From positions 124,001 through 188,000 of the forward strand of contig NZ_JACXYU010000008.1 in assembly GCF_014779715.1 (NCBI RefSeq): a DNA stretch of 64,000 nucleotides, read 5' to 3'. Shown one piece after another: positions 1 to 64,000 of the stretch; within the stretch, counting starts at the first letter, position 1, and every line of letters begins with the position of its first letter. The notes beneath the pieces are model-generated. The model made no database searches, was not told the origin of the DNA, and was given only the letters and a program-made list of their open reading frames with translations. The position numbers and the translations under genes were made by a program. This stretch comes from Streptomyces chumphonensis. GTDB taxonomy: Bacteria > Actinomycetota > Actinomycetes > Streptomycetales > Streptomycetaceae.

Positions 1-78
1 GATGACGAGCGCGAGGACGACGAGATCAGCGACCGCGTGCCGCGCGGCCGCAACGCCAACACGACGGAAGGAACCGGT

Positions 79-429
79 ATGGACGACGGTCAGTTCGGGT
101 TCGCCGAGGCGGCTGCCGAGATGGAAACCGCAGCCCAGAAGTACGACCCCGAAAGCATGATGGAGGTCATGGCGGCGATCCACTCGATCCCGGAGGGGTT
201 GCAGTCCATCGCCAACATCTTCGCCCTCCTCGTCGAGCGCTCGGACGCCGAGTACCCGATGGACCCGGCCGTGGGCGAAGCCCTCGCGGACGTTCACCAC
301 CTCCTCACCCAGGCCGTCACCGGCGCCGAGGAGGTCTGCAAGACCTTCGGTACCGCACACGAGGCCGACATCGAGCGTCTGGAAGCGCCTCGCAACGGCG
401 AGGAGAAGTGGAACTACCTGGGCGACTGA
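79..429 (+). CDS. Hypothetical acidic protein of element 1
   Basis: A 116-residue acidic, mostly helical protein starting MDDGQFGF, with no transmembrane segment and no domain I recognise. I chose the ATG at 79 because GGAAGGA precedes it at good distance. The frame is also open back to base 1 with acidic residues, so a longer protein starting before the window is possible. It sits just upstream of traB and is separated from it by a strong hairpin, so it is probably the last gene of an upstream transcript. Small acidic proteins at this position are common in such elements, but their role is unknown. Confidence 0.6.
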   Translation: MDDGQFGFAEAAAEMETAAQKYDPESMMEVMAAIHSIPEGLQSIANIFALLVERSDAEYPMDPAVGEALADVHHLLTQAVTGAEEVCKTFGTAHEADIERLEAPRNGEEKWNYLGD

Positions 430-451
430 CCCCCGCCCATCGCACCCTCAC

Positions 452-488
452 GGGCCCGGCACACCACGTGTGCCGGGCCCGTCTTCTT
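452..488 (+). terminator. Rho-independent-like terminator before traB
   Basis: A perfect 13-bp inverted repeat (GGGCCCGGCACAC and its complement, loop CAC) at 452-480 is followed by GTCTTCTT. It lies 23 bases after the stop of the upstream gene and 38 bases before the traB start, so it would end the upstream transcript. Confidence 0.7.
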
Positions 489-517
489 ACTCACTGCCCT
501 TGCGTGAAGGGAGCACC

Positions 518-2668
518 GTGACCCCCAACCCCGCATCCGAACCGGCCTCCGGCCGTGTGTCCCTGGCCAAGTCGCCCACCCGCAGGAAGCCGGCCGCAGG
601 GCGGGGCGGGCCACCGCTGGACTGGGCCGCCACCCACGGCCCTGTCTCCGGTGCCGTGTCCGCCGCCACCGGCGCCGGCGCACTCGCCCTCCTCGGAGCC
701 GCCACCGGCATGCCGGCGGGCTGGCCCCTCCTCGTCGGCGCCGCCGGAGCCCTCGGGCACGGCATCGCCCACAGCCTGATTCGCCGCATGACCGCCCGCA
801 CGCTGGCCACCCGCGCCACCTCATGGCTGCTGGCGGGCGGCTGGACGAGCTGGGCCATCGCCACGGACCCCCTTTCCTGGACCGCCGTCGGCACCCTGGC
901 CGCGCTCGGAGTCGGGATCGGGGCCGCCGCGACCAACGCCGCCGTCCACGAAGAGGTTGCCGAGGAAGAACGCCTCTCCGCCCAGGCCCGGGAGGCGGCA
1001 CGGGAGCTGTCGGCCGAGCGGCGGGCCGTCGCCGCCGAATGGAGCGACCGCATCGCCCGCGTCACCGGCTTCCAGGCCCGCGTCTTCGCCGTCGAGTCCT
1101 GGGCCAGCGGCGCCGGGTTCTCCCTGGCCGCCGAACTCCCTGGAGACGGCGCCACCTGGGACCGCATCCGCGCCAGGGCACGGGCTCTGGCGGCCGACGC
1201 GCGGTTGCCGCGCGGCTGCGTCGTCCACGTGGAGGAAGGCGACGTTCAAGGTCGCGTCGTCCTCGACGTCCCCACCCGCAACGTCATGGCCGACACTGTC
1301 TCCTACCCAAGCGACTACGGGCCGTTGTCGGTGCTCACGGGCATTCCCTGGGGGCTGCTGCCGCACTCCGAGCCCGTCACGCTGCACCTGCGGGAAGCCT
1401 GTGCGCTGATCCTGGGCCCGCCCGGGTCGGGCAAGTCCACCTTCCTCGATGCGGTCCTCGCGGGCTTCGCCCGCTGCACCGACGTCCTGACCTTCGTCAT
1501 CGACCTCAAGCAAGGCGCCGTAGGTATGCCCTGGGCCCGCCCCTACCTTGAAGCCGAAGGGCTCCTACCGCCCGTCTCCGGCTACCCCGCAGCGCCGCAG
1601 GGGGTGCGGCCGGGCGTCGACTGGATCGCGGGCACCACCACGGAAGCCATCGTCATGCTTCAGACGGTGCTGGCGATCAACAAGGCCCGTCAGGCCGCTT
1701 ACCAACAGCTCATGGCCCAGGCCAATACGACCCTGCTCCCCGTCAGCCCTCGCCTGCCGCAGATCATGGTCGTCGTCGACGAGGGTGCCGAAGCGCTCTC
1801 CGCCGGGCCCCGAGACAAGGAGCGCCGTCGGGTGGGTGAGCTGATCCGGGAGGGCATGCGCACCACTCGTGCTATGGGCATCCGCTTCGTCCTGACGGCC
1901 GTGGACGGCAACCTGTCGGCCATCGGTGACACCCAGGTCCGCAAGTTCTCGCCTGTCGGCGTCGCGCTCACCTCTGGCGAGTCCGCCGGAAACAACACCG
2001 GCAAGCTCTTCCCCGGAGCCAGGATCGACACCGGGCAGTTGAACGAGGCCGGTGCCGGCGTCATCGGCAACGCCCGCCGCGAGGGCTTCGCCCCCACGCC
2101 GTTCAAGGGCTGGCACACCACGCCCGGCATGGTTCGCGATGTCGTCATCGCCACCAGCAACCGCCGCCCCACCCTGGACGACGTGTCCGTGCGGGCTGCC
2201 GGGGACGCCTACGCCCAACGCTGGAGTCCCGAGCGGGCCGGATGGATGTGGAACGACGGGCTCATCCCGGCCACGACCACCGACAAGGCGCCGGAGAAGG
2301 ACGCCCCGGGCGAGCGGCGGCCGGGGCTGAACCTGGCCTACAAGCGACGCGAGGACGAGGCCGACGCCGCCGTCGCCCGCCTCATGGACGCCATCGACAG
2401 CCGGTACGGCACCACCCCCGAACCCAGCCCGAGTCAGGCCATGCCGGAGACCGCGTCGGGACACGAGGGGCCCGAGTGGCTCACTGCCGCGATGGCCGCG
2501 ATCAAGGACGCGGGCGCCGCCGGGATGAAGCCGGGCGCCGTCGCGGACCTGGTCGGCCGAAGCCGCCAGGCCGTCCGCGATGCCCTCAAGGCAGCGGCTG
2601 AACGAGGCGAGCTGGTCTACCGCGACAACGGCCCGCACTCCGTCTACGTCCACCCCGATCACGCCTGA
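518..2668 (+). CDS. traB: TraB/FtsK-type conjugative DNA translocase
   Basis: Hexameric double-stranded DNA pump that moves the element between mycelia at the septal membrane. In this 716-residue protein I see hydrophobic membrane segments between about residues 45 and 140, a charged helical stretch, Walker A GPPGSGKS at about 300-307 and Walker B IMVVVDE at about 416-422. A C-terminal winged-helix segment follows (about 650-710, with GAVADLVGRSRQAVRDAL), resembling the FtsK gamma DNA-recognition domain. In the TraB family that domain binds short repeats in the clt locus, and a heptamer array lies directly downstream here. The GTG at 518 follows AAGGGAG. The ATG-like extension from 470 overlaps the terminator and was rejected. 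Spread-protein genes follow, as usual. Confidence 0.9.
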   Translation: MTPNPASEPASGRVSLAKSPTRRKPAAGRGGPPLDWAATHGPVSGAVSAATGAGALALLGAATGMPAGWPLLVGAAGALGHGIAHSLIRRMTARTLATRATSWLLAGGWTSWAIATDPLSWTAVGTLAALGVGIGAAATNAAVHEEVAEEERLSAQAREAARELSAERRAVAAEWSDRIARVTGFQARVFAVESWASGAGFSLAAELPGDGATWDRIRARARALAADARLPRGCVVHVEEGDVQGRVVLDVPTRNVMADTVSYPSDYGPLSVLTGIPWGLLPHSEPVTLHLREACALILGPPGSGKSTFLDAVLAGFARCTDVLTFVIDLKQGAVGMPWARPYLEAEGLLPPVSGYPAAPQGVRPGVDWIAGTTTEAIVMLQTVLAINKARQAAYQQLMAQANTTLLPVSPRLPQIMVVVDEGAEALSAGPRDKERRRVGELIREGMRTTRAMGIRFVLTAVDGNLSAIGDTQVRKFSPVGVALTSGESAGNNTGKLFPGARIDTGQLNEAGAGVIGNARREGFAPTPFKGWHTTPGMVRDVVIATSNRRPTLDDVSVRAAGDAYAQRWSPERAGWMWNDGLIPATTTDKAPEKDAPGERRPGLNLAYKRREDEADAAVARLMDAIDSRYGTTPEPSPSQAMPETASGHEGPEWLTAAMAAIKDAGAAGMKPGAVADLVGRSRQAVRDALKAAAERGELVYRDNGPHSVYVHPDHA

Positions 2669-2686
2669 GAACGCCTCACACAGGGC

Positions 2687-2805
2687 TACTGGCTACTGCC
2701 TACCGGCAACCTGCCACTAGGCAGTAAACGGCCCTCAGAAGGCTCCCTGAGCCTCTTCAACAGGGCATTTGCCAGTAGCCACTAGCCAGTAGTCACTGAC
2801 CACTA
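2687..2805. repeat. Heptamer array downstream of traB (candidate clt/TRS locus)
   Basis: Ten 7-bp units related to GCCAGTA occur in strict head-to-tail phase. Three are in reverse orientation at 2687-2707 (TACTGGC, TACTGCC, TACCGGC). Two are forward at 2713-2726 (GCCACTA, GGCAGTA). Five are forward at 2771-2805 (GCCAGTA, GCCACTA, GCCAGTA, GTCACTG, ACCACTA). The block fills the traB-spdB intergenic region. TraB proteins of Streptomyces plasmids recognise short repeats near traB, so this is the expected place for the transfer locus. The repeats are seen directly; the function is inferred. Confidence 0.75.
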
Positions 2806-2881
2806 GCAACACGCACCGTGACCCCCGGCTGGGCGGCACCCACACCCCGGGTGCCGCCCAGCCGCGTCGAAAGGACCCCGT

Positions 2882-3358
2882 GTGCACGCCGACACCCGCC
2901 ACCAGATCACCACCCTCGCCCTCCACCAACTCCCCGCCCCGGCGCCCGTCATGCAGCTCCGCGAACTCCCGCCCGGCGTCGAAGTCGTCACCCTTCCCGG
3001 CGGCATCCGCACCCTCGCCTACACCCAGCCCTCCGCCGCGCCCGCGCCGCAGACGAGTCCGGCCGGGGCGCCGATCCCGACCTGGGCCAAGACGACGGCC
3101 CTCCTCACCCCCACGGTCGGTGGCGGCATCACCGTCGCCGGTATCGGACTCTCCTACGCCGCCCCGGGACTGATCGCCATGAGCCATGCCCTGTGGGCCG
3201 CCGCCGCCCTCGTCGCCGCAGCCGCCGTCGCCGTCCCCCTCCTGCTGACCGCTGCCCGCCGTCGCCCCGACGCGACGGCGACGCCGCCTCACATCACGCA
3301 GAACATCTCCGCCACCGGCCTCTTCGGCCGCGCCAACGGCACCATCAACCACCACTGA
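2882..3358 (+). CDS. spdB: SpdB-like plasmid-spread membrane protein
   Basis: A 158-residue protein with a hydrophilic N-terminal half and two hydrophobic segments at about residues 70-95 and 100-122. The tail is basic and then Asn/His-rich (ending GTINHH). This layout and its place right after traB match SpdB-type proteins, which help spread transferred DNA through septa of the recipient mycelium. The GTG at 2882 follows GAAAGGA at normal spacing. Sequence identity of Spd proteins is low across the group, so the call rests mainly on topology and neighbours. Confidence 0.65.
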   Translation: MHADTRHQITTLALHQLPAPAPVMQLRELPPGVEVVTLPGGIRTLAYTQPSAAPAPQTSPAGAPIPTWAKTTALLTPTVGGGITVAGIGLSYAAPGLIAMSHALWAAAALVAAAAVAVPLLLTAARRRPDATATPPHITQNISATGLFGRANGTINHH

Positions 3359-3369
3359 GAGAGGCACGC

Positions 3370-3633
3370 ATGCGACTGCGCATCCGCCGCATCACCTGGC
3401 CCCGGCGGGCCATCGTTCTCGCCGACACCCCGCGTCCCGACTGCCGCGACTGCGGCGGGGAGGGCGGCAACGCCTACGACTACGGCGAGCCCTTCACCGG
3501 CGAGTACGCCGGCACCGACTGGGAGCCCTGCCCCTGCTGGCACGAGGACCGCCGCTGGGTTCTGATCCCGCTCCCCCGCCGCCGGCCCCGCCCCACCTCC
3601 CGCAGCGGCTACTGCGACGAGCCGCCCTTCTAG
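3370..3633 (+). CDS. Small Cys-rich element protein
   Basis: An 87-residue basic protein with a CRDCGG pair and a later CPCW motif, which together could bind one zinc ion. The start ATG at 3370 lies 11 bases after the spdB-like stop behind a GAGAGAGG ribosome-binding site, so the two are co-transcribed. I do not recognise a named family. Comparable short zinc-ribbon-like proteins occur between the spread and replication genes of other Streptomyces elements, with no assigned role. Confidence 0.6.
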   Translation: MRLRIRRITWPRRAIVLADTPRPDCRDCGGEGGNAYDYGEPFTGEYAGTDWEPCPCWHEDRRWVLIPLPRRRPRPTSRSGYCDEPPF

Positions 3634-3715
3634 CTACGCCGAGGGCGGCCCCCTCACGCCAATGACCGGGGCCGCCCTCGTCTCCCAGCACTCAACAGAA
3701 CTGGAGACCTCCAGC

Positions 3716-4612
3716 ATGACCCATGACCGCAAAACCGTGCTGCTCTCCGCAGCACTGGACGCCGCCGAACGCGGCTGGCCCGTCCACCCCCTGCGTCCCT
3801 GCGGCAAGCGTCCCGCCCTCCACGGCGAGAAGGCGTGCACCGGCCAGGGCATCTGCGCCGGTGGGCACGTGAAGTGGGAGCAGCGGGCCACCACCGACCC
3901 GGGGCGCATCGAGCGCTGCTGGGCGACGGCGCCGTTCAACGTCGGCATCGCCACCGGGCCGGCCGGGCTCGTTGTCGTCGACCTCGACTTGCCCAAGGAC
4001 GACAGCAAGACGGGCACGCCGTGCGGCGTGACGAACTTCCGTGCGCTCTGCGAGCGCGCCGGGCAGCCCGTCCCCGCCACGCGCACCGTCCGGACCGCGC
4101 GCGGCGGGAAGCACCTGTACTTCCGCGCCCCCGATCGGGTCCAGCTCCGCAACACCCAGGACGAACTCGCCGGCAACATCGACACCCGGGCCTGGGGCGG
4201 CTACGTCGTCGCCCCGGGCAGCAATATCCCCGAGGGCACCTACCAGCTCATCGACGACACCCCCGTCACGGAACTCCCGGCATGGCTGCTGGACGCCCTC
4301 ACCCCGGCGCCGCCGCGGCCGGTCCGGCTGGCCGTGGCCCGCTGCGGGAACCGGCTCGCCGACGCCGTCCTGGAACGGGAGACCGCCGCCGTTGCCGCCA
4401 CCGCTGAGGGCGGCAGGAACACGCAGCTGCTGGCCAGCGCCCGCGCCGTGGGCCGCTTCGTCGCATGGGGCGACCTCCCCCGCCACCAGGTCGAGGAGGC
4501 TTTTCAAGGGGCAGGGGAGGCGGCCGGCCTGGCACCGCAGGAGTGCCGCGCCACCATCCGCAGCGCCCTGAACTGGTCCATCCGCACCGCCCGCCCCCGG
4601 GAGACGGCATGA
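3716..4612 (+). CDS. Bifunctional DNA primase/polymerase (prim-pol)
   Basis: Archaeo-eukaryotic-type primase-polymerase that would prime and start replication of the excised element. The 298-residue protein opens with the family pattern AALDAAERGWPVHPLRP and has GHVKWEQRAT. It carries the catalytic aspartate pair in VVVDLDLPK (about residues 86-94) and the nucleotide-site motif GGKHLYF. The C-terminal 100 residues look like the helical extension that accompanies AICE prim-pols. The ATG at 3716 follows GGAG, and upstream ATGs in the frame lack a good site. It overlaps the next gene by four bases (ATGA), so the replication genes are translationally coupled. Confidence 0.88.
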   Translation: MTHDRKTVLLSAALDAAERGWPVHPLRPCGKRPALHGEKACTGQGICAGGHVKWEQRATTDPGRIERCWATAPFNVGIATGPAGLVVVDLDLPKDDSKTGTPCGVTNFRALCERAGQPVPATRTVRTARGGKHLYFRAPDRVQLRNTQDELAGNIDTRAWGGYVVAPGSNIPEGTYQLIDDTPVTELPAWLLDALTPAPPRPVRLAVARCGNRLADAVLERETAAVAATAEGGRNTQLLASARAVGRFVAWGDLPRHQVEEAFQGAGEAAGLAPQECRATIRSALNWSIRTARPRETA

Positions 4613-4971
4613 ACCACCAGACGCCGCCCCCCGCCCTGAAAAGCCCCACCCGGCGCCCCACCGGCCCGGCAGCCGCCGACACCACCCCGGCCGCGACGGC
4701 GGGTGGGGCGCCGAGGAACGCCGCCCGCAAGGGCGTCCTTTCAGCTCTTCGCCCTGACCCGCACCCGGGAGACGGACGCCACCCCGTCGCGTGGCTGCAC
4801 ATCACCGCCCCCGGACGCGGCACGATCCCCGTCGCGACGTCGACGTGCGCGTGCGGGCGGGACCGCAGTGCCGTCGGGCACCGCCAGGTCCTCGCCCTGG
4901 CCGAAGAGCACACCGCACACCGCACCCTCTGCCCGCTCCGCAACGCCCAGGAAGGACGGTCAGCCGCATGA
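4609..4971 (+). CDS. Small orphan protein between prim-pol and DUF3631
   Basis: A 120-residue protein with a Pro/Ala-rich, probably disordered first half. The second half holds WLHITAPG, a CACGRD segment and HRTLCPL, which suggest a small Cys/His metal site. Four-base ATGA overlaps on both sides place it firmly in the replication operon. I recognise no family. The context suggests an accessory role in replication or primase handling, but nothing in the sequence proves it. Confidence 0.65.
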   Translation: MNHQTPPPALKSPTRRPTGPAAADTTPAATAGGAPRNAARKGVLSALRPDPHPGDGRHPVAWLHITAPGRGTIPVATSTCACGRDRSAVGHRQVLALAEEHTAHRTLCPLRNAQEGRSAA

Positions 4972-6218
4972 CCGGCCCCAACGCCACCACCGCGCAGGCC
5001 ATCGACGGCGCCGCCCTGCTGGACGACGTCGAAGCCTTCCACCGCCGCTTCAACGTCTTCCCCCGCGAAGCCGCCTACGTCGCCGTCGCCCTGTGGGACG
5101 CCCACGCCCACCTCATCGACTGCTTCGACTCCACCCCGCGCATCGCGTTCCTCTCCCCCGAGCCGGGCTCGGGGAAGTCGCGGGCGCTGGAGATCGTGGA
5201 AACCCTCGTGCCGAACCGGCTGGTGGCCGCGCACGCCACCGCCAACGCCATGTACCGGGCCGTCGGCGACGGGGACCACCTGCCGACCGTGCTGTTCGAC
5301 GAAGTGGACACCATCTTCGGGCCCAAGGCCGGGGACAACGAGCCCCTGCGCGGCTTCATCAACGCAGGCCACCGCCGAGGCGTCGGCGTCCTGCGCTGCG
5401 TCGGGGACGGCTCCCACCAGGAAGCCAAGATGTTCGAGACGTTCTGCGCCGTCGCCATGGCCGGCCTCGGCTCCCTGCCGGACACGATCCTGAGCCGCTC
5501 GGTCATCATCCGCATGCGCAAGCGGGCCCCCAACGAGCACGTCGAGTCCTACCGGCTGCGCACCCACGAACCCCAGGGCCACGCCCTGCGGGACCGGCTC
5601 GCCGCCTGGGCCGACCAGGTCCGCGACCAGGTCGACGGCGCCTGGCCCACGATGCCCGAGGGCATCAGCGACCGGCCCGCCGACGTGTGGGAACCCCTCC
5701 TCGCCGTCGCCGACGCCGCCGGAGGCCACTGGCCCCAGCGGGCCCGCGCCGCCTGCGTCGAGCTGGTCCACGCCGCCCGGGAAGGCGACAAGGCGTCCGT
5801 CGGCGTCCAACTCCTCACCGACCTGCGCGACCAGGTCTTCTGCGGAGCCGACCGCATGCCCACCGCCGCCATCCTCGAATGCCTCCACGCCATCGAGGAC
5901 GCCCCCTGGACCGACATGGACGGCAACGGCAAAGCCCTCACCGCCCGCGGCCTCTCCAAGCTCCTCGGGGACTACGTCACCAGCGAGAACAAGCCCATCC
6001 GGCCGCGATCCATCCGAACCGCCGGCGGAGTCCCCAAGGGCTACTACGCCGAAGACCTCACCGACGCCTGGCTTCGCTACTGCCCCCACCCCCCTGAGAA
6101 GTCCGCTACATCCGCTACACCCGCTACACACCAGGTCAACGGGGGTGCGGATGTAGCGGAAGAGCTCCCCGGAATCCGCTACATCCACCCCGCAACCGCT
6201 ACCGGCACCGTCGCCTGA
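4968..6218 (+). CDS. DUF3631 P-loop ATPase of the replication module
   Basis: A 416-residue AAA-like ATPase with Walker A PEPGSGKS near residue 65 and Walker B VLFDEVDTIF near residue 108. A DTILSRSVIIRMRKR segment has the position of sensor and arginine-finger residues. The C-terminal half matches DUF3631, the partner of prim-pols in phages and AICEs, probably a helicase or loader for replication initiation. The last 40 residues contain SATSATPAT, encoded by tandem TCCGCTACA nonamers, so a cis-acting array overlaps the coding end. It starts inside the stop of the previous gene (ATGA). No terminator follows directly. Confidence 0.85.
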   Translation: MTGPNATTAQAIDGAALLDDVEAFHRRFNVFPREAAYVAVALWDAHAHLIDCFDSTPRIAFLSPEPGSGKSRALEIVETLVPNRLVAAHATANAMYRAVGDGDHLPTVLFDEVDTIFGPKAGDNEPLRGFINAGHRRGVGVLRCVGDGSHQEAKMFETFCAVAMAGLGSLPDTILSRSVIIRMRKRAPNEHVESYRLRTHEPQGHALRDRLAAWADQVRDQVDGAWPTMPEGISDRPADVWEPLLAVADAAGGHWPQRARAACVELVHAAREGDKASVGVQLLTDLRDQVFCGADRMPTAAILECLHAIEDAPWTDMDGNGKALTARGLSKLLGDYVTSENKPIRPRSIRTAGGVPKGYYAEDLTDAWLRYCPHPPEKSATSATPATHQVNGGADVAEELPGIRYIHPATATGTVA

Positions 6219-6342
6219 CCACCGACACCCACCCCCAGCCGCACGCCCCGGCGTAGCGGCACCTATCCGCTACATCCCGCCCATCCGCTACACCCACACC
6301 GGCCCTGACCTGCGGTGTAGCGGATGTAGCGGATGTAGCGGC
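6102..6342. repeat. TCCGCTACA nonamer array (candidate replication origin)
   Basis: Three head-to-tail copies (TCCGCTACA, TCCGCTACA, CCCGCTACA) fill 6102-6128. Three head-to-tail inverted copies (TGTAGCGGA, TGTAGCGGA, TGTAGCGGC) fill 6316-6342. Between them are single copies at 6152-6160 (inverted), 6175-6183, 6266-6274 and 6284-6292 (forward), plus degenerate ones. The block runs from the end of the DUF3631 gene to just before xis. Phased iterons beside a prim-pol/ATPase pair suggest the origin or a copy-control site; this is inference. Confidence 0.75.
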
Positions 6343-6401
6343 ACCCACAGACGGGGGAAGCGCGAAGCCCCCACCCGAGCCTCGGAAACAGGAGTCGCGT
6401 C

Positions 6402-6590
6402 ATGGCACGCACCCAGATGCTCAAGCTCCCCGAAGTCCTCGAAGAGATCGGCATGAGCCGCGCCGCCTTCTACCGCATGCGCGCCCGTGGCAAGGCGCCC
6501 CGCATTCGCAAGCTCCCCAACGGCCAGGTTCGTATCAGCCGGAAGGACCTGGACATGTGGTGGGAGCGCTGCGAGCAGAGCGCCGCGTAG
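6402..6590 (+). CDS. xis: Excisionase-like MerR/Xis winged-helix protein
   Basis: A 62-residue DNA-binding protein of the AlpA/excisionase type. LPEVLEEIGMSRAAFYRMR forms the helix-turn-helix and a basic wing follows (KLPNGQVRIS). Such proteins bend the attachment site so that the integrase favours excision. The ATG at 6402 follows a GGAG-type site, and the gene lies 66 bases before the integrase, the usual neighbour. The nonamer array upstream could also serve as its binding region. Confidence 0.88.
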   Translation: MARTQMLKLPEVLEEIGMSRAAFYRMRARGKAPRIRKLPNGQVRISRKDLDMWWERCEQSAA

Positions 6591-6611
6591 GCCGCCGGAA
6601 CCCGCCGACGA

Positions 6612-6642
6612 GGGGGCCCGCCATCAGGAGGCGGGCCCCCTT
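6612..6642 (+). terminator. Hairpin between xis and int
   Basis: Perfect 11-bp stem (GGGGGCCCGCC and complement, loop ATCAGGA) at 6612-6640 followed by TTCCTC. It ends 16 bases before the integrase start, so xis and int transcription may be partly uncoupled. Confidence 0.55.
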
Positions 6643-6656
6643 CCTCATGGAGACAC

Positions 6657-8063
6657 ATGCTCACGTATGACGTAGACATCTGGTCGATCCGAAAGCGCGC
6701 GGGGCGGCCGAAGCCGTACGAGCTGCGCTGGCGGGTCGGCGCCCGCCCACACTCCAAGAGCTTCAAGCTCAAGCCCCAGGCTGACGGTCGCCGCTCGGAA
6801 CTCATGGCGGCGCTCCGTGACCGTGAACAGTTCGACGAGGACACCGGCCTGCCGGCACGTGAACTCGCCGCCCTCAACTCTCCCAGCTGGTACGAGCACG
6901 CCACCGAATACGTGCTCGTGAAGTGGTCCCGAGCCGCAGCCAAGCACCGCGCCGGGATCGCGGAAGCGCTGGCGGTGGTCATTCCGACGCTCGTCACGAC
7001 GCATCGTGGGGCGCCGGAACAGAGGGCGATGCGGGCCGCGCTCTACCAGTGGGCGTTTCGCGCCGTCCTCGGACCCGACGGCAAGCTGGTCGCTCGCCAT
7101 GTCGCCGAGGAGGCCCCGGACGACATCTCGGCTGCGCTCGCATGGCTTTCTCAGCATTCGATGAAGGTGAAGGAGTTGGAGAATCCGGCGCTGCTTCGTC
7201 CTGCTCTCGAAGCGCTCTCCCGCCGCTTGGATGGTCAGCAGGCGGCGGAGAACACGGCTCGAAGAAAGCGCATGGTGCTCAGCAACTTCCTGCGCTACAC
7301 CGTGGAGGAAAAGGGGCTGCTGTCCGCCAACCCTCTTCGTCGGGTCGACTGGACGCCGCCGCAGACGGAAGACGAGATCGACTTCCGGTACGTCCCAGGC
7401 CCCGCGCTGGCCCGCCGGCTGATCCACGCCGTGCGGGACTCCGGCCCACGCGGCCGGCACCTTGCCGCCTTCTTCGGGTGCCTCTACTACGCCGCCATGC
7501 GCCCTGGTGAAATCGCTTCGCTGAAGGTCTCGCACTGCACCTTGCCGCCGGATACACCTGCGGCGGCCGAGCAGTGGGGTGAACTGCTGTTGGGCGAGAG
7601 TCGGCCGGAGGTGGGCGGCGGCTGGACAGATGACGGCGCGTCATACGAGGCCCGGGGCCTGAAGCGTCGGGCGAGGACGGCGACTCGGTCCGTGCCCGTC
7701 CCGCCCATCCTCGTGACGATGCTCCGGGACCACATCGCCGCGTACGGCACCGCCGAGGACGGTCGGCTGTTCAGGGCCGCCCAGGGCGGCCGGGTGCGCT
7801 CAACCGAGTACTGCGAGTTGTGGGACGGCGCCCGCAGCGCGGTGCTGTCGGAGCAGGAGGCGAAAACGCCTCTGGCTTCGGTGCCCTACTCGCTCCGCCA
7901 TGCGGGGGTCTCGCTGTGGATCAAGGCGGGCGTGGACCCGGCTGAGGTCGCCGAGCGGGCGGGGCACAGCATCGCTGTGCTGTACCGCTTCTACGCGAAG
8001 ATTCTCAAGGGCGACCAGGCCCGCTCGAACCGGCTCATCGCCCAGGGCCTCGCCGAGGAGTAG
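6657..8063 (+). CDS. int: Tyrosine recombinase/integrase of element 1
   Basis: A 468-residue site-specific recombinase for integration and excision of element 1. The catalytic domain shows the box I arginine in MRPGEIASLK, PYSLRHAG with R414/H415, RAGHS and the nucleophile region YRFYAK (Tyr 446). The first histidine of the H-x-x-R motif is a tyrosine here, as in a recognised AICE integrase subgroup (PYDLRH type). The N-terminal 180 residues contain the arm- and core-binding segments. The ATG at 6657 follows GGAG. The gene reads toward the tRNA-Ser fragment at 8204, the likely attachment site. Confidence 0.93.
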   Translation: MLTYDVDIWSIRKRAGRPKPYELRWRVGARPHSKSFKLKPQADGRRSELMAALRDREQFDEDTGLPARELAALNSPSWYEHATEYVLVKWSRAAAKHRAGIAEALAVVIPTLVTTHRGAPEQRAMRAALYQWAFRAVLGPDGKLVARHVAEEAPDDISAALAWLSQHSMKVKELENPALLRPALEALSRRLDGQQAAENTARRKRMVLSNFLRYTVEEKGLLSANPLRRVDWTPPQTEDEIDFRYVPGPALARRLIHAVRDSGPRGRHLAAFFGCLYYAAMRPGEIASLKVSHCTLPPDTPAAAEQWGELLLGESRPEVGGGWTDDGASYEARGLKRRARTATRSVPVPPILVTMLRDHIAAYGTAEDGRLFRAAQGGRVRSTEYCELWDGARSAVLSEQEAKTPLASVPYSLRHAGVSLWIKAGVDPAEVAERAGHSIAVLYRFYAKILKGDQARSNRLIAQGLAEE

Positions 8064-8153
8064 GGGCCCTGCCTTGGCCCACAGATGGCCCATACGTACT
8101 GGTCAACGCTGGTACACGGGCGACCCAGGGTGAGACAGGGTGAACGCCGAAGA

Positions 8154-8182
8154 GGTGTCCCGCTGTGCGGGACACCCCTTCT
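8154..8182 (+). terminator. Terminator after element 1 integrase
   Basis: Perfect 10-bp stem GGTGTCCCGC / GCGGGACACC with a TGT loop at 8154-8176, then CCTTCT. It lies 90 bases after the int stop and 28 bases before the attachment repeat. Confidence 0.7.
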
Positions 8183-8203
8183 GAGCTGGGCGTTCTACGA
8201 CCT

Positions 8204-8264
8204 GGGCGGAGGCGGTGGGATTTGAACCCACGGTGACATCGCTGCCACGACGGTTTTCAAGACC
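8204..8264 (-). repeat. Attachment site: displaced 3' part of tRNA-Ser (61-bp direct repeat)
   Basis: 61 bases identical to 22017-22077 in the same orientation. They cover the tRNA-Ser sequence from the anticodon stem to the discriminator base plus three flanking bases. The match stops abruptly at 8265 (t against g at 22078). This is the classic attachment-core arrangement of tRNA-targeting tyrosine integrases. It marks the left end of element 2, and its position right after the element 1 integrase suggests it is also the right end of element 1. Confidence 0.92.
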
Positions 8265-8301
8265 TTCCCGGGCTCGACGGGTTACCGCACATCAGCCCAG
8301 G

Positions 8302-9480
8302 TCAGCGATCCGTCTCGGCCTCACCGTCTGTCGTCTCGCCGTCGTCGTGCCCTCCCCGTGCCCTTCTGGGTTCCGCGTGCCCCGTGAACCAGGCGTCCGA
8401 GGCGTCGGCGACTTCGGAGTCACGGCCTGCCACCGGTCGAGCGTAGTGGCGCGTCGTCACACTCGCGTTGGAGTGCCCGAGCCGATGTGCCGCCGTCATC
8501 ACTCCGTACCGGTCGGCGACCCATGTGCCGTGCGAGGCCCGGAGGTCGTGCGGGGTGAGGTCCGTCAGTCCGGCCGCCTCCACCGCCGGGTCGAAGTACG
8601 CCTTGCGCCACTGGTTGTAGCGCAGTGCCCCACCCTTGGAGTTCGTGAACAGCAGCGTGTCACCCTCTCCCGGCAACCGGTCGAGGTGTGCTGCCAATCG
8701 CTCCATGAGGGACGGCGCCAGGGTCAGCGTTCGCTTCTGGTGCGACTTCGGGGTGTCGAAGACGAGGGCGCCGTTGGCTTCGGCCAGATTCTCGTCAACG
8801 ACGACTCTCCGAGCGGCGACGTCGATGTCGGACCGACGCAGCGCGAAGGCTTCGCCCACCCTCAGCCCCGCGAAGGCCAAGAGCGCGATCAGCAGGTCGT
8901 TCGGGTACGCCGCGTTGGCCACGACGCGTGATGCCTCCTGCGGCGTGAGGATATGGGGGTCGGTCTGCGGCATCCTCGGCAGCCGAACGCCCCGGCACGG
9001 CGTCGCCGCGATCAACCCGTTGTCCACGGCCGACGCCATGATCTGCGACAGCACGCGGTACGCCTGACGGATGCGGGACGGACTGAGGCCGGCCGACTTC
9101 ATCGCGGCGACCCACTCCGCAACGGTGATCGGCCGAACGGCAGCCAGCTCCCGACTGCCGAGCGCCGGGTTGATGCGCGAGACGATCAGCGACCGGTACG
9201 ACGCCCGCGTCTTGTGCTTGAGCTGCGGAGCCACCGAGGCCAGCCACCGCGCACCCCACGCCTCTACCGTCGTCTGTCCCTGCTCAGGGTCGAGCCACCG
9301 GCCCTCTTCGATCTCCACCCGCTTCTTCGCGAGCCACAGATCGGCATCCGTCACGGTGGCGAACGTCCGGTCCGCCGGGCGGAGAACCCCGTCCGGACCC
9401 GGGTACCGCACCTGATAGCGGCCGGATGGGAGCTTCCGTACACGGCCGAAGCCACGGCGCCGCTTGCGCTGGGGAGGCAT
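8302..9480 (-). CDS. int: Tyrosine recombinase/integrase of element 2
   Basis: A 392-residue integrase that joins the element to the 3' end of tRNA-Ser. It has the N-terminal AP2-like arm-binding region (GRYQVRYPGPDG), a SAM-like core-binding domain and a catalytic domain with AGLRVGEAFALR (box I Arg). PHDLRASHGTW (H-x-x-R), LGHSN and HYARP with the nucleophilic tyrosine follow. The ATG at 9480 overlaps the xis stop (TGATG), so the pair is coupled; the longer reading from 9516 would run through xis and was rejected. The gene ends 37 bases from the attachment core, as expected. Confidence 0.94.
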   Translation of the reverse strand: MPPQRKRRRGFGRVRKLPSGRYQVRYPGPDGVLRPADRTFATVTDADLWLAKKRVEIEEGRWLDPEQGQTTVEAWGARWLASVAPQLKHKTRASYRSLIVSRINPALGSRELAAVRPITVAEWVAAMKSAGLSPSRIRQAYRVLSQIMASAVDNGLIAATPCRGVRLPRMPQTDPHILTPQEASRVVANAAYPNDLLIALLAFAGLRVGEAFALRRSDIDVAARRVVVDENLAEANGALVFDTPKSHQKRTLTLAPSLMERLAAHLDRLPGEGDTLLFTNSKGGALRYNQWRKAYFDPAVEAAGLTDLTPHDLRASHGTWVADRYGVMTAAHRLGHSNASVTTRHYARPVAGRDSEVADASDAWFTGHAEPRRARGGHDDGETTDGEAETDR

Positions 9481-9692
9481 CAGACCACCGCCCGGAAGCG
9501 ACGCCGAGAGCGGCAAGCAACGGGAGCGACCGTGTGCTCCCGGACGTAGTCACCGACCGCACTCTCAGGGATGCGGACATGGCGGCCCACCTTCACGAAG
9601 GTGATACGCCGCTCTTCCACCAGCCGTCGCGGGAAGCGGATCGAGGTCCCCAACCGATCGGCGACCTCAGCCACGGTGAGCAGTCGGTCCAT
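9480..9692 (-). CDS. xis: Excisionase-like helix-turn-helix protein
   Basis: A 70-residue protein with the excisionase fold: LLTVAEVADRLGTSIRFPRRL as helix-turn-helix, then a wing (FVKVGRHVRIPESAV) and a basic tail. It would direct the integrase toward excision. Its ATG at 9692 overlaps the repSA stop by one base, and its stop overlaps the int start. This gives the repSA-xis-int coupling of pSAM2-type elements, in which replication and excision are switched on together. The longer frame from 9857 overlaps repSA and was not used. Confidence 0.9.
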   Translation of the reverse strand: MDRLLTVAEVADRLGTSIRFPRRLVEERRITFVKVGRHVRIPESAVGDYVREHTVAPVACRSRRRFRAVV

Positions 9693-11038
9693 CAGCCATC
9701 TCCTTCCGTGCGCTGTGCGTTCAGTACGTCGGTGAGCCAGCGTTCGCCGTCGGTCAGGCCGGTTCCGGCGTAGGCCCAGTGGGCGAGGACGAGCGTGGAG
9801 TCGGCCAGCGCCTGGCCGTCGTCGCCGTCGGCAAGTGCGGCTTGGAGGCGTCGCCACTCGGCTCGGGCGTTGCGCAGCGTCGTGAGGGTGGTCGAGTAGC
9901 GGCGGGTCTTGGTGGAGAAGTGGCCGCGGAAGCCGAGCATGTGGGCCCAGGCACGGAGCCGGAGGTGTTCGAGGTCCTGGCGGGCACCCAGCTCCCAGCA
10001 GGTGCGGATCAGGCGGCGTGCGTGATCGGTGATCTCGGCGTCTGCCAGCTCGGCCAGAAAGCGGATGCGGCGGTCAAGGGTGCCGGTCGCTGTCTCGGCG
10101 CCCTTGGTCGCGTACTTGGCGATGTAGCCCGCTACGGCGCGATCGGTCAGCTCGGTCCCGCCGTCGAAGTCGGCCGAGCGGATGACGCGGACGTCGAGTT
10201 GGCGCCCGAAGACGAACGTGTGCTCACGCCCGTCGATGACCGGGCCGACGACGCGGGCAGCGGAAGCGGCGGCCCGGATGGCATCGGTCAACAACTCGGC
10301 GGTTGCCCACGAGGGTGGGGGCGTGTGCCCACCGTCCGGGCCGTCGAGGCGGATGACGGCGTGGAAGTGGACGGCGCCGCGCCGCTGGTACTCGGCGACC
10401 TTGGCGAAGGAGACGCGCGCGAAGCGGCGGAAGGCGCGTTGGATGAGCCCGGCGCGCTTGGCGATCTCCCGGCGGAGGTAGATGGAGAAGCGGCGCCACA
10501 GGGCCCCGGCGTGGGCGTTCCAGAGCACTGCCGCTTCGTAGTCGTACCGTTCCGCGTCCAGCGGCGTGCCGAGGGCAGGGTCGTCGGGTGCGTGGACGGT
10601 GCCGCAGCGGCAGGCGGAGCGGCTGCTCGGTCGGTTGTGGACGGGTCCGAAGCTGGGAGCGGTGAAGGTGGCGAAGACGCGTGGGTGGGCGGCGACCTCT
10701 TCGGGGGTGCCCTTGCCGCCGCGCAGTCCGGCGGTGATCAGGTGGTAGGTGTCGCGGCGGTAGGTCTCGGCGCAGGTGGCGCACCGGGTGGTGCGGCGGT
10801 TGTTGCAGCGGACGAGCAGGTGCCCGGCGGGCAGGGCGGTCGAGTCGAGGTGGTGCAGGACGGCGCCGATCTCACCGGTGGCCGTGTCGAGACGGTGTTC
10901 GGTGCGGTGGCCGTCGAGCCGGATGGGCCGGGCGCACCCGCCGAGGGTGCCGAGCTGCCGGACGAGGCCGGGCAGTTGCCCGTACCGGGCGAGACGGTTC
11001 AGCTCCGTGGGCGGGGGAGCGGTGTCACGGGCGATGAT
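9692..11038 (-). CDS. repSA: RepSA-type rolling-circle replication initiator
   Basis: Initiator that nicks the element origin for rolling-circle replication after excision. I translated the frame upstream of the first GTG (10528) and found it continues as a typical RepSA. It has LARYGQLPGLVRQLGTLGGC, two Cys pairs (CATCAETY and CRCGTVH) and the HUH motif VHFHAVIRLDG near residue 224. A downstream YIAKYATKG segment carries the likely catalytic tyrosine. Total length is about 448 residues, normal for the family. The expected start position holds ATC, six bases after a perfect AAGGAG, with no ATG or GTG nearby; see findings. The stop overlaps the xis start. Confidence 0.88.
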   Translation of the reverse strand: MIARDTAPPPTELNRLARYGQLPGLVRQLGTLGGCARPIRLDGHRTEHRLDTATGEIGAVLHHLDSTALPAGHLLVRCNNRRTTRCATCAETYRRDTYHLITAGLRGGKGTPEEVAAHPRVFATFTAPSFGPVHNRPSSRSACRCGTVHAPDDPALGTPLDAERYDYEAAVLWNAHAGALWRRFSIYLRREIAKRAGLIQRAFRRFARVSFAKVAEYQRRGAVHFHAVIRLDGPDGGHTPPPSWATAELLTDAIRAAASAARVVGPVIDGREHTFVFGRQLDVRVIRSADFDGGTELTDRAVAGYIAKYATKGAETATGTLDRRIRFLAELADAEITDHARRLIRTCWELGARQDLEHLRLRAWAHMLGFRGHFSTKTRRYSTTLTTLRNARAEWRRLQAALADGDDGQALADSTLVLAHWAYAGTGLTDGERWLTDVLNAQRTEGDG

Positions 11039-11129
11039 GGTCTTCTCCTTGTCTGGCTGGTGTCGGGCGAGGGGTTGGCCCGTCGGGGCGGCGGATGCTT
11101 GGCGGTATCGAGGCCGCCCCGACGGGCGC

Positions 11130-11414
11130 TCAGCGGTTGCGCTGGGAGGTGAGCAGCGAGCGCAGGACGACTCCGGTGATCGCGACGGAGACGGCGGTGA
11201 CGGCGACGGCCGTCAGGAGGGCGGTCAGCACGACGCCGCCCAGGAGCACGCCGACCACGGCGCCACTCCGGCCGGAGAGCAGCGACGGCGACGCAGTCCT
11301 GGTAGCCGCCGGTATCGGGCTCGCGGTCTGGCAGGAGCAGAGGCTCGGGTGCACGGCGGCGTGCGGTTGAGCCGGTACCTGCGGCGGGGTCGGCAGTTCG
11401 GGGCGGAAGAACAT
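11130..11414 (-). CDS. spdD: SpdD-like spread protein
   Basis: A 94-residue protein starting MFFRPELPTPPQ, the signature opening of Streptomyces SpdD proteins. A Pro/Ala/His-rich linker follows, then a long hydrophobic region (about residues 50-85, VVGVLLGGVVLTALLTAVAV) that makes one or two membrane spans, and a basic tail. It helps intramycelial spread of transferred DNA. The ATG at 11414 follows AAAGGA. The longer in-frame reading from 11753 only overlaps neighbouring genes. Confidence 0.82.
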   Translation of the reverse strand: MFFRPELPTPPQVPAQPHAAVHPSLCSCQTASPIPAATRTASPSLLSGRSGAVVGVLLGGVVLTALLTAVAVTAVSVAITGVVLRSLLTSQRNR

Positions 11415-11428
11415 GGCGGGGTGTCCTT

Positions 11429-11626
11429 TCACTCGTTGGTCGTGCCGTTGATGACGTCGACCCCGGTCCGGGTGCCGGAGTCGATGGCGGGGGCCAGGAA
11501 GGTCTGGTTGAGGTAGAAGCCGAAGAGGGCGATGACCACGACGACCCAGGTGCGGACGCCGAGGAACTTCACGGCGGCCCAGGCGGTGACGCCCAGGACC
11601 AGGACGAGGGGCAGGGAGACGGTCAC
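11429..11626 (-). CDS. Small membrane protein of the transfer operon
   Basis: A 65-residue protein with two hydrophobic stretches (LPLVLVLGVTAWAAV and TWVVVVIALFGFYLNQ), then a polar tail ending INGTTNE. The GTG at 11626 follows GGAG and lies 15 bases downstream of the preceding gene, in a tight operon. The same small two-span protein is usual between SpdD and the mobile-element transfer protein in such elements. Its role in spreading is presumed only from position. Confidence 0.7.
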   Translation of the reverse strand: MTVSLPLVLVLGVTAWAAVKFLGVRTWVVVVIALFGFYLNQTFLAPAIDSGTRTGVDVINGTTNE

Positions 11627-11640
11627 GGCGAGAGCTCCTG

Positions 11641-11832
11641 TCAGCGGACGGGGCAGCGGTGGGTACGGGCAGCCAATTCGGCGGCGGCGCGGGAGTCGTA
11701 GTCGGCGGAGAAGCCGCAGCGCGGGGCGGTGCACGCGGCGGTGTGCTTCTCACGGCCCCGTCCGTCGTAGGCGGTGCCGACCTGTACGGGGCCGATGCGG
11801 AGTACGCGGCGGAAGCGGCGGTTGGCGGTCAT
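11641..11832 (-). CDS. Mobile element transfer protein (small zinc-finger type)
   Basis: A 63-residue basic protein matching the family annotated as mobile element transfer protein in Streptomyces: RRFRRVLRIGPVQVGTAYDG, then CTAPRCGFSADYDSR and a final RTHRCPVR. The two cysteines, the histidine and the last cysteine could form a C2HC zinc site. I chose the ATG at 11832, eight bases after GGAG; the GTG at 11838 is too close to that site. The exact function is unknown. Confidence 0.8.
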   Translation of the reverse strand: MTANRRFRRVLRIGPVQVGTAYDGRGREKHTAACTAPRCGFSADYDSRAAAELAARTHRCPVR

Positions 11833-11834
11833 GG

Positions 11835-12014
11835 TCACGCCTCCTGATCGAGGTTGTGGGCGGGGTAGAGGGCGAGGATTCGTGCGGCTTCGGTGTCGTC
11901 ACCGACGCGTGCGGCGGCTTCCTCGGCCAGGAGCCGGGCCAGGACGAGGCGCCCGGCGGTGGCCATCTCGTCGGCGGCGTCGAGGAAGTCGGCGACGTCG
12001 TCATCAGCGGTCAT
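11835..12014 (-). CDS. Small acidic helical protein
   Basis: A 59-residue acidic protein (MTADDDVADFLDAADE) that is almost wholly alpha-helical and rich in alanine. Its stop lies just before the start of the next gene, and its start lies 10 bases after the DUF2637 stop, so it is an internal member of the transfer operon. I recognise no family; similar short acidic proteins occur here in related elements. Confidence 0.65.
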   Translation of the reverse strand: MTADDDVADFLDAADEMATAGRLVLARLLAEEAAARVGDDTEAARILALYPAHNLDQEA

Positions 12015-12024
12015 GACAGGCCCT

Positions 12025-12630
12025 TCACGGGAGCTGGGCGGCGAGTTGCTGGGCGACTGACGGCGGGACCCCGAGGCGGGCACGGAGGGTGTCCGCGTCG
12101 ATGGGTCGTCCGGTGCGTTCCTGGTGAGCGGTGGCGACCTTGCGCGCGTGCTCGACAAGGGCGGCGGGAACGTCGACCCGAACCGGTTCCGGGTCAGGAA
12201 CGGCGGGGAGCTTGCTCGGCTCGGAAGGTGGGACGAGGGAGACGCCGGGCTGTTCTTCGCGCTCCGGCGCCGGGCTGTGGGCCAGGAGCGTGCCACCGAG
12301 GAAGGCGACGGCCGGCCATCCGGCGACGAGGATGCGCAGCCAGGCCGGGACGTCGTCCAGGTCGAGGAGTCCGGCGGTGGCGATGTTGGCCCCCAACGAG
12401 GCCACCAGGGCAACCAGGAACCAGCACCAGGCGGAAGCCGTGTTCTGTCCGGTTCGCAGGCGTCGCCAGGCGGCGACCAGGAGCAGGTCGACGGAGACGG
12501 GGTAGGCCCAGGCCATCCAGCCGTGCTGTCCGGCGGCTTCGGCGAGGTCGTGGAGGTGCGCGAAGGACAGGGCACCGGCGATCACCGCTTGGATCAGTAC
12601 GGCGTCGAGCCGGGCCAGCGAGCGGCGCAT
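12025..12630 (-). CDS. DUF2637 membrane protein
   Basis: A 201-residue protein with four hydrophobic segments in the first 110 residues, among them VLIQAVIAGALSFAHLHDLA and WCWFLVALVASLGANIATAG. A soluble C-terminal part follows that contains a helix-turn-helix-like segment (RPIDADTLRARLGVPPSVA). This is the DUF2637 arrangement found in nearly all Streptomyces conjugative elements next to traB. It probably assists DNA transfer at the membrane. The ATG at 12630 is preceded by GGAGG. Confidence 0.82.
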   Translation of the reverse strand: MRRSLARLDAVLIQAVIAGALSFAHLHDLAEAAGQHGWMAWAYPVSVDLLLVAAWRRLRTGQNTASAWCWFLVALVASLGANIATAGLLDLDDVPAWLRILVAGWPAVAFLGGTLLAHSPAPEREEQPGVSLVPPSEPSKLPAVPDPEPVRVDVPAALVEHARKVATAHQERTGRPIDADTLRARLGVPPSVAQQLAAQLP

Positions 12631-12712
12631 CGCGGGACCTCCTTTCGGTTTCGGGCATGGCGGGGTAAGGACGTGGCGCGATGAGGCCGCGCCGACCGGG
12701 CGGAACGGGAGA

Positions 12713-14092
12713 TCAGCCGGTGACGGGCCGGGGCTTGGTCAGCGGCATGGGCGGGGCCGCAGCCGGGCGAACAGCGGTAGCGGGCCGGAACGGAGCGAGG
12801 GCCGGGACGTCGGGGACCAGTTCGGCCGTCTTCTGGCAGACGGTGGCTGCGTCACTCAGGGAGAGGTACGGGGTGCGGATGCGGGTCCAGCCGCCGGAGG
12901 TGTTACCGGCCACGGCGAGGCCGGGCCGTTCCGGGGCGATGGCGCAGGCCGCGCCGACGGCGTCGGGGGCGATGTCCCCGAGGGCCATCTTGGCGGAGGC
13001 TTCGTCGTTGACGCGGTGGCAGACGCGGCCGGTGAGCTGGGCCCTGAGCATGGTCGCGCCCTTGCCCAGCTCGGCCCCGAACCGCTGGCCGCAGACTTCC
13101 AGGTGGATGCCCGCCGCACGGCCGAGCTGGGCAAGGCGGATGAGCTGGGTGACCATCGCGTCCCGTCGTTCCTCGTCCTTCTTCGTCGCGGTGAGGAACA
13201 GTTCGGCCACCTCGTCGACGAACAGCACGACGGGCACCGGACGGTCGGCTTCGGGCAGGCCCCAGACGTCGGAAGTGATCTCTTCGTCCGGGGTGTCGGG
13301 CGCGATGCCCTGCCGTGCCTTGACCAGGTCGTAGCGGTCCTCCATCTCCGTTACGAGGGCCGACAGCAACTCGGCGGCTTCGTCCGGGTCGGTGGCCAGG
13401 GCGGACAGACGTGCTGAGAACGGCGCCAGTTCCACCCCGCGCTTGCAGTCGATCCCAGCGAGGGCGACCGGCTGACGGGCGAGCCCGGCCACCAGGTTCC
13501 GCAGGTACATGGACTTACCCGACAGCGTCGCCCCGAGGGTGAGCTGATGCGGCACGGTCAGGTAGTCGCGCACGAACGGCGTGGCATCTTCCCGCAGCGC
13601 GACCGTCACCTTCAGCAGCTCGGCCGGTGCCGACTTCGGCATCCGCACCCGGGTGAGGACGTCGAAGCCGACGAGCCGCAGTTCCACCACACCCGGCTTG
13701 ACCGGCGTCACGTGGACGGCGTGTACGCCCCAGGCGTGACGCAGCCGTTCGGCCGAGGCGGCGAAGTCGGCGGGCTCCTGCCCCGGTGCCAGCCGCAGCC
13801 GAAGCCGAAGCCCGGTGGACGTCGGCCGCATGAGGCCCCGCCGAGGCGGAACCGGCCGCACCTCACGACGAGTCGTGGCGTGCACGGCGAGAGCCCGCAG
13901 CCGGGTCGGGGCCACCGTCAGCCCACAGGACTCCATCACCGACCCGTACGAGGCCAGTAGCCGCCCGACCGACAGCGGCAGGCCGACGGTGTTCCAGTAG
14001 AGGGCCGGGTGACGGACTCGGGCCCAGGCGGCCCCGCCGCCGAGCGCGACGAGGGGGCCACCCAGCTCCAGTAGGTGCAGCAGCTCGGACAC
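12713..14092 (-). CDS. traSA: TraSA-type FtsK/SpoIIIE DNA translocase
   Basis: The main transfer pump of element 2, 459 residues, shorter than TraB of element 1. A short hydrophobic N-terminus is followed by the ATPase domain with Walker A GATLSGKSMY at about residue 187 and Walker B VPVVLFVDEVAELF. RAAGIHLEVCGQRFGAELG comes next, typical of FtsK-like pumps of AICEs. The C-terminal tail is Pro/Ala-rich with no obvious winged-helix domain, so DNA recognition must differ from element 1. The GTG at 14092 lies two bases after the preceding stop, so the longer reading from 14257 was rejected. Confidence 0.88.
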   Translation of the reverse strand: MSELLHLLELGGPLVALGGGAAWARVRHPALYWNTVGLPLSVGRLLASYGSVMESCGLTVAPTRLRALAVHATTRREVRPVPPRRGLMRPTSTGLRLRLRLAPGQEPADFAASAERLRHAWGVHAVHVTPVKPGVVELRLVGFDVLTRVRMPKSAPAELLKVTVALREDATPFVRDYLTVPHQLTLGATLSGKSMYLRNLVAGLARQPVALAGIDCKRGVELAPFSARLSALATDPDEAAELLSALVTEMEDRYDLVKARQGIAPDTPDEEITSDVWGLPEADRPVPVVLFVDEVAELFLTATKKDEERRDAMVTQLIRLAQLGRAAGIHLEVCGQRFGAELGKGATMLRAQLTGRVCHRVNDEASAKMALGDIAPDAVGAACAIAPERPGLAVAGNTSGGWTRIRTPYLSLSDAATVCQKTAELVPDVPALAPFRPATAVRPAAAPPMPLTKPRPVTG

Positions 14093-14093
14093 C

Positions 14094-14450
14094 TCAGACC
14101 CCCGCACCGGCCGCAGCGGGGACGGCGCCAGCGGTGACGGCGGCGGCCCGGTAGGCGATGCCGTGCCGCTGCTGGCCGTTGAACACCGACTCCCACGGCC
14201 GGGCGACCAGGCCGGGCAGCGCGACCGGCGAGCCGAGGGCCAGCCCCTCCACGACACCGCTCTCGGGAACGGTGACGTGGATGAGCGAGGACTCCCCTTC
14301 GTCGATGTAGACCACGCCGACCTTCATCAGCGCCTCGCCGCTCACGGCGTCCTTCGCGATCTCTCCCGTCTGGCGGTCCCGCACCTTCGGCTGGGGAGCT
14401 TCGGTCAGGAGAATCGTCGCGGTGGAGGTCTCAACTCGGATGGAACGCAC
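14094..14450 (-). CDS. SCO3933-like regulatory protein, first gene of the transfer operon
   Basis: A 118-residue protein of the SCO3933 family: it starts RSIRVETSTATILL and has PKVRDRQTGEIAKD, then a beta-rich core. I chose the GTG at 14450 because AAGGAG lies nine bases upstream and the family starts at this point; an ATG at 14483 would add 11 residues. It heads the minus-strand transfer operon and its stop nearly touches the traSA start. The family is called regulatory in databases, but a mechanism is not known to me. Confidence 0.75.
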   Translation of the reverse strand: MRSIRVETSTATILLTEAPQPKVRDRQTGEIAKDAVSGEALMKVGVVYIDEGESSLIHVTVPESGVVEGLALGSPVALPGLVARPWESVFNGQQRHGIAYRAAAVTAGAVPAAAGAGV

Positions 14451-14493
14451 GGGATGTGTCTCCTTCGTGTCAGCCTCAGCCATTAACACCTAG

Positions 14494-14503
14494 TCGTCTA
14501 GAC
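14494..14503. promoter_or_regulatory. Operator-like site TCGTCTAGAC before the transfer operon
   Basis: Contains the 8-bp palindrome GTCTAGAC, 44 bases upstream of the transfer operon start. It matches the half-site TCTAGACGA found before the GntR gene, so it is a likely GntR operator. Confidence 0.55.
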
Positions 14504-14565
14504 AAGATGCGCCAGGCCGAGAGGTTCGACCGGGAACGCGAACCACTGTGCCACAGGACTTGCCC

Positions 14566-14581
14566 ACTCGTCTATACGAGT
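14566..14581. promoter_or_regulatory. Inverted repeat ACTCGT-CTAT-ACGAGT
   Basis: Perfect 6-bp arms with a 4-base spacer in the region between the transfer operon and the end of the GntR gene. It shares ACGAGTAT with the site at 16021-16033. Probable second operator of the element regulator. Confidence 0.55.
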
Positions 14582-14657
14582 ATGCCTCTCGGTGTGTACG
14601 AGTTCGGCGGCGGCGAACCTCCCGAGGCGTCGTCAACACCCGTGCGACACCCGCTTC

Positions 14658-15446
14658 CTACGTGGCAGGCAGCTGGTAGGACAGGACGTAGGCGTCCGCA
14701 GCCATCACCGTGTCGCACACCTCCACGGCTCGCCCCTTGGTGTCGTAAGCCGTCCGCACGAGGTGGATGACCGGCACTCCGGAGGCCAGGCGCAGCGTCT
14801 TGATCTCCTGCGGGGAGGGCATCCGGGCGCGGATCTCCTCCTCGAAGTGGTCGAGCTTGTGCCCCAGCTCCTCCAGCCGGGCGTAGATGCCGCCGGGGCC
14901 GGGGTTCGGTTGGGCGATCGGCGTATCGCGGGCCAGGTCCAGCGGCAGGTACGACGTGGCGAACTCCACCGGCCGCCCGTCGAGCAGGTACCGCCGACGC
15001 CGCGCGAGCACCCGCCGGGGCGCACCCAGCCGGGCGGAGACGTCAGCCGACGGCCGTTCCTCCTTGACCTCCAGGTTGTCCACCTCGGGCCGACTCCCCG
15101 CGGCTTCGGCCTCCATGGTGAAGGCCGACTTACCCTGCTCACGGTGACGCCGGGCGAACCGGTCGGAGGCCAGCCGACGGACCGGCGGACGCGGCCGGAC
15201 GAAGACACCCTTGCCGTGCTCCGAGGAGACCAGCCCCTCACTCTGGAGCATCGACAGCGCGTTGCGGACCGTCATCCGGGACACCCCGAAGTGATCCACC
15301 AACTCCGACTCCGAGGGCAGCTTGGCGCCCTCCGCGAAGCGGCCCTTGTCGATGGCCTCCCGCAGGTGATCAGCGATCTGTCGAAACACGGCGCGATCAC
15401 TGGTCGGGTCCAGCGAGCCGAGCAGGCCGGAAGGAAGAGCGACCAT
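14658..15446 (-). CDS. GntR/HutC-family repressor (KorSA-like)
   Basis: A 262-residue regulator with an N-terminal winged helix (FRQIADHLREAIDKG, SESELVDHFGVSRMTVRNAL) and a C-terminal UTRA/HutC ligand-binding domain (about residues 95-255). In pSAM2 the matching protein KorSA represses replication and transfer by binding short repeats, and this gene holds the same place. The ATG at 15446 follows AAAGGAG. A TATCTAGACGAG motif at 15462-15473, just upstream, suggests autorepression. Related motifs precede the transfer operon and the ATPase gene. Confidence 0.87.
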   Translation of the reverse strand: MVALPSGLLGSLDPTSDRAVFRQIADHLREAIDKGRFAEGAKLPSESELVDHFGVSRMTVRNALSMLQSEGLVSSEHGKGVFVRPRPPVRRLASDRFARRHREQGKSAFTMEAEAAGSRPEVDNLEVKEERPSADVSARLGAPRRVLARRRRYLLDGRPVEFATSYLPLDLARDTPIAQPNPGPGGIYARLEELGHKLDHFEEEIRARMPSPQEIKTLRLASGVPVIHLVRTAYDTKGRAVEVCDTVMAADAYVLSYQLPAT

Positions 15447-15461
15447 GTGTACTCCTTTGGA

Positions 15462-15473
15462 TATCTAGACGAG
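15462..15473. promoter_or_regulatory. Operator-like site TATCTAGACGAG before the GntR gene
   Basis: Complement CTCGTCTAGATA shares CGTCTAGA with 14494-14503. It lies 16 bases upstream of the GntR start codon, overlapping the probable promoter. Confidence 0.5.
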
Positions 15474-15536
15474 AGGCTGAGTCCTGTTGCTACCGTGAGA
15501 GAGCCTAGCCAGCCGACAGAACGAGAGCCGCCGAAC

Positions 15537-15971
15537 GTGAGCACTGCCGAGCGCCCCCACTCCGTGAGCGTCGCCGGGGTGATCGTGGACGACCACGGCC
15601 GCGCCCTGCTCATCAAGCGACGCGACAACGGCCACTGGGAGCCGCCCGGCGGCGTCGTCGAGGCCGGCGAAACCCTGCCCGAGGCCCTCCAGCGCGAGGT
15701 ACTCGAAGAGACCGGCATCAAGATCGCCACCCCGGCGGCCCTGACCGGCGTCTACAAGAACATGAAGGGCCTGATCGTCTCCCTGGTCTTCCGCTGCGAG
15801 GCCGTCGACGGTCAGCCCACCACCGGCGACGAGACCAAGGCCCTGCGCTGGGCCACGCGCGAAGAGGTCTCCGAGCTGGCCGACGAGGCGTACGCGATCC
15901 GCGTCCTGGACGCACTCGACGCCACGTCGCCGCCCGCCATCCGCGCTCACGACGGGGTCAAACTCGTCTAG
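15537..15971 (+). CDS. Nudix hydrolase
   Basis: A 144-residue Nudix enzyme, divergent from the GntR gene. The Nudix box is complete (GGVVEAGETLPEALQREVLE followed by ETGI), giving the Mg-binding glutamates that cleave nucleoside diphosphate bonds. The GTG at 15537 gives the family start MSTAERPHSVSVAG; upstream residues in the same frame are antisense to the GntR gene. In pSAM2 a Nudix gene (pif) next to the regulator blocks redundant transfer between carriers. Position and size fit a Pif-like role here, by analogy only. Confidence 0.82.
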   Translation: MSTAERPHSVSVAGVIVDDHGRALLIKRRDNGHWEPPGGVVEAGETLPEALQREVLEETGIKIATPAALTGVYKNMKGLIVSLVFRCEAVDGQPTTGDETKALRWATREEVSELADEAYAIRVLDALDATSPPAIRAHDGVKLV

Positions 15972-16016
15972 CACACACCCACGGTCCACAGCGGCCACCA
16001 GCACAGGAGAACTTAT

Positions 16017-16445
16017 ATGCACGAGTATACGAGCACATGCCGCGTCTGGGAACTCCTCCTGCCCGGACTCCCCGAAGAGGTCAGCCGCGCCCGCCGCTGG
16101 ACCCGTGACCTCCTCCACGACACCCCGTGCGCCGACGACGCCGCCCTCATCGTCACCGAACTGGGAGCCAACGCCGTCACCCACACCACCAGCCGGACCT
16201 TGCGCATCACGATCACGGTCGCCACCGAGGGCGTCACGATCGCCGTCACCGACACGGGGAGGAGCAACACCAGCCCGCGTCTCCACCAGGCCGACGACCA
16301 TTCCATCCACGGCCGCGGCCTCAGCATCGTCGCCACCCTCGCAGCGCAGCTCACCGTGACGCCCACATCTCAGGGCCACACCGTCACCGCCCACCTGCCC
16401 ATCGAGGCAGCCCACCGTCCCCGTGCCCTGGCCCGCTCATGCTGA
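16017..16445 (+). CDS. RsbW-like histidine-kinase-type ATPase
   Basis: A 142-residue HATPase_c_2 protein of the Streptomyces anti-sigma-factor type. It shows the N box ALIVTELGANAVTH, the G1 box ITVAVTDTG-like segment (IAVTDTGRS) and HGRGLSIVATLA as G2. Such proteins can bind and phosphorylate anti-anti-sigma partners or sequester sigma factors. The ATG at 16017 follows AGGAG. An operator-like ACGAGTATACGAG overlaps the first codons, so the element regulator probably controls it. No sigma or antagonist gene is adjacent, so a host target is likely. Confidence 0.82.
   Translation: MHEYTSTCRVWELLLPGLPEEVSRARRWTRDLLHDTPCADDAALIVTELGANAVTHTTSRTLRITITVATEGVTIAVTDTGRSNTSPRLHQADDHSIHGRGLSIVATLAAQLTVTPTSQGHTVTAHLPIEAAHRPRALARSC
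16021..16033. promoter_or_regulatory. Operator-like site ACGAGTATACGAG over the ATPase start
   Basis: The sequence holds ACGAGTAT, shared with 14566-14581, and GTATAC as a central palindrome. It begins four bases after the ATG, a position where a bound repressor would block the gene. Confidence 0.45.
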
Positions 16446-16732
16446 CCCGCCCCATCCACTGCCACGCCACCGCGCACACCGGGCAACGCCGATTCCTACT
16501 GGCCGCAGACCTCACCCGAAACCCCCGCCTGGCCCTGCGATGGCTTCGCAGCCGAACCCACCACATCGCCACCCAACTGGACCCGCCCTACGCACGCCCC
16601 TTACGGCACTGGCTCACCGACGAAGCCGAACACGAACACGCCCTCCACCTCCTCGTACACGGGCACCCGTACACCCTCACCGCCTACGACGACGAAGCCC
16701 GCTACGTCTTCCACGCGGAGCCCACCCGATGA
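16439..16732 (+). CDS. Orphan protein of the ATPase operon (first)
   Basis: A 97-residue basic, histidine-rich protein (THHIATQLDPPYARPL, HEHALHLLVHGHPY) with no recognised domain and no transmembrane segment. Its ATG overlaps the end of the ATPase gene (ATGCTGA) and its stop overlaps the next start, so it is translated together with both. The tight coupling suggests a shared function; that function is unknown. Confidence 0.65.
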   Translation: MLTRPIHCHATAHTGQRRFLLAADLTRNPRLALRWLRSRTHHIATQLDPPYARPLRHWLTDEAEHEHALHLLVHGHPYTLTAYDDEARYVFHAEPTR

Positions 16733-17127
16733 CCCGACGCGGAGCGCTCACGACACCCGGCATCTGGTGCGAATGCCTGACCCGTGACCCGGCAAGCGGC
16801 GCACCCCGCACCCTGGCCACCTTCGACGCCACGACACCCGGTCAGGGAATCCGCTGGATCCGCGTGGCCTTGCGTGCCATCGCGCCGGCCCTCCACGGCA
16901 GAGCACGCACCAAGGCATGGCACTGGCTCGAAGCCGAACACACAGACGCCCAACGCGACCTCAACTTCGGCGAACCCCACACCCTCACCATCACCCAAGG
17001 CACCACCCGGATCACCTGGACAGCCCGCCCGGTCACCTTCCTTACCCTTGCCCACCGGACCACCAGCGCCCTACCACCCTGCGCCGAACTCCTCACCCAC
17101 ACCGACCTCAGCACGAGGGGCGAGTAA
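16729..17127 (+). CDS. Orphan protein of the ATPase operon (second)
   Basis: A 132-residue protein with a mixed alpha/beta pattern, for example GQGIRWIRVALRAIAPAL and HTLTITQGTTRITWTARP. I recognise no domain. It starts within the stop of the previous gene (ATGA) and ends the three-gene unit before a GC-rich non-coding stretch. The sequence is typical host-like high-GC coding DNA, unlike the cassette that follows. Confidence 0.65.
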   Translation: MTRRGALTTPGIWCECLTRDPASGAPRTLATFDATTPGQGIRWIRVALRAIAPALHGRARTKAWHWLEAEHTDAQRDLNFGEPHTLTITQGTTRITWTARPVTFLTLAHRTTSALPPCAELLTHTDLSTRGE

Positions 17128-17463
17128 CAACTTTCTCTACGTCTTCAAGGCGGCTCGCTCCGCTCGCCGCGCGCGGCCCGGCCCCCGGCCGGGCCTGCGC
17201 TCCTGTCTCCGCCCCGCTCCAGCCCGGCCGGCGCCCGTGCCGCGCGCAAAGCAAACAGCCGCCTGAGGCCAGAGAAGGGGTATGGCGTGGCTGAGGCGGT
17301 CGGCTCCACGGCTTTAGGCAGCCATTTGGCGCGAGCCTCGAAGATCATGGCCCCAACGTCGTGCTTACCGGCCAGGTCCACAGACTGCCCGACACACCGT
17401 AAGCTCACGAGGCCATGATCACTCGTGCCAAAGCAGCTCCAGCCCAAAGCCGCTCCACCGACC
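17128..17463. other. Non-coding stretch between operon ends
   Basis: Convergent gene ends lie on both sides. The first half holds very GC-rich direct and inverted segments (GGCTCGCTCCGCTCGCC near 17153) that could fold into a terminator. The second half has mixed composition. A minus-strand frame (17145-17510) is open but overlaps the end of the helical-repeat gene and has no ribosome-binding site, so I see no convincing gene. Confidence 0.5.
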
Positions 17464-19854
17464 TTACTGAGCCGCCTCGCGTAGCAACGCTGCAGCCTCC
17501 CTACGTACAAGTACGGAGAGGTGATTCGCCGCCAAATCCCCTAGGGCTTGTTTAGTAGACTCAGGAATATTTGAGATTTGCTGAACCTGACGAAGGACGA
17601 GAAGGGGGACGAGGATCCCTTCCTCTCGCATCATCTCAACAAGGCGAACCTCTGCAGTCTTGCCATATTCAGGTGAAATGGCGGAGAACGTGGCCAGCGC
17701 CCTGGCCGCATGCCCTCTTACTCCCGGCTCTGCGTCATGGCTGAACTGCATCGCCTGGGCGAGTAGCCATGGGTTCATGATAGACCCCGCAAGTGCCGCC
17801 ACGGTACGGGATGCCTCTTCCCTGGACCTCGCTTCCACCCTACCAAACAATTGAGAAATTAGAGAGAACGTCTCGGCTTCGTCAACGATTCGCTGCGATG
17901 CAAAGAACCGCAACGCTGCCGGGAAGGGCACAATAGTATCGTCCTCGAATGGGTCACCTGGAGCTGACAGCAGTACCCTGCAGTTCCGACGAAACTTCTC
18001 GGACACTTGAGGTGGAAGCTCCACTGAACCATGTGCGAGCCGGTCAAAAGCTCCACTCTTGTCGGACCTTTGCACGCTCCGGTCCGTGAGAAATTCAACT
18101 AGGTCGGACCATAGCTCTTGTGCATTTCCATGAACAATCAAAGCTGCGGCGATGTCTGCTGGATCAAGCGCACGGAACGCGAAGACGCCATGTGAGGATT
18201 CGTCTCTGATCTGCGCCATGGAGCCCCTCACGATCTCAACGCAGGAAGAGGCTTCCTCATTGTTGATGGACCCTCCACGCATTGCGACATTTACTCGATT
18301 AGCCACATCTTCGAGATCCTCGATGTCGACTCCGAAACTTGCCGACTCACTGATTGTAAGCGCCTCGAAGACGCTGCGACTAGTACTCATGACGGATCCC
18401 TCAGATTGAAGGAATTCGCTCCATCGAGAGCGAGTATCACCTGATACTCTTTGCCAATTCAGGATTCGCAAAGAGCGTCCGATCGCCCTGTCGCGCAGTT
18501 CATCAGACGGACCTCCAGATCGCGCTGCGTGAAGTAGAACGACAGCGGCCCTATCATCGTCCTCCGTGATCTTGGCCAGATGTGCTGCTGTAAGCCAAGC
18601 AGGTTCCAGCCGGACGACATCCAGTTGAGTTGAATCAGGTGACGGCTGAGCACCGCCCGCCTCAATCACCTGAAACACCAAGGACAATGCCTCTTGAGCC
18701 TCGCTCTGCGTCAGCAACTCAGCTGCCCCACGCAGGATGCGCAACTCAGAGGCACGTACCATGCGAGGTTGTGTACGGTGCCGCAAAACCTGAATGGCAT
18801 CCTTCTTCAGAGCTTCAAGAGGGCCTGAAGCCCGAATTCGTTCGACGGCAAGGTCGATCTCAGACTTTACGTTGGCATTCCTGAGTAGACGCAGGGCGTC
18901 CGCTACGTCATCCGCGTGAGGGCGGTCCGAACTCATGCATTGCACGAGTTTCAGCAGAGCGTTTTCCTTCCGAAGGCGCAAGACTGCTAGATCCCCCAGC
19001 AGCTCCATATTGAGCGCGGCGTAGAAAAGCGTAGGTGCATGGCCACCAAACGTACGCGTTTGGCTTCGGAACATGCGATTGAATGAGCCCTCGACGAACT
19101 TCGAGTACTCTGACGCTCTCAGTCGATCAATCCTACTGGCTTGATTAGACTTCTGAGTTCGCACTATTTGCTGCCAAGTAGGCACAGAAGGCAGGACCTG
19201 TTGATCTCCGTTTACGGCGAACCTTGCTGGAACGAGACTCCATGCCGCGTGACGGAGGGAGGTAATCAAATGCTTGACTGACTCCGCGTAGGTCACCGAT
19301 GATCCGGGACTCACGGGGAATTCCGAAAAATCCGCATCTTCGATCTGATCAAGCAGTTCCATCGTCTCCGTGGTGAGAGACGTATATTTTCTCCCCGAGT
19401 CCCGGTACCGCAGACTTTTCTGTTGCAGCAGAGCGGCTCGGATCAGTTTTCCCTCAGGTGTTCCCAGGTCTGTCCTCTGCAACAGATGATGCAAAACACT
19501 GTCGCACCTTTCGTACTCATCCAACTCGGCTGCGGCGCAACAAGCGAGCAGGCCGAATGCCGATGCGCGCGCCTGATCACCAACTGTCGCAGCTTCAACT
19601 TCTCCGATCAGCCCAGCTAGGCCCTCTCGAATCCCCTGATGAGTAAGACTCAGCTCGGCATACCGAATGCCGGGGTCATTTTCCCTGAATGCTTCAGTGT
19701 CATCCAGGGAGTAATGGGGGAGGCGGCTGGGCTCCCCAGATACCAACCCAGCGAGCAAAGCGAAAGGCAAAGCGTCGTATTCCGGACGCCTGAAGTTGGC
19801 GTGCGGAGCAATATCGAGCGGACGCAGGATCGCAATAATCCATGCCAGATTCAT
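17464..19854 (-). CDS. Large helical-repeat (HEAT-like) protein, cassette partner
   Basis: A 796-residue soluble protein, almost all alpha-helical. Its C-terminal third has HEAT/armadillo-like repeats (AEPGVRGHAARALATFS, LSVLVRREAAALLREA). The middle part is rich in Leu/Ala/Arg helices and Ser/Glu, and I see no enzymatic motif. It starts in the last codons of the hydrolase gene (ATGA overlap at 19851-19854), so both are made together. Base composition is far below its surroundings (a sampled 60-base line at 18301 is 50 percent GC), and codons such as AAA, TTT, CTT and AGG are frequent, a sign of recent transfer. A sensor or scaffold for the hydrolase is plausible but unproven. Confidence 0.82.
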   Translation of the reverse strand: MNLAWIIAILRPLDIAPHANFRRPEYDALPFALLAGLVSGEPSRLPHYSLDDTEAFRENDPGIRYAELSLTHQGIREGLAGLIGEVEAATVGDQARASAFGLLACCAAAELDEYERCDSVLHHLLQRTDLGTPEGKLIRAALLQQKSLRYRDSGRKYTSLTTETMELLDQIEDADFSEFPVSPGSSVTYAESVKHLITSLRHAAWSLVPARFAVNGDQQVLPSVPTWQQIVRTQKSNQASRIDRLRASEYSKFVEGSFNRMFRSQTRTFGGHAPTLFYAALNMELLGDLAVLRLRKENALLKLVQCMSSDRPHADDVADALRLLRNANVKSEIDLAVERIRASGPLEALKKDAIQVLRHRTQPRMVRASELRILRGAAELLTQSEAQEALSLVFQVIEAGGAQPSPDSTQLDVVRLEPAWLTAAHLAKITEDDDRAAVVLLHAARSGGPSDELRDRAIGRSLRILNWQRVSGDTRSRWSEFLQSEGSVMSTSRSVFEALTISESASFGVDIEDLEDVANRVNVAMRGGSINNEEASSCVEIVRGSMAQIRDESSHGVFAFRALDPADIAAALIVHGNAQELWSDLVEFLTDRSVQRSDKSGAFDRLAHGSVELPPQVSEKFRRNCRVLLSAPGDPFEDDTIVPFPAALRFFASQRIVDEAETFSLISQLFGRVEARSREEASRTVAALAGSIMNPWLLAQAMQFSHDAEPGVRGHAARALATFSAISPEYGKTAEVRLVEMMREEGILVPLLVLRQVQQISNIPESTKQALGDLAANHLSVLVRREAAALLREAAQ

Positions 19855-21158
19855 AGCAGTTCCTTTCCTGGAATGTCATATGGGTCTGGCGCCAGGTCCA
19901 GTACTCGATCAATTCGCGAACCGTCTCGCATAATCGGCGAGTTACGCCTGATGGCGGCTTGAATCCATTTCATCATGGCCTCATAAAGCTGCACCGCGTC
20001 AGCAACTCCTACGACGTAGAAGGAGCCGTCAATGTTCGATGGCAGCCACTCTATGATGACTGATTTTGCGGCCTCGGCGTATTCGCCTACCGCACAAATT
20101 CCGACGAACAGTCTTCCTTCACTCTGGGCGTGTTCTGTGTATACCTTGAGGATGGCGACCCGGGCCGGCGTGTTCGACCGCATAACCACCTCTGTCGACC
20201 TGACCGTGATGACCACGTCAACGGCCGCCTTGGGATAAGCCCATTTGTCAACAACCAAAATTGACGCTGAGGTAAGTTGCTCCCGTACCTCGTGATATAT
20301 GTCCTCCCATGCAGTCCCGTCATAGTCCGTACGCAATTCTGCAACGATGACTGCGGATGGAGTGTCGCGTCGGGGGGACCGCCGACTATCGAGGCCACTC
20401 GGTGCTGCGGAAGGTCGAGCATCATCGCTAGGCGGGTCACTGTCTGCGGCTGCTTCGAGAAGAAGTCGCCGCAACGTCGTGTAAGAACTGTGATCGCGCG
20501 AAGTCGGCTTGATGATGCTGAAGTGATCTCCGGAGAGTGCACCCACCGTCGGGAAGGACCCCTGGGCCGAGGCTCTGGGGACAATATTATCATCAGCGCC
20601 AGCATAGACAGAGAATGGGATGGGGCACGTTCTTTCCCCCACTGATGTTGCATTTACAACGTCGCGGATCACGGCGGCGTGTGTGTCCCGAATCTCTTCG
20701 TTCAGTGTCCGCAAGTCCTTCTCCTGCGGATGGCTACCGAGCAGGTCGCGCCGCAACCTGCGTGCAAACTCTGATCCAGCATTGGGCGTCGCGAACAGCA
20801 CCACGCGACGGATCCGTGCCAGTTCCTTGCCACGCCCCTGGCTGAGCATTCGTTGAAGGTAACGCTGAACTACCAAGCCGCCCATGCTATGGCAGACGAA
20901 TACGACCCTTCGGTAGTCGGCTACTTCTGTTTCCAGATATGTCTGCAAGACGTCCGCGATAGTGCTAAGGGTGGGGAGTCTACGATCGGGCCGCCATATC
21001 ACAGACCGAGGAACTCGTGTGGAGTAGGCAAAGTGGAGCACGTTCACTGAACCAAGGTCCTGATCTTCGGTGATTCTTTGATCGAAACTACTCCACGTGT
21101 CCACTTTCGAAGCGAATCCGTGGACGAAAACCGCCGCGAGCCGCTCTTTCTCACCCAC
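19851..21158 (-). CDS. Serine alpha/beta hydrolase with unknown C-terminal domain
   Basis: A 435-residue protein. Residues 1-240 form an alpha/beta hydrolase of the PGAP1/DUF676 lipase-like type: oxyanion region FVHGF, nucleophile elbow CHSMGG (Ser91), acid D189 or D190 in GADDNIVP, and His212 in GDHFSI. A Pro/Ser/Arg linker (about 240-270) leads to a 150-residue alpha/beta domain I cannot name. There is no signal peptide, so it acts in the cytoplasm, perhaps at the membrane inner face. The GTG at 21158 follows AGGAG. It is the first gene of a low-GC pair with the helical-repeat gene and lies just inside the tRNA-proximal end of element 2, the usual cargo place. Confidence 0.85.
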   Translation of the reverse strand: MGEKERLAAVFVHGFASKVDTWSSFDQRITEDQDLGSVNVLHFAYSTRVPRSVIWRPDRRLPTLSTIADVLQTYLETEVADYRRVVFVCHSMGGLVVQRYLQRMLSQGRGKELARIRRVVLFATPNAGSEFARRLRRDLLGSHPQEKDLRTLNEEIRDTHAAVIRDVVNATSVGERTCPIPFSVYAGADDNIVPRASAQGSFPTVGALSGDHFSIIKPTSRDHSSYTTLRRLLLEAAADSDPPSDDARPSAAPSGLDSRRSPRRDTPSAVIVAELRTDYDGTAWEDIYHEVREQLTSASILVVDKWAYPKAAVDVVITVRSTEVVMRSNTPARVAILKVYTEHAQSEGRLFVGICAVGEYAEAAKSVIIEWLPSNIDGSFYVVGVADAVQLYEAMMKWIQAAIRRNSPIMRDGSRIDRVLDLAPDPYDIPGKELL

Positions 21159-21967
21159 CGTTAGCGCTCCTCTGCCGATCAGTCAGTCGGCAACTTACTC
21201 CCTCACCTGGCATCAGGGCCAGGTGATCCCTTGGCTGGATCGGTGCGGTAGACGGTAGGTGGTTTGCCAGGACAGAGCTGGTTCGTGGCCCGCGCCTTCC
21301 CAGCGGGTTGGGCGGCGGTGGTCGAACGAGTACCCAGCGGCGGCTGGTCTCCAACGTCGAGATGACCGACGCGCACCGCCACCCGTGGGCAGCATGGTTC
21401 CCCGCGCCCTGATGGCATAGTCACTGGCCCGACGCCCCAGCCTCTCTCCTAAAGCGGTACTCTCGCCCGCCCGAACCACCGCAAGCCAGGCTTCGTCACT
21501 TCGTCGACCACACCCAGTTCCTCGGACCAGTGGGATCCCGCACCAGATACGCACCAGAACAGACGGGAAACCACGGTCAACGCCGGTCATCCATCGGCCA
21601 GCTCTGAGGGGCTGAGGCGGCCGTATGTGCAGGTCAGCACGTGAGTCGGAGCCCAGTGGCCGGGGATTCCCAAGCCTGTGGCTTAGGCATCATCTTCACG
21701 ATTCGACCGTCTCTCCTACTCGGGTCGACGACAAGTGCAGCGTGGCTGAGGCCCGTGGGGATGCAGCGAAGCACACGCGTGCGTGATCGGTTGGCGCGCC
21801 CGCCGTCGTGGCGGGCTGTCGTTGGCTGAGGCTCAGACGGCCCCCACGAAGGCTGACCGTCAGAGGGACAGGATCGGCGGATCGGCCTGCGGGCGTGCCC
21901 CTTGCGTGCCCGAGGGGGCGGGGAGCGGCGGGGAACTGCGGGCGGGTGCGGGGCGCGGGCAACGGAG
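21159..21967. other. Non-coding right end of element 2
   Basis: About 800 bases without a supportable gene. It must hold the promoter of the minus-strand hydrolase operon. A hairpin TCACCTGGC-ATCAGG-GCCAGGTGA lies at about 21205-21228, a possible operator or attenuator. Several open frames exist on both strands but lack ribosome-binding sites, show low-complexity Arg/Pro content and overlap one another. Remnants of decayed genes are possible. Integrase arm sites near the attachment core would also be expected here. Confidence 0.5.
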
Positions 21968-22006
21968 ACGGCCCCTGACCAAGGTGCCTGGTCAGGGGCC
22001 GTTTTC
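21968..22006. terminator. Strong hairpin beside the tRNA-proximal attachment site
   Basis: Perfect 14-bp stem (ACGGCCCCTGACCA and complement, loop AGGTGCC) with a TTTT run on the plus strand. It would insulate the element end from the tRNA gene and could also stop tRNA transcription read from the other strand. Confidence 0.7.
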
Positions 22007-22016
22007 GCTGGTGTCA

Positions 22017-22077
22017 GGGCGGAGGCGGTGGGATTTGAACCCACGGTGACATCGCTGCCACGACGGTTTTCAAGACC
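22017..22077 (-). repeat. Attachment site within intact tRNA-Ser (61-bp direct repeat)
   Basis: Second copy of the 61-bp core at 8204-8264. It includes the 3' half of the tRNA from the anticodon stem on, so integration leaves a complete tRNA gene. Confidence 0.92.
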
Positions 22078-22106
22078 GTTCCCTTCGGCCGCTCGGGCAC
22101 ACCTCC
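22020..22106 (-). tRNA. tRNA-Ser(UGA)
   Basis: An 87-base class II tRNA with acceptor stem GGAGGTG pairing CGCCTCC, discriminator G and a long variable arm. The anticodon loop CTTGAAA sits between ACGGT and ACCGT, giving anticodon UGA, and the T arm is TGGGTTCAAATCCCA. No CCA is encoded. Serves as integration target of element 2 and probably of element 1. Confidence 0.96.
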
Positions 22107-22147
22107 CCGCGCCGCGCGGGTGCGCTGCGCGGGGACAGCCTAACGGG

Positions 22148-23866
22148 TCAGCCGTCGCCGACGCGCTCGCCCAGGGTCAGCTCGATCTGGTTCTGCTTGC
22201 CGTCGCGCTCGTAGGTCAGGGTGACCTTCTCGCCGGGCGTGTGGGTCCAGATCTCGCTGATGAGGGTCGGGCCGCTGTCGATCGGGGCGCCGTCGAACTT
22301 GGTGATGACGTCGCCCGGCCGCAGGCCGGCCTCGTCGGCCGGGCCGCCCGGGGTGAGGGCCTCGGAGTCGCCCTCGCCGCGTTCGGAGATGACGGCGCCG
22401 TCGTTGCCCTGACGCATGTCGACGGTGGCGCCGATGATCGGGTAGACGGGGCGGCCGGTCTCGATGAGGGTCTGCGCGACGCGCTTGGCCTGGTCGACGG
22501 GGATGGCGAAGCCGAGGCCGATGCTGCCGGCCGGGCCCTCCATCGGGCCGCCGCCCGTGGACTGGATGGCGGAGTTGACGCCGATGACCTCGCCGTCGGC
22601 GTTGAGGAGGGGACCGCCGGAGTTGCCGGGGTTGATCGAGGCGTCGGTCTGGAGGGCGCTCATGTAGGAGGCCGAGGAGCCCTGGGCGTCGCTGGAGGCG
22701 ACGGGGCGGTTGAGCGCGGAGACGATGCCGGTGGTGACGGTGCCGGAGAGGCCGAAGGGCGCGCCGATGGCGATCGTCGAGTCTCCGACGGCCACGGCGT
22801 CGGAGTCGCCGAGGGGGAGCGGGGTGAGGGTGACGCCCTCGGGGTCGGTGAGCTTGATGACGGCGATGTCGTACCCCTCGGCGCGGCCGACGACCTCGGC
22901 GTCGTACTGCTTGCCGTCGGAGAAGACGACGTTGAGTTCGGCGCCGTCGGCGGCGCTGGCGACCACGTGGTTGTTGGTCAGGATGTGGCCCTGCTTGTCG
23001 AAGACGAAGCCGGTGCCGGTGCCACCGCCCTGGCTGTCGCTGCCGCCGTTGACCTGGATGGTGACGACGCTCGGCAGGGCCTCGTCGGCGATGCCGGCGA
23101 CGGAGTCCGGCGGGCGGTTGAGGGCCTGGCGGCCGTCACGCGCGGGCGACTCCACCGTCTCGGAGGAGGAATGGGTGGTGCGCTCGGCCGCCCAGTATCC
23201 GACGCCGCCGCCGACGCCGCCGATGAGCAGGGCGCCCACCAGGGCGGCGGCGATCAGCGGGCCGCGGCGCTTGCGGGGGGCTGGGGGCGGAGGCAGCGGG
23301 GCGCCCCACGGCTGGGCGGGGCCGTGGCCCCCGGGCCCCCCGTAGCCGGGGCCGCCGTAGCCGGGGCCGCCGTAGCCGGGGCCGCCGGGGCCGGGGCCGC
23401 CGGGGCCCGGGTCGTTCGGGCCGTGGGCGTGGCCGGAGGGCGGGACGGGGGGCGGGGTGTCGCCGGAGGACGCGCCCGGGGTGCCCGGCGGGGGCGTCGG
23501 GGAGGCCGGGGGCGGTCCCCAGCCGCCCGTGGGCTGCTGGGCCGACGGGGCCGGGTGCCGCTGCCACGTCTCGGCGGGGGCCGTGGAACCCGGCGCGGCC
23601 GGTGGTGCGGCCGGGGGCGCGGGGGCGGCGGCGGAGTCCGGCCCCGGAGCGGGTGGACCGGCCGCGTCGGCGGCCTCGGGGGCAGCGCCGGGGGTGGCCG
23701 CCGGAGTGGCTTCGGTGGCCGGGAGCGGCGCCGTCGCGTCGTCGGGTGCGGGCCGCTGCGGAGCGTCGGGGGACGCCGTCGGAGGCACGTGGTCGCCGTC
23801 GGCCGACGGCCGGCCGGCGCGGCTCTCCTCAGCCGATCGGTCCACGCCCTCGTGCTCGGTGTTCAC
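22148..23866 (-). CDS. HtrA/DegP-like membrane-anchored serine protease with PDZ domain
   Basis: Extracytoplasmic quality-control protease, 572 residues. It has a Pro/Gly-rich cytoplasmic N-terminus of about 230 residues with GYGGP repeats and one membrane span (LIAAALVGALLIGGVGGG). The trypsin-like domain shows the triad His in NNHVVAS, Asp in YDIAVIKL and Ser in NPGNSGGPLL. One C-terminal PDZ domain follows (PGGPADEAGLRPGDVITKFD). I chose the GTG at 23866, six bases after GAGGAG; an ATG at 23905 is the alternative. The gene lies 42 bases after the tRNA-Ser gene on the same strand and marks the start of the core chromosome. Confidence 0.92.
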   Translation of the reverse strand: MNTEHEGVDRSAEESRAGRPSADGDHVPPTASPDAPQRPAPDDATAPLPATEATPAATPGAAPEAADAAGPPAPGPDSAAAPAPPAAPPAAPGSTAPAETWQRHPAPSAQQPTGGWGPPPASPTPPPGTPGASSGDTPPPVPPSGHAHGPNDPGPGGPGPGGPGYGGPGYGGPGYGGPGGHGPAQPWGAPLPPPPAPRKRRGPLIAAALVGALLIGGVGGGVGYWAAERTTHSSSETVESPARDGRQALNRPPDSVAGIADEALPSVVTIQVNGGSDSQGGGTGTGFVFDKQGHILTNNHVVASAADGAELNVVFSDGKQYDAEVVGRAEGYDIAVIKLTDPEGVTLTPLPLGDSDAVAVGDSTIAIGAPFGLSGTVTTGIVSALNRPVASSDAQGSSASYMSALQTDASINPGNSGGPLLNADGEVIGVNSAIQSTGGGPMEGPAGSIGLGFAIPVDQAKRVAQTLIETGRPVYPIIGATVDMRQGNDGAVISERGEGDSEALTPGGPADEAGLRPGDVITKFDGAPIDSGPTLISEIWTHTPGEKVTLTYERDGKQNQIELTLGERVGDG

Positions 23867-24103
23867 AGCAGTCTCCTCGGTTCCAGTCGTCGCCTTCGCG
23901 GTCATCACCGGTGCGGGACGCGGTGGCGCCGCACGGAGCCGGCGGCGCCGCGGCCCCGGTTCCAGTGTGCAGACAGCTTTGCCCATAGGACGTCAGGGCG
24001 GCGTAAGCCATGCGGCTACCCCGCGGCCGCTCCTTTACGCGCCGCACATCGTGCCCGGCCACGGACGGTACGGGAGGGTGGCGTGGGGTGGCACGATGTC
24101 AGC

Positions 24104-24889
24104 GTGCGACGTCCTGTTTCCGTCATAGCGCACCGCGGCGCGTCCGAGGACGCCCCGGAGCACACGCTCGCGGCCTACCGGATGGCGATCGAGCACGGCG
24201 CCGACGGCCTGGAGTGCGACGTCCGGCTCACGGCCGACGGGCATCTGGTGTGCGTGCACGACCGCCGCGTCGACCGGGTGTCCAACGGCCGGGGCGCGGT
24301 GTCGACGCTGGAGCTGGCCGATCTCGCAGCGCTGGACTTCGGCTCGTGGAAGGACCCCTACGAGAAGCCCGAGTCCATGGACCGGCACGGCCGTTCGGTG
24401 CTGACGCTGGATCGGCTGCTCCGGTTGGTGAAGGAGTCCGAACAGGCGGGACGCCGGGTGGAGCTCGCCATCGAGACCAAGCACCCGACGCGCTGGGCGG
24501 GGCAGGTGGAAGAACGTCTGGTGGCGCTGGTGCGCGAGTACGGACTCACGGATTCCGTGCGGGTGATGAGCTTCTCGGCGCGGTCGCTGCACCGGGTGCG
24601 CAGGGCGCTTCCGCAGGTCCCGACGGTGTTCCTGATGCAGTTCCTGCTGCCGCGCCACCGCGAGGGGCGGCTCCCGCCGGGCGTGGGGATCACGGGGCCG
24701 AGCATGCGGATCATCCGCAACCACCCGGACTACGTCATCCGGGCCCAGCGCGCCGGGCACCGGGTGCACGTGTGGACGGTGGACGATCCGCTGGACGTGG
24801 AGCTGTGCGCGCGGCTGGACGTCGACGGGATCATCACCAACCGGCCGCGTCAGGTCATCGACCAACTGCGGTCCCTCGGCCGCAGGTGA
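24104..24889 (+). CDS. Glycerophosphodiester phosphodiesterase
   Basis: A 261-residue GDPD-family TIM-barrel enzyme that splits glycerophosphodiesters to glycerol 3-phosphate and an alcohol. The first catalytic block is present: AHRGASEDAPEHT, then GLECDVRLTADGHLV and VHDRRVDR with the catalytic His and the Glu/Asp metal ligands. ELAIETKHP and HVWTVDD complete the core. No signal peptide, so cytoplasmic. The GTG at 24104 gives the conserved start RRPVSVIAHRG. It is divergent from the protease gene, with promoters in the 237-base gap. Confidence 0.92.
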   Translation: MRRPVSVIAHRGASEDAPEHTLAAYRMAIEHGADGLECDVRLTADGHLVCVHDRRVDRVSNGRGAVSTLELADLAALDFGSWKDPYEKPESMDRHGRSVLTLDRLLRLVKESEQAGRRVELAIETKHPTRWAGQVEERLVALVREYGLTDSVRVMSFSARSLHRVRRALPQVPTVFLMQFLLPRHREGRLPPGVGITGPSMRIIRNHPDYVIRAQRAGHRVHVWTVDDPLDVELCARLDVDGIITNRPRQVIDQLRSLGRR

Positions 24890-25087
24890 GCGGCGGGACG
24901 GCGGTGACGGCGGTCGCCTCGGCGACGTGTGTCAAGACCACCGGCGCAGGTTACTCACGGGGAGTGCACCGGCGCATTCGGTGGGTACCGCTTCGTCCGT
25001 AGTGCGTCAATACTCGGGCGCGGGTCGGTTTCCGGCCTGTGCCGAGAGGGCATCCATGACGTTGCGCGGGGCAAAGGAGGTTCGGGG

Positions 25088-25612
25088 GTGGCGTTCGTGG
25101 TGGCACAGGAAGTGCCGACGTCTTCGACGATGGCCGTTCCCCACGGCCCCGTCGGCGTCGGCCCGGCGAGGCGGCGGATGCGGGACGAGCTGCGCGCCTC
25201 CGGGACGCCCGACGCGGTCGTGGACGACGCCGTGCTGATCCTCTCGGAGCTGCTGAGCAACGCGGCCCGGCACGCACGTCCGCTGCCGCCCGACGAGTCG
25301 GTGCGGGCCGGCTGGCACCGGGGGGTCGCCGGGGAGGTCACGATCTCCGTCACGGACGGGGGCGGGCCCACGCGTCCGCTGCCCGCGACGCCGTCGGTCA
25401 CGGCCCGGGGCGGGCGGGGGCTCTCCATCATCACGACGCTCGCGCAGGCCTGGGGTGTGCGGGAGGACGTGGAGCGGGAGGCGGTCACGGTCTGGGCCGT
25501 GGTGGGGCGCCCGGAGTTCGGTGCGGGCGCGAAGAACGGGCACGCGCCGACGGGTCTCGACGGCATCGAGGGGCTGGACGGGTTCGAGGGCCTGGACGGC
25601 ATCGGCGTCTGA
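25088..25612 (+). CDS. RsbW-like histidine-kinase-type ATPase
   Basis: A 174-residue HATPase_c_2 protein of the abundant Streptomyces anti-sigma group: N box [16 protein letters not shown]1 [13 protein letters not shown]2 [12 protein letters not shown]. The last 20 residues are a run of [12 protein letters not shown] units encoded by a short tandem repeat. The GTG at 25088 follows AAAGGAGG at good spacing; upstream residues of the frame look non-coding. No antagonist or sigma gene is adjacent, as is common for this family. Confidence 0.86.
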
Positions 25613-25797
25613 CGCCGCGGTCCACCGGTGCCCTGTGCGGGCGGGAGCCGTCCGGGCGGCGCCGGGTCGGGCGGGGTCGTCCTCTGCGCGGGGAATACCC
25701 GACGACGGCGGGAACGGCGTACGGTTTGAAGCGCCGGCCGGGCCCCAGTGCTGCCGGTCAGTCTGTCCGCCAGTGTGACGCACGGAGAATCCGCCTC

Positions 25798-26766
25798 ATG
25801 GCCAAGAAGCGCCGTCCCCAGCCCCAGTCCGCGAAGCCGCAACTCGTCGACGGGGAGGTCCCGGTCGTCGGTGCGCGGGAACCGTGCCCGTGCGGTTCGG
25901 GACGCCGCTACAAGGCGTGCCACGGGCGTGCGGCGGCACAGGCGGCGACGGAGTTGGTACAGCGGCCCTTCGAGGGGCTGGCCGGTGAGTGCGACTGGGT
26001 CGCGCTGCGCGAACTGGTCCCCGCGGCGACGGTCCCGCTGACGTTGGCCGACGGCCTGCCCGAGGACGTCCCCTCCCTCACGCTGGCGACGGTGCTGCCG
26101 ATGGCCTGGCCCGCGCTGCGACGCGAGGACGGCGCGGTGATGATCGGGCTGCAGAACGACACGGCCTCGGGCGACCTGAGCCGCGACCTGGCGGACGTCC
26201 TGCGGCGTGCGCTGACCTCCGAGCCCGGGCAGCCGGTGCCGGCGGAGCGCGCGGAGAGCGGCGGGCCGCGGTTGCAGGACCTGCTGGACCCGGAGGCGGC
26301 GTTCGTCCCGGAGGTGCACGAGGGCTTCGAGTTCTGGCTGCCGGACGCCGAGAGTGCGAGCGGTGAGGTGGCGGCCTCGTTGGAGCGGGCCAACGCCGCC
26401 GCGCTGCCGACGGCCCGGCTCACCGGTGTGGAGGCGGCGTACTGGTGCCGCACGCCGGAGAAGAACCACCTGCGCTGGGTCATGCCGCACTCCGAGGAGC
26501 GGTTGATGAACGCGCTGGCCAGGCTGCACGCGGCGGGCGCCTCCGGGCTGGGCGACGGCACGCGGCTGGTGGGCTCGTTCCGCGCGCACGGGCTGATGGT
26601 GCCGGTGTGGGACCTGCCGGGCGCGATGACCGCCGAGGAGTGCGAGAAGCCCGCGCGGGGGTTCGCGGAGCGGCTGGGTGACGCGCTGGCCGACGAGGGG
26701 CCGCTGACGGCGGACGAGCGCCGGGCGCGCAGCGGGCTGACCAACCGTCAGATCACGCTGAGTTGA
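25798..26766 (+). CDS. DUF5926 protein with N-terminal SEC-C zinc motif
   Basis: A 322-residue protein of the actinobacterial DUF5926 family. It has a basic start ([10 protein letters not shown]) and a SEC-C type zinc motif [15 protein letters not shown] near residue 30. A long acidic alpha/beta region follows with conserved [21 protein letters not shown] motifs bind zinc and often mediate contact with ribosomes, SecB or nucleic acids; the role of the whole family is unknown. The ATG at 25798 follows GGAG. Transcribed alone toward a hairpin-rich intergenic region. Confidence 0.9.
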
Positions 26767-26875
26767 GCGGGGTCGCCACCGGCGGCCGGTGGCGGGCGGC
26801 GGACCGGCGAGCGGCCCGGATCGGACCCGGGGGAAACTGTTGAACACTCAATCAGTCGTGATCCTCGTCACAACT

Positions 26876-26912
26876 CCCCTTTTCAGGCCCGGAGTACGGG
26901 GCTGAAAAGGGG
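26876..26912. terminator. Hairpin after the DUF5926 gene
   Basis: Stem CCCCTTTTCAG / CTGAAAAGGGG (11 bp, extended by three pairs after one mismatch) at 26876-26912. It lies 110 bases after the stop codon and has no U tract. Possible terminator or processing signal. Confidence 0.5.
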
Positions 26913-26921
26913 GTGCGGGAT

Positions 26922-27000
26922 TTGCGAACGGCCCAAGTCTTGTTACCGTTCTCAGAGCCCGGTCGCTGGTGCATCCCCCGTCGCCAGCGACCGGGTTTTC
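26922..27000 (+). ncRNA. Candidate short RNA: promoter-like boxes plus terminator hairpin
   Basis: TTGCGA at 26922-26927 and TACCGT at 26944-26949, 16 bases apart, resemble a vegetative promoter. Just behind lies a perfect 12-bp stem CCCGGTCGCTGG / CCAGCGACCGGG (26958-26995) with a 14-base C-rich loop containing CCCCC, then TTTTC. This could be a very short RNA or simply the terminator between convergent genes. C-rich loops are known from actinobacterial small RNAs, so I list it, with low confidence as an RNA. Confidence 0.35.
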
Positions 27001-27058
27001 TCATGCCCGGGACGCGTCCCGGACGCGTCGCACGCGCCGGGACGCCGCCTCGCGCCCC

Positions 27059-27778
27059 TCAGTGCGCGAGGCGGTCACCGCCGTCCGGAGCGGCCGTGCC
27101 GGCGTCCACCAGGACGTCGAGCAGCGGCTCCGTGCGGGGCAGGTACGGCACGTCGCCCTCCGGCGGACGCAGCCAGCGCACCGGCCCGGCGGGCAGCCGC
27201 GTGGGGGGCAGCGGCACGTAGCCGCCCTCCCCGTGAAAGCGCAGGGAGCTGGGCACCCGGTCCCGCGCGTACAGCAGTTCCCCGAGTTCGGCCAGGTCGT
27301 ACGGCCGGACGAGCAGGGCGACGCGGGTCGGGGTGGCCAGGGCGGGCCCGGTCCGCAGGCCCATCCGGTCGCAGGTCTCCAGCGCCCCGACGCCGGCCTC
27401 CAGCGGGAGGCTCAGCGCGCACGGCGCCCGGCCGCCGGTGGCCAGGAGGAGGGCCGCGCCGGGACGGTTCGTCCACCACCAGCGCACCATGCGGGCGTCG
27501 GTCGTGGCGGCGAGCAGCGGGGGGTCCAGGGGGTGCGCTCCGGGTACGGCGCAGTCCGGCAGCGGGCACGAACAGGCCATTGTCGCGGCGGCGCGCCGTC
27601 CGGAACCGTTCCCCCGCGCGGCGCCGACGGCCTGCCGCAGCTGCCGTGACGGCCGCCAGGGCGGGGTCCGGGTCTCGGCACCGGGGACCACCGGCCATCG
27701 CCACCGGGTGGCGCAGGTCAGCGCGGCCGTACGCCGCGCCCATCGGGTGACACGTCGCCTTCCGAGGATCTCGCGCAT
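27059..27778 (-). CDS. Prim-pol N-terminal-like protein
   Basis: A 239-residue protein of the chromosomal Streptomyces group annotated as bifunctional DNA primase/polymerase: start MREILGRRR, then TCATRWRWPVVPGAET and a Cys-containing ACSCPLPDCAVPGAHP. The catalytic acidic motif of true prim-pols (such as the VVVDLDL of element 1) is not visible, so enzymatic activity is doubtful. The ATG at 27778 follows GAAAGGA; longer frames upstream are Arg-rich noise. It is a core gene, unrelated in position to the mobile elements. Function unknown. Confidence 0.8.
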   Translation of the reverse strand: MREILGRRRVTRWARRTAALTCATRWRWPVVPGAETRTPPWRPSRQLRQAVGAARGNGSGRRAAATMACSCPLPDCAVPGAHPLDPPLLAATTDARMVRWWWTNRPGAALLLATGGRAPCALSLPLEAGVGALETCDRMGLRTGPALATPTRVALLVRPYDLAELGELLYARDRVPSSLRFHGEGGYVPLPPTRLPAGPVRWLRPPEGDVPYLPRTEPLLDVLVDAGTAAPDGGDRLAH

Positions 27779-28448
27779 GAGCGCTCGTTCCTTTCCGTAA
27801 CGTCCGTAAACACCGACAGCTCGCCGAAGGAAGGCTGTCGCTTTGCGTCGTGCCGTACTGCGTGATGCGCCGTGCGTTCTGTCTGTCGCATCGCCGGTAC
27901 TGCTGCGCTGGGTCCGGATCCCGTCACCGCGCGTGCAAGGCAGCGCATCATGCCGGGGGCCGGGCGTGGAACGTGGCGGGGGGTGGCGCGCACGTGGCGC
28001 TTGCGCTCTCGTCGTACTGGGTTGTGCGTTCGATCCGAACGTGCCTGATGCCCTGCGTTTTCGCCACTCGGGAGGCCGGGCGCCCGGTCCACCGGGCCGA
28101 CCGCGCCTCACCGACTACGACGTGCAGCCTCGTCGTCAGGTTCCACATGGCGCCAACTGCCCGCGTCCGCCGTGTTCATGCGTACGCGGTGCAGCCGTGC
28201 GACCGCTGCTGAGCCAGGCCAGTCGACCGTGAATATGCGCACGCAGGGTACTTTTTCAGCCAATCTGCGGGAGACTGGCAGCGTCACCCCCGGCCCCGGA
28301 CCTCCTGGACACCACCGCACCCAAACGGGCAATGCTGGACATCCCGTCGCCGCGACGTGTACATCTGGAGGCATTGGTAGCAGAGCAGCACGACATGGGG
28401 GTTTGCGATGCTCTTGCGAGAATTCACCCCTGACGGGAGCTGCTCCTC
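27779..28448. other. Long divergent intergenic region
   Basis: About 670 bases between two divergent genes. It must carry both promoters. A hairpin (GCCAATCT-GCGGG-AGACTGGC, one mismatch) lies at 28259-28279. I find no frame with a ribosome-binding site and coherent protein, although several Arg/Pro-rich frames are open. Confidence 0.5.
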
Positions 28449-29879
28449 ATGAGTACGCCCCATCCGTCGAAAGTGGCCGGAATCAACCCGCCCCCGACAT
28501 CGCCGGAGCACACTGACCCGCCCGCCGCGTACGGGAGTTCGACGCTCGCCCGGTCACCGGGAAGCCCGGGCCCGGCCGGACACACCACCACCGGTGGCCC
28601 GGGGCACGGCGCCGCCGACCAGGCGCCGGACCCCCTCCGTCATCCCGTCGAGCGGCTCGCCGCCGCCCAGGACCGGCTCGCCGGCTGGATCGCCGACCTC
28701 AGCACGCTGCACGATCTGACGGAGCGCCTCGCCCGCAGCGGAACGCTCGACGCCGCGCTGCACGAGACCCTGCGCGGCGGCGCCGCCCTGCTCGGAGCCC
28801 GGCGCGGCCTCCTGTCCCTGGAGCCGGACGACGGCCTCGGCCCCCGGACGACCGTCGGGCTCGGCCTCGACCGCGCCGAGCTCGGGCAGTTGGAGACGGT
28901 CCCGGACATGGCCGTCACCCACGCCGACCTCGCACGGGCCGAGGGCGCGGGCCCCCGGCACCGGGAGGTCGCCGCGCGGCTGGGCTTCGCCGCCAGCCAC
29001 GCCGTACGGCTGACCGCCGGGCCCGCGTCGGCGCTCGGCACGGCGGTCTGGCTGTACGCGGAACCGGGCCGCCCCTCGGAACGCGGGCGGCACCTGCTGC
29101 ACCTCTACCTGCGCTGCGCGGGCGAGCACCTGGCCCGCCACCTGGAGCTGACCCGCGCGCACGGCGCGGTCGCGGCGATCCGCGAGGAGTTGCTGCCCGT
29201 CCGGCTGCCGAGGGTGCCGGGCGTGCGGACGGCGGTGCGCCACCGCACCGGGCCGCGCGGTGGCGGTGACTGGTACGACGTCCTCCCGCTGCCCGAGGGG
29301 GCGCTCGGGCTCTCCGTGGGAGGGGTGAGCGAGGCCGGGCCGGGCGCCGTCGCCGTCATGGGCCGGCTGCGCGCGTCGCTGCGCGCCTACGCGGTCATGG
29401 AGGGCGAGGATCCGGTCGCCGTCCTGTCCGACCTGGAGCTGCTGCTGCGGGTGACCGAGCCCGCCCGCTGCGCGACGGCGCTGTTCGGCTACGCCGAGCC
29501 GGCGGAGGGACGCGTCACCCTGGCCGGGGCGGGGCACTGCCCGCCGCTGATCGTGGGGCCGAAGCGGTGCGAGTTCGCCGAGACGACGCTCTCCGCCCCG
29601 CTGGGCATGCTGACGTGCTGGGAAGCGCCGAGCGTGGAGCTGAGCCTCGCGGCGGGCGAAACGCTCCTCCTGTACAGCGACGGGCTCGTGCAACGCACCG
29701 GGGAGCCCATGGACCGGGCGTTCGCCCGGCTGCACGCCGCAGCCGCGGCGGCACCGCAGGCCGTCCGCGAGGACCCGGAGCAGCTGGCCGACCACGTGCT
29801 GCACACCGTCCTGCCGGACGGTCTCGCGGACGACACGGACAGCGAGGAGGACGTCGTCCTGCTGGCCGCCGGCTTCTGA
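28449..29879 (+). CDS. GAF-type sensor with SpoIIE/PP2C phosphatase
   Basis: A 476-residue soluble phosphatase. The first 70 residues are Pro/Gly-rich and disordered. A GAF-like sensory domain lies at about 85-235, and the PP2C/SpoIIE domain runs from about 245 to the end, with GGDWYDVLPLPEG (metal-binding Asp), AGAGHCPPL, LLLYSDGLVQRTGE and the final DSEEDVVLLAAGF. Such enzymes dephosphorylate anti-anti-sigma factors and counter RsbW-like kinases, two of which lie within this window. The ATG at 28449 is preceded by GGGAGCTG. No dedicated partner gene is adjacent. Confidence 0.9.
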   Translation: MSTPHPSKVAGINPPPTSPEHTDPPAAYGSSTLARSPGSPGPAGHTTTGGPGHGAADQAPDPLRHPVERLAAAQDRLAGWIADLSTLHDLTERLARSGTLDAALHETLRGGAALLGARRGLLSLEPDDGLGPRTTVGLGLDRAELGQLETVPDMAVTHADLARAEGAGPRHREVAARLGFAASHAVRLTAGPASALGTAVWLYAEPGRPSERGRHLLHLYLRCAGEHLARHLELTRAHGAVAAIREELLPVRLPRVPGVRTAVRHRTGPRGGGDWYDVLPLPEGALGLSVGGVSEAGPGAVAVMGRLRASLRAYAVMEGEDPVAVLSDLELLLRVTEPARCATALFGYAEPAEGRVTLAGAGHCPPLIVGPKRCEFAETTLSAPLGMLTCWEAPSVELSLAAGETLLLYSDGLVQRTGEPMDRAFARLHAAAAAAPQAVREDPEQLADHVLHTVLPDGLADDTDSEEDVVLLAAGF

Positions 29880-30011
29880 ACGCCGCGTCTCCGGCCACCC
29901 TGCGCAGCACCGCGGTGACCCCCGGTTCGTGGCCGGGCGTCCCCTGGGGTCGCCCGGCGTTCGGACATACGATGGACGACGGCTTCAGTCCGTACGCAAG
30001 GAGGCAGCGAC

Positions 30012-31469
30012 GTGGCCGAGCAGCAGTCGCCGGAGACCCCGGAAGACGAGCAGCCGAACGAGGGACGGAAGAACGGTCTGGAACCCGGCGTGTCCGACGA
30101 GCTCGCGGAGAACATGAAGTCGGGGTGGGCCGACACCGAACGGCGTGACCTCGCACCCATCGAGCAGGCCGGGCAGACCGCCCGCCGCCGTGCGGCGCTG
30201 TCCGAGCGCTTCCCCGGCGAGCGGCTGGTCGTCCCGGCCGGACGGCTCAAGACCCGCTCCAACGACACGGAGTACCCCTTCCGTGCGTCGGTGGAGTACG
30301 TCTACCTCACCGGGAACCAGACGGAGGACAGCGTCCTCGTGATGGAGCCCAGGCCGGAGGGCGGTCATGACGCGACGCTCTACCTGCTCCCCCGCTCGAA
30401 CCGGGAGAACGGCGAGTTCTGGCTGGACGGCCAGGGCGAGCTGTGGGTCGGCCGGCGCAACAGCCTGGCCGAGGGCGAGCAGCTGTACGGCCTGCCGTGC
30501 GCCGACGTCCGCGAGGTCGCCGGGAAGCTGCGGGAGGCCACCGGGCCCGTCCGCGTCGTGCGCGGCCACGACGCGGAGGTGGAGAGGGCGCTGACCGACA
30601 AGGTCACCGCGGAGCGGGACGAGGAGCTGCGGGTCCACCTCTCCGAGGCGCGGCTCGTGAAGGACGACTTCGAGGTCGGCGAGCTGCAGAAGGCCGTGGA
30701 CTCCACGGTGCGCGGCTTCGAGGACGTCGTCCGGGTGCTCGACAGGGCGGAGGCGACGTCCGAGCGCTACATCGAGGGAACGTTCTTCCTGCGCGCCCGC
30801 GTCGAGGGCAACGACATCGGGTACGGCTCGATCTGCGCCGCCGGTCCGCACGCCACGACGCTGCACTGGGTGCGCAACGACGGACCGGTGCGCTCGGGCG
30901 ACCTGCTGCTGCTCGACGCCGGCGTGGAGACGCACACCCTGTACACGGCCGACGTCACGCGCACCATGCCGGTGAACGGCACGTTCACCGAGCTCCAGCG
31001 CACGATCTACGACGCGGTGTACGAGGCGCAGGAGGCGGGGATCGCGGCGGTGCGTCCCGGCGCGAAGTACCTGGACTTCCACCACGCCGCCCAGCGGGTC
31101 CTCGCGGAGAAGCTGGTCGAGTGGGGTCTGCTGGAGGGCCCGGTGGAACGGGTCCTGGAGCTGGGTCTCCAGCGCCGGTGGACGCTGCACGGCACCGGCC
31201 ACATGCTCGGCCTCGACGTGCACGACTGCGCGGCCGCCCGACGCGAGTTCTACGCGGAGGGCACGCTGGAGCCGGGCATGTGCCTGACCGTGGAGCCCGG
31301 CCTGTACTTCCAGCCGGACGACGTGACCGTGCCCGAGGAGTACCGGGGCATCGGCGTGCGCATCGAGGACGACATCCTCGTCACCGAGGACGGCAACCGG
31401 AACATGTCGGCGGGGCTGCCGCGCACCTCGGCCGATGTCGAGGCGTGGATGGCGCGCCTGCGCGGCTGA
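30012..31469 (+). CDS. pepP: Xaa-Pro aminopeptidase (aminopeptidase P)
   Basis: A 485-residue cytoplasmic metallopeptidase that removes N-terminal residues before proline. An N-terminal aminopeptidase-P domain (about 60-200) precedes the pita-bread domain, with the five metal ligands in LLLLDAG, YTADVTRT, HGTGHMLGLDVHD, VEPGLYF and GVRIEDD. The GTG at 30012 follows AAGGAGG. The N-terminal 50 residues are acidic and longer than in the E. coli enzyme, as is usual in Streptomyces. Monocistronic, ended by a strong hairpin. Confidence 0.94.
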   Translation: MAEQQSPETPEDEQPNEGRKNGLEPGVSDELAENMKSGWADTERRDLAPIEQAGQTARRRAALSERFPGERLVVPAGRLKTRSNDTEYPFRASVEYVYLTGNQTEDSVLVMEPRPEGGHDATLYLLPRSNRENGEFWLDGQGELWVGRRNSLAEGEQLYGLPCADVREVAGKLREATGPVRVVRGHDAEVERALTDKVTAERDEELRVHLSEARLVKDDFEVGELQKAVDSTVRGFEDVVRVLDRAEATSERYIEGTFFLRARVEGNDIGYGSICAAGPHATTLHWVRNDGPVRSGDLLLLDAGVETHTLYTADVTRTMPVNGTFTELQRTIYDAVYEAQEAGIAAVRPGAKYLDFHHAAQRVLAEKLVEWGLLEGPVERVLELGLQRRWTLHGTGHMLGLDVHDCAAARREFYAEGTLEPGMCLTVEPGLYFQPDDVTVPEEYRGIGVRIEDDILVTEDGNRNMSAGLPRTSADVEAWMARLRG

Positions 31470-31543
31470 GCCGCGCGGGCGGGGGCCGTCCGCGCGGGGG
31501 AGGCCCCGGACGGCTCGGTCCCCACCCCTTGGCCACTTCGCCC

Positions 31544-31579
31544 CGTCGCCCCGCCGAGCGTGAGCTCGGCGGGGCGACG
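31544..31579. terminator. Bidirectional terminator hairpin
   Basis: Perfect 16-bp stem (CGTCGCCCCGCCGAGC and complement, loop GTGA) between convergent pepP and the DUF1206 gene. Confidence 0.75.
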
Positions 31580-31608
31580 TGCTGCGAGGGCTGACGCGGG
31601 GCGCGGGG

Positions 31609-32442
31609 TCAGACGCGGCTGAAGCGGGCCAGCGCGAGGGAGAAGGCACCGAAGAGGGCGAGGCCGACGGAGACCGCCACGAGCAGCCACGGGCCCGCCG
31701 GGGTGTCGGCGAACGAGCGCAGGGTCTGGTCGACGCCCTTGGCCTGGTCGGCGTCGGAGGCCAGCGCGGCCTGACCGAGGAAGACACCGGCCACGATGAA
31801 CACGGCCCCCCGGCTCACGCTGCCCGCGACGCCGAGCACGTCGACCGTGCGGCGCGTGGTGCGCGACATGGCGCCACGCTTCAGCTCCTCCCGGAACTTC
31901 CGCTTGAGCCCCTTCCAGGCGATGTGGCACCCGGCGCCCACGACCACGAGGCACGCGGCGCCCACCAGCCACTGGCCCGCCGGAAGCTCCAGAGCCCGGG
32001 CGGTGAGGTCCTGCGACTGCTCGTCGCTGGAGCCGCTGCCCTTCTCCCCGGCCGCGAACAGCAGGACGGAGGTGGCCAGCACCGTGTAGACGGCGAAGCG
32101 GGCCGCCGACACGAGCCGCCGGGACGGCTTCCGGCCGCCGCTCCCCGCCGCGCCGAAGAGCGCCTCGGCCAGGCGCCACACCGCCATGCCGACGAGTCCG
32201 AGGCCGATCGCCCACACGACGACGCGGCCGAAGGGCTGCTCGGAGACCTGCCGCAGCGCTCCCGACTGGTCCGCCTCCTCGCCGCCGCCCCCGAAGGCGA
32301 TCTGCAGCGCCAGCAGCCCCACGAGCAGGTAGATCACACCGCGAGCCGCCAGGCCCCAGCGGGCGGCGGCGTCCATCGCGGAACTCCCGGCCGTGCGCCG
32401 GGCGGCGGCCCGGCCCCTCCGCGCAGCGGTCCCGACACTCAT
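31609..32442 (-). CDS. DUF1206 integral membrane protein
   Basis: A 277-residue membrane protein with three related units of two spans each, the DUF1206 layout: GLAARGVIYLLVGLLALQIA, then AVYTVLATSVLLFAA and GSVSRGAVFIVAGVFLGQAA. The repeated R-G pair after a small helix (AARGVIYL, VSRGAVFI) is characteristic. Function unknown. The ATG at 32442 follows GGGAGGG; the much longer frame upstream has no support. Confidence 0.9.
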   Translation of the reverse strand: MSVGTAARRGRAAARRTAGSSAMDAAARWGLAARGVIYLLVGLLALQIAFGGGGEEADQSGALRQVSEQPFGRVVVWAIGLGLVGMAVWRLAEALFGAAGSGGRKPSRRLVSAARFAVYTVLATSVLLFAAGEKGSGSSDEQSQDLTARALELPAGQWLVGAACLVVVGAGCHIAWKGLKRKFREELKRGAMSRTTRRTVDVLGVAGSVSRGAVFIVAGVFLGQAALASDADQAKGVDQTLRSFADTPAGPWLLVAVSVGLALFGAFSLALARFSRV

Positions 32443-32665
32443 CCGACGGCCCTCCCTGGTGGTGTGCGGCGCGGTCGGTGTGTACCGCGCCGGTGCAGTG
32501 CTGCGTCTGCCCCGGTGCCCCCGCCGGAAACGCCGCGCCCCACCGGCCCGCCGCTTCCCTCCGGCTCGCCTGAACGGAGCACGTCCGGTGGTCCGGGGCC
32601 CGCGCAGCGGGTGACATGGCACGTGGCACGTCCGACGTCTTCCGCGTGTCCCGAGGAGCAGCACC

Positions 32666-33562
32666 ATGCGTATACCGACCCTCCCGACCCTGACCGCCGC
32701 CACCGCCCTCGCCGCCACCGCCGTGCTGGGCGCCGCCACCGGGGCCACGGCGGCGGACGGAGACGGCGACGGCGATCCGTCCGGCACCGGGAACGAGCGG
32801 GGCCGTGGCGTCGTCGTGCAGCCGACCCGGGTGGCGCCGGGGGGCGACTTCTCCGTCTTCGACGGCGGCAACTGCGCGGCCGAGACGGGCACGGCCTCCT
32901 TCGTCCCGCCGCCCGGCGGCACCCGGCTGCCCGACCTGCGGCTGGAACCGCTGAGCAACATGATCGGCGCGGTGAGCGTCCTGCCGGAGGACGCGGAGCC
33001 CGGCTACTACAAGGTCACGGTCGAGTGCGGCGACGGCGCGGGCCCGTTCACGGGCAGCTTCACCGTGACGGGGAGCAGTCGCGGCGGGGGCGACGGCGAC
33101 CCGCGCCACGAGGGCGGGGACGCGGGCACGCAGCCGCGGGGGGAGGCGGGGCCCGGTCCTCAGGCGGACCGGCGGCCCACCGAGAACCGGCCCGAACAGG
33201 ACGGGCACGAACAGGACCGGCACGAGGAGTCCGGAGCCGGGCAGGACGGCCGGCACGAGCGCGGGGCCGCCGAGAAGGACCTTCGCGCGGGCGGGTCCGG
33301 GCACGAGCCGTCCGCGGCGGCCGAGGCGCGGCGCGGCGACGGTGGCCACGGCGACGCGGAGGCGGACCACCGCGAGGACGGCGTCCGGGACACCGGTGCC
33401 GCGGAACCGCAGGCCCACCACAGTCCGGCGCCCCGGGGCGGGGTGGCGACGGGCGTCGGCGGCGGCGCCACGTCCGACACGACCGCCTGGGGTCTCGGCG
33501 GGGCGGGCGTGCTGGCGCTCATCGGTGGCGCACTCTGGTACCGCCGCCACGGACGGGCCTGA
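32666..33562 (+). CDS. Secreted, C-terminally membrane-anchored low-complexity protein
   Basis: A 298-residue exported protein: a signal peptide (about 1-29, ending GATGATAADG), a beta-rich domain at about 45-135 with two cysteines (GGNCAAETG, TVECGDG), and a long His/Glu/Gly/Asp-rich disordered stalk. A C-terminal span (GLGGAGVLALIGGALWY) with RRHGRA comes last. No LPxTG-type sortase signal is present. The domain resembles small cell-surface Ig-like proteins of Streptomyces. Role unknown; the stalk could bind metal. Confidence 0.8.
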   Translation: MRIPTLPTLTAATALAATAVLGAATGATAADGDGDGDPSGTGNERGRGVVVQPTRVAPGGDFSVFDGGNCAAETGTASFVPPPGGTRLPDLRLEPLSNMIGAVSVLPEDAEPGYYKVTVECGDGAGPFTGSFTVTGSSRGGGDGDPRHEGGDAGTQPRGEAGPGPQADRRPTENRPEQDGHEQDRHEESGAGQDGRHERGAAEKDLRAGGSGHEPSAAAEARRGDGGHGDAEADHREDGVRDTGAAEPQAHHSPAPRGGVATGVGGGATSDTTAWGLGGAGVLALIGGALWYRRHGRA

Positions 33563-33576
33563 GCCCCGGAGACCGG

Positions 33577-33611
33577 ACGGGCCGCCGCGGGACACCCCCC
33601 GGGCGGCCCGT
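33577..33611. terminator. Terminator-like hairpin
   Basis: 10-bp stem ACGGGCCGCC / GGCGGCCCGT around a 15-base loop, 15 bases after the stop of the secreted-protein gene. No U tract. Confidence 0.45.
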
Positions 33612-33672
33612 GGCCGACGGCCGACCTCCTCCTGGCGACACGTACGGGTGAACGGCGTGGAGAGGGAGAGAC

Positions 33673-34425
33673 GTGCTGGAAGAGGCACTCGTCGCGGGCG
33701 GCTGGGGGCTGCTGGCGGGCGGGGGGCTGCTGATCGGCGCCTTCGTCGGCTACGACCTGCGGATGTCGGCCCGCGCCGTCGCCCTCGTCATGGCTTTCGG
33801 CAGCGGCATCCTGATCGCGGCGGTCACCTTCGACCTCGTCACCGACGCCCACGAACGCGGGGGCTTGACGCCGACCCTGCTCGGCGCCCTGGCCGGTACC
33901 GGCCTCTACACCGGGGCGAACGTGCTCCTGGCCCGCCGGGGCGCCCGGCACCGCAAGCGTTCCGGCGGTCAGCAGCCGTCCGAGGCGGAGCGGCCCGGTT
34001 CCGGCAACGCCATCGCGTTGGGTGCCCTGCTGGACGGCATCCCGGAGTCGGTGGTGATCGGGGCCAGCCTGATCGGCGGCGGCGGGGTCAGTGCGGCGAC
34101 GGTGGCGGCGGTGTTCATCAGCAACGTGCCGGAGGGGCTGTCCAGCTCGGCGGGGATGCGCAGGTCGGGTCGCGACCGCCGCTACGTGTTCGGGCTGTGG
34201 TGCGGGATCACGGTGATCAGCGGCATGTCCGCGCTGCTGGGCCGCACCGTGCTGGGCACCATGCCGGACGCCGCGCTGGCCGCCGTGAGCGCGCTCGCGG
34301 CCGGGGCGATCCTGTCGATGATCGCGGACACGATGATCCCCGAGGCGTTCGAGAGGGCGCACCTGCTCACCGGGCTGGTGACGGTGCTCGGCTTCCTCGC
34401 GGCCTTCGCGCTGTCGCAGAGCTGA
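33673..34425 (+). CDS. ZIP-family metal transporter
   Basis: A 250-residue membrane protein of the ZIP (ZupT-like) family. It has about seven hydrophobic segments and the family motifs NAIALGALLDGIPESVVIG and FISNVPEGLSSSAG, whose Asp, Pro-Glu and Asn residues form the metal path in helices 4 and 5. The His residues of the canonical H-N-P-E are partly replaced (LDGIPE), as in several actinobacterial members, so the substrate ion is uncertain. The GTG at 33673 follows AGGGAGAG. Confidence 0.85.
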   Translation: MLEEALVAGGWGLLAGGGLLIGAFVGYDLRMSARAVALVMAFGSGILIAAVTFDLVTDAHERGGLTPTLLGALAGTGLYTGANVLLARRGARHRKRSGGQQPSEAERPGSGNAIALGALLDGIPESVVIGASLIGGGGVSAATVAAVFISNVPEGLSSSAGMRRSGRDRRYVFGLWCGITVISGMSALLGRTVLGTMPDAALAAVSALAAGAILSMIADTMIPEAFERAHLLTGLVTVLGFLAAFALSQS

Positions 34426-34438
34426 CCCCGGTGGCGGT

Positions 34439-34478
34439 GGTGGGCGTCCGGCCTGCGGCGACAGGCCGGACGCCCACC
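34439..34478. terminator. Bidirectional terminator hairpin
   Basis: Perfect 17-bp stem (GGTGGGCGTCCGGCCTG and complement, loop CGGCGA) between the convergent ZIP gene and the CNNM/CBS pair. Confidence 0.78.
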
Positions 34479-34519
34479 GTGAGGGGCGCGCGCGACGGAG
34501 CGTGGCGCGGTGGCGGCCG

Positions 34520-35539
34520 TCAGCCGGCCGCCGGGGCGGAGCCGACGAGCTCCTCCAGGACGTCGCCCATGGTGACGAAGCCGAGGACGGCCCCCTTGTC
34601 GCCGGTGACGGCGGCCAGGTGCGTCCCCGCGGCGCGCATGGCGGTGAGCGCGTCGTCCAGCGGCGTGTCGATGCGGACCCGGATCACCGTGTGCAGCGCG
34701 CCGCGCGGGAACGGCTTGTCCCGGGGCACCCCGAGGGCGTCCTTGATGTGCAGGTAGCCCAGCACCGTGCCGCCGGGACCCGCCACCGGGAAGCGGGAGA
34801 ACCCGGAGGTCGTCGCCGCCCGTTCGAGCTGCGCCGGGGTGACGCCGTGGCCGACGGTCACCATGCGCCCGAAGGGCACCAGGACGGTGCCGACGGGGCG
34901 CCTCCCCAGCTCCAGGGCGTCCCGCAGTCGCGCGCTGTCGCCCGGCTCCAGGAGCCCCGCCGCACGGGAGTCCTCGACCAGACGGGCCAGTTCGTCGTCG
35001 GTGAAGACGGAGGCCACTTCGTCCTTGGGCTCCACCCGCAGCATCCGCAGCAGCACGTTGGCCAGCTTGTTGATGCCGAAGACGACCGGCCGCATGACGC
35101 GGGTGAGGCCGACCAGCGCCGGGCCGAGGACGAGCGCGGTGCGCTCGGGTGCGGCCAGCGCGATGTTCTTCGGCACCATCTCGCCGATGAGCATGTGCAG
35201 GTACGTCGCCAGGGTCAGGGCGATGGCGAACGCGATCGGGTGCACCAGCGCGTCCGGCACGTTGATCGCCTCGAACGGCGGCTCCAGCAGGTGCGCGATG
35301 GCCGGTTCGGCGACCATGCCGAGCACGAGCGAGGAGACGGTGATGCCCAGCTGCGCCGTGGCCATGAGCACGGAGACGTGCTCCAGGCCCCACAGCACCG
35401 TGCGGGCCCGTTTGTCGCCCGCCCGGGCCAGCGGCTCGATCTGGCTGCGGCGCACGGAGATCAGGGCGAACTCGGCGCCGACGAAGAAGGCGTTGGTGAA
35501 CAGCGTCAGCACGCCGATGGTGAGTTGCAGCGCGGTCAT
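34520..35539 (-). CDS. CNNM/CBS-domain (hemolysin-C-like) membrane protein
   Basis: A 339-residue protein with an N-terminal CNNM/DUF21 membrane domain (about 1-175, FVGAEFALISVRRSQIE, TAQLGITVSSLVLGM, IGEMVPKNIAL). A CBS pair follows (about 200-330, VLVPFGRMVTV and GFVTMGDVLEEL). Relatives take part in magnesium or cobalt efflux. It lacks the CorC/HlyC C-terminal domain that its partner carries. Its ATG overlaps the stop of the upstream paralogue by four bases, so the two are co-translated and probably form a heteromer. Confidence 0.9.
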   Translation of the reverse strand: MTALQLTIGVLTLFTNAFFVGAEFALISVRRSQIEPLARAGDKRARTVLWGLEHVSVLMATAQLGITVSSLVLGMVAEPAIAHLLEPPFEAINVPDALVHPIAFAIALTLATYLHMLIGEMVPKNIALAAPERTALVLGPALVGLTRVMRPVVFGINKLANVLLRMLRVEPKDEVASVFTDDELARLVEDSRAAGLLEPGDSARLRDALELGRRPVGTVLVPFGRMVTVGHGVTPAQLERAATTSGFSRFPVAGPGGTVLGYLHIKDALGVPRDKPFPRGALHTVIRVRIDTPLDDALTAMRAAGTHLAAVTGDKGAVLGFVTMGDVLEELVGSAPAAG

Positions 35540-36984
35540 CGGGCGTCCTCCAGGCGGCGCGCGCGACCGGCGTCGGCGTCCGCCGGCGCGTCGGCCTCGG
35601 TGTCGGCCGCCGCCGGGGCGTCGGCGGGGGCGGCGTGCCGGGGCACGGACGCCGGGCCGGTGGCGGCCGACGGGTCGGCGTCACGCGGGCCGGTGATGCG
35701 GATGCGGTCCGCGCGGTGGTGCTCGGTCTCCAGGACCGTCAGCTCCCAGCCGTCCAGCAGCACCCGGTCGCCCTTGTCGGGAATGCGCTCCAGCCGGGTC
35801 GCGATGAGCCCGGCCAGCGTCTCGTAGGGGCCCTCGGGGGCGTCCAGGCCGATGTCGGCCAGCTCGTCCATGCGGACGCTGCCCTCCGCGTCCCACACCG
35901 GCTGCCCGGCGCCCGTGCTTCCGGTGGGGAGCAGGCCCGGGTGTTCCTCCGGGTCGTGCTCGTCCCGCACCTCGCCGACGACCTCCTCGACGATGTCCTC
36001 CAGCGTCGCGACGCCGGCGGTGCCGCCGTACTCGTCCACGACGACGGCCATGGTGCGGCTGCCGCGCAGCCGGTCCAGCAGCCGGTCCACCGGGAGGCTG
36101 TCCGGGACGAACAGCGGCTCGGCGGCCAGCTCCCCCACCGGGGTGAAGCCGCGCTGCGCCTCGTCCAGCGCCAGCACGTCCCGGACGTGGACGATGCCGA
36201 TCACCTCGTCGAGCGACTCGCGGTAGACGGGGAAGCGGGACAGGCCGGTGGCGAGGGTGAGGTTCGCCGCGTCGGCGGCGGTGGCCCGCAGCTCCAGGGC
36301 CTTGACGTCCACCCGGGGCGTCATGACGTTCTCGGCGGTCAGCTCGCTCAGGTGCAGGGTGCGCACGAACAGCTCGGCGGAGTCCGGCTCGATGGCGCCC
36401 TCGGCCGCCGAGTGCTGGGCGAGGGCGATCAGCTCGGCCGGGGTACGGGCCGAGGCCAGCTCCTCGGCGGGCTCCAGGCCCATGCGGCGCAGGAGGCGGT
36501 TGGCCGTCTCGTTGAGGTGGTGGATCAGGGGGGAGAAGACGGCCGTGAAGCCGCGCTGCGGCCCGGCGACGACCTTGGCCACGGCCAACGGGCGCGAGAT
36601 CGCCCAGTTCTTCGGCACGAGCTCGCCGATGACCATGAGGACCACGGTGGAGATGACCACGCCCAGGGCGAGCGCCACGGAGGACGCGACACCGCCGGGC
36701 AGACCGGCCGATCGCAGCGGGCCGCGCAGCAGCGCCGCGAGGGACGGCTCCGCGAGCATGCCGATGACCAGCGAGGTCACGGTGATGCCCAGCTGGGCGC
36801 CGGAGAGCTGGAACGTCAGCTTCCGGACGGCGCGCAGCGCACCCTCGGCGCCGCGCTCACCGGACTCGGCCGCACGCTCCAGCGCACCGCGCTCGACGGT
36901 GGTCAGGGAGAACTCGGCCGCCACGAAGAGGGCGCAGGCCAGAGTCAGCAGCAGGGCGAGGAGCAGAAGCAGCACTTCGGTCAC
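35536..36984 (-). CDS. CNNM/CBS/CorC_HlyC membrane protein
   Basis: A 482-residue paralogue of the next gene: CNNM domain (FVAAEFSLTTVERGALE, SGAQLGITVTSLVIGM, IGELVPKNWAI), CBS pair (NVMTPRVDVKALE, VDEYGGTAGVATLEDIVEEV) and transporter-associated CorC_HlyC domain (about 355-435). An Ala/Asp-rich tail of about 45 residues follows. The GTG at 36984 follows a GGGGG-rich site. First gene of a two-gene operon. The family is linked to divalent-cation efflux and magnesium homeostasis. Confidence 0.92.
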   Translation of the reverse strand: MTEVLLLLLALLLTLACALFVAAEFSLTTVERGALERAAESGERGAEGALRAVRKLTFQLSGAQLGITVTSLVIGMLAEPSLAALLRGPLRSAGLPGGVASSVALALGVVISTVVLMVIGELVPKNWAISRPLAVAKVVAGPQRGFTAVFSPLIHHLNETANRLLRRMGLEPAEELASARTPAELIALAQHSAAEGAIEPDSAELFVRTLHLSELTAENVMTPRVDVKALELRATAADAANLTLATGLSRFPVYRESLDEVIGIVHVRDVLALDEAQRGFTPVGELAAEPLFVPDSLPVDRLLDRLRGSRTMAVVVDEYGGTAGVATLEDIVEEVVGEVRDEHDPEEHPGLLPTGSTGAGQPVWDAEGSVRMDELADIGLDAPEGPYETLAGLIATRLERIPDKGDRVLLDGWELTVLETEHHRADRIRITGPRDADPSAATGPASVPRHAAPADAPAAADTEADAPADADAGRARRLEDAR

Positions 36985-37692
36985 CGTGCCACCCCCGCTT
37001 CCGCGCGCATCGTCGGGACGCAGGGCCTGGCACGGCCGGTACTGGGAGGTTCGCCCATGACGGGACTACGGCTCCTTTCGGTGAGGCGGGTGGCCGGTCA
37101 TGGGGACCGGCCGGATCCGTGGGTCGGCCGCTGTGGGGGAATCACCGTACGGCCGGAACTCTGGGTATGCCCGCTGCAATCAATTCCTATCCGGGCATAG
37201 TAAAGGAAACGCAAATATTCGCGCGTGGTCCGTGCCACACTCCGAGGCGAACCGGGCATCGGCGGCTTCGAAAGCAAGAACCGGCCCGGGTGGGCCCGCA
37301 TTCCCCGCGCCCCGCGCGCCGACCGTCCGACCAGGGCTTCGGCGCGGCGGTGGCGCCACCCCGCGGCGGGGCGCCGGGCACCACCCTCCCGGCGACGCTC
37401 ACCGGCCGTGCGCGACCGGTCACCGGGCCGCGGCCGCCACGGGACTCCGGAGAACGCCGGGTCCAAGATCACGGATCTGCCGTTCCCGGCCTACCTGTTG
37501 GTACTGTCCCCTTTCGCGCCTGCCGCCTCCTCGCTGTGCGGCCCCCACGGCGCGCGCGGAACCCGGTCCGGCGCCCCACCGTCCTTCCGGGCACGATGTG
37601 CGGCTGTCATGGCCAGGCCCGCCCGGCCGGGGCCCGAACCCCGGCCGGCTCTCCGGGCGTGGCAGGCCCCGAACGGCAGGAAAGGTTTGGAC
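36985..37692. other. Long divergent intergenic region
   Basis: About 700 bases upstream of both the CNNM/CBS operon and the LCP gene. A conspicuously AT-rich island at about 37178-37222 (contains CAAATATTCGCG) is the likeliest promoter zone. Arg/Pro-rich open frames cover the rest but have no ribosome-binding site, so I call no gene. Confidence 0.5.
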
Positions 37693-39132
37693 GTGGGTAT
37701 ACACAGCGCGTCCCGGGCGGCCAGGAACACGGCGGCCGCTGAGGGCGGTGCGCCGGAGGCCGGCCGCCGGGAGCGTCGCCGTGGCCGTAGGGCGCCACGT
37801 TCGACGCGCCGCCGCGTCCTGTTCTGGACGGCGGGAACGCTCGCGGCGCTGCTCGTCGCGGGCACCGGCGTCGGCGCCTACCTGTACCAGCGTCTGGACG
37901 GCAACATCCGGGGCTACGACATCGAGGACGACCTCGGCGACAACCGCCCGGCCAACCTGAGCCCGGGTGCGAAGAACATCCTGGTCGTCGGCTCGGACAG
38001 CCGTGAGGGCACCGGCGGGAAGTACGGCTCGGGCTTCGAGACCATGCAGTCCGACACGCTGATGCTCGTGCACATCGCCGCGAACCGCGAGTGGGCGACC
38101 GTCGTGTCCCTGCCGCGCGACTCCTGGGTGGAGGTCCCCTCCTGCGACCAGGGCGACGGCCGGCTGTCCAAGGCCCACCACGCGAAGATCAACTCGGCGT
38201 TCGCCATCGGCGGGCTGAGCGGTGAGGTCAAGGGTGCCCTGACCTGCGCGGTGAAGGCCGTGGAGCAGAACACCGGACTGCGCGTCGACCACTTCATGTC
38301 GCTGGACTTCAACGGTTTCAAGGGCATGGTCGACGCGCTGGACGGGGTCGAGGTCTGCCCGGAGCAGCCGATCCGGGACAAGAAGGCCAACCTCGACCTG
38401 GCGGCCGGCTGCCAGACGCTGAACGGCGAGGAGTCCCTCGGCTACGTCCGCACCCGCTACGGCGTCGGCGACAACAGCGACATCGGCCGCATCGGCCGCC
38501 AGCAGGACTTCCTCAAGACGCTGGCGGAGAAGGCCCGGTCCAAGCTCACCGACCCGAAGGCCCTCTTCGACTTCCTGGAGGCCTTCACCTCCAACCTCGC
38601 CACGGACCGGGCGATGGCCGGGATCGACCCCCTGCGCAAGCTCGCCACCAGCGTGCAGGGCATCCCCTCGGACCGGCTGACGTTCCTCACCGTGCCGAAC
38701 TACCCCCGGGAGCTGGACCACCCCACCGACCGGGCGAACGTCGTGTGGCAGTACCCCCAGGCCGACACCCTGTTCACCCGCCTCGCGAACGACGAGGAGG
38801 TGGACAAGAAGGAGCTGACGGACAGCGCGGAGGAGAGCCTGGACGTGCGGCCCTCCACCACCCGGGTCCAGGTGCTCAACGGCACCGACACCCCGGGCCG
38901 GGCCGGTGAGGTCGCCGAGGAGCTGCGCCGCGCCGGGTTCCAGGTCGTCGCCACGGGCAACGCCGAGGAACCCGCGCAGGAGACGGCGATCCGCTACCCG
39001 CAGGGCATGGACGTCCACGCCGACGCCCTCGCCGGACGGCTTCAGGACGCGGCCGTCTCCGCCGACGACGCCACGACGCCCGGGTTGCTGACCCTCGTGA
39101 TCGGCGCGGACTTCACGGGCCTGCGCGGCTGA
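37693..39132 (+). CDS. LytR-CpsA-Psr (LCP) family cell-wall ligase
   Basis: A 479-residue membrane protein that attaches teichoic-acid-like or other glycopolymers to peptidoglycan. A basic cytoplasmic N-terminus is followed by one span (about residues 38-60, VLFWTAGTLAALLVAGTGVG). The LCP domain shows ILVVGSDSREG, SDTLMLVHI, VVSLPRDSWVEVP with the catalytic Arg, and GYVRTRYG. A C-terminal LytR_C domain follows (VQVLNGTDTPGRAGEVAEEL). The GTG at 37693 follows AAAGG; a longer frame from 37225 has no start signal. Confidence 0.93.
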   Translation: MGIHSASRAARNTAAAEGGAPEAGRRERRRGRRAPRSTRRRVLFWTAGTLAALLVAGTGVGAYLYQRLDGNIRGYDIEDDLGDNRPANLSPGAKNILVVGSDSREGTGGKYGSGFETMQSDTLMLVHIAANREWATVVSLPRDSWVEVPSCDQGDGRLSKAHHAKINSAFAIGGLSGEVKGALTCAVKAVEQNTGLRVDHFMSLDFNGFKGMVDALDGVEVCPEQPIRDKKANLDLAAGCQTLNGEESLGYVRTRYGVGDNSDIGRIGRQQDFLKTLAEKARSKLTDPKALFDFLEAFTSNLATDRAMAGIDPLRKLATSVQGIPSDRLTFLTVPNYPRELDHPTDRANVVWQYPQADTLFTRLANDEEVDKKELTDSAEESLDVRPSTTRVQVLNGTDTPGRAGEVAEELRRAGFQVVATGNAEEPAQETAIRYPQGMDVHADALAGRLQDAAVSADDATTPGLLTLVIGADFTGLRG

Positions 39133-39161
39133 CCGCCCGCCCCGCCTCACCCCGCCTCCCC

Positions 39162-39195
39162 GCAGGACCTGCGCTACGCGTCGCGCAGGTCCTGC
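39162..39195. terminator. Terminator hairpin overlapping the end of the next gene
   Basis: Perfect 13-bp stem GCAGGACCTGCGC / GCGCAGGTCCTGC around TACGCGTC. The left arm lies beyond and the loop covers the stop codon of the minus-strand gene, so its last codons form the right arm. Lies between convergent genes. Confidence 0.65.
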
Positions 39196-39833
39196 GGCGG
39201 GGAGGCGGAGGGCACCGGCTCGGCGCCCAGAGCGCGCCGGTACTCCAGGGCCTGCGCCTCGGCCAGGTACGGGGACAGCCGCAGCAGCACGCGTCCCGAG
39301 AGGTAGCCGCGCTCGGCCCTCGGCGGGATCCCGAGGGCGTCGCGCTGCAGCTGCTCCGCCCGGGCCCGCGCGGACGCGGCGTCCGGGAACACCTCGATGA
39401 CGCCGCCGAGCGCCACGCTGCCGGGGTCGTTGTCGACGACGAGGCCGCCGTTGACCCTGCGGTCCTCGAACGTCAGCTTGCTGCGGTACCCGTCGACACG
39501 GCCGAGCAGCCGGTCCGGGTCGCTGCCGCGCGTCAGCGACCGGTAGCCCTCGACCGGCAGCCCGGCCCGCTTCAGGCGGCGCAGCGCCGCCTCGGCCTCC
39601 GCCGTCACGGGCGTGACGGACGGGGCGCGGCCGTCGGGCGACGAGACGGCGGGGGGCGCCGGGGCGTCCGGGCCGGTCAGCCCTGCGGGAAAGGCGGTGA
39701 GGGCGACGGCGGCGCCGGCGAGCACCAGCGCCGCGCCCACCAGCGCGGTCGCCCGACCGGCGCGCGTCGTGCGCGCCGGGCCCGTGGTCGGTGTCCCGGC
39801 GCCCGTCCGGCCCGTCGCCGTGCTGTCGTCCAT
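39174..39833 (-). CDS. Hypothetical membrane-anchored or secreted protein
   Basis: A 219-residue protein with a Thr/Gly-rich N-terminus, one hydrophobic segment (about 30-50, ALVGAALVLAGAAVALTAF) and a Pro-rich linker. An extracytoplasmic alpha/beta domain follows, with GGLVVDNDPGSVALGGVIEV and GRVLLRLSPYLAEAQALEY. I recognise no named family, but similar proteins are widespread in Streptomyces. I chose the ATG at 39833 (MDDSTATG); longer frames run into the divergent MFS promoter. Confidence 0.75.
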   Translation of the reverse strand: MDDSTATGRTGAGTPTTGPARTTRAGRATALVGAALVLAGAAVALTAFPAGLTGPDAPAPPAVSSPDGRAPSVTPVTAEAEAALRRLKRAGLPVEGYRSLTRGSDPDRLLGRVDGYRSKLTFEDRRVNGGLVVDNDPGSVALGGVIEVFPDAASARARAEQLQRDALGIPPRAERGYLSGRVLLRLSPYLAEAQALEYRRALGAEPVPSASPPQDLRDA

Positions 39834-39939
39834 ACGCTCGTCACCACCCCTGCGCGGCCCGCCCCTTCGGCCCTTGGCAGGGTAATGCGTGAGCGGCCTC
39901 CCGGTGGCCCGACCGTGCCGGAGCGGAGATGATCCGCCT

Positions 39940-41508
39940 ATGAGCGCACCCATCGACGGCCCCGCCCCCGCCGGTGCCCTGCGGCTCTCCGCGCGGCAGG
40001 GCCGCTGGGTGCTGTTCACCACCGTGCTCGGCTCGGGCATGGCGATGCTCGACAGCACCGTCGTGAACGTGGCCCTCCCGCGCATCGGTGCCGACCTCGA
40101 CGCCGACCTCGGCGCGCTCCAGTGGACCGTCAACGCCTACATGCTCACCCTCGCGGGGCTCATCCTCCTCGGCGGCGCTCTCGGCGACCGCTACGGCCGG
40201 CGCCGTGTCTTCCTCGTCGGCGTCGTCTGGTTCACGCTGGCCTCGGTGCTGTGCGGGCTGGCGTGGAACGCGGGCGTGCTGATCGCGGCCCGCGCCCTGC
40301 AGGGGGTCGGCGGCGCCCTGCTGACGCCCGGTTCGCTCGCCCTCATCCAGGCCACCTTCCGCCCCGGTGACCGGGCGCGCGCGGTCGGCGCCTGGTCGGG
40401 GCTCGGCGGCGTGGCGGCGGCCGTCGGCCCCTTCCTCGGCGGCTGGCTGGTGGACGCCTTCGGCTGGCGCTGGGTGTTCCTGCTCAACGTGCCGCTGGCC
40501 CTGCTGTGCGTGCCGGTGGCGCTGCGGCACGTGCCGGAGTCGCGCGATCCGGCGGCCGAGGGGCGGTTCGACGTCGCCGGGGCCGCGCTGGCCGCCCTGG
40601 CGCTGGGCGGCGTCACCTACGCCATGATCGCGGCGCCGGAGGACGGGGCGTCACCCGTGGTCGTCGGGGCGGCGGTGGCGGGTGTCGTCCTCGGCGCCCT
40701 GTTCGTCCGGCTGGAGCGGCGCCTGGCGGCGCCGATGGTGCCGCCGGCCGTCTTCGCGTCCCGGCAGTTCACGGCCGTCAACGCGGTGACGCTGTGCGTG
40801 TACGCGGCGTTCGGCGGCTTCTTCTTCCTCTCCGTCGTGCAGCTCCAGGTCTCGCTGGGTTACTCGGCGCTCGCGGCGGGTACGGCGCTGCTGCCCACCA
40901 CGGTCCTGATGCTGCTGCTCTCGGCACGGGCCGGGGAGCTGGGCCAGCGGATCGGGCCGCGCATCCCCCTCACGCTCGGACCGCTGCTGTGCGCGGCCGG
41001 CATGCTCCTGATGGTCCGGGTCGGGCCGGGCGCCTCCTACCTCACCGACGTGCTGCCCGCGCTGCTGGTGCTCGGCGCGGGCATGGTGCTGCTGGTGGCC
41101 CCGCTCACGGCGACGGTGCTGGCGTCGGTGGACGTCGCCCGCGCCGGGCTCGCCAGCGGCGTCAACAACGCCGTCGCCCGGGCGGCCGGACTGCTCGCCG
41201 TCGCGGCCCTTCCGCTGCTGGCCGGCATGGGGCCCGACTCCTACCGCGACCCGGAGGTGTTCGACGCGGCCTTCCGGCGCTCGATGGTCTACTGCGCGGT
41301 CATCCTGGTCGCCGGGGCGGTGCTCGCCTGGCTGACCGTCCACCGCGACGTGCTGGAGACGGGCGACCACGCGCCGGACGCGGCACCGGCCGGAGAGCAC
41401 CCGTGCACCGCCGAGTGCCGGACCCACTGCGGTGTCACCTCACCACCGCTGGACCCGGGCTCCCCCGGGCCGCCGCCGGAGCGGGACCACGCGCCGGACC
41501 ACCGGTGA
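39940..41508 (+). CDS. MFS drug-efflux transporter (DHA2, 14-span)
   Basis: A 522-residue major facilitator of the DHA2/EmrB-QacA type. Helix 1 has GSGMAMLDSTVVNVALP, the loop 2-3 motif is LGDRYGRRRVFL, and helix 5 has motif C-like GPFLGGWLVDAFGWRWVF; about 14 hydrophobic segments are visible. It would export drugs or metabolites by proton antiport. The tail of about 55 residues is unusual: it holds HPCTAECRTHC with three cysteines and then Pro/Asp. No regulator gene is adjacent. Confidence 0.9.
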   Translation: MSAPIDGPAPAGALRLSARQGRWVLFTTVLGSGMAMLDSTVVNVALPRIGADLDADLGALQWTVNAYMLTLAGLILLGGALGDRYGRRRVFLVGVVWFTLASVLCGLAWNAGVLIAARALQGVGGALLTPGSLALIQATFRPGDRARAVGAWSGLGGVAAAVGPFLGGWLVDAFGWRWVFLLNVPLALLCVPVALRHVPESRDPAAEGRFDVAGAALAALALGGVTYAMIAAPEDGASPVVVGAAVAGVVLGALFVRLERRLAAPMVPPAVFASRQFTAVNAVTLCVYAAFGGFFFLSVVQLQVSLGYSALAAGTALLPTTVLMLLLSARAGELGQRIGPRIPLTLGPLLCAAGMLLMVRVGPGASYLTDVLPALLVLGAGMVLLVAPLTATVLASVDVARAGLASGVNNAVARAAGLLAVAALPLLAGMGPDSYRDPEVFDAAFRRSMVYCAVILVAGAVLAWLTVHRDVLETGDHAPDAAPAGEHPCTAECRTHCGVTSPPLDPGSPGPPPERDHAPDHR

Positions 41509-41517
41509 ACGCCCGCC

Positions 41518-41958
41518 TCAGGCCGAGAGCAGCGGCGCGTCGTCACGCCACTTGAGGATCTTGTCGAAGGTGACGACGGCGCCCTCCTCGGGACCGTTGC
41601 GGAAGCGGACGCGGTCGGCGAGGGCGTTGATGAGGAAGAGGCCGCGGCCGTGCTCGGCGTCGTGCGGACCGGTGACACCGGCCGGGAAGGCCGGCGGCAC
41701 GAAGCCGGGGCCGTGGTCGGTGACCTCGATCCGGCAGATCTCGCCGTCCAGGTACGCCGTGACCTGGTAGTCCCCCGCGTGGTCCGGGCCGCCGCCGTGT
41801 TCGACGGCGTTGGCGCACGCTTCGGAGAGGGCCAGGGACAGTTCGTACGCGATGTCCGGTTCGACCCCGGCGGTTTCCATCGCACCGAGCAGCAGGCGCC
41901 GCGCGAGCGGCACGCTCGCGGCCTCACGCCGCAGGTGCAGAGACCACCAGATGCTCAT
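41518..41958 (-). CDS. RsbW-like histidine-kinase-type ATPase
   Basis: A 146-residue HATPase_c_2 anti-sigma-type protein: N box LSEACANAVEHG, G1 IEVTDHGPGFVPP, G2 EHGRGLFLINALAD. The Glu, Asn and His of the N box are intact, so ATP binding and kinase activity are likely. The ATG at 41958 is preceded by CCAGGAGG. Monocistronic, divergent from the membrane-protein gene at 42145. A target sigma or antagonist cannot be named from context. Confidence 0.88.
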   Translation of the reverse strand: MSIWWSLHLRREAASVPLARRLLLGAMETAGVEPDIAYELSLALSEACANAVEHGGGPDHAGDYQVTAYLDGEICRIEVTDHGPGFVPPAFPAGVTGPHDAEHGRGLFLINALADRVRFRNGPEEGAVVTFDKILKWRDDAPLLSA

Positions 41959-42144
41959 GCTTCAGCCTCCTGGCTGCGGCTCGACGAACCGAGGCTTGAC
42001 ATACGGATACGTATTGCCCTTCTCAGCGGACCGTAAGCATGGGCGTCGCGGCACAACGCTCATTCGGCCGATGTCGCGCCGGAAGGGTCCAAACGGACCC
42101 TGCGCCCCCCGCCGCACACCCCCTGGTGAGATGATGTGCCCGCC

Positions 42145-42933
42145 ATGGGTGTGCCCGTCGCGCGCGCGAGCGCCGATCTGCGACTGCTGAGGGCCGCGGT
42201 GTTCACCGCGGCCTGTGTCGCGCTGTCCTCGGCGGGGCACGTACTGGCCGCCGGCGCGACGCTTCCCGTGTGGACGTTCGGCGTCGCCACCGCGCTCGTG
42301 TTCGCCCTCGCGCTGCCCCTGGCCGGGCGGGAGCGCTCCCTCCCGGGGATCGCCGCCGCCCTCACGGCCGGGCAGGTCGGACTGCACCTCCTCTTCTCCA
42401 CCGCACAGGACCACCCACCCGCGTCGGGCGGCCCGCCCGTCGGCGAAGGCGGCCTCGCCGCCCTCGCCCGGAGCGTCCTGTGCAACGACGCCGAGGCCGG
42501 GCCGATGACGGCCACCGAGGCCCGTCGGGTGCTGGACGACGCGGGGCTCGGCCCGATGGCCGCCGCCCCGGGGCCCGGCGCCGGCGCGGCACCGGCGGAC
42601 CACGCGACGACCGCCCTCCTCGACCTCCTGTCGTGGCCGATGCTGGGCGGGCACCTGCTGGCCGCGCTGGCCGCCGGATGGCTGCTGCGGCGCGGCGACA
42701 CCGCGCTGTGGCGGCTGCTGCGGCTGTCGGTGACGGCGGTCGACGGCCTGCTGCTGCGCTCCCTGCGGGCGGCCCTCGCCTGGCTGCGCGGCTCGGCCCG
42801 CGCCGTGCCCGCGGCCCCCGGCCGTCCGGTGGGGAGCGCCCACGACGACGTACCGGCCGAGCCGCAGGTACTGCGGCACTCCGTCGTCCGGCGCGGCCCG
42901 CCGGACTCCCCCGGCTACGCGCTCGCGGCCTGA
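42145..42933 (+). CDS. Membrane protein next to the copper operon
   Basis: A 262-residue protein with three or four hydrophobic segments (FTAACVALSSAGHVLAAGA, VATALVFALALPLAG, LLSWPMLGGHLLAALAAGWL). A periplasmic loop has one Cys and several His residues, and the tail is Arg/Pro-rich. I recognise no named family, although similar proteins stand beside YcnI/Sco genes in Streptomyces, so a link to copper or haem handling is possible. The ATG at 42145 follows GGTGAGATG. Confidence 0.72.
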   Translation: MGVPVARASADLRLLRAAVFTAACVALSSAGHVLAAGATLPVWTFGVATALVFALALPLAGRERSLPGIAAALTAGQVGLHLLFSTAQDHPPASGGPPVGEGGLAALARSVLCNDAEAGPMTATEARRVLDDAGLGPMAAAPGPGAGAAPADHATTALLDLLSWPMLGGHLLAALAAGWLLRRGDTALWRLLRLSVTAVDGLLLRSLRAALAWLRGSARAVPAAPGRPVGSAHDDVPAEPQVLRHSVVRRGPPDSPGYALAA

Positions 42934-43167
42934 CGCCCCCTTTCTGACGTCCTCTCTGGTTCCTCCCCGTTCGTCAGGCGGTTTTCCGCTCACGAGATGA
43001 CGGACTTCACGGATGGGGCGAGCGGAACGGCGTGCGCGCGCGTACGTTCACCGTTCTCCTCGTGCCCGGCCACCGCCGCCCGGCGGTGGGCCCTTCGAGG
43101 CCGTGCCCCCGGGGCGCGTCCGCGCACGCTCCCTTCCACCGTCTTCGTCTCTGGAGTGTTCCCCTTG

Positions 43168-43902
43168 ATGAACGCAGTCCCGCGCCGCTTCGCCGCCGCT
43201 GCCGCCCTCGCCTCCGCCGCCGTCCTCGCCGCGGCGGGCCCGGCCCTCGCCCACGTCACCGTCGACCCCCAGTCCGCGCCCGGGGGCGGCTACGCCACCG
43301 TCAACTTCAAGGTGCCCAACGAACGCGACGACGCCTCGACCGTGAAGCTGGAGGTCACCCTGCCGACGGACCACCCGCTCGCCTCGGTGATGCCGGAGCC
43401 CGTGCCGGGCTGGAAGGTCACGGTGGAGGACGGCAAGCTCGAGAAGCCGATCGAGATGCACGGCGAGGAGATCGACGAGGCGCCCAGCAAGATCACCTGG
43501 ACGGCGGACGGCGACGGCATCGCGCCCGGCACCTTCCAGCGGTTCCCCGTCTCCGTCGGCCGCCTGCCGGAGGACGCCGACCGGCTCGTCTTCAAGGCCG
43601 TCCAGACCTACGACAGCGACGAGGTCGTGCGCTGGATCGAGGTACCGGAGGAGGGCGGCGAGGCGCCCGACAGCCCGGCGCCCGTCCTGAAGCTCACCGC
43701 GTCCGAGGACGGTCACCACGGCGGCGGCTCCGACGGGTCGTCGGACGCCGACGACGCCGAACCGGCCGCGGAGACGTCGGCCGCCGACGACGGGGGCGAC
43801 GGGACGGACTCCACCGCGCGCGTCCTCGCCGTCGTCGGCATCGTCGTCGGCGTCGGCGGCCTCGCGTACGGCGCGTTCGCCGGGCGCCGCCGCAACGCCT
43901 GA
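43168..43902 (+). CDS. YcnI-like (DUF1775) copper-binding surface protein
   Basis: A 244-residue exported protein with a signal peptide cleaved after PALA. The mature part starts HVTVDPQSAPGGGYATVNF, and that first histidine is the copper ligand of YcnI proteins. The DUF1775 domain spans about residues 30-165 (PGTFQRFPVSVGRLP). An acidic His/Ser linker and a C-terminal span (VLAVVGIVVGVGGLAYGAF) with RRR anchor it. The ATG at 43168 is preceded by TTG in frame and GGAG further up. It heads the copper-delivery cluster. Confidence 0.92.
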   Translation: MNAVPRRFAAAAALASAAVLAAAGPALAHVTVDPQSAPGGGYATVNFKVPNERDDASTVKLEVTLPTDHPLASVMPEPVPGWKVTVEDGKLEKPIEMHGEEIDEAPSKITWTADGDGIAPGTFQRFPVSVGRLPEDADRLVFKAVQTYDSDEVVRWIEVPEEGGEAPDSPAPVLKLTASEDGHHGGGSDGSSDADDAEPAAETSAADDGGDGTDSTARVLAVVGIVVGVGGLAYGAFAGRRRNA

Positions 43903-43927
43903 CGGACCGTACGCCCCCGGGGCGGCT

Positions 43928-43957
43928 CCGGTCCGGCCCGGCGACGGGCCGGACCGG
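43928..43957. terminator. Hairpin between YcnI and Sco genes
   Basis: Perfect 13-bp stem CCGGTCCGGCCCG and complement with loop GCGA, 26 bases after the YcnI stop and 71 bases before the Sco start. Could lower read-through inside the cluster. Confidence 0.55.
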
Positions 43958-44028
43958 GGCGCCCGCCCCGTCCCGCAGCACCGCACCTCCCCGGCCCACC
44001 GGCCGGGGGACGACCCGAGGAACATCCC

Positions 44029-44721
44029 ATGCACAGCAGCTCCACCCCTTCGCGCCGAGGACGCCACCGCCGCGCCGGCGTCGCGCTCGGCACCGCCGTC
44101 GTCCTGGCTCTCGGCCTCGCCGCCTGCGGCGGCTCGGACGGCGACGCCGGCGAGGACCGGTCCGTCGCCGAGGTGTCCGGCGCCGCCGACACCGAGCAGG
44201 GCACCGTGCTCAGCAAGCCCTTCGACAAGCCCGACCTCGTCCTCACCGACACCGGCGGCGAGGAGTACAGCCTGGTCGAGGAGACGGCGGGCAAGCCCAC
44301 CCTCATCTACTTCGGCTACACCAACTGCCCCGACGTGTGCCCGCTGACCATGGGCAACATCGCCGTCGCCGAGTCCCAGCTCGACGCGGAGCAGCGGGAG
44401 GACCTCCAGGTCGTCTTCGTGACCACCGACCCCGAGCGGGACACCCCCGAGGAACTCGGGTCCTGGCTGAAGGGCGTGGCGCCCGGAGCCGTCGGCCTCA
44501 CCGGCGACTTCGCCACCATCCAGGCCGGTGCGCGCAGCCTCGGCATCAGCATCGAACCGTCGACCGTGAACGAGGACGGCGAGGTCGAGTCCATGCACGG
44601 CTCGCAGGTCCTCTACTTCTCCCCCGAGGACGACAGGGCCCGGGTCCTCTACACCGAGGACGTGCCGCTGGAGACCTACGAGAAGGACCTGCCCCAGCTC
44701 GCCGAGGGGAAGCTGCCGTGA
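44029..44721 (+). CDS. sco: SCO1/SenC copper chaperone lipoprotein
   Basis: A 230-residue lipoprotein (lipobox LGLAAC) with a thioredoxin fold. The copper motif CPDVC is at about residues 99-103 (YFGYTNCPDVCPLTMG) and the distal histidine is in SMHGSQVLYF. In Streptomyces lividans the matching Sco protein delivers copper to cytochrome oxidase and the oxidase GlxA. The ATG at 44029 lies 127 bases after YcnI. The stop overlaps the start of the PCuAC gene (GTGA). Confidence 0.94.
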   Translation: MHSSSTPSRRGRHRRAGVALGTAVVLALGLAACGGSDGDAGEDRSVAEVSGAADTEQGTVLSKPFDKPDLVLTDTGGEEYSLVEETAGKPTLIYFGYTNCPDVCPLTMGNIAVAESQLDAEQREDLQVVFVTTDPERDTPEELGSWLKGVAPGAVGLTGDFATIQAGARSLGISIEPSTVNEDGEVESMHGSQVLYFSPEDDRARVLYTEDVPLETYEKDLPQLAEGKLP

Positions 44722-45263
44722 CCCGGGCGAAGCGTCTCCGCACGCCGACGGCCGCCGCGCTCGCCCTCGCCGGCTCGTTCGTCCTCTCCGCGTGCGGGTC
44801 CTCGGGGCCCGCGCCGAGTGCGGTCGAGGGCAGCGCGTACATGCCCGTCCCCGTCACCGGGAAGCTCGCCGCCGGGTACCTCACGCTCACCAACGACGGT
44901 GACGAGGCGGACGCGCTGACGTCCGTGACCAGCGACCTCTCCGACGACATCACGCTCCACCGCACCGTCGACAACACGATGAAGCGCGTGGAATCCCTCA
45001 CCGTCCCGGCCGACGGGCGGCTCGAACTGAGCAGGGGCGGCAACCACCTGATGTTCGCGGACCTCGAGCGCAAGCCGAGTGAGGGCGACACCGTGACCGT
45101 GACACTGCACTTCGAGACGTCCGACCCCCTCACGCTGGACGTGCCGGTGAAGGCCGCCACCTACCGTCCGGCCTCCGAGGAGAGCGGCTCCGGCGACACG
45201 GGAGCGGCCCCCGAGGACCACGGAGACCACGAGGACCACGGAGACCACGGAGACCACCAGTGA
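44718..45263 (+). CDS. ecuC: PCu(A)C-type copper chaperone lipoprotein with His-rich tail
   Basis: A 181-residue lipoprotein (lipobox VLSACG). The copper site HRTVDNTMKRVESL, with a later GGNHLMF, fits the H-x(n)-M, H-x-M pattern of PCu(A)C proteins, which pass Cu(I) to Sco. ECuC of S. lividans is the counterpart. The last 20 residues are a DHGDHEDHG-type metal-binding tail encoded by a near-perfect tandem repeat. Translationally coupled to Sco by a four-base overlap. Confidence 0.92.
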   Translation: MTRAKRLRTPTAAALALAGSFVLSACGSSGPAPSAVEGSAYMPVPVTGKLAAGYLTLTNDGDEADALTSVTSDLSDDITLHRTVDNTMKRVESLTVPADGRLELSRGGNHLMFADLERKPSEGDTVTVTLHFETSDPLTLDVPVKAATYRPASEESGSGDTGAAPEDHGDHEDHGDHGDHQ

Positions 45264-45276
45264 GGTCCTGCCGACG

Positions 45277-47262
45277 ATGACCACCGCCCTCCCGCCGCGT
45301 CGGCGTCCCGCCGCGCACCGGCGCCTGCTGCTCGGCCTCGCGCTCGCCTGCGCCACCCTGCTCGCGTCGCTGGCCTGGGCCGCTCCGGCGGCTGCCCACG
45401 CCTCGCTGGTCGGCACCGACCCGGCGGAGGGCTCGGTCCTCGACCGGGCACCCGAGGACGTCTCGCTGACCTTCTCCGAGGACGTCGCCCTCTCCGGCGA
45501 CGGCGTGCGGGTCCTGGACCCCAACGGGGACCGGGCGGACAGCGGCCGGGTGACCGAGTCGGCGCCGCGCACGTTCGACGTGGACCTGACCCCCGGCATC
45601 CCCGACGGCACCTACACGGTGGCCTGGCAGGCCGTCTCGGCCGACAGCCACCCCATCGCCGGGGCGTTCACCTTCTCCATCGGCGCGCCGTCGGAGACGA
45701 GCGTCAGCCTGGCGCAGCGGCAGCCCGGCACCGGGCCGGTGGGACTGCTCTACGACATCGCCCGCTACGCGGCCTACGCGGGCTTCGTGCTGCTCGTCGG
45801 CGGCGTCGCGTTCGTGCTGACGTGCTGGCCCGGCGGGACGGGTGCCCAGCCCGTACGCCGGGTCGTCGTCACCGGCTGGGTGACGCTGCTGCTGGCCACA
45901 CTCGCCCTGCTCCTGCTGCGGGCCCCGTACACCACGGGGGGCGGCCTCACGGACGTCCTCGACCTCGGCGGCGTCCGCGCCGTGCTGGACACGAAGACGG
46001 GCGCGGCCCTCGTCTCCCGGCTGCTCCTGCTGGGGGCCGCGTCGCTGTTCGTCGCCGTCCTGTTCGGGTCGTACGCCCGGCTGCGCACCGTCTCCGAGGA
46101 GCCGGCGCGGGAAGAGCGGGAGGAGGAGCGGGAGGAGCGGACGGCACGGGAGGCCCAGGCCGAGAAGGACCGGCGGGACCTGCGGTACGGGCTCGCCCTC
46201 GGCGGCGGCGTGGTCGCGGTCGGGCTGGCGGCGACGTGGGCGCTGTCCGAGCACGCCTCCACCGGCATCCAGACGGGCGTCGCGATCCCCGTGGACATCG
46301 TGCACCTGCTGTGCGTCGCCGCGTGGCTGGGCGGACTGGCCGCGCTCGCCGCGACGCTGCGGTGGGGCCCGCCGGTGCCCCGCGCGGCGGTGGCGGCCTT
46401 CTCCCGGCTGGCGTTCGCGAGCGTCGTGCTGCTCGTCGTGACGGGGCTGTACCAGTCGTGGCGGCAGGTCGGCGGCTGGTCGGCGCTGACGTCCACCGAC
46501 TACGGACGGCTGCTGCTGGTGAAGGTGCTGCTCGTCGCCGTCCTGGTGGGCGTGGCGGCCGGTTCCCGGCGCTGGACGGCCCGGCTCGGCGACGCCCCGC
46601 CCGAACCGGCGGACGAGGCCGGTGCCGAGGCCGGTGCCGAGGCCGGTGCCGAGGCGACGGCCCGGGACGGGGGACCGCCGCCCGACGCCGTCTCCCCCGA
46701 GCGGGCCGCGCAACTCGCCCGGCAGCGCGCGGCCGTGGCGACCGCACGCCGCAGGCGCGCGAGGGACGCCGACCCGCCCCGCGCCGCGCTGCGCCGCTCC
46801 GTGCTGGCCGAGGCAGGGATCGCCGTCGTGCTGCTGGCCGTCACCACCGGGCTGACCGGGACGGAACCGGCCCGCACGGCCGCCGGGGGCACCGCGCCCG
46901 GCGCGGCCGGGTCCGTCGCGGTGAGCGTCCCGTTCGACACGGGCGGCCCCGACGGCGCGGGGACGGCGGAGGTGCGGCTGGACCCGGGCGGCCCCGGGGA
47001 GAACACACTGACCGTCGACACGGACGTGTCGGCGGTGGAGGTGCGCGTCGCGCTGACGCTGCCCTCCCGGGACATCGGCCCGCTCACCGTCACGCCGGAG
47101 GCGTCCGACGGCACCGGACTGCGCTGGTCGGCGCCGGACGTCCAGGTGCCCGTCGAGGGCGAGTGGGAGATAGCCGTCACCGTCCGCACCTCGGACGTCG
47201 ACCAGGTGACCGAGAAGAAGACCGTCACGATCGGCCGAAGCGACACTCATGACCACACGTAA
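45277..47262 (+). CDS. CopC-CopD fusion copper protein
   Basis: A 661-residue membrane protein. Its signal peptide ends AAPAAAH, and the mature start HASLVGTDPAEGS carries the N-terminal copper ligand of CopC (domain to about 125, DSHPIAGAFTF). The CopD membrane part has about eight spans to residue 425. A further span and a C-terminal extracytoplasmic beta domain of FixH/YtkA type follow (EVRVALTLPSRDIGPL). An in-frame 12-bp repeat near 46620 encodes AGAEAGAEAGAEA. It imports or partitions copper at the membrane. Overlaps the DyP gene by 14 bases. Confidence 0.92.
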   Translation: MTTALPPRRRPAAHRRLLLGLALACATLLASLAWAAPAAAHASLVGTDPAEGSVLDRAPEDVSLTFSEDVALSGDGVRVLDPNGDRADSGRVTESAPRTFDVDLTPGIPDGTYTVAWQAVSADSHPIAGAFTFSIGAPSETSVSLAQRQPGTGPVGLLYDIARYAAYAGFVLLVGGVAFVLTCWPGGTGAQPVRRVVVTGWVTLLLATLALLLLRAPYTTGGGLTDVLDLGGVRAVLDTKTGAALVSRLLLLGAASLFVAVLFGSYARLRTVSEEPAREEREEEREERTAREAQAEKDRRDLRYGLALGGGVVAVGLAATWALSEHASTGIQTGVAIPVDIVHLLCVAAWLGGLAALAATLRWGPPVPRAAVAAFSRLAFASVVLLVVTGLYQSWRQVGGWSALTSTDYGRLLLVKVLLVAVLVGVAAGSRRWTARLGDAPPEPADEAGAEAGAEAGAEATARDGGPPPDAVSPERAAQLARQRAAVATARRRRARDADPPRAALRRSVLAEAGIAVVLLAVTTGLTGTEPARTAAGGTAPGAAGSVAVSVPFDTGGPDGAGTAEVRLDPGGPGENTLTVDTDVSAVEVRVALTLPSRDIGPLTVTPEASDGTGLRWSAPDVQVPVEGEWEIAVTVRTSDVDQVTEKKTVTIGRSDTHDHT

Positions 47263-48586
47263 CGACAGCACCCCCGAGAACCCCGAGAACCCCGAGAACC
47301 CCGAGACCTCCGAGAACCACGAGACCGGCCACACAGCCGGGCACGGCGGCCCGCACGTCACCCGGCGACGGCTCCTCGGGACGGCCGGGGCCGCCGGAGC
47401 GGCCGGTCTGGCCGTCGGCGCGGCGGGCGGCGCCCTCGGGCACGCGGCGACGCGGGAGGCGGCGCCGACGGCGCTGAGCAGCGTCGGCCGCGCGGCCTAC
47501 GCCTTCCACGGGCGCCGCCAGCCCGGCATCGTCGAGCCGTTGCAGGCGCACGGCCGGCTCGTCGCCTTCGACCTCGCGCCGGGGGCCGGTCGCCGTGAGG
47601 CGGCTGCCCTGCTGCGCCGCTGGTCGCGCGCGGCCGCCGAGCTGATGGCGGGCCGGACGCCCGAGGGGACGGGCACGGGGAGCGCGCTGGACGCCGGGCC
47701 CTCCGCGCTGACGGTCACCTTCGGCCTCGGGGCCTCCTTCTTCGACCGCACGGGCCTGGCCGACGCCCGGCCCGCCGCGCTCGCGCCGCTGCCGGAGTTC
47801 TCCGGCGACGCGCTGGACCGGCGGCGCTCGGACGGCGACCTGTGGGTGCAGATCGGTTCCGACGACGCCCTCGTGGCCTTCGACGCCCTGCGCGCCGTCG
47901 AGCGCGCGGCCGGTGACGCCGCCCGCGTCCGCTGGCAGATGGCGGGCTTCAACCGGACGCCCGGCGCGACCGCGGAGCCGCGCCCGCAGCGCAACCTCAT
48001 GGGCCAGGTCGACGGCACGAACAACCCCGTGCCGTCGGATCCCGACTTCGACGAGCGCGTCTTCGTCCCGCGCGAGGGCTCCGGCGACCGGCATCCGGCC
48101 TGGATGGCCGACGGCTCCTACGCCGTCGTCCGCCGCATCCGGATGCTGCTCGACGACTGGGACCGGGCTCCGCTCGCCGAGCAGGAGAGGGTCATCGGCC
48201 GCCGCCGGTCCGACGGCGCGCCCCTGTCCGGGGGCGGCGAGCGGACCCCGGTGGACCTGGAGAAGCGCACGGCCGACGGCACGCTCGCGATCGCGACCGA
48301 CGCCCATGTGCGGGTGTCGGCCCCGGAGACGAACGGCGGTGCCGCGATGCTGCGCCGCTCGTACTCGTACCACGACGGCCACGACGGGGACGGCGTCCCC
48401 GACGCGGGACTGCTGTTCGTCGCCTGGCAGGCGGACCCGGTGCGCGGCTTCGTGCCGGTGCAGCGCAAGCTGGACCGGGGGGACGCGCTGTCGGCGTTCG
48501 TGCGGCACGAGGCCAGCGCGCTGTTCGCCGTGCCGCCGGCCGCGCCGGAGGGCGGCTACGTCGCCCAGCCCCTCCTGGAGGGCTGA
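47249..48586 (+). CDS. dtpA: Tat-exported dye-decolourising haem peroxidase
   Basis: A 445-residue DyP-type peroxidase. The Tat signal is VTRRRLLGTAGAAGAAG at about residues 30-50, after an unusual ENPENPENPET-rich start encoded by a 9-bp repeat. The haem-site motif is GQVDGTNNP with the catalytic Asp; later come DAHVRVSAPETN with the probable proximal His, and the C-terminal RHEASALFAVPP. In S. lividans the matching DtpA works with Sco and ECuC in maturing the copper radical oxidase GlxA. The gene position at the end of the copper operon agrees. Confidence 0.92.
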   Translation: MTTRNDSTPENPENPENPETSENHETGHTAGHGGPHVTRRRLLGTAGAAGAAGLAVGAAGGALGHAATREAAPTALSSVGRAAYAFHGRRQPGIVEPLQAHGRLVAFDLAPGAGRREAAALLRRWSRAAAELMAGRTPEGTGTGSALDAGPSALTVTFGLGASFFDRTGLADARPAALAPLPEFSGDALDRRRSDGDLWVQIGSDDALVAFDALRAVERAAGDAARVRWQMAGFNRTPGATAEPRPQRNLMGQVDGTNNPVPSDPDFDERVFVPREGSGDRHPAWMADGSYAVVRRIRMLLDDWDRAPLAEQERVIGRRRSDGAPLSGGGERTPVDLEKRTADGTLAIATDAHVRVSAPETNGGAAMLRRSYSYHDGHDGDGVPDAGLLFVAWQADPVRGFVPVQRKLDRGDALSAFVRHEASALFAVPPAAPEGGYVAQPLLEG

Positions 48587-48662
48587 CGCGCGGCGCCGAC
48601 CGGCGCGCACGGCGGGTGAGACGGCGGCCCACGGGCGCGTCGGCTGCGCCTACTCTTGCGCC

Positions 48663-49592
48663 ATGTCACCTGCCAGCCGCTACACCTATCTGGGCCCCGA
48701 GGGAACCTTCACCGAGGCGGCGCTGCGCTCGCTCCCGGAAGCCGCGACCCGCGAGCTCGTCCCCATGGTCTCCGTGGCCACCGCGCTGGACGCGGTACGG
48801 GCCGGGGAGGCGGCCGGGGCGCTCGTCCCCATCGAGAACTCGGTGGAGGGCGGCGTCACGGCGACGCTGGACGAACTGGCGTCCGGCCGACCGCTGATGA
48901 TCTACCGGGAGGTGCTGCTGCCGATCGCGTTCGCGCTGCTGGTGCGGCCCGGTACCGGGCTGGAGTCGATCAAGACGGTCACCGGGCACCCGGTGGCCCA
49001 GCCGCAGGTGCGCAAGTGGCTCGCCGCGCACCTGCCGGAGGCCGGCTGGGAGTCGGCCGCGTCGAACGCCGACGGTGCCCGGCTGGTGCAGGAGGGCCGT
49101 TACGACGCCGCGTTCGCCGGTGAGTTCGCCGCCGCGACCTACGGCCTGGAGCCCCTCGTGCGGGACATCCACGACACGGAGAACGCCGTGACGCGGTTCG
49201 TGCTCGTGGGCCGCCCGGCCCGGCCGGCCGCCCCGACGGGCGCGGACAAGACGTCGGTGGTGATGTGGCTGCGCACGGACCACCCGGGTGCGCTGCTGGA
49301 AGTGCTGCACGAGTTCTCCTCGCGCGGCGTCAACATGATGCGCATCGAGTCGCGTCCCACCGGTGAGGGCATCGGCCGGTACTGCTTCTCGGTCGACTGC
49401 GAGGGCCACCTCCAGGACCGGCGGGTGGCGGACGTGCTGATGGGGCTGCGGCGGTCCTGCCGGGAGGTGCGTTTCCTCGGCTCCTACCCGCGCGCCGACG
49501 AGGTCCGGCCCACGCTGGAACCCGGCACGACGGACGGGGACTTCACGGCCGCCGCGGACTGGGTCCAGCGGTGCATGGACGGCCGGGGCTGA
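48663..49592 (+). CDS. pheA: Prephenate dehydratase
   Basis: Converts prephenate to phenylpyruvate in phenylalanine synthesis. This 309-residue cytoplasmic enzyme shows YLGPEGTFTEAAL, VPIENSVEGGV and the catalytic TRF in ENAVTRFVLVG. A C-terminal ACT domain for feedback control by phenylalanine follows (HPGALLEVLHEFSSRGVNMM, RIESRP). The ATG at 48663 gives the family start. A single gene, not fused to chorismate mutase, as usual in actinobacteria. Confidence 0.96.
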   Translation: MSPASRYTYLGPEGTFTEAALRSLPEAATRELVPMVSVATALDAVRAGEAAGALVPIENSVEGGVTATLDELASGRPLMIYREVLLPIAFALLVRPGTGLESIKTVTGHPVAQPQVRKWLAAHLPEAGWESAASNADGARLVQEGRYDAAFAGEFAAATYGLEPLVRDIHDTENAVTRFVLVGRPARPAAPTGADKTSVVMWLRTDHPGALLEVLHEFSSRGVNMMRIESRPTGEGIGRYCFSVDCEGHLQDRRVADVLMGLRRSCREVRFLGSYPRADEVRPTLEPGTTDGDFTAAADWVQRCMDGRG

Positions 49593-50055
49593 GTCGGGCC
49601 GCCGGAGCGCGGGAGTTATCCACAGGTCGGGGTGTCCTTCCTGTGCATAAGTCGACACCGGCGCCCGGCGACACGGGGGCGGTCGCCGCGTCACGCCGTC
49701 GAGCGGTCAAGACGACACCCGCCCTTCACCTGATGCAGTGAGGCACGTCACGCGGAAACCGCCCGCACGGGGAGGGGGCTCGGGTTTGCCCGGCGAATAG
49801 CCCGAATTGCCCGGGTAATTCGACACGGCCAGCCCCGTGATTCCGGCCCACAAACTCCATCCCCTCATTTCCACAAGCTGTTCGCGCACCCTGTGGATAT
49901 CCCCGAGGACCCCGCGTGACCTGTGGATAAGCCGTCACGGAAGCTTCACGCCCCACACCGGGGCCATGCGTTGCAAATCCATGGAAAACGGACGAAAAGT
50001 CGGCACGTTGGATATCGGTTGGGGGCCGCCGCCCCGGCGCCGGTAGCCTGGGGTG
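49593..50055. other. pheA-serS intergenic region with DnaA-box-like sequences
   Basis: 463 bases without a gene. It carries TTATCCACA at 49616-49624, TGTGGATAT at 49892-49900 and TGTGGATAA at 49922-49930; the first and last are perfect DnaA boxes. The region is lower in GC than its neighbours, with an AT-rich stretch at about 49790-50010, and must contain the serS promoter. Confidence 0.65.
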
Positions 50056-51333
50056 GTGATCGACCTTCGCCTGCTTCGTGAGGACCCGGACCGTGTGCGC
50101 GCCTCCCAGCGCGCCCGAGGAGAGGACGTCGGCCTCGTCGACGAACTCCTCGCCGCCGACGAGCGGCGCCGGTCCTCCAGCGTCCGCTTCGACGAACTGC
50201 GCTCCGAGCAGAAGCAGCTCGGCAAGCTCGTCCCCAAGGCCACCGGCGACGAGAAGGCCGAGCTGCTGCGCCGGGCCGGGGAGCTGTCCTCCGCCGTCAA
50301 GGCCGCCGACGCCGAGCAGAACGAGGCCGTCGCCCGGACGCAGGAGCTGCTGGGGCGGCTCGGCAACCTCGTCCACCCCGACGTCCCGGTCGGCGGCGAG
50401 GACGACTTCACCGTGCTGGAGACGATCGGCACCCCCCGCGACTTCGCGGCCGAGGGCTTCGAGCCGAAGGACCACCTCGACCTGGGCAGGCTGCTCGGCG
50501 CGATCGACGTGGAGCGCGGCGCGAAGGTCTCCGGCTCGCGCTTCTACTACCTCTCGGGCGTGGGCGCGCTGCTGGAGCTGGCTCTGGTCAACGCCGCCAT
50601 CGCGCAGGCCACGGCAGCCGGTTTCACCCCGATGCTGACGCCCGCCCTCGTCACCCCGCGCGCCATGGAGGGCACCGGCTTCCTCGGGCAGGCGGCCCAG
50701 GACGTCTACCACCTGGAGAAGGACGACCTCTACCTCGTCGGCACCTCCGAGGTCCCGCTCGCCGCCTACCACATGGACGAGATCGTGGACGCCGGGAAGC
50801 TGCCGCTGCGGTACGCGGGCTTCTCGCCCTGCTTCCGCCGCGAGGCCGGCACCTACGGCAAGGACACCCGGGGCATCTTCCGCGTCCACCAGTTCGACAA
50901 GGTGGAGATGTTCTCCTTCGTCGCCCCCGAGGAGGCCGAGGCGGAGCACGCGCGCCTGCTGGAGTGGGAGAAGCAGTGGCTGACCTCCCTCGAACTGCCC
51001 TTCCAGGTCATCGACGTCGCCACCGGCGACCTCGGCGCCTCCGCCTCGCGCAAGTTCGACTGCGAGGCGTGGATCCCCACCCAGGGCAAATACCGCGAGC
51101 TGACCTCCACGTCCAACTGCGACGAGTTCCAGGCCCGGCGCCTCGGCGTGCGGATGCGCGACGGCAAGCAGGTGCGCCCGCTGGCCACGCTGAACGGCAC
51201 CCTGTGCGCCGTCCCCCGGACCATCGTCGCGCTGCTGGAGAACCACCAGCGCCCGGACGGTTCGGTGCGTGTGCCGGAGGCGCTCCGCCCCTATCTGGGC
51301 GGGCGTGAGCTGCTGGAGCCCGTCGCCCCGTGA
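50056..51333 (+). CDS. serS: Seryl-tRNA synthetase
   Basis: A 425-residue class II synthetase that charges tRNA-Ser, including the UGA isoacceptor of this window. The N-terminal coiled coil (about 30-100) binds the long variable arm. Motif 2 is [19 protein letters not shown], motif 3 is [19 protein letters not shown], and the serine pocket lies in [14 protein letters not shown] chose the second of two tandem GTGs (50056), giving the family start MIDLRLLRE; 50053 is also possible. The stop overlaps the HAD gene start. Confidence 0.97.
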
Positions 51334-52133
51334 GCTTCCCCTACGGGCTCGTGGCGACCGACCTCGACGGCACCCTGCTGCGCAGCGACGAGACCGTCTC
51401 CCCGCGCACCCGTGACGCCCTGGCCGCCGCCACGGCGGCCGGTGCCGCACACCTGGTGGTCACCGGCCGCTCCGTGCCCTGGACGCGCCACCTCCTCGAC
51501 GCCCTCGACTACCGGGGCCTCGCCGTGTGCGGGCAGGGCGGGCAGGTGTACCACGCGGGCGAGCACCGGCTGCTGACGTCCGTCACGCTCGACCGTCGGC
51601 TGGCCCGGCTCGCGGTGGAGCGCGTCGAGGCCGTGACCGGGCCGCTGCTGCTGGCCGCCGCACGGGACGGTCTGGACGGCGAGGTGCTGGCCACGGCCGG
51701 CTACCGCGTCCTGCCCGGGCCGCTGCCGGTCCGGGCCTGCCCGGACCGGGACGAGCTGTGGGCGGCGCCGCTGGCCAAGCTCTACCTCCAGCACCCCGAG
51801 CTCTCCGACGACGCCCTGGCCAAGGCGGCCCGGGAGGCGGCCGGGGCGCTCGTCGGCGTCACCGTGGCCGGGCCCGACCTCGTCGAGCTGCTGCCGCCGG
51901 GGCTGTCGAAGGCCACCGGCCTGTCGCTGGCCGCCCGGCGGCTCGGCGTCCGGGCCGCCGGGACGATCGCCTTCGGCGACATGCCGAACGACGTGCCCAT
52001 GCTCCGCTGGGCCGGCTACGGCGTGGCCATGGCGGACGCCCACCCCGACCTGCGGGACGTCGCCGACGAGGTCACCGCGTCCCACGACGACGACGGCGTC
52101 GCCCGCGTGCTGGAACGCCTGCTCGCGCTCTGA
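51330..52133 (+). CDS. HAD-family (Cof type) phosphatase
   Basis: A 267-residue haloacid dehalogenase phosphatase. Motif I is [13 protein letters not shown], motif II is the serine/threonine of VVTGRS, motif III includes the lysine of [10 protein letters not shown], and motif IV is [12 protein letters not shown]. The C2-type cap lies between about 85 and 185. Substrates of this group are usually sugar phosphates or nucleotides and cannot be told here. Four-base GTGA overlap with serS couples their translation, a conserved Streptomyces pairing. Confidence 0.93.
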
Positions 52134-52166
52134 GGTTCCCCGGCTCCCTGACGCTACGCTCACGCC

Positions 52167-52922
52167 ATGACGCGGACAGTGGTGATCAGCGGAGGCGGTA
52201 GCGGCATCGGGCTCGCGACGGCGCGGTGCTTCGCCGCGGAGGGCGACCAGGTCGTCCTGGCCGGGCGGCGCCCGGACGTCCTGGACGAGGCGGTGCGGCG
52301 GGTCCCGGGCGCCCTCGCCGTCCCGGCCGACCTGGCCACGGCGGCGGGCGCGCGGCAGGTGGCCCGGGTCGTGGCGGCGGAGTTCGGCGCGGTGGACGTG
52401 CTCGTGCACAGCGCGGGCGGGAACGGCGGCCGAGAGCCGGAGCCGGCGGACCTGGACCGCACGGACCCGGTGGCCGGCGCCGAGCACGACTGGACGCTGA
52501 ACTTCCGGCTCAACGCGCTGACCGCCGTGCTGCTCACCGAGGCCCTGCGGTCCCGGCTGGCCTCCCCCGGCGGCCGGGTGCTGTTCCTGTCCTCCATCGC
52601 CGCCTACCGGGGCTCCGGCTCGGCCGCCTACGCGGCGAGCAAGGCGGCGCTGCACCCCTACGCCTTCGACCTGGCCCGCACCCTCGGCCCGCGCGGCGTG
52701 ACGGTCAACGTGGTGGCGCCCGGGTACGTCGAGTCCACCGAGTTCTTCGGCGAGGGCCTGTCACCCGAGCGGCACGAACACCTCGTCGCGGAGACGTTCA
52801 CCGGGCGGCCCGGGACGCCCGGTGACGTCGCGGAGACGCTGCACTGGCTCGCCTCGCACTCGGCCGGGCACATCACCGGGCAGGTCGTCCAGGTGAACGG
52901 CGGGGCGCGGCTCGGGCTCTGA
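52167..52922 (+). CDS. Short-chain dehydrogenase/reductase
   Basis: A 251-residue SDR oxidoreductase with the cofactor motif ISGGGSGIGLATA, HSAGG in place of NNAG, the catalytic serine in FLSSIAAYRG and Y-x-x-x-K in YAASKAAL. The NADP-type Arg pair LAGRRPD follows strand 2. Substrate unknown; the C-terminal GQVVQVNGG fits FabG-like reductases. It starts 33 bases after the HAD gene and is probably in the serS transcript. Confidence 0.92.
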   Translation: MTRTVVISGGGSGIGLATARCFAAEGDQVVLAGRRPDVLDEAVRRVPGALAVPADLATAAGARQVARVVAAEFGAVDVLVHSAGGNGGREPEPADLDRTDPVAGAEHDWTLNFRLNALTAVLLTEALRSRLASPGGRVLFLSSIAAYRGSGSAAYAASKAALHPYAFDLARTLGPRGVTVNVVAPGYVESTEFFGEGLSPERHEHLVAETFTGRPGTPGDVAETLHWLASHSAGHITGQVVQVNGGARLGL

Positions 52923-52995
52923 GGGCGCCTCGGACGTCCCCGGGCCGCCTCCCGCGTCCCCGGGGGCCGCCCCGACCCGCGCCTCCGGCGCGGCG

Positions 52996-54456
52996 TCAGC
53001 CCCGGTAGCCCTCCAGCAGCTTCAGCCACACCTCGCTCATCGTCGGGAACGCCGGTACCGCGTGCCAGAGCCGCTCGACGGGCACCTCGGCCGCGACGGC
53101 GACCGTCGCGGCGTGCAGCAGCTCGCTGACGCCGGGCCCGACGAACGTCACGCCCACCAGCACCTGGCGGTCCTCGTCGACGACCATGCGGGCGCGGCCC
53201 CGGTAGTCGTCACCGAAGAGGGAGGCGCCCGCGACGGCACCGAGGTCCTGGTCCACGGCCCGCACCCGCAGCCCGGCCGCCTCCGCCTGGGCCGCCGTGC
53301 GGCCCACCGACGCCGCCTCGGGATGGCAGAAGACGACCTGCGGGACGGCGTCGTGGTCGGCGGTGGCGGCGTGCGCGCCCCAGCGGTCGCTCTCCAGCAA
53401 CGGCACACCCGCCGCACGGGCGGCGATGGCGGCACCGGCGATACGGGCCTGGTACTTGCCCTGGTGGGTGAGGAGCGCGCGGTGGTTGACGTCGCCCACG
53501 CCGTACAGCCAGCCCCCACGCACTCCGCCGACGCGGCAGGAGTCGTCCACCTCCAGCCAGTCGCCGGGCCGCAGACCGACGGTGTCGAGGCCGATGTCGT
53601 CGGTGCGGGGCTCGCGCCCGGTGGCGAACAGGATCTCGTCGACCCGCAGCTCTCCCCCGTCGCGCAGCCGGACGCTGACCGGGCCGTCCGGGGCGGTCCG
53701 CGCCACCTCGGCCGCTTCGGTGCCCAGCCGCACGTCCACCCCGGCCCCCCGCAGCCCCTCGGTGACGTACTCCCCGACGAAGGGCTCCATCCGGTCCAGC
53801 ACGCCCGTGCCCCGGACGAGGAGGGTGACGGACGAGCCGAGCGCCTGCCAGGCCGAGGCCAGCTCGACGGCGACGGGCCCGCCCCCGACCACGGCCAGCG
53901 CGTCCGGCACGCGCGAGGCGGACGTCCCCTCCCGGTTGGTCCACGGCCGCACGCCCGCGTCGGGGCTCTCGCCACCGCTCCCGGCCCGCGCGAGTCCGGG
54001 GAGGCCGGGGAGCTTCGCCCGCGTCCCGGTGCAGACGGCGACCGCGTGCCGCGCGGTCAGCGTGCGCCGCCCACCGCGGGCGTCCTCGACCGTCACGCGC
54101 CGGGGGCCGTCGATGCGGCCGTGACCCCGCAGGAACTCCGCCCCGGTGGACTCGACCCACCGGACCTGTCCCGCGTCGTCCCAGTGCGCGACGAAGGAGT
54201 CGCGACGGGCGAGGACCGCGCCCGCGTCCAGCCGTCCCCCGGCGGCCTCGCGGGCTCCCGCCACGGCGCGCGCCTCGGCCAGGGCGGCGGGCGGGCGCAG
54301 CAGCGCCTTGCTGGGCATGCAGGCCCAGTACGAGCACTCGCCTCCGGCGCGTTCGTTCTCGACGAGCGCCACGGACAGGCCGGCCGCGCGAGCCCGGTCG
54401 GCGACGTTCTCACCGACCGGGCCCGCGCCCACCACAATCACATCGAAGTCGTCCAT
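52996..54456 (-). CDS. Flavin disulfide-reductase homologue (Lpd/mercuric reductase family)
   Basis: A 486-residue FAD/NAD(P) oxidoreductase: FAD motif VVGAGPVGENVADRA, redox-active C-x4-C in GGECSYWACMPSKAL, NAD motif VVGGGPVAVELASAW and the second FAD site YGVGDVNH. The C-terminal catalytic His-Glu motif of lipoamide dehydrogenase (HPT-SE) is changed to AFPTMSEV, so His is replaced by Phe. The substrate is therefore probably not lipoamide. The paralogous Lpd-like proteins of mycobacteria show the same change. ATG at 54456; single gene. Confidence 0.9.
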   Translation of the reverse strand: MDDFDVIVVGAGPVGENVADRARAAGLSVALVENERAGGECSYWACMPSKALLRPPAALAEARAVAGAREAAGGRLDAGAVLARRDSFVAHWDDAGQVRWVESTGAEFLRGHGRIDGPRRVTVEDARGGRRTLTARHAVAVCTGTRAKLPGLPGLARAGSGGESPDAGVRPWTNREGTSASRVPDALAVVGGGPVAVELASAWQALGSSVTLLVRGTGVLDRMEPFVGEYVTEGLRGAGVDVRLGTEAAEVARTAPDGPVSVRLRDGGELRVDEILFATGREPRTDDIGLDTVGLRPGDWLEVDDSCRVGGVRGGWLYGVGDVNHRALLTHQGKYQARIAGAAIAARAAGVPLLESDRWGAHAATADHDAVPQVVFCHPEAASVGRTAAQAEAAGLRVRAVDQDLGAVAGASLFGDDYRGRARMVVDEDRQVLVGVTFVGPGVSELLHAATVAVAAEVPVERLWHAVPAFPTMSEVWLKLLEGYRG

Positions 54457-54516
54457 TCCGCCATCATGGCCGCATCGGGCCCGTACTGCGGGGACGACCG
54501 CGCTGGTGACGGTCGC

Positions 54517-55434
54517 TCAGGCGGGCTGGGGCACCCGGGGCGGCCGCGTGTGCGCGGGCGCCGCCAGCTCCTCGGCGCCCTCCGGCACCGGGACGGCGGC
54601 GAAGATCCGGCTCTGCCGCTCGGCGAGTTCGGCCTTACGCTGCGGCGAGGTGCTGGGCAGCCGCTGCTCCTCGTAGAGCGGGTGCGTCACCGTCGCGGCC
54701 TGCTTGCCGGCCGGGGTGTGGAACTGGACCTCGTAGGTGTGACCCCACATGGGCTCCTTCCAGGCGGCGTTGACGCCCTGGTAGGTGGTGCGGTCCTTCC
54801 AGGTGTTGGCCCAGCGCACGTTCTCGTGTCCCCAGTCGACGAGCAGGTGCGAGGCCGTCCGGACGCCCTCGGTGTAGGCGTGGTCCTCCCACTGGAAGGT
54901 GTAGCGCACGGAGTCGTTGAGGTCGGCCAGGGCTTCGTGGACGGTCTGGTCGGGGTCGCCCGCCAACCAGGTGGCGATCTTGCGCTTCGTGGAGTCCTCG
55001 GACTTGAGCCGCTGGTCGAGACCGACGAGCTCCGCGCCCGTCCACGCGGCGACGGTGCGCAGCTGCGGGGTGAGGGTCTTCTCGGCCCGGGCCGCCTCGT
55101 CCAGGAACTCCTCGACGGCGGCGTTCTCCCGGGCGTCGAGGTGCAGGTCCCCCTGACGCCAGCCGCCCCCCTCGGCCGGTGCGGCCTCGGGCCGGGGTGC
55201 CGGGGTGGTGTCGATCGTGTCGGTGGGGCCGCCGACGGGCAGCGGCCCGGCCTTGAGCGCCGGGCCGAGCAGCGCGCCGGAGGCGGGGGTTCCGGCGGAA
55301 GCGGCCGGTGCGGCCAGGGCGGTGGCACCCGGAGCGGCGGTCAGGGCGAGGGCGGCTGCGAGGACGGCTCCGGCGACGGCGCGGGCGGCGGGGCGCAGCA
55401 GACCGGAGGTCGGGGCGGGGGACGGAGTAGTCAT
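54517..55434 (-). CDS. Secreted RelA-fold pyrophosphokinase (ATP nucleotide 3'-pyrophosphokinase type)
   Basis: A 305-residue exported protein: signal peptide about 1-42 (AVAGAVLAAALALTAAPGA), a Pro-rich linker, then about 190 residues with RelA/SpoT synthetase features. KRKIATWL and VRYTFQWEDHAYTEG precede YQGVNAAWKEP and YEVQFHTPAGKQAA, the counterpart of the EIQIRT motif with the catalytic Glu. Extracellular ATP nucleotide 3'-pyrophosphokinases of Streptomyces (S. morookaensis type) have this layout and transfer pyrophosphate from ATP to the 3' hydroxyl of purine nucleotides. Why a secreted enzyme does this is not settled. ATG at 55434; monocistronic. Confidence 0.82.
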   Translation of the reverse strand: MTTPSPAPTSGLLRPAARAVAGAVLAAALALTAAPGATALAAPAASAGTPASGALLGPALKAGPLPVGGPTDTIDTTPAPRPEAAPAEGGGWRQGDLHLDARENAAVEEFLDEAARAEKTLTPQLRTVAAWTGAELVGLDQRLKSEDSTKRKIATWLAGDPDQTVHEALADLNDSVRYTFQWEDHAYTEGVRTASHLLVDWGHENVRWANTWKDRTTYQGVNAAWKEPMWGHTYEVQFHTPAGKQAATVTHPLYEEQRLPSTSPQRKAELAERQSRIFAAVPVPEGAEELAAPAHTRPPRVPQPA

Positions 55435-55617
55435 CGGCGTACATCCCTACGGTGGGGAAGCAAGTGCGCCGCGTACAACTCCGCCCGCCGCCGTGGCGTC
55501 ACGGCCCGTCCCTCCGACGGGCGGTCAGCCCGACCTGAACGGCGGAGGGGCTGGGCGCCGCCGTGGCCGTGCCGGTTGCCGTGCCGTCGCCGTCTCCGTG
55601 GTGGGACGTGGGTGGGT

Positions 55618-55645
55618 GCCGCTGGTTTCACGTGAAACCAGCGGC
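55618..55645. promoter_or_regulatory. parS centromere site in a 28-bp perfect palindrome
   Basis: The Streptomyces parS consensus GTTTCACGTGAAAC is exact at 55625-55638. It is embedded in a perfect 28-bp palindrome because GCCGCTG flanks it symmetrically. ParB binds such sites around oriC, so the window is in the origin-proximal part of the chromosome. The extended palindrome lies 5 bases after the stop-side end of the ABC operon and may double as its terminator. Confidence 0.9.
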
Positions 55646-55650
55646 GCTTC

Positions 55651-56373
55651 TCACTCCTCGCCGGCCAGCGTCAGCACCTTGAGCCGCTGTCCCGCGTACC
55701 AGGTGCCCGCGACCGTCACGACGGCGATCAGGACGGCCGCCGGGCCGAGACTCACGTCGGCGTCGAGGCGAACGCCGCTGGCCACGACCTCGTCGGCCAC
55801 CGCCAGGCCCCACTGCTGCACGCTGAGGGTGCGGGCGCCGGGCATGAGCGAGCCGATCAGGGTCTCCCACAGCAGCGCGTACACCAGGCCGAAGACCACG
55901 GCGTGCCGGGTGACCGTGCCGAGCAGCAGGAACAGGGCGCTGTAGGCGAGGGAGGCGAACAGGGCGGCGAGGGCGAACGCGACGGCGATCTGCTGGTCGC
56001 CGCCGACGAGGATGAACCCGGCCAGCAGGACGGGCAGCGCGGAGAAGGCCATCGTCACGGCGACCGCCACGACGAGCTTGGTGACGATGATCGTCGGCCG
56101 CTTCACCGGCTTGGACAGCAGGTAGACGATGGAGCCGTCGTCGATCTCCGGTCCGATGGCCCCGGTGCCGGCGATGACGCCGATCAGGGGCACCATCGTG
56201 GCGAGGGCGAAGCCGCTGAGCAGGTTGACGGCGACGTCCTGGTCCGCGAGGTCCATCACGCGCACGACCGTGGCGATGAGGAGCAGCAGCGCGGGGAGCA
56301 CGGCCAGCAGGGCGGCCCGGCGGCGGCCGAGCAGCGCCCGGTAGGTGAGCCGGGCGACGGTGGGATCGTACAT
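55651..56373 (-). CDS. ABC-2 type permease (second pair)
   Basis: A 240-residue membrane protein with six hydrophobic segments (ALLAVLPALLLLIATVV, GFALATMVPLIGVIAGTGA, ALPVLLAGFILVGG and others). The EIDDGSIVYLLSKPVKR coupling segment is typical of ABC-2 exporters. It pairs with the ATPase gene 15 bases upstream. Last gene of a four-gene operon with two ATPases and two permeases; the exported substrate is unknown. Confidence 0.9.
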   Translation of the reverse strand: MYDPTVARLTYRALLGRRRAALLAVLPALLLLIATVVRVMDLADQDVAVNLLSGFALATMVPLIGVIAGTGAIGPEIDDGSIVYLLSKPVKRPTIIVTKLVVAVAVTMAFSALPVLLAGFILVGGDQQIAVAFALAALFASLAYSALFLLLGTVTRHAVVFGLVYALLWETLIGSLMPGARTLSVQQWGLAVADEVVASGVRLDADVSLGPAAVLIAVVTVAGTWYAGQRLKVLTLAGEE

Positions 56374-56388
56374 ATCGCGGGCTCCTAG

Positions 56389-57306
56389 CTAGGCCGAGAC
56401 GAGGTAGGCGAAGACGGACTCCAGCGACTCGTCCGAGGGCGAGACGGTCAGGAGCCTGATGTCGTGGGCACGGGCGATGCGCGGCAGTTCCCGCGTGAAG
56501 CGCGCGAAGTCGATCGCCTGGACGCGCAGGGCCCGTTCGTTCCAGTCGAGTTCGATGCCGGCCGTGGAGTCGTCGGCGATGAGGGCGGCGGCGAGGGCCC
56601 GGTCGTCCGTGGAGCGGACCAGGTAGCGGTGCGGCCGGTCGGTCATCAGACGGCGGATGCGCCGGAAGTCGCCACTGGCGGCGTGCCGCCCGGCGACGAT
56701 GACCTCGATGTGCGCGGCGAGCTGTTCGACCTCCTCCAGGATGTGGGAGGAGAACAGCACCGTGCGGCCCTCTTCGCCCATGCGCCGCAGCAGGGTCATG
56801 AGCTGCATGCGCTGGCGCGGGTCCATGCCGTTGAACGGCTCGTCGAGGAGCAGGACCGCCGGCTCGTGCACGAGCGCGGAGGCCATCTTGACGCGTTGCC
56901 GCATGCCCTTGCTGTAGGTGTCGATGCGCCGGTCCTGGGCGTACTCCATCTCGACGGTGGCCAGGGCGCGACGGGACGCGGCGCCGGGGTCCGGCAGGCC
57001 GTGCAGCTCGGCGTTGGCGCGGACGAACTCCTCGCCGGTGAGGAAGTCGTACATGCCCTCGCGCTCGGGCACGATGCCGATGTGCCGGTACACCCCCTCG
57101 TTGCGCCAGATCGTGGCGCCGTCGAGGGTGACGGTGCCGACGGAGGGGGCGAGGAATCCGGCCATCATGGAGATGAGGGTGGACTTGCCCGCGCCGTTGG
57201 GGCCGAGCAGGCCGGTGACGCCCGGTCCCACGTCCATCGTCACGTCGTTGACGGCGACGACGTTCCCGAACCAGCGTGAGACGTGGTCGATGCGGATCGT
57301 GGTCAC
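56389..57306 (-). CDS. ABC transporter ATPase (second pair)
   Basis: A 305-residue ATPase: Walker A GPNGAGKST, Q-loop region HIGIVPEREGMYDFLTG, signature YSKGMRQRVKMASAL, Walker B AVLLLDEPFNGMD and switch SSHILEEVEQ. A DUF4162-like C-terminal extension follows. The GTG at 57306 overlaps the stop of the permease before it (GTGA), so I rejected the longer frame from 57384. It powers export with the next permease. Confidence 0.94.
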   Translation of the reverse strand: MTTIRIDHVSRWFGNVVAVNDVTMDVGPGVTGLLGPNGAGKSTLISMMAGFLAPSVGTVTLDGATIWRNEGVYRHIGIVPEREGMYDFLTGEEFVRANAELHGLPDPGAASRRALATVEMEYAQDRRIDTYSKGMRQRVKMASALVHEPAVLLLDEPFNGMDPRQRMQLMTLLRRMGEEGRTVLFSSHILEEVEQLAAHIEVIVAGRHAASGDFRRIRRLMTDRPHRYLVRSTDDRALAAALIADDSTAGIELDWNERALRVQAIDFARFTRELPRIARAHDIRLLTVSPSDESLESVFAYLVSA

Positions 57307-58232
57307 AGTCCGGCCTTCCGGTAGCGGGCCATCAGGACGGCGTACGAGCCGGCCACGAGGGCGAGGACGAGGAGGAGGTAGCACAGGCCCGCCGCGTCGC
57401 TCGGGACGACACGGCCGGGGAAGTCGGAGGGCGCGCCGAGGAACTTCGCCTGGAAGCCGGACATCAGCGTGCCCGGTGAGGCCAGCCCGAGCCAGCCGAC
57501 GGCCGCCGTGCCGTCGCCCCCGCTCTCGGAGGCGATGAACTGCACGGTGGTCACGGCGAAGTAGGGGATCGTCAGCACCGCGATGATCGCGGCGACACCG
57601 AAGCCGCGGCGCGGGGTGAGGGCGGCGACGACGAGCCCGATCCCGGCGTAGACGAGGGAGAGCACGGCGACGGAGACCAGGCCCAGCGCGAGGTCGCGCG
57701 TCTGCTCGGCGAAGTCCAGCTCCCCCAGCAGCGCCCCGGCGTACAGCACCAGCAGGGGCACGGCCGTGAAGACGAACAGCGCCGCCGCCATGGCCGCGTA
57801 CTTGGCCAGGACGTAGTCGACGCGCTCGATGGGCCGGGAGAAGTACAGCGGCACGGTGCGGAAGCGCAGGTCCCGGGAGACGGACTGCGGGGCCATGGCC
57901 GCCAGGTAGAGGCCGATCACGGGCGCGAGGAAGGAGGCGTAGGCGCGGTAGTCCACCGGCAGTTCATCGACCCCGGTGGCGATGGCCACGGCCACGACGA
58001 CGAGGGCGGGCACGCACATGATCCCGAAGAGGAGCATCGGCGTGACCTTGGAGCGGGCGGACCGACCGAGCCCGTAGCCCCCGCGCAGGGACTGGGCGAA
58101 CAGCGAGCGGCGGGCGTAGCCCCGGCCGAGCCGGGCGCCCTCGTAGGAGCGGTAGCCGATGTTGTGGATGCTGGCGGCGTGCCCGGGGGTGTCGCTCGTG
58201 CCGCCGCCCGGGTGGGTGGGGTCAGCCTGCAT
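57303..58232 (-). CDS. ABC-2 type permease (first pair)
   Basis: A 309-residue permease with an N-terminal cytoplasmic part (IHNIGYRSYEGARLGRGYA, typical of this group) and six spans from about residue 65 on. RDLRFRTVPLYFSRPIER is the coupling loop. The start ATG at 58232 lies within the end of the upstream ATPase gene (11-base overlap). The stop overlaps the next ATPase start by four bases. Confidence 0.92.
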   Translation of the reverse strand: MQADPTHPGGGTSDTPGHAASIHNIGYRSYEGARLGRGYARRSLFAQSLRGGYGLGRSARSKVTPMLLFGIMCVPALVVVAVAIATGVDELPVDYRAYASFLAPVIGLYLAAMAPQSVSRDLRFRTVPLYFSRPIERVDYVLAKYAAMAAALFVFTAVPLLVLYAGALLGELDFAEQTRDLALGLVSVAVLSLVYAGIGLVVAALTPRRGFGVAAIIAVLTIPYFAVTTVQFIASESGGDGTAAVGWLGLASPGTLMSGFQAKFLGAPSDFPGRVVPSDAAGLCYLLLVLALVAGSYAVLMARYRKAGL

Positions 58233-59199
58233 GGCCGCTGCCTCCCTTCGTGTCGCTGTCGTGCTGCTGGAAGACCTCGGCGATGTGGTGCTGGCGCTGC
58301 TCCATGCGGACGAGGCCGAGGCCGAGGTCGGCGACGGCGTCCCGCACCAGGTCGTAGGTCTCCTCCCCGGCCACCTCGACGAGGAGGACGTGTCCGGCGC
58401 CCGGCAGGCCGCCCTCGGCGGAGGCCGGCCGCGCGGCGATCCCGGCGGTGGTGAGGGCGGCCAGGAGGGCCGCCCCGCCGTCGGGGTGGGCGTCGGTGTC
58501 GGTGACCTCGACGGCGAGCGCGGCCGTGGCCTGCGTGAAGTCGGAGGTCGACGAGGAGCGCAGGAGCCGTCCGCCGTCGACGACGACCACGTGGTCGCAG
58601 GTGCGCTCCAGCTCGCCGAGGAGGTGCGAGGTGACGAGGACGGAGATGCCGAAGTCGGTGTGGACGCGCCGGATGAGGTCGAGCATGTGGTCGCGGCCCA
58701 CCGGGTCGAGGCCGTTGGTCGGCTCGTCCAGCAGCACCAGGCGCGGATCGTGGACGAGGGCCTGCGCGAGTTTGACGCGCTGCTTCATGCCGGTGGAGTA
58801 GCCGCCCATCGGACGGTAGCGCTCCTCGTAGAGGCCCACGTGGCGCAGGGTGTCGGCGGTGCGTTCCCGGGCCGCCGTCGGGGGCAGCCCCGACATGCGC
58901 GCCATGTGGACGACGAACTCGGTGGCCGAGACGTCGGGCGGCAGGCAGTCGTGTTCGGGCATGTACCCGACCCGCTCCCGGATGGCCGGCCCTTCGGTGG
59001 CGACGTCCAGGCCGAGGACCCGGGCGTCCCCCTCGGTGGCCGGGGAGAGGCCGAGCAGGATCTTGATGAGTGTCGACTTGCCCGCGCCGTTGGCCCCCAC
59101 GAGGCCGGTGACGCCCGGGGTGATGTCGACGGTCAGGCGGTCGAGCGCGGTCACCCGGGGATACCGCTTGGTGAGGCTCTGGGTCACGATCACAGTCAC
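58222..59199 (-). CDS. ABC transporter ATPase (first pair)
   Basis: A 325-residue ATPase: Walker A GANGAGKSTLI, signature YSTGMKQRVKLAQAL, Walker B RLVLLDEPTNGLD and switch TSHLLGELE. A C-terminal ferredoxin-like extension follows (about 220-315). The GTG at 59199 gives the start TVIVTQSLTKRY; a very long frame upstream is antisense to other genes. First gene of the operon, with its promoter in the 276-base gap shared with the divergent hydrolase/SDR gene. Confidence 0.94.
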   Translation of the reverse strand: MTVIVTQSLTKRYPRVTALDRLTVDITPGVTGLVGANGAGKSTLIKILLGLSPATEGDARVLGLDVATEGPAIRERVGYMPEHDCLPPDVSATEFVVHMARMSGLPPTAARERTADTLRHVGLYEERYRPMGGYSTGMKQRVKLAQALVHDPRLVLLDEPTNGLDPVGRDHMLDLIRRVHTDFGISVLVTSHLLGELERTCDHVVVVDGGRLLRSSSTSDFTQATAALAVEVTDTDAHPDGGAALLAALTTAGIAARPASAEGGLPGAGHVLLVEVAGEETYDLVRDAVADLGLGLVRMEQRQHHIAEVFQQHDSDTKGGSGHAG

Positions 59200-59475
59200 G
59201 GGCCCGACGCTATCGGTGGTGTGGGGGCGTGGCGTCCGCCTCTGCGGTGGGACCCGTCTCCGCCTCAGGTCGGAGGCCGGCCCCACCGCTGGTAGGGCCG
59301 CCCCTGGTGTCGGCACCGCGCGAGGAGCGTTACCGCAGGTATCCACAGGTCTTTCGCGGCGCTGTCGCGCCGCCTTAGGGTGAAGCGGGATCGGCTCGGA
59401 CGGCGGCGTGCGCAGGCTCAGGCCGGCGGTGTCGGCGAGGGCGGGCCAGGGCGCACCGGGTGGAGGAGCAGCCGT

Positions 59476-61254
59476 ATGAGCAGCGAGGGCGGATCGCGGG
59501 CGGTCGCGCGGGAGCGGTGGGTCGTCAGGCCCGAAGGGGTGCGGCTGTGCGTCGCCGAGTTCGGCGACACCGGCCGGCCGACCGTCGTCCTCGTGCACGG
59601 CTATCCGGATTCCAAGGAGGTGTGGTCCCTGGTCGCCGAGCGGCTGGCGGACCGCTTCCACGTGGTGCTGTACGACGTGCGCGGGCACGGCCGGTCCAGC
59701 GCGCCCAGGCCCCTGCACGGCGGCTTCACCCTGGAGAAGCTCACGGACGACTTCCTCGCCGTGGCCGACGCCGTGAGCCCCGAGCGTCCGGTGCACCTCG
59801 TCGGACACGACTGGGGCTCGGTCCAGGGCTGGGAGTTCGCCACCGTGCCGCGCACCGAGGGCCGGATCGCCACCTTCACGTCCGTCTCCGGCCCGCTGAC
59901 GGACCACTTCGCGCTCTGGACGCGCGAGCGCCGGTCCCGGCCCACGCCCCGGCACACCATCCAGCTCGCCCGGCAGCGCGCCAAGTCGTGGTACATCGGC
60001 GTCCTGCACGTCCCCGACCTGCCGGAGCGGGTGCTCAGGGGGCCGCTCGGGCGCCGGGGCCCCGCCCTGCTGCGGCGCCTGGAGGGCCTGCCGGACGACG
60101 GCTACCCCACCGCCTCCTTCACCGACGACGCCGTGCACGGGGCCTGGCTCTACCGGGACAACATCGGGCCCCGGATGCGGCGTCCACGCGAGGACGCCGT
60201 CGCGCACGTGCCGGTGCAGCTCGTCGTCCCCACGCGTGACGCCTACCTGCACCCCTCCCTCTACGACGACCTGGACCGGTGGGCGCCCCGGCTCACGCGG
60301 CGGACGATCTCCGCGAAGCACTGGGTGCAGCGCACCCACCCGGACCAGCTCGCCCGGTGGATTGCCTCCCACGTCACCGCGCACGAGGACGCCGCGGCTC
60401 CCCGGCGGGTGGTGGCACCCGGCCCCCACTCCGACCGGTTCGGTGGCCGCCTCGTCCTGGTGACGGGCGCGGCCGGCGGCATCGGCCGGGCCGTGGCCCT
60501 GGCCTTCGCCGAGGCGGGGGCCCGCGTCGTCGCCGTCGACCGGGACGGCCCGGGGGCCGCCCGTACCGCCGAGACGGCCCGAATCGTGGGTGCGGAGGAG
60601 GCGTGGGCCGAGGAGGTCGACGTCGCCGACGAGCGGGCGATGGAGAAGCTGGCCGCCCGGACGGCGGACGAACACGGCGTCGTCGACGTCCTGGTCAACA
60701 ACGCCGGCGTGGGGCTGGCCGGCCCGCTGCTGGACACCACCACGGAGGACTGGCGGCGGCTGCTGGACGTCAACCTCTGGGGCGTGATCCACGGCAGCCG
60801 CCTCTTCGGCCGTCAGATGGCCGCGCGCGGCCAGGGCGGACACATCGTCACCATCGCCTCGGCAGCGGCCTTCCTGCCCTCGACGATGCTCCCCGCCTAC
60901 AGCACCTCCAAGGCGGCGGTGCTCATGCTCACGCAGTCCCTGCGCGCCGAACTGGCCGGGCGGGGCATCGGGGTGACCGCCGTCTGCCCCGGCATCGTCA
61001 ACACCGGCATCACCCGCACGTCCCGGTTCGCCGGGGTCGACGCCGCCGAGCAGCAGCGCCGCCGGGACCGGGCGGCCGGGCTCTACGCCCGGCGCGGCTA
61101 TCCGCCGGAGAAGGTGGCGGAGGCCGTCCTGCGGGCCGTCGTCCACAACCGCGCGGTCGTCCCGGTGACGCCGGAGGCGCGCCTCGTCCACGCCCTCTCC
61201 CGCCTCTCCCCCCGCCTCCTACGCGCCGTCGCACGCCTCAGTGATCGTCTGTGA
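59476..61254 (+). CDS. EphD-type fusion: alpha/beta hydrolase plus short-chain dehydrogenase
   Basis: A 592-residue two-domain enzyme. Residues 1-315 are an epoxide-hydrolase-like alpha/beta hydrolase with VLVHGYPDSKEVW and the aspartate nucleophile in GHDWGSV. Residues 325-592 are an SDR with VTGAAGGIGRAVALAFAEAG, NNAGVGLAG, serine in TIASAAAF and YSTSKAA (Y-x-x-x-K). Order and length match mycobacterial EphD, which acts on epoxidised or oxidised fatty acyl groups during mycolate modification. Streptomyces has no mycolates, so the substrate must differ. ATG at 59476 after GGAGGAG. Confidence 0.92.
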   Translation: MSSEGGSRAVARERWVVRPEGVRLCVAEFGDTGRPTVVLVHGYPDSKEVWSLVAERLADRFHVVLYDVRGHGRSSAPRPLHGGFTLEKLTDDFLAVADAVSPERPVHLVGHDWGSVQGWEFATVPRTEGRIATFTSVSGPLTDHFALWTRERRSRPTPRHTIQLARQRAKSWYIGVLHVPDLPERVLRGPLGRRGPALLRRLEGLPDDGYPTASFTDDAVHGAWLYRDNIGPRMRRPREDAVAHVPVQLVVPTRDAYLHPSLYDDLDRWAPRLTRRTISAKHWVQRTHPDQLARWIASHVTAHEDAAAPRRVVAPGPHSDRFGGRLVLVTGAAGGIGRAVALAFAEAGARVVAVDRDGPGAARTAETARIVGAEEAWAEEVDVADERAMEKLAARTADEHGVVDVLVNNAGVGLAGPLLDTTTEDWRRLLDVNLWGVIHGSRLFGRQMAARGQGGHIVTIASAAAFLPSTMLPAYSTSKAAVLMLTQSLRAELAGRGIGVTAVCPGIVNTGITRTSRFAGVDAAEQQRRRDRAAGLYARRGYPPEKVAEAVLRAVVHNRAVVPVTPEARLVHALSRLSPRLLRAVARLSDRL

Positions 61255-61353
61255 CACCGCGCGTCCCGCCGGACGGCACAGCGGGGATCCGCATGCGGCC
61301 GGACGGGGTGGGCAGGAGTGCGGGAGTTGGTCTCAAGCTCCAGGATGGGCCGC

Positions 61354-62328
61354 ATGCAGGGATTCGTGTCCCTTCCCGACGATCCGGTGCTGCGTGCCGT
61401 CAGCCCCGGCGAGGCCGTTCGGTACGCCCGGGATCTTCCCGAGGGCGGGCTGGCGTGGGTGCACCTCGTCGAGCCGACGGCGGAGGATTTGCTGCCGGTC
61501 GCGCGGGCGCTGTCCCTGCCCCCGCTGGCCGTCGAGGACGCGCTGCACGCGCACCAGCGGGCCAAACGGGAGCGGTACGGGGACGACATGGTGTTCTACG
61601 TGTTGCGCACCCTGCGCTACACCGAGGCGACCAGCGCCATCGACACCGGGGAGCTGATGATCTTCAGCAACCCGTGCTGGGTCGTCACGGTCCAGCACGG
61701 CCCGAGCGACGCCCCGGACGCGGCCCGCGCGGCACTGGAGCGGAAGCCGGAGCTGCTGGAGCACGGTGCGTACGGGCTGCTCTACGCCCTCGCCGACGCC
61801 GTCGTGGACACCTACGGGCACATCGTCGGCCTCGTGGGCGAGGACATCGAGGAGTTGGAGCTGCGGGTGTTCACCCCCGAGCGGGTGGACCTGACGAAGG
61901 AGATCTACTCGCTCAAGCGGGAGGTCCTGGAGTTCCGGGGCGCCGTCCGGCCGCTCGTGCCCGTCGCCCACGCGTTCATGTCCCCGGCTCCGCAGCGCTA
62001 CCCGGAGGCCCTGGCCCCCTACTTCCGCGACGTGGCCGACCACGTGCTGCGGGTCGCCTCGGCCGTGGCCGGGTGCGACGAGCTCACCGACTCCATGCTG
62101 GACGCCCACAGCACCCAGGCGGGCATGTGGCAGAACGAGGACATGCGCAAGATCTCGGCCTGGGCGGCGATCATCGCCGCTCCGACGATGATCGCCGGGA
62201 TCTACGGCATGAACTTCGCCCACATGCCCGAGCTGCACTGGGCCTACGGCTACCCGGCCGCCCTCGGGCTCATGGCCTCGATCAGCGGTCTGCTGTACCG
62301 CGCCTTCCGCCGCAACGGCTGGCTGTGA
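61354..62328 (+). CDS. CorA-family magnesium/divalent cation transporter
   Basis: A 324-residue CorA homologue with a long cytoplasmic funnel domain (LAWVHLVEPTAEDLLPVA, HAHQRAKRERYGDDMVFYVL). Two C-terminal spans enclose the signature GMN in GIYGMNFAHMPEL, which forms the pore entrance. I chose the ATG at 61354, behind CCAGGA, over in-frame starts at 61318 and 61345. It would carry Mg or a related ion inward. Monocistronic. Confidence 0.93.
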   Translation: MQGFVSLPDDPVLRAVSPGEAVRYARDLPEGGLAWVHLVEPTAEDLLPVARALSLPPLAVEDALHAHQRAKRERYGDDMVFYVLRTLRYTEATSAIDTGELMIFSNPCWVVTVQHGPSDAPDAARAALERKPELLEHGAYGLLYALADAVVDTYGHIVGLVGEDIEELELRVFTPERVDLTKEIYSLKREVLEFRGAVRPLVPVAHAFMSPAPQRYPEALAPYFRDVADHVLRVASAVAGCDELTDSMLDAHSTQAGMWQNEDMRKISAWAAIIAAPTMIAGIYGMNFAHMPELHWAYGYPAALGLMASISGLLYRAFRRNGWL

Positions 62329-62599
62329 GAGAGAGGTTCAGGGCCCGGAGACCCGGTGCGTGCACCAACGTCCTCCCCGGGGGGCGACGGGCCTGTGGCG
62401 GTGGCCGAAGGGGTGACGGCGGTGGTCGGTGGCGGGCGCCGCACGGTGGCGTCGGCCCGGTCCGCTGTTCGATGATGGCAACATGTCACTCGAACGGGTG
62501 ACTTGCTCGGCCCACGGCCTGCCCGCCTACCTGGCCGACGCGGGCGGGCCGTGTGCCGTCGCCGCACCTCGGCCGGCGATCCGACAGGAGGTCCGTACC

Positions 62600-63127
62600 G
62601 TGCAGCTTCGCCAGTGGCGTACCGACGACGCCGACGCGCTCGTGGCGGCCTTCGCCGAGCCCGAGATGGACCGTCAGACGGCGACGCCCGTCGACACCCC
62701 GGCCGCCGCCCGGTCGTGGATCGGCCGACGCGCCGAGGAGTGGGGGGCGGGCACGTCGTACGCGTTCACCGTGGTCGACGCGGCCGACGCCGTCCTGGGC
62801 AACGTGGCGGTGAGCGCGGTGGAGCGGGTGCACGGCACCGGCTGGGTGTCCTACTGGACGGTCACCGCCGCGCGCGGCCGTGGCGTGGCGACGTTCGCGT
62901 GCCGGACGGTGTCGCGCTGGGCCTTCGACGACCTGGGCCTCTTCCGGCTGGAGTTGGGGCACCGGGTGGACAACCCGGCCTCCTGCGCCGTCGCCCTCGC
63001 GTCCGGCTACGCGGTGGAGGGGCTCCAGCGGCAGCGGCTGGCGTACGACGGCATCCGCCACGATGTGGAGGTGCACGCCCGGCTGGCGACCGACGCCGAG
63101 CCGGGCGCGGGGACGTCCTCGCGTTGA
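62600..63127 (+). CDS. GNAT-family N-acetyltransferase
   Basis: A 175-residue RimJ/RimL-type acetyltransferase: start VQLRQWRTDDADALVAAF, acetyl-CoA loop region TVTAARGRGVATFACRTVSR (the R/Q-x-x-G-x-G/A site), and LELGHRVDNPASCAVALASG with the conserved Asn. The GTG at 62600 lies eight bases after AGGAGG; an ATG at 62483 in the same frame would add 39 residues without family match. Target amine unknown. Confidence 0.88.
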   Translation: MQLRQWRTDDADALVAAFAEPEMDRQTATPVDTPAAARSWIGRRAEEWGAGTSYAFTVVDAADAVLGNVAVSAVERVHGTGWVSYWTVTAARGRGVATFACRTVSRWAFDDLGLFRLELGHRVDNPASCAVALASGYAVEGLQRQRLAYDGIRHDVEVHARLATDAEPGAGTSSR

Positions 63128-63159
63128 CGCGCCGGTCCGGTGGTGAGAGGGGGACGCCG

Positions 63160-64000
63160 GTGACGGAAGCGACCGGACGCGCCCTCTTCCGGCGGGTGCT
63201 GCACGACCTCGCGTCGGACACCGGGGTCGTCGAGGAGATCGTCGCGGCGGCCCGACGCCACTCGCCCGCCGTGGCCCGGCTGCCGGAGTCCGAGAACCGC
63301 CGCCACATCGCGGTGCTGCTGGCGGCGGCCCTGGCGTCCGCCGGCGGCCCACCGGCTCCGGGCGAGCAGGACTTCACCGCCGCGACGCTGCTGGGGCGCG
63401 ACCGCGCGGCCCAGGGCGTGCCGATCACCGCGCTGCTCCGCGGCGTCCAGGCCGGTCGCGGCCGCGCCACGGAGATCGCCGTCGAGCGCGGCCGCGCGGC
63501 GGGTGTCGCCCCCGAAGCGGTCATCGGGGCGCTCCTGGACTTCGACCGCTACGCGGGGGCGATGGAGTTGCACGTCATCGACGGCTACCACACCGCGCAG
63601 CTCGAACTGGCCCGCACGGCGCGGGACGCCCGTACCCAGGTCCTGCGCCGCCTGCTGCACGGCGACCGGCGGACGGCGGACGGCGCGGGCTCGCCGGACG
63701 CCGTCGACCCGGACGAGCTGGAACGCGCCGGGCTCCGCCCCGACCGGCCGTACCACTGTGTGCTGTCCGACGTGACGGACCCGGTGCGCGCACAGGCGCT
63801 GGAGGGCCGACTGGCCTCCTCGGGGGGCGCGTTCGGGCTGGTGGAGGGTCGGCTGGCCGGTCTCGCCGCCCGCCTCCCCACCGCCGCGGCCGTGGGCGCC
63901 GACGCCCTCGTCGTCGTGGCGCCCGCCGCTCCGCTGAGCCGGGCGCGCCACATGCACGCGCTGTGCGACGCCGGCCTGCGCGCCCTGGGCGGCCAGGGGC
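63160..64000 (+). CDS. PucR-like regulator, 5' part only
   Basis: A frame open from the GTG at 63160 (behind GAGAGGGGG) to the window end, at least 280 residues. The N-terminal part is a helical region with ALLRGVQAGRGRATEIAVER and FDRYAGAMELHVIDGYH, similar to the RsbRD-like N-terminal domain found before PucR-type DNA-binding regions. The GGDEF-like middle domain seems to begin with RPYHCVLSDVTDP. The expected C-terminal helix-turn-helix lies beyond the window, so the call is provisional. Confidence 0.7.
   Translation, partial: MTEATGRALFRRVLHDLASDTGVVEEIVAAARRHSPAVARLPESENRRHIAVLLAAALASAGGPPAPGEQDFTAATLLGRDRAAQGVPITALLRGVQAGRGRATEIAVERGRAAGVAPEAVIGALLDFDRYAGAMELHVIDGYHTAQLELARTARDARTQVLRRLLHGDRRTADGAGSPDAVDPDELERAGLRPDRPYHCVLSDVTDPVRAQALEGRLASSGGAFGLVEGRLAGLAARLPTAAAVGADALVVVAPAAPLSRARHMHALCDAGLRALGGQG

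Follow-up and report, generated by a model that had tools for sequence, protein, structure and literature searches.

A head-to-tail heptamer array behind traB, very probably a transfer site that varies with the recognition helix of its TraB

Introduction

Conjugation of the TraB type transfers DNA in double-stranded form, and exchange of chromosomal DNA on a large scale in Streptomyces is attributed to this process. In those Streptomyces plasmids that have been characterised, TraB is a hexamer that reads the repeats of the cis-acting locus of transfer (clt) with helix alpha-3 and moves double-stranded DNA. For pSVH1, TraB is described as a hexameric, FtsK-like protein that reads a repeated short motif through helix alpha-3 in the winged helix at its C-terminus (Vogelmann 2011, as relayed in PMC3583192, PMC4170104, and PMC12857230). 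The clt of pWTY27 lies at the 3' end of tra and just behind it, contains 7-bp direct TGACACC repeats, four of which were reported, binds the FtsK-like Tra protein, as seen by gel shift and by DNase I footprinting, and is needed for transfer (PMC3583192). A related case is FtsK-KOPS, where a short oriented motif, with sites of 8 bp, is read by the regulatory subdomain of the FtsK motor (PMC2680272). The sequence read by TraB is known for a minority of elements; at the locus described here, an array beside the gene would reveal the target of the reader.

Results

The window, that is, the whole stretch of 64,000 nucleotides analysed here, carries traB at 518 to 2668 on the plus strand (a GTG at 470 is a possible alternative start). 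Its product is a DNA translocase of the FtsK/SpoIIIE family with hydrophobic N-terminal stretches, matching Pfam PF01580 and AAA_29 above cut-off. A comparison with NCBIfam returned nothing above cut-off for this TraB, and it is not listed under plasmid_TraB (NF041214), for which the TraB of plasmid L139 scores 1015 bits (cut-off 800). The traB locus also occurs in a record of Streptomyces sp. JJ38 (L002), with 100% protein identity. The region from 518 to 8063 encodes traB, small proteins, a primase-polymerase (3716 to 4612, plus strand; Pfam PF09250, E 5.6e-48) that belongs to a replication module outside the putative clt, a DUF3631 protein, an HTH_17/AlpA-like protein, and an integrase whose Pfam match falls below cut-off, yet which aligns with annotated site-specific integrases. 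An integrase, replication genes, and an FtsK-like transfer gene occur side by side here, so that the region reads as an integrative and conjugative element of the actinomycete type. A second, pSAM2-like element (integrase, RepSA, DUF2637, FtsK-type tra, GntR) stands in tandem with the first at 8302 to 15446 on the minus strand; no repeat array was found directly behind its tra gene.

The C-terminal DNA-binding domain of TraB, residues 645 to 716 of the 716-residue reading, is encoded at 2450 to 2665 on the plus strand. It is a probable winged helix, as judged from HTH_23 and HTH_29 matches below the Pfam cut-offs; a profile search of solved structures with this domain gave no significant relative. 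Its columns hold the covariation with the array described below, centred on the recognition helix GRSRQAVRDAL (2552 to 2584, plus strand), of which positions 3, 5, and 6 (S, Q, and A) co-vary with the first three letters of the heptamer.

The gap at 2669 to 2881 begins directly 3' of traB (stop codon 2666 to 2668) and houses the heptamer array at 2687 to 2805. Direct reading of the sequence bears out the first-pass annotation in its count of ten heptamers behind traB, arranged as three reversed, two forward, and five forward. Block 1 (2687 to 2707, minus strand) consists of GCCAGTA at 2687 to 2693, GGCAGTA at 2694 to 2700, and GCCGGTA at 2701 to 2707; block 2 (2713 to 2726, plus strand) of GCCACTA at 2713 to 2719 and GGCAGTA at 2720 to 2726; and block 3 (2771 to 2805, plus strand) of GCCAGTA at 2771 to 2777, GCCACTA at 2778 to 2784, GCCAGTA at 2785 to 2791, GTCACTG at 2792 to 2798, and ACCACTA at 2799 to 2805. 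The exact 7-bp register claimed for the whole array holds within each block, and blocks 1 and 3, 84 bp apart, share a common phase, but block 2 is offset from both. Tandem Repeats Finder (TRF) reported period 7 for blocks 1 and 3. It also listed a 14-bp period in block 3; a higher-order period of 14 bp through alternating G and C at position 5 was tried and rejected (64 same, 45 different, p=0.5).

Several measures set the array apart from its surroundings. Identity at lag 7 of at least 0.667 over 39 bases occurs within the 64 kb only in the heptamer blocks, and the tandem heptamer pair GCCASTAGCCASTA, with at most one mismatch allowed, occurs in the 5.8-Mb genome only in the array. Phased perfect-core heptamers per 215 bp numbered 19 in the real sequence against a mean of 0.9 in shuffled gaps under the same loose two-strand count, which is inflated for the real sequence because the heptamer unit is quasi-palindromic; a strict scan for the ASTA core was used in its place. 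The array is not a product of chance.

Loci with related TraBs were gathered by two routes blind to the array, one using full TraB and the other the 72-residue C-terminal domain alone, and about 20 kb around each locus was examined where the contig allowed. The resulting set of 25 loci with the domain comprises the window, plasmid L007, and L089 to L111. A search for relatives with the same helix and a missing array found none: phased NNNASTA heptamers stand right after the traB stop in the window and all 24 others, and arrays of another kind accompany all 23 members of a sister group. The layout is mostly alike among the 25 loci, usually with two or three reversed units in a block, then two forward units at a distance of about 26 bp, and another three to six forward units roughly 50 to 60 bp beyond these. 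In several loci an extra reversed unit stands about 67 bp past the traB stop, L098 and L104 have fewer strict units, and L108, with a G-rich core, was scored by a relaxed pattern.

Across these loci the ASTA core is constant (position 5 being G or C), and the first three letters vary by locus, tracking the recognition helix. SRQ(A/T)VR goes with GCC at 8 loci, DRKTVR with CCC at 9, SREAVR or GRESVR with GGC at 3, and SRPAIR and SRLAVR with ACC at 2; single loci pair SRHGVR with TCC, NVKTVR with CCG, and NRKTVR with a mix of GCC and CCC. Triplets were scored solely in units with the ASTA core (L108 by the relaxed pattern), so that drift of the core is under-counted. Distances between triplets correlate with distances between helices (Mantel r=0.718, p=0.0002; 25 loci, with shared ancestry not fully removed) and far less with distances in the rest of TraB (r=0.116, p=0.13) or the rest of the domain (r=0.249, p=0.015). 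With the TraB body and the rest of the domain held constant, the partial correlation with the helix is 0.697 (p=0.0002), and in a scan of 66 domain columns the three strongest associations fall on helix positions 5, 3, and 6. This covariation test, which had been proposed together with the idea that the C-terminal winged helix of TraB reads the heptamers, strongly supports that idea at the level of sequence.

The pairing also holds between distant proteins. Among pairs whose TraB bodies are less than 60% identical, the triplet is identical in 32/32 with the same helix core and in 13 of the 175 with different helices. The body tree requires at least 10 triplet changes, and in independent contrasts all five pairs that differ in DRKTVR also differ in CCC, although five alone give p=0.0625. 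In L095, L096, and L101 the domain is joined to TraB bodies that share only 26 to 28% identity with that of the window where the two align, and here too the array matches the helix. At the other extreme, L090 and L091 occur together in genome G082; their TraB bodies are 87% identical, yet the first pairs SRQAVR with GCC and the second DRKTVR with CCC. The two loci look as if they were kept apart by address.

TraBs with other C-termini have different arrays, which argues that the array belongs to the C-terminal domain. The sister TraBs, with the helix GTTRQTVVGWLK, are about 47 to 50% identical to the TraB of the window (one of them 39%), and their 23 loci all have GACAAG arrays, one displaced by about 0.4 kb. 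The spacings of these arrays are 5, 7, or 12 bp in 143 of 148 cases; the 7-bp geometry is therefore no universal rule. GACAAG arrays were seen about 80 to 160 bp behind traB at L017 to L023, L039 to L049, and L059 to L064. L047/L115 had been considered as an exception, a sister TraB without an array behind it, and was discarded as such since the array is present about 0.4 kb further on. Still other TraB C-termini go with CCCACA or GTT/AAC arrays. The GTT/AAC arrays, made of triplet repeats, accompany TraBs with a VNRS(A/T)L helix at L114 (1 to 200 bp behind traB) and L008 (behind traB), and are candidates for transfer sites of extremely short period.

Replication genes and heptamers dissociate in both directions. 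Five loci (L138, L139, L115, L118, and L120) have a primase-polymerase and a DUF3631 protein 60 to 68% identical to those of the window, together with another TraB C-terminus and without heptamers. In plasmids L138 and L139 the identity of these two proteins is 61 to 68%, the integrase of L138 is 50% identical, and the repeats are CTCCCCA and TGACACC, respectively, with no heptamers in either. Conversely, in heptamer loci such as plasmid L007, L090, and L102, these replication genes were not matched within the stretch that was searched, though it may cover less than the whole element. A different array stays with the DUF3631 gene: 9-bp-phased CCGCTACA iterons, in both orientations, lie at 6102 to 6341 across the 3' end of that gene and the gap that follows it, and the same array accompanies DUF3631 in L092, L093, L096, L098, L100, L107, L118, L120, L138, and L139. 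It stays with DUF3631 whatever the TraB, is a better origin candidate than the heptamers, and is likely the replication origin of the element.

Discussion

What is the function of an array that is kept so faithfully behind traB? The heptamers, their constant place and layout, their covariation with the helix, and their independence from the replication genes were all computed here. The heptamers follow the TraB C-terminus and not the replication genes, which argues that they are very probably a clt and not an origin. We put the probability that the array is a clt bound by the C-terminal winged helix of TraB at about 0.9.

By analogy with the characterised Streptomyces plasmids, from which DNA binding, loading of the hexamer, and the part played in transfer are carried over, the C-terminal winged helix of TraB would bind the heptamers, with helix positions 3, 5, and 6 going with the first letters of the unit and the ASTA core remaining constant. 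The heptamers would gather several TraB subunits on the element's own double-stranded DNA, and the hexameric translocase would assemble at the array and pump the DNA of the element into the recipient. The reading geometry may be unlike that of known TraBs. As 7 bp correspond to about 240 degrees, or two thirds of a turn, three heptamers would cover two turns and place their readers at intervals of 120 degrees, an arrangement that would suit a ring. Tentatively, and with more doubt than confidence, the register might be viewed as a loading scaffold that matches the symmetry of the hexamer, combined with an exchangeable address code of a few helix residues that separates near-identical co-resident elements and makes chromosomal targets predictable.

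Three other functions were weighed against the clt. The array might be an operator through which TraB or another regulator controls the genes behind traB: it sits between traB and the next same-strand gene, and TraB binding could possibly have a double role. A separate regulator, however, would have to switch its specificity at every change of the TraB helix, there are as many as ten phased units, arranged in blocks that point either way, and a simple scan found no promoter-like site, which is weak evidence in Streptomyces. We regard an operator as very improbable.

Still less credit is due to a folded single strand or RNA structure, such as a hairpin origin or a terminator. In favour of the earlier suggestion that the inverted blocks could fold, the predicted fold is strong (z -5.75), and the free G/C position agrees across the dyad in 28 of 40 slots, where 23.3 would be expected (p=0.07), or in 31/40 when register ties are broken otherwise, a count without control. 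Inverted copies of any motif fold, however, and block 3 runs head to tail and needs no hairpin. The array region has no Rfam match and, by scan, no terminator-like site, and a hairpin would leave the covariation with a protein helix unexplained.

The first-pass alternative of a replication origin, with the heptamers as iterons bound by the replication proteins of the element, is just as implausible: phased heptamers do look iteron-like, the element likely replicates when excised, and the primase-polymerase gene lies about 0.9 kb downstream, but the two-way dissociation between heptamers and replication genes (L138 and L139 on one side, L007 and others on the other) and the 9-bp array that stays with DUF3631 tell against this reading, which was rejected.

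If the array is a clt, the natural pairs of helix and heptamer constitute a first recognition table (SRQ-GCC, DRK-CCC, SRE-GGC, SRP/SRL-ACC, SRH-TCC, and NVK-CCG). Such a table makes testable which chromosomal sites can be mobilised by an element and whether address separates elements that coexist. Furthermore, arrays of this kind offer a route to the clt of elements that have been annotated by their proteins alone.

Among the described systems, the clt of pWTY27 resembles the window array in having 7-bp repeats adjoining the tra gene, although the motifs differ. The first-pass contrast between a 7-bp unit here and 8-bp units in other plasmids is weaker on this point, since a 7-bp unit is already present in the footprinted pWTY27 clt (PMC3583192). 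The array of L139 has the pWTY27 motif TGACACC, which lies inside the footprinted stretch, in mostly irregular spacing with one head-to-tail pair; BLAST found no significant similarity between the TraBs of the window and L139. For pSVH1, an 8-bp motif and a 14-bp direct repeat are reported, whereas the window has 7-bp units without spacers within blocks, and no 8-bp unit of the pSVH1 type was found in its array. In pJV1 and pIJ101, too, the transfer locus with its clt contains repeats in direct and inverted orientation, but these measure 9 bp and 5 bp, respectively, and the pIJ101 clt lies near korB. KOPS sites are spread along the chromosome, whereas the window array is dense. Hence, clt repeats of 5, 7, 8, and 9 bp and alpha-3 recognition in pSVH1 are already known. 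New in the literature examined would be the unbroken head-to-tail 7-bp register, the conserved block layout, and the natural helix-to-heptamer table of 25 loci, part of which the pSVH1 study (Vogelmann 2011) may hold. In its place right behind tra and in its apparent recognition by helix alpha-3, the array agrees with the known clt sites.
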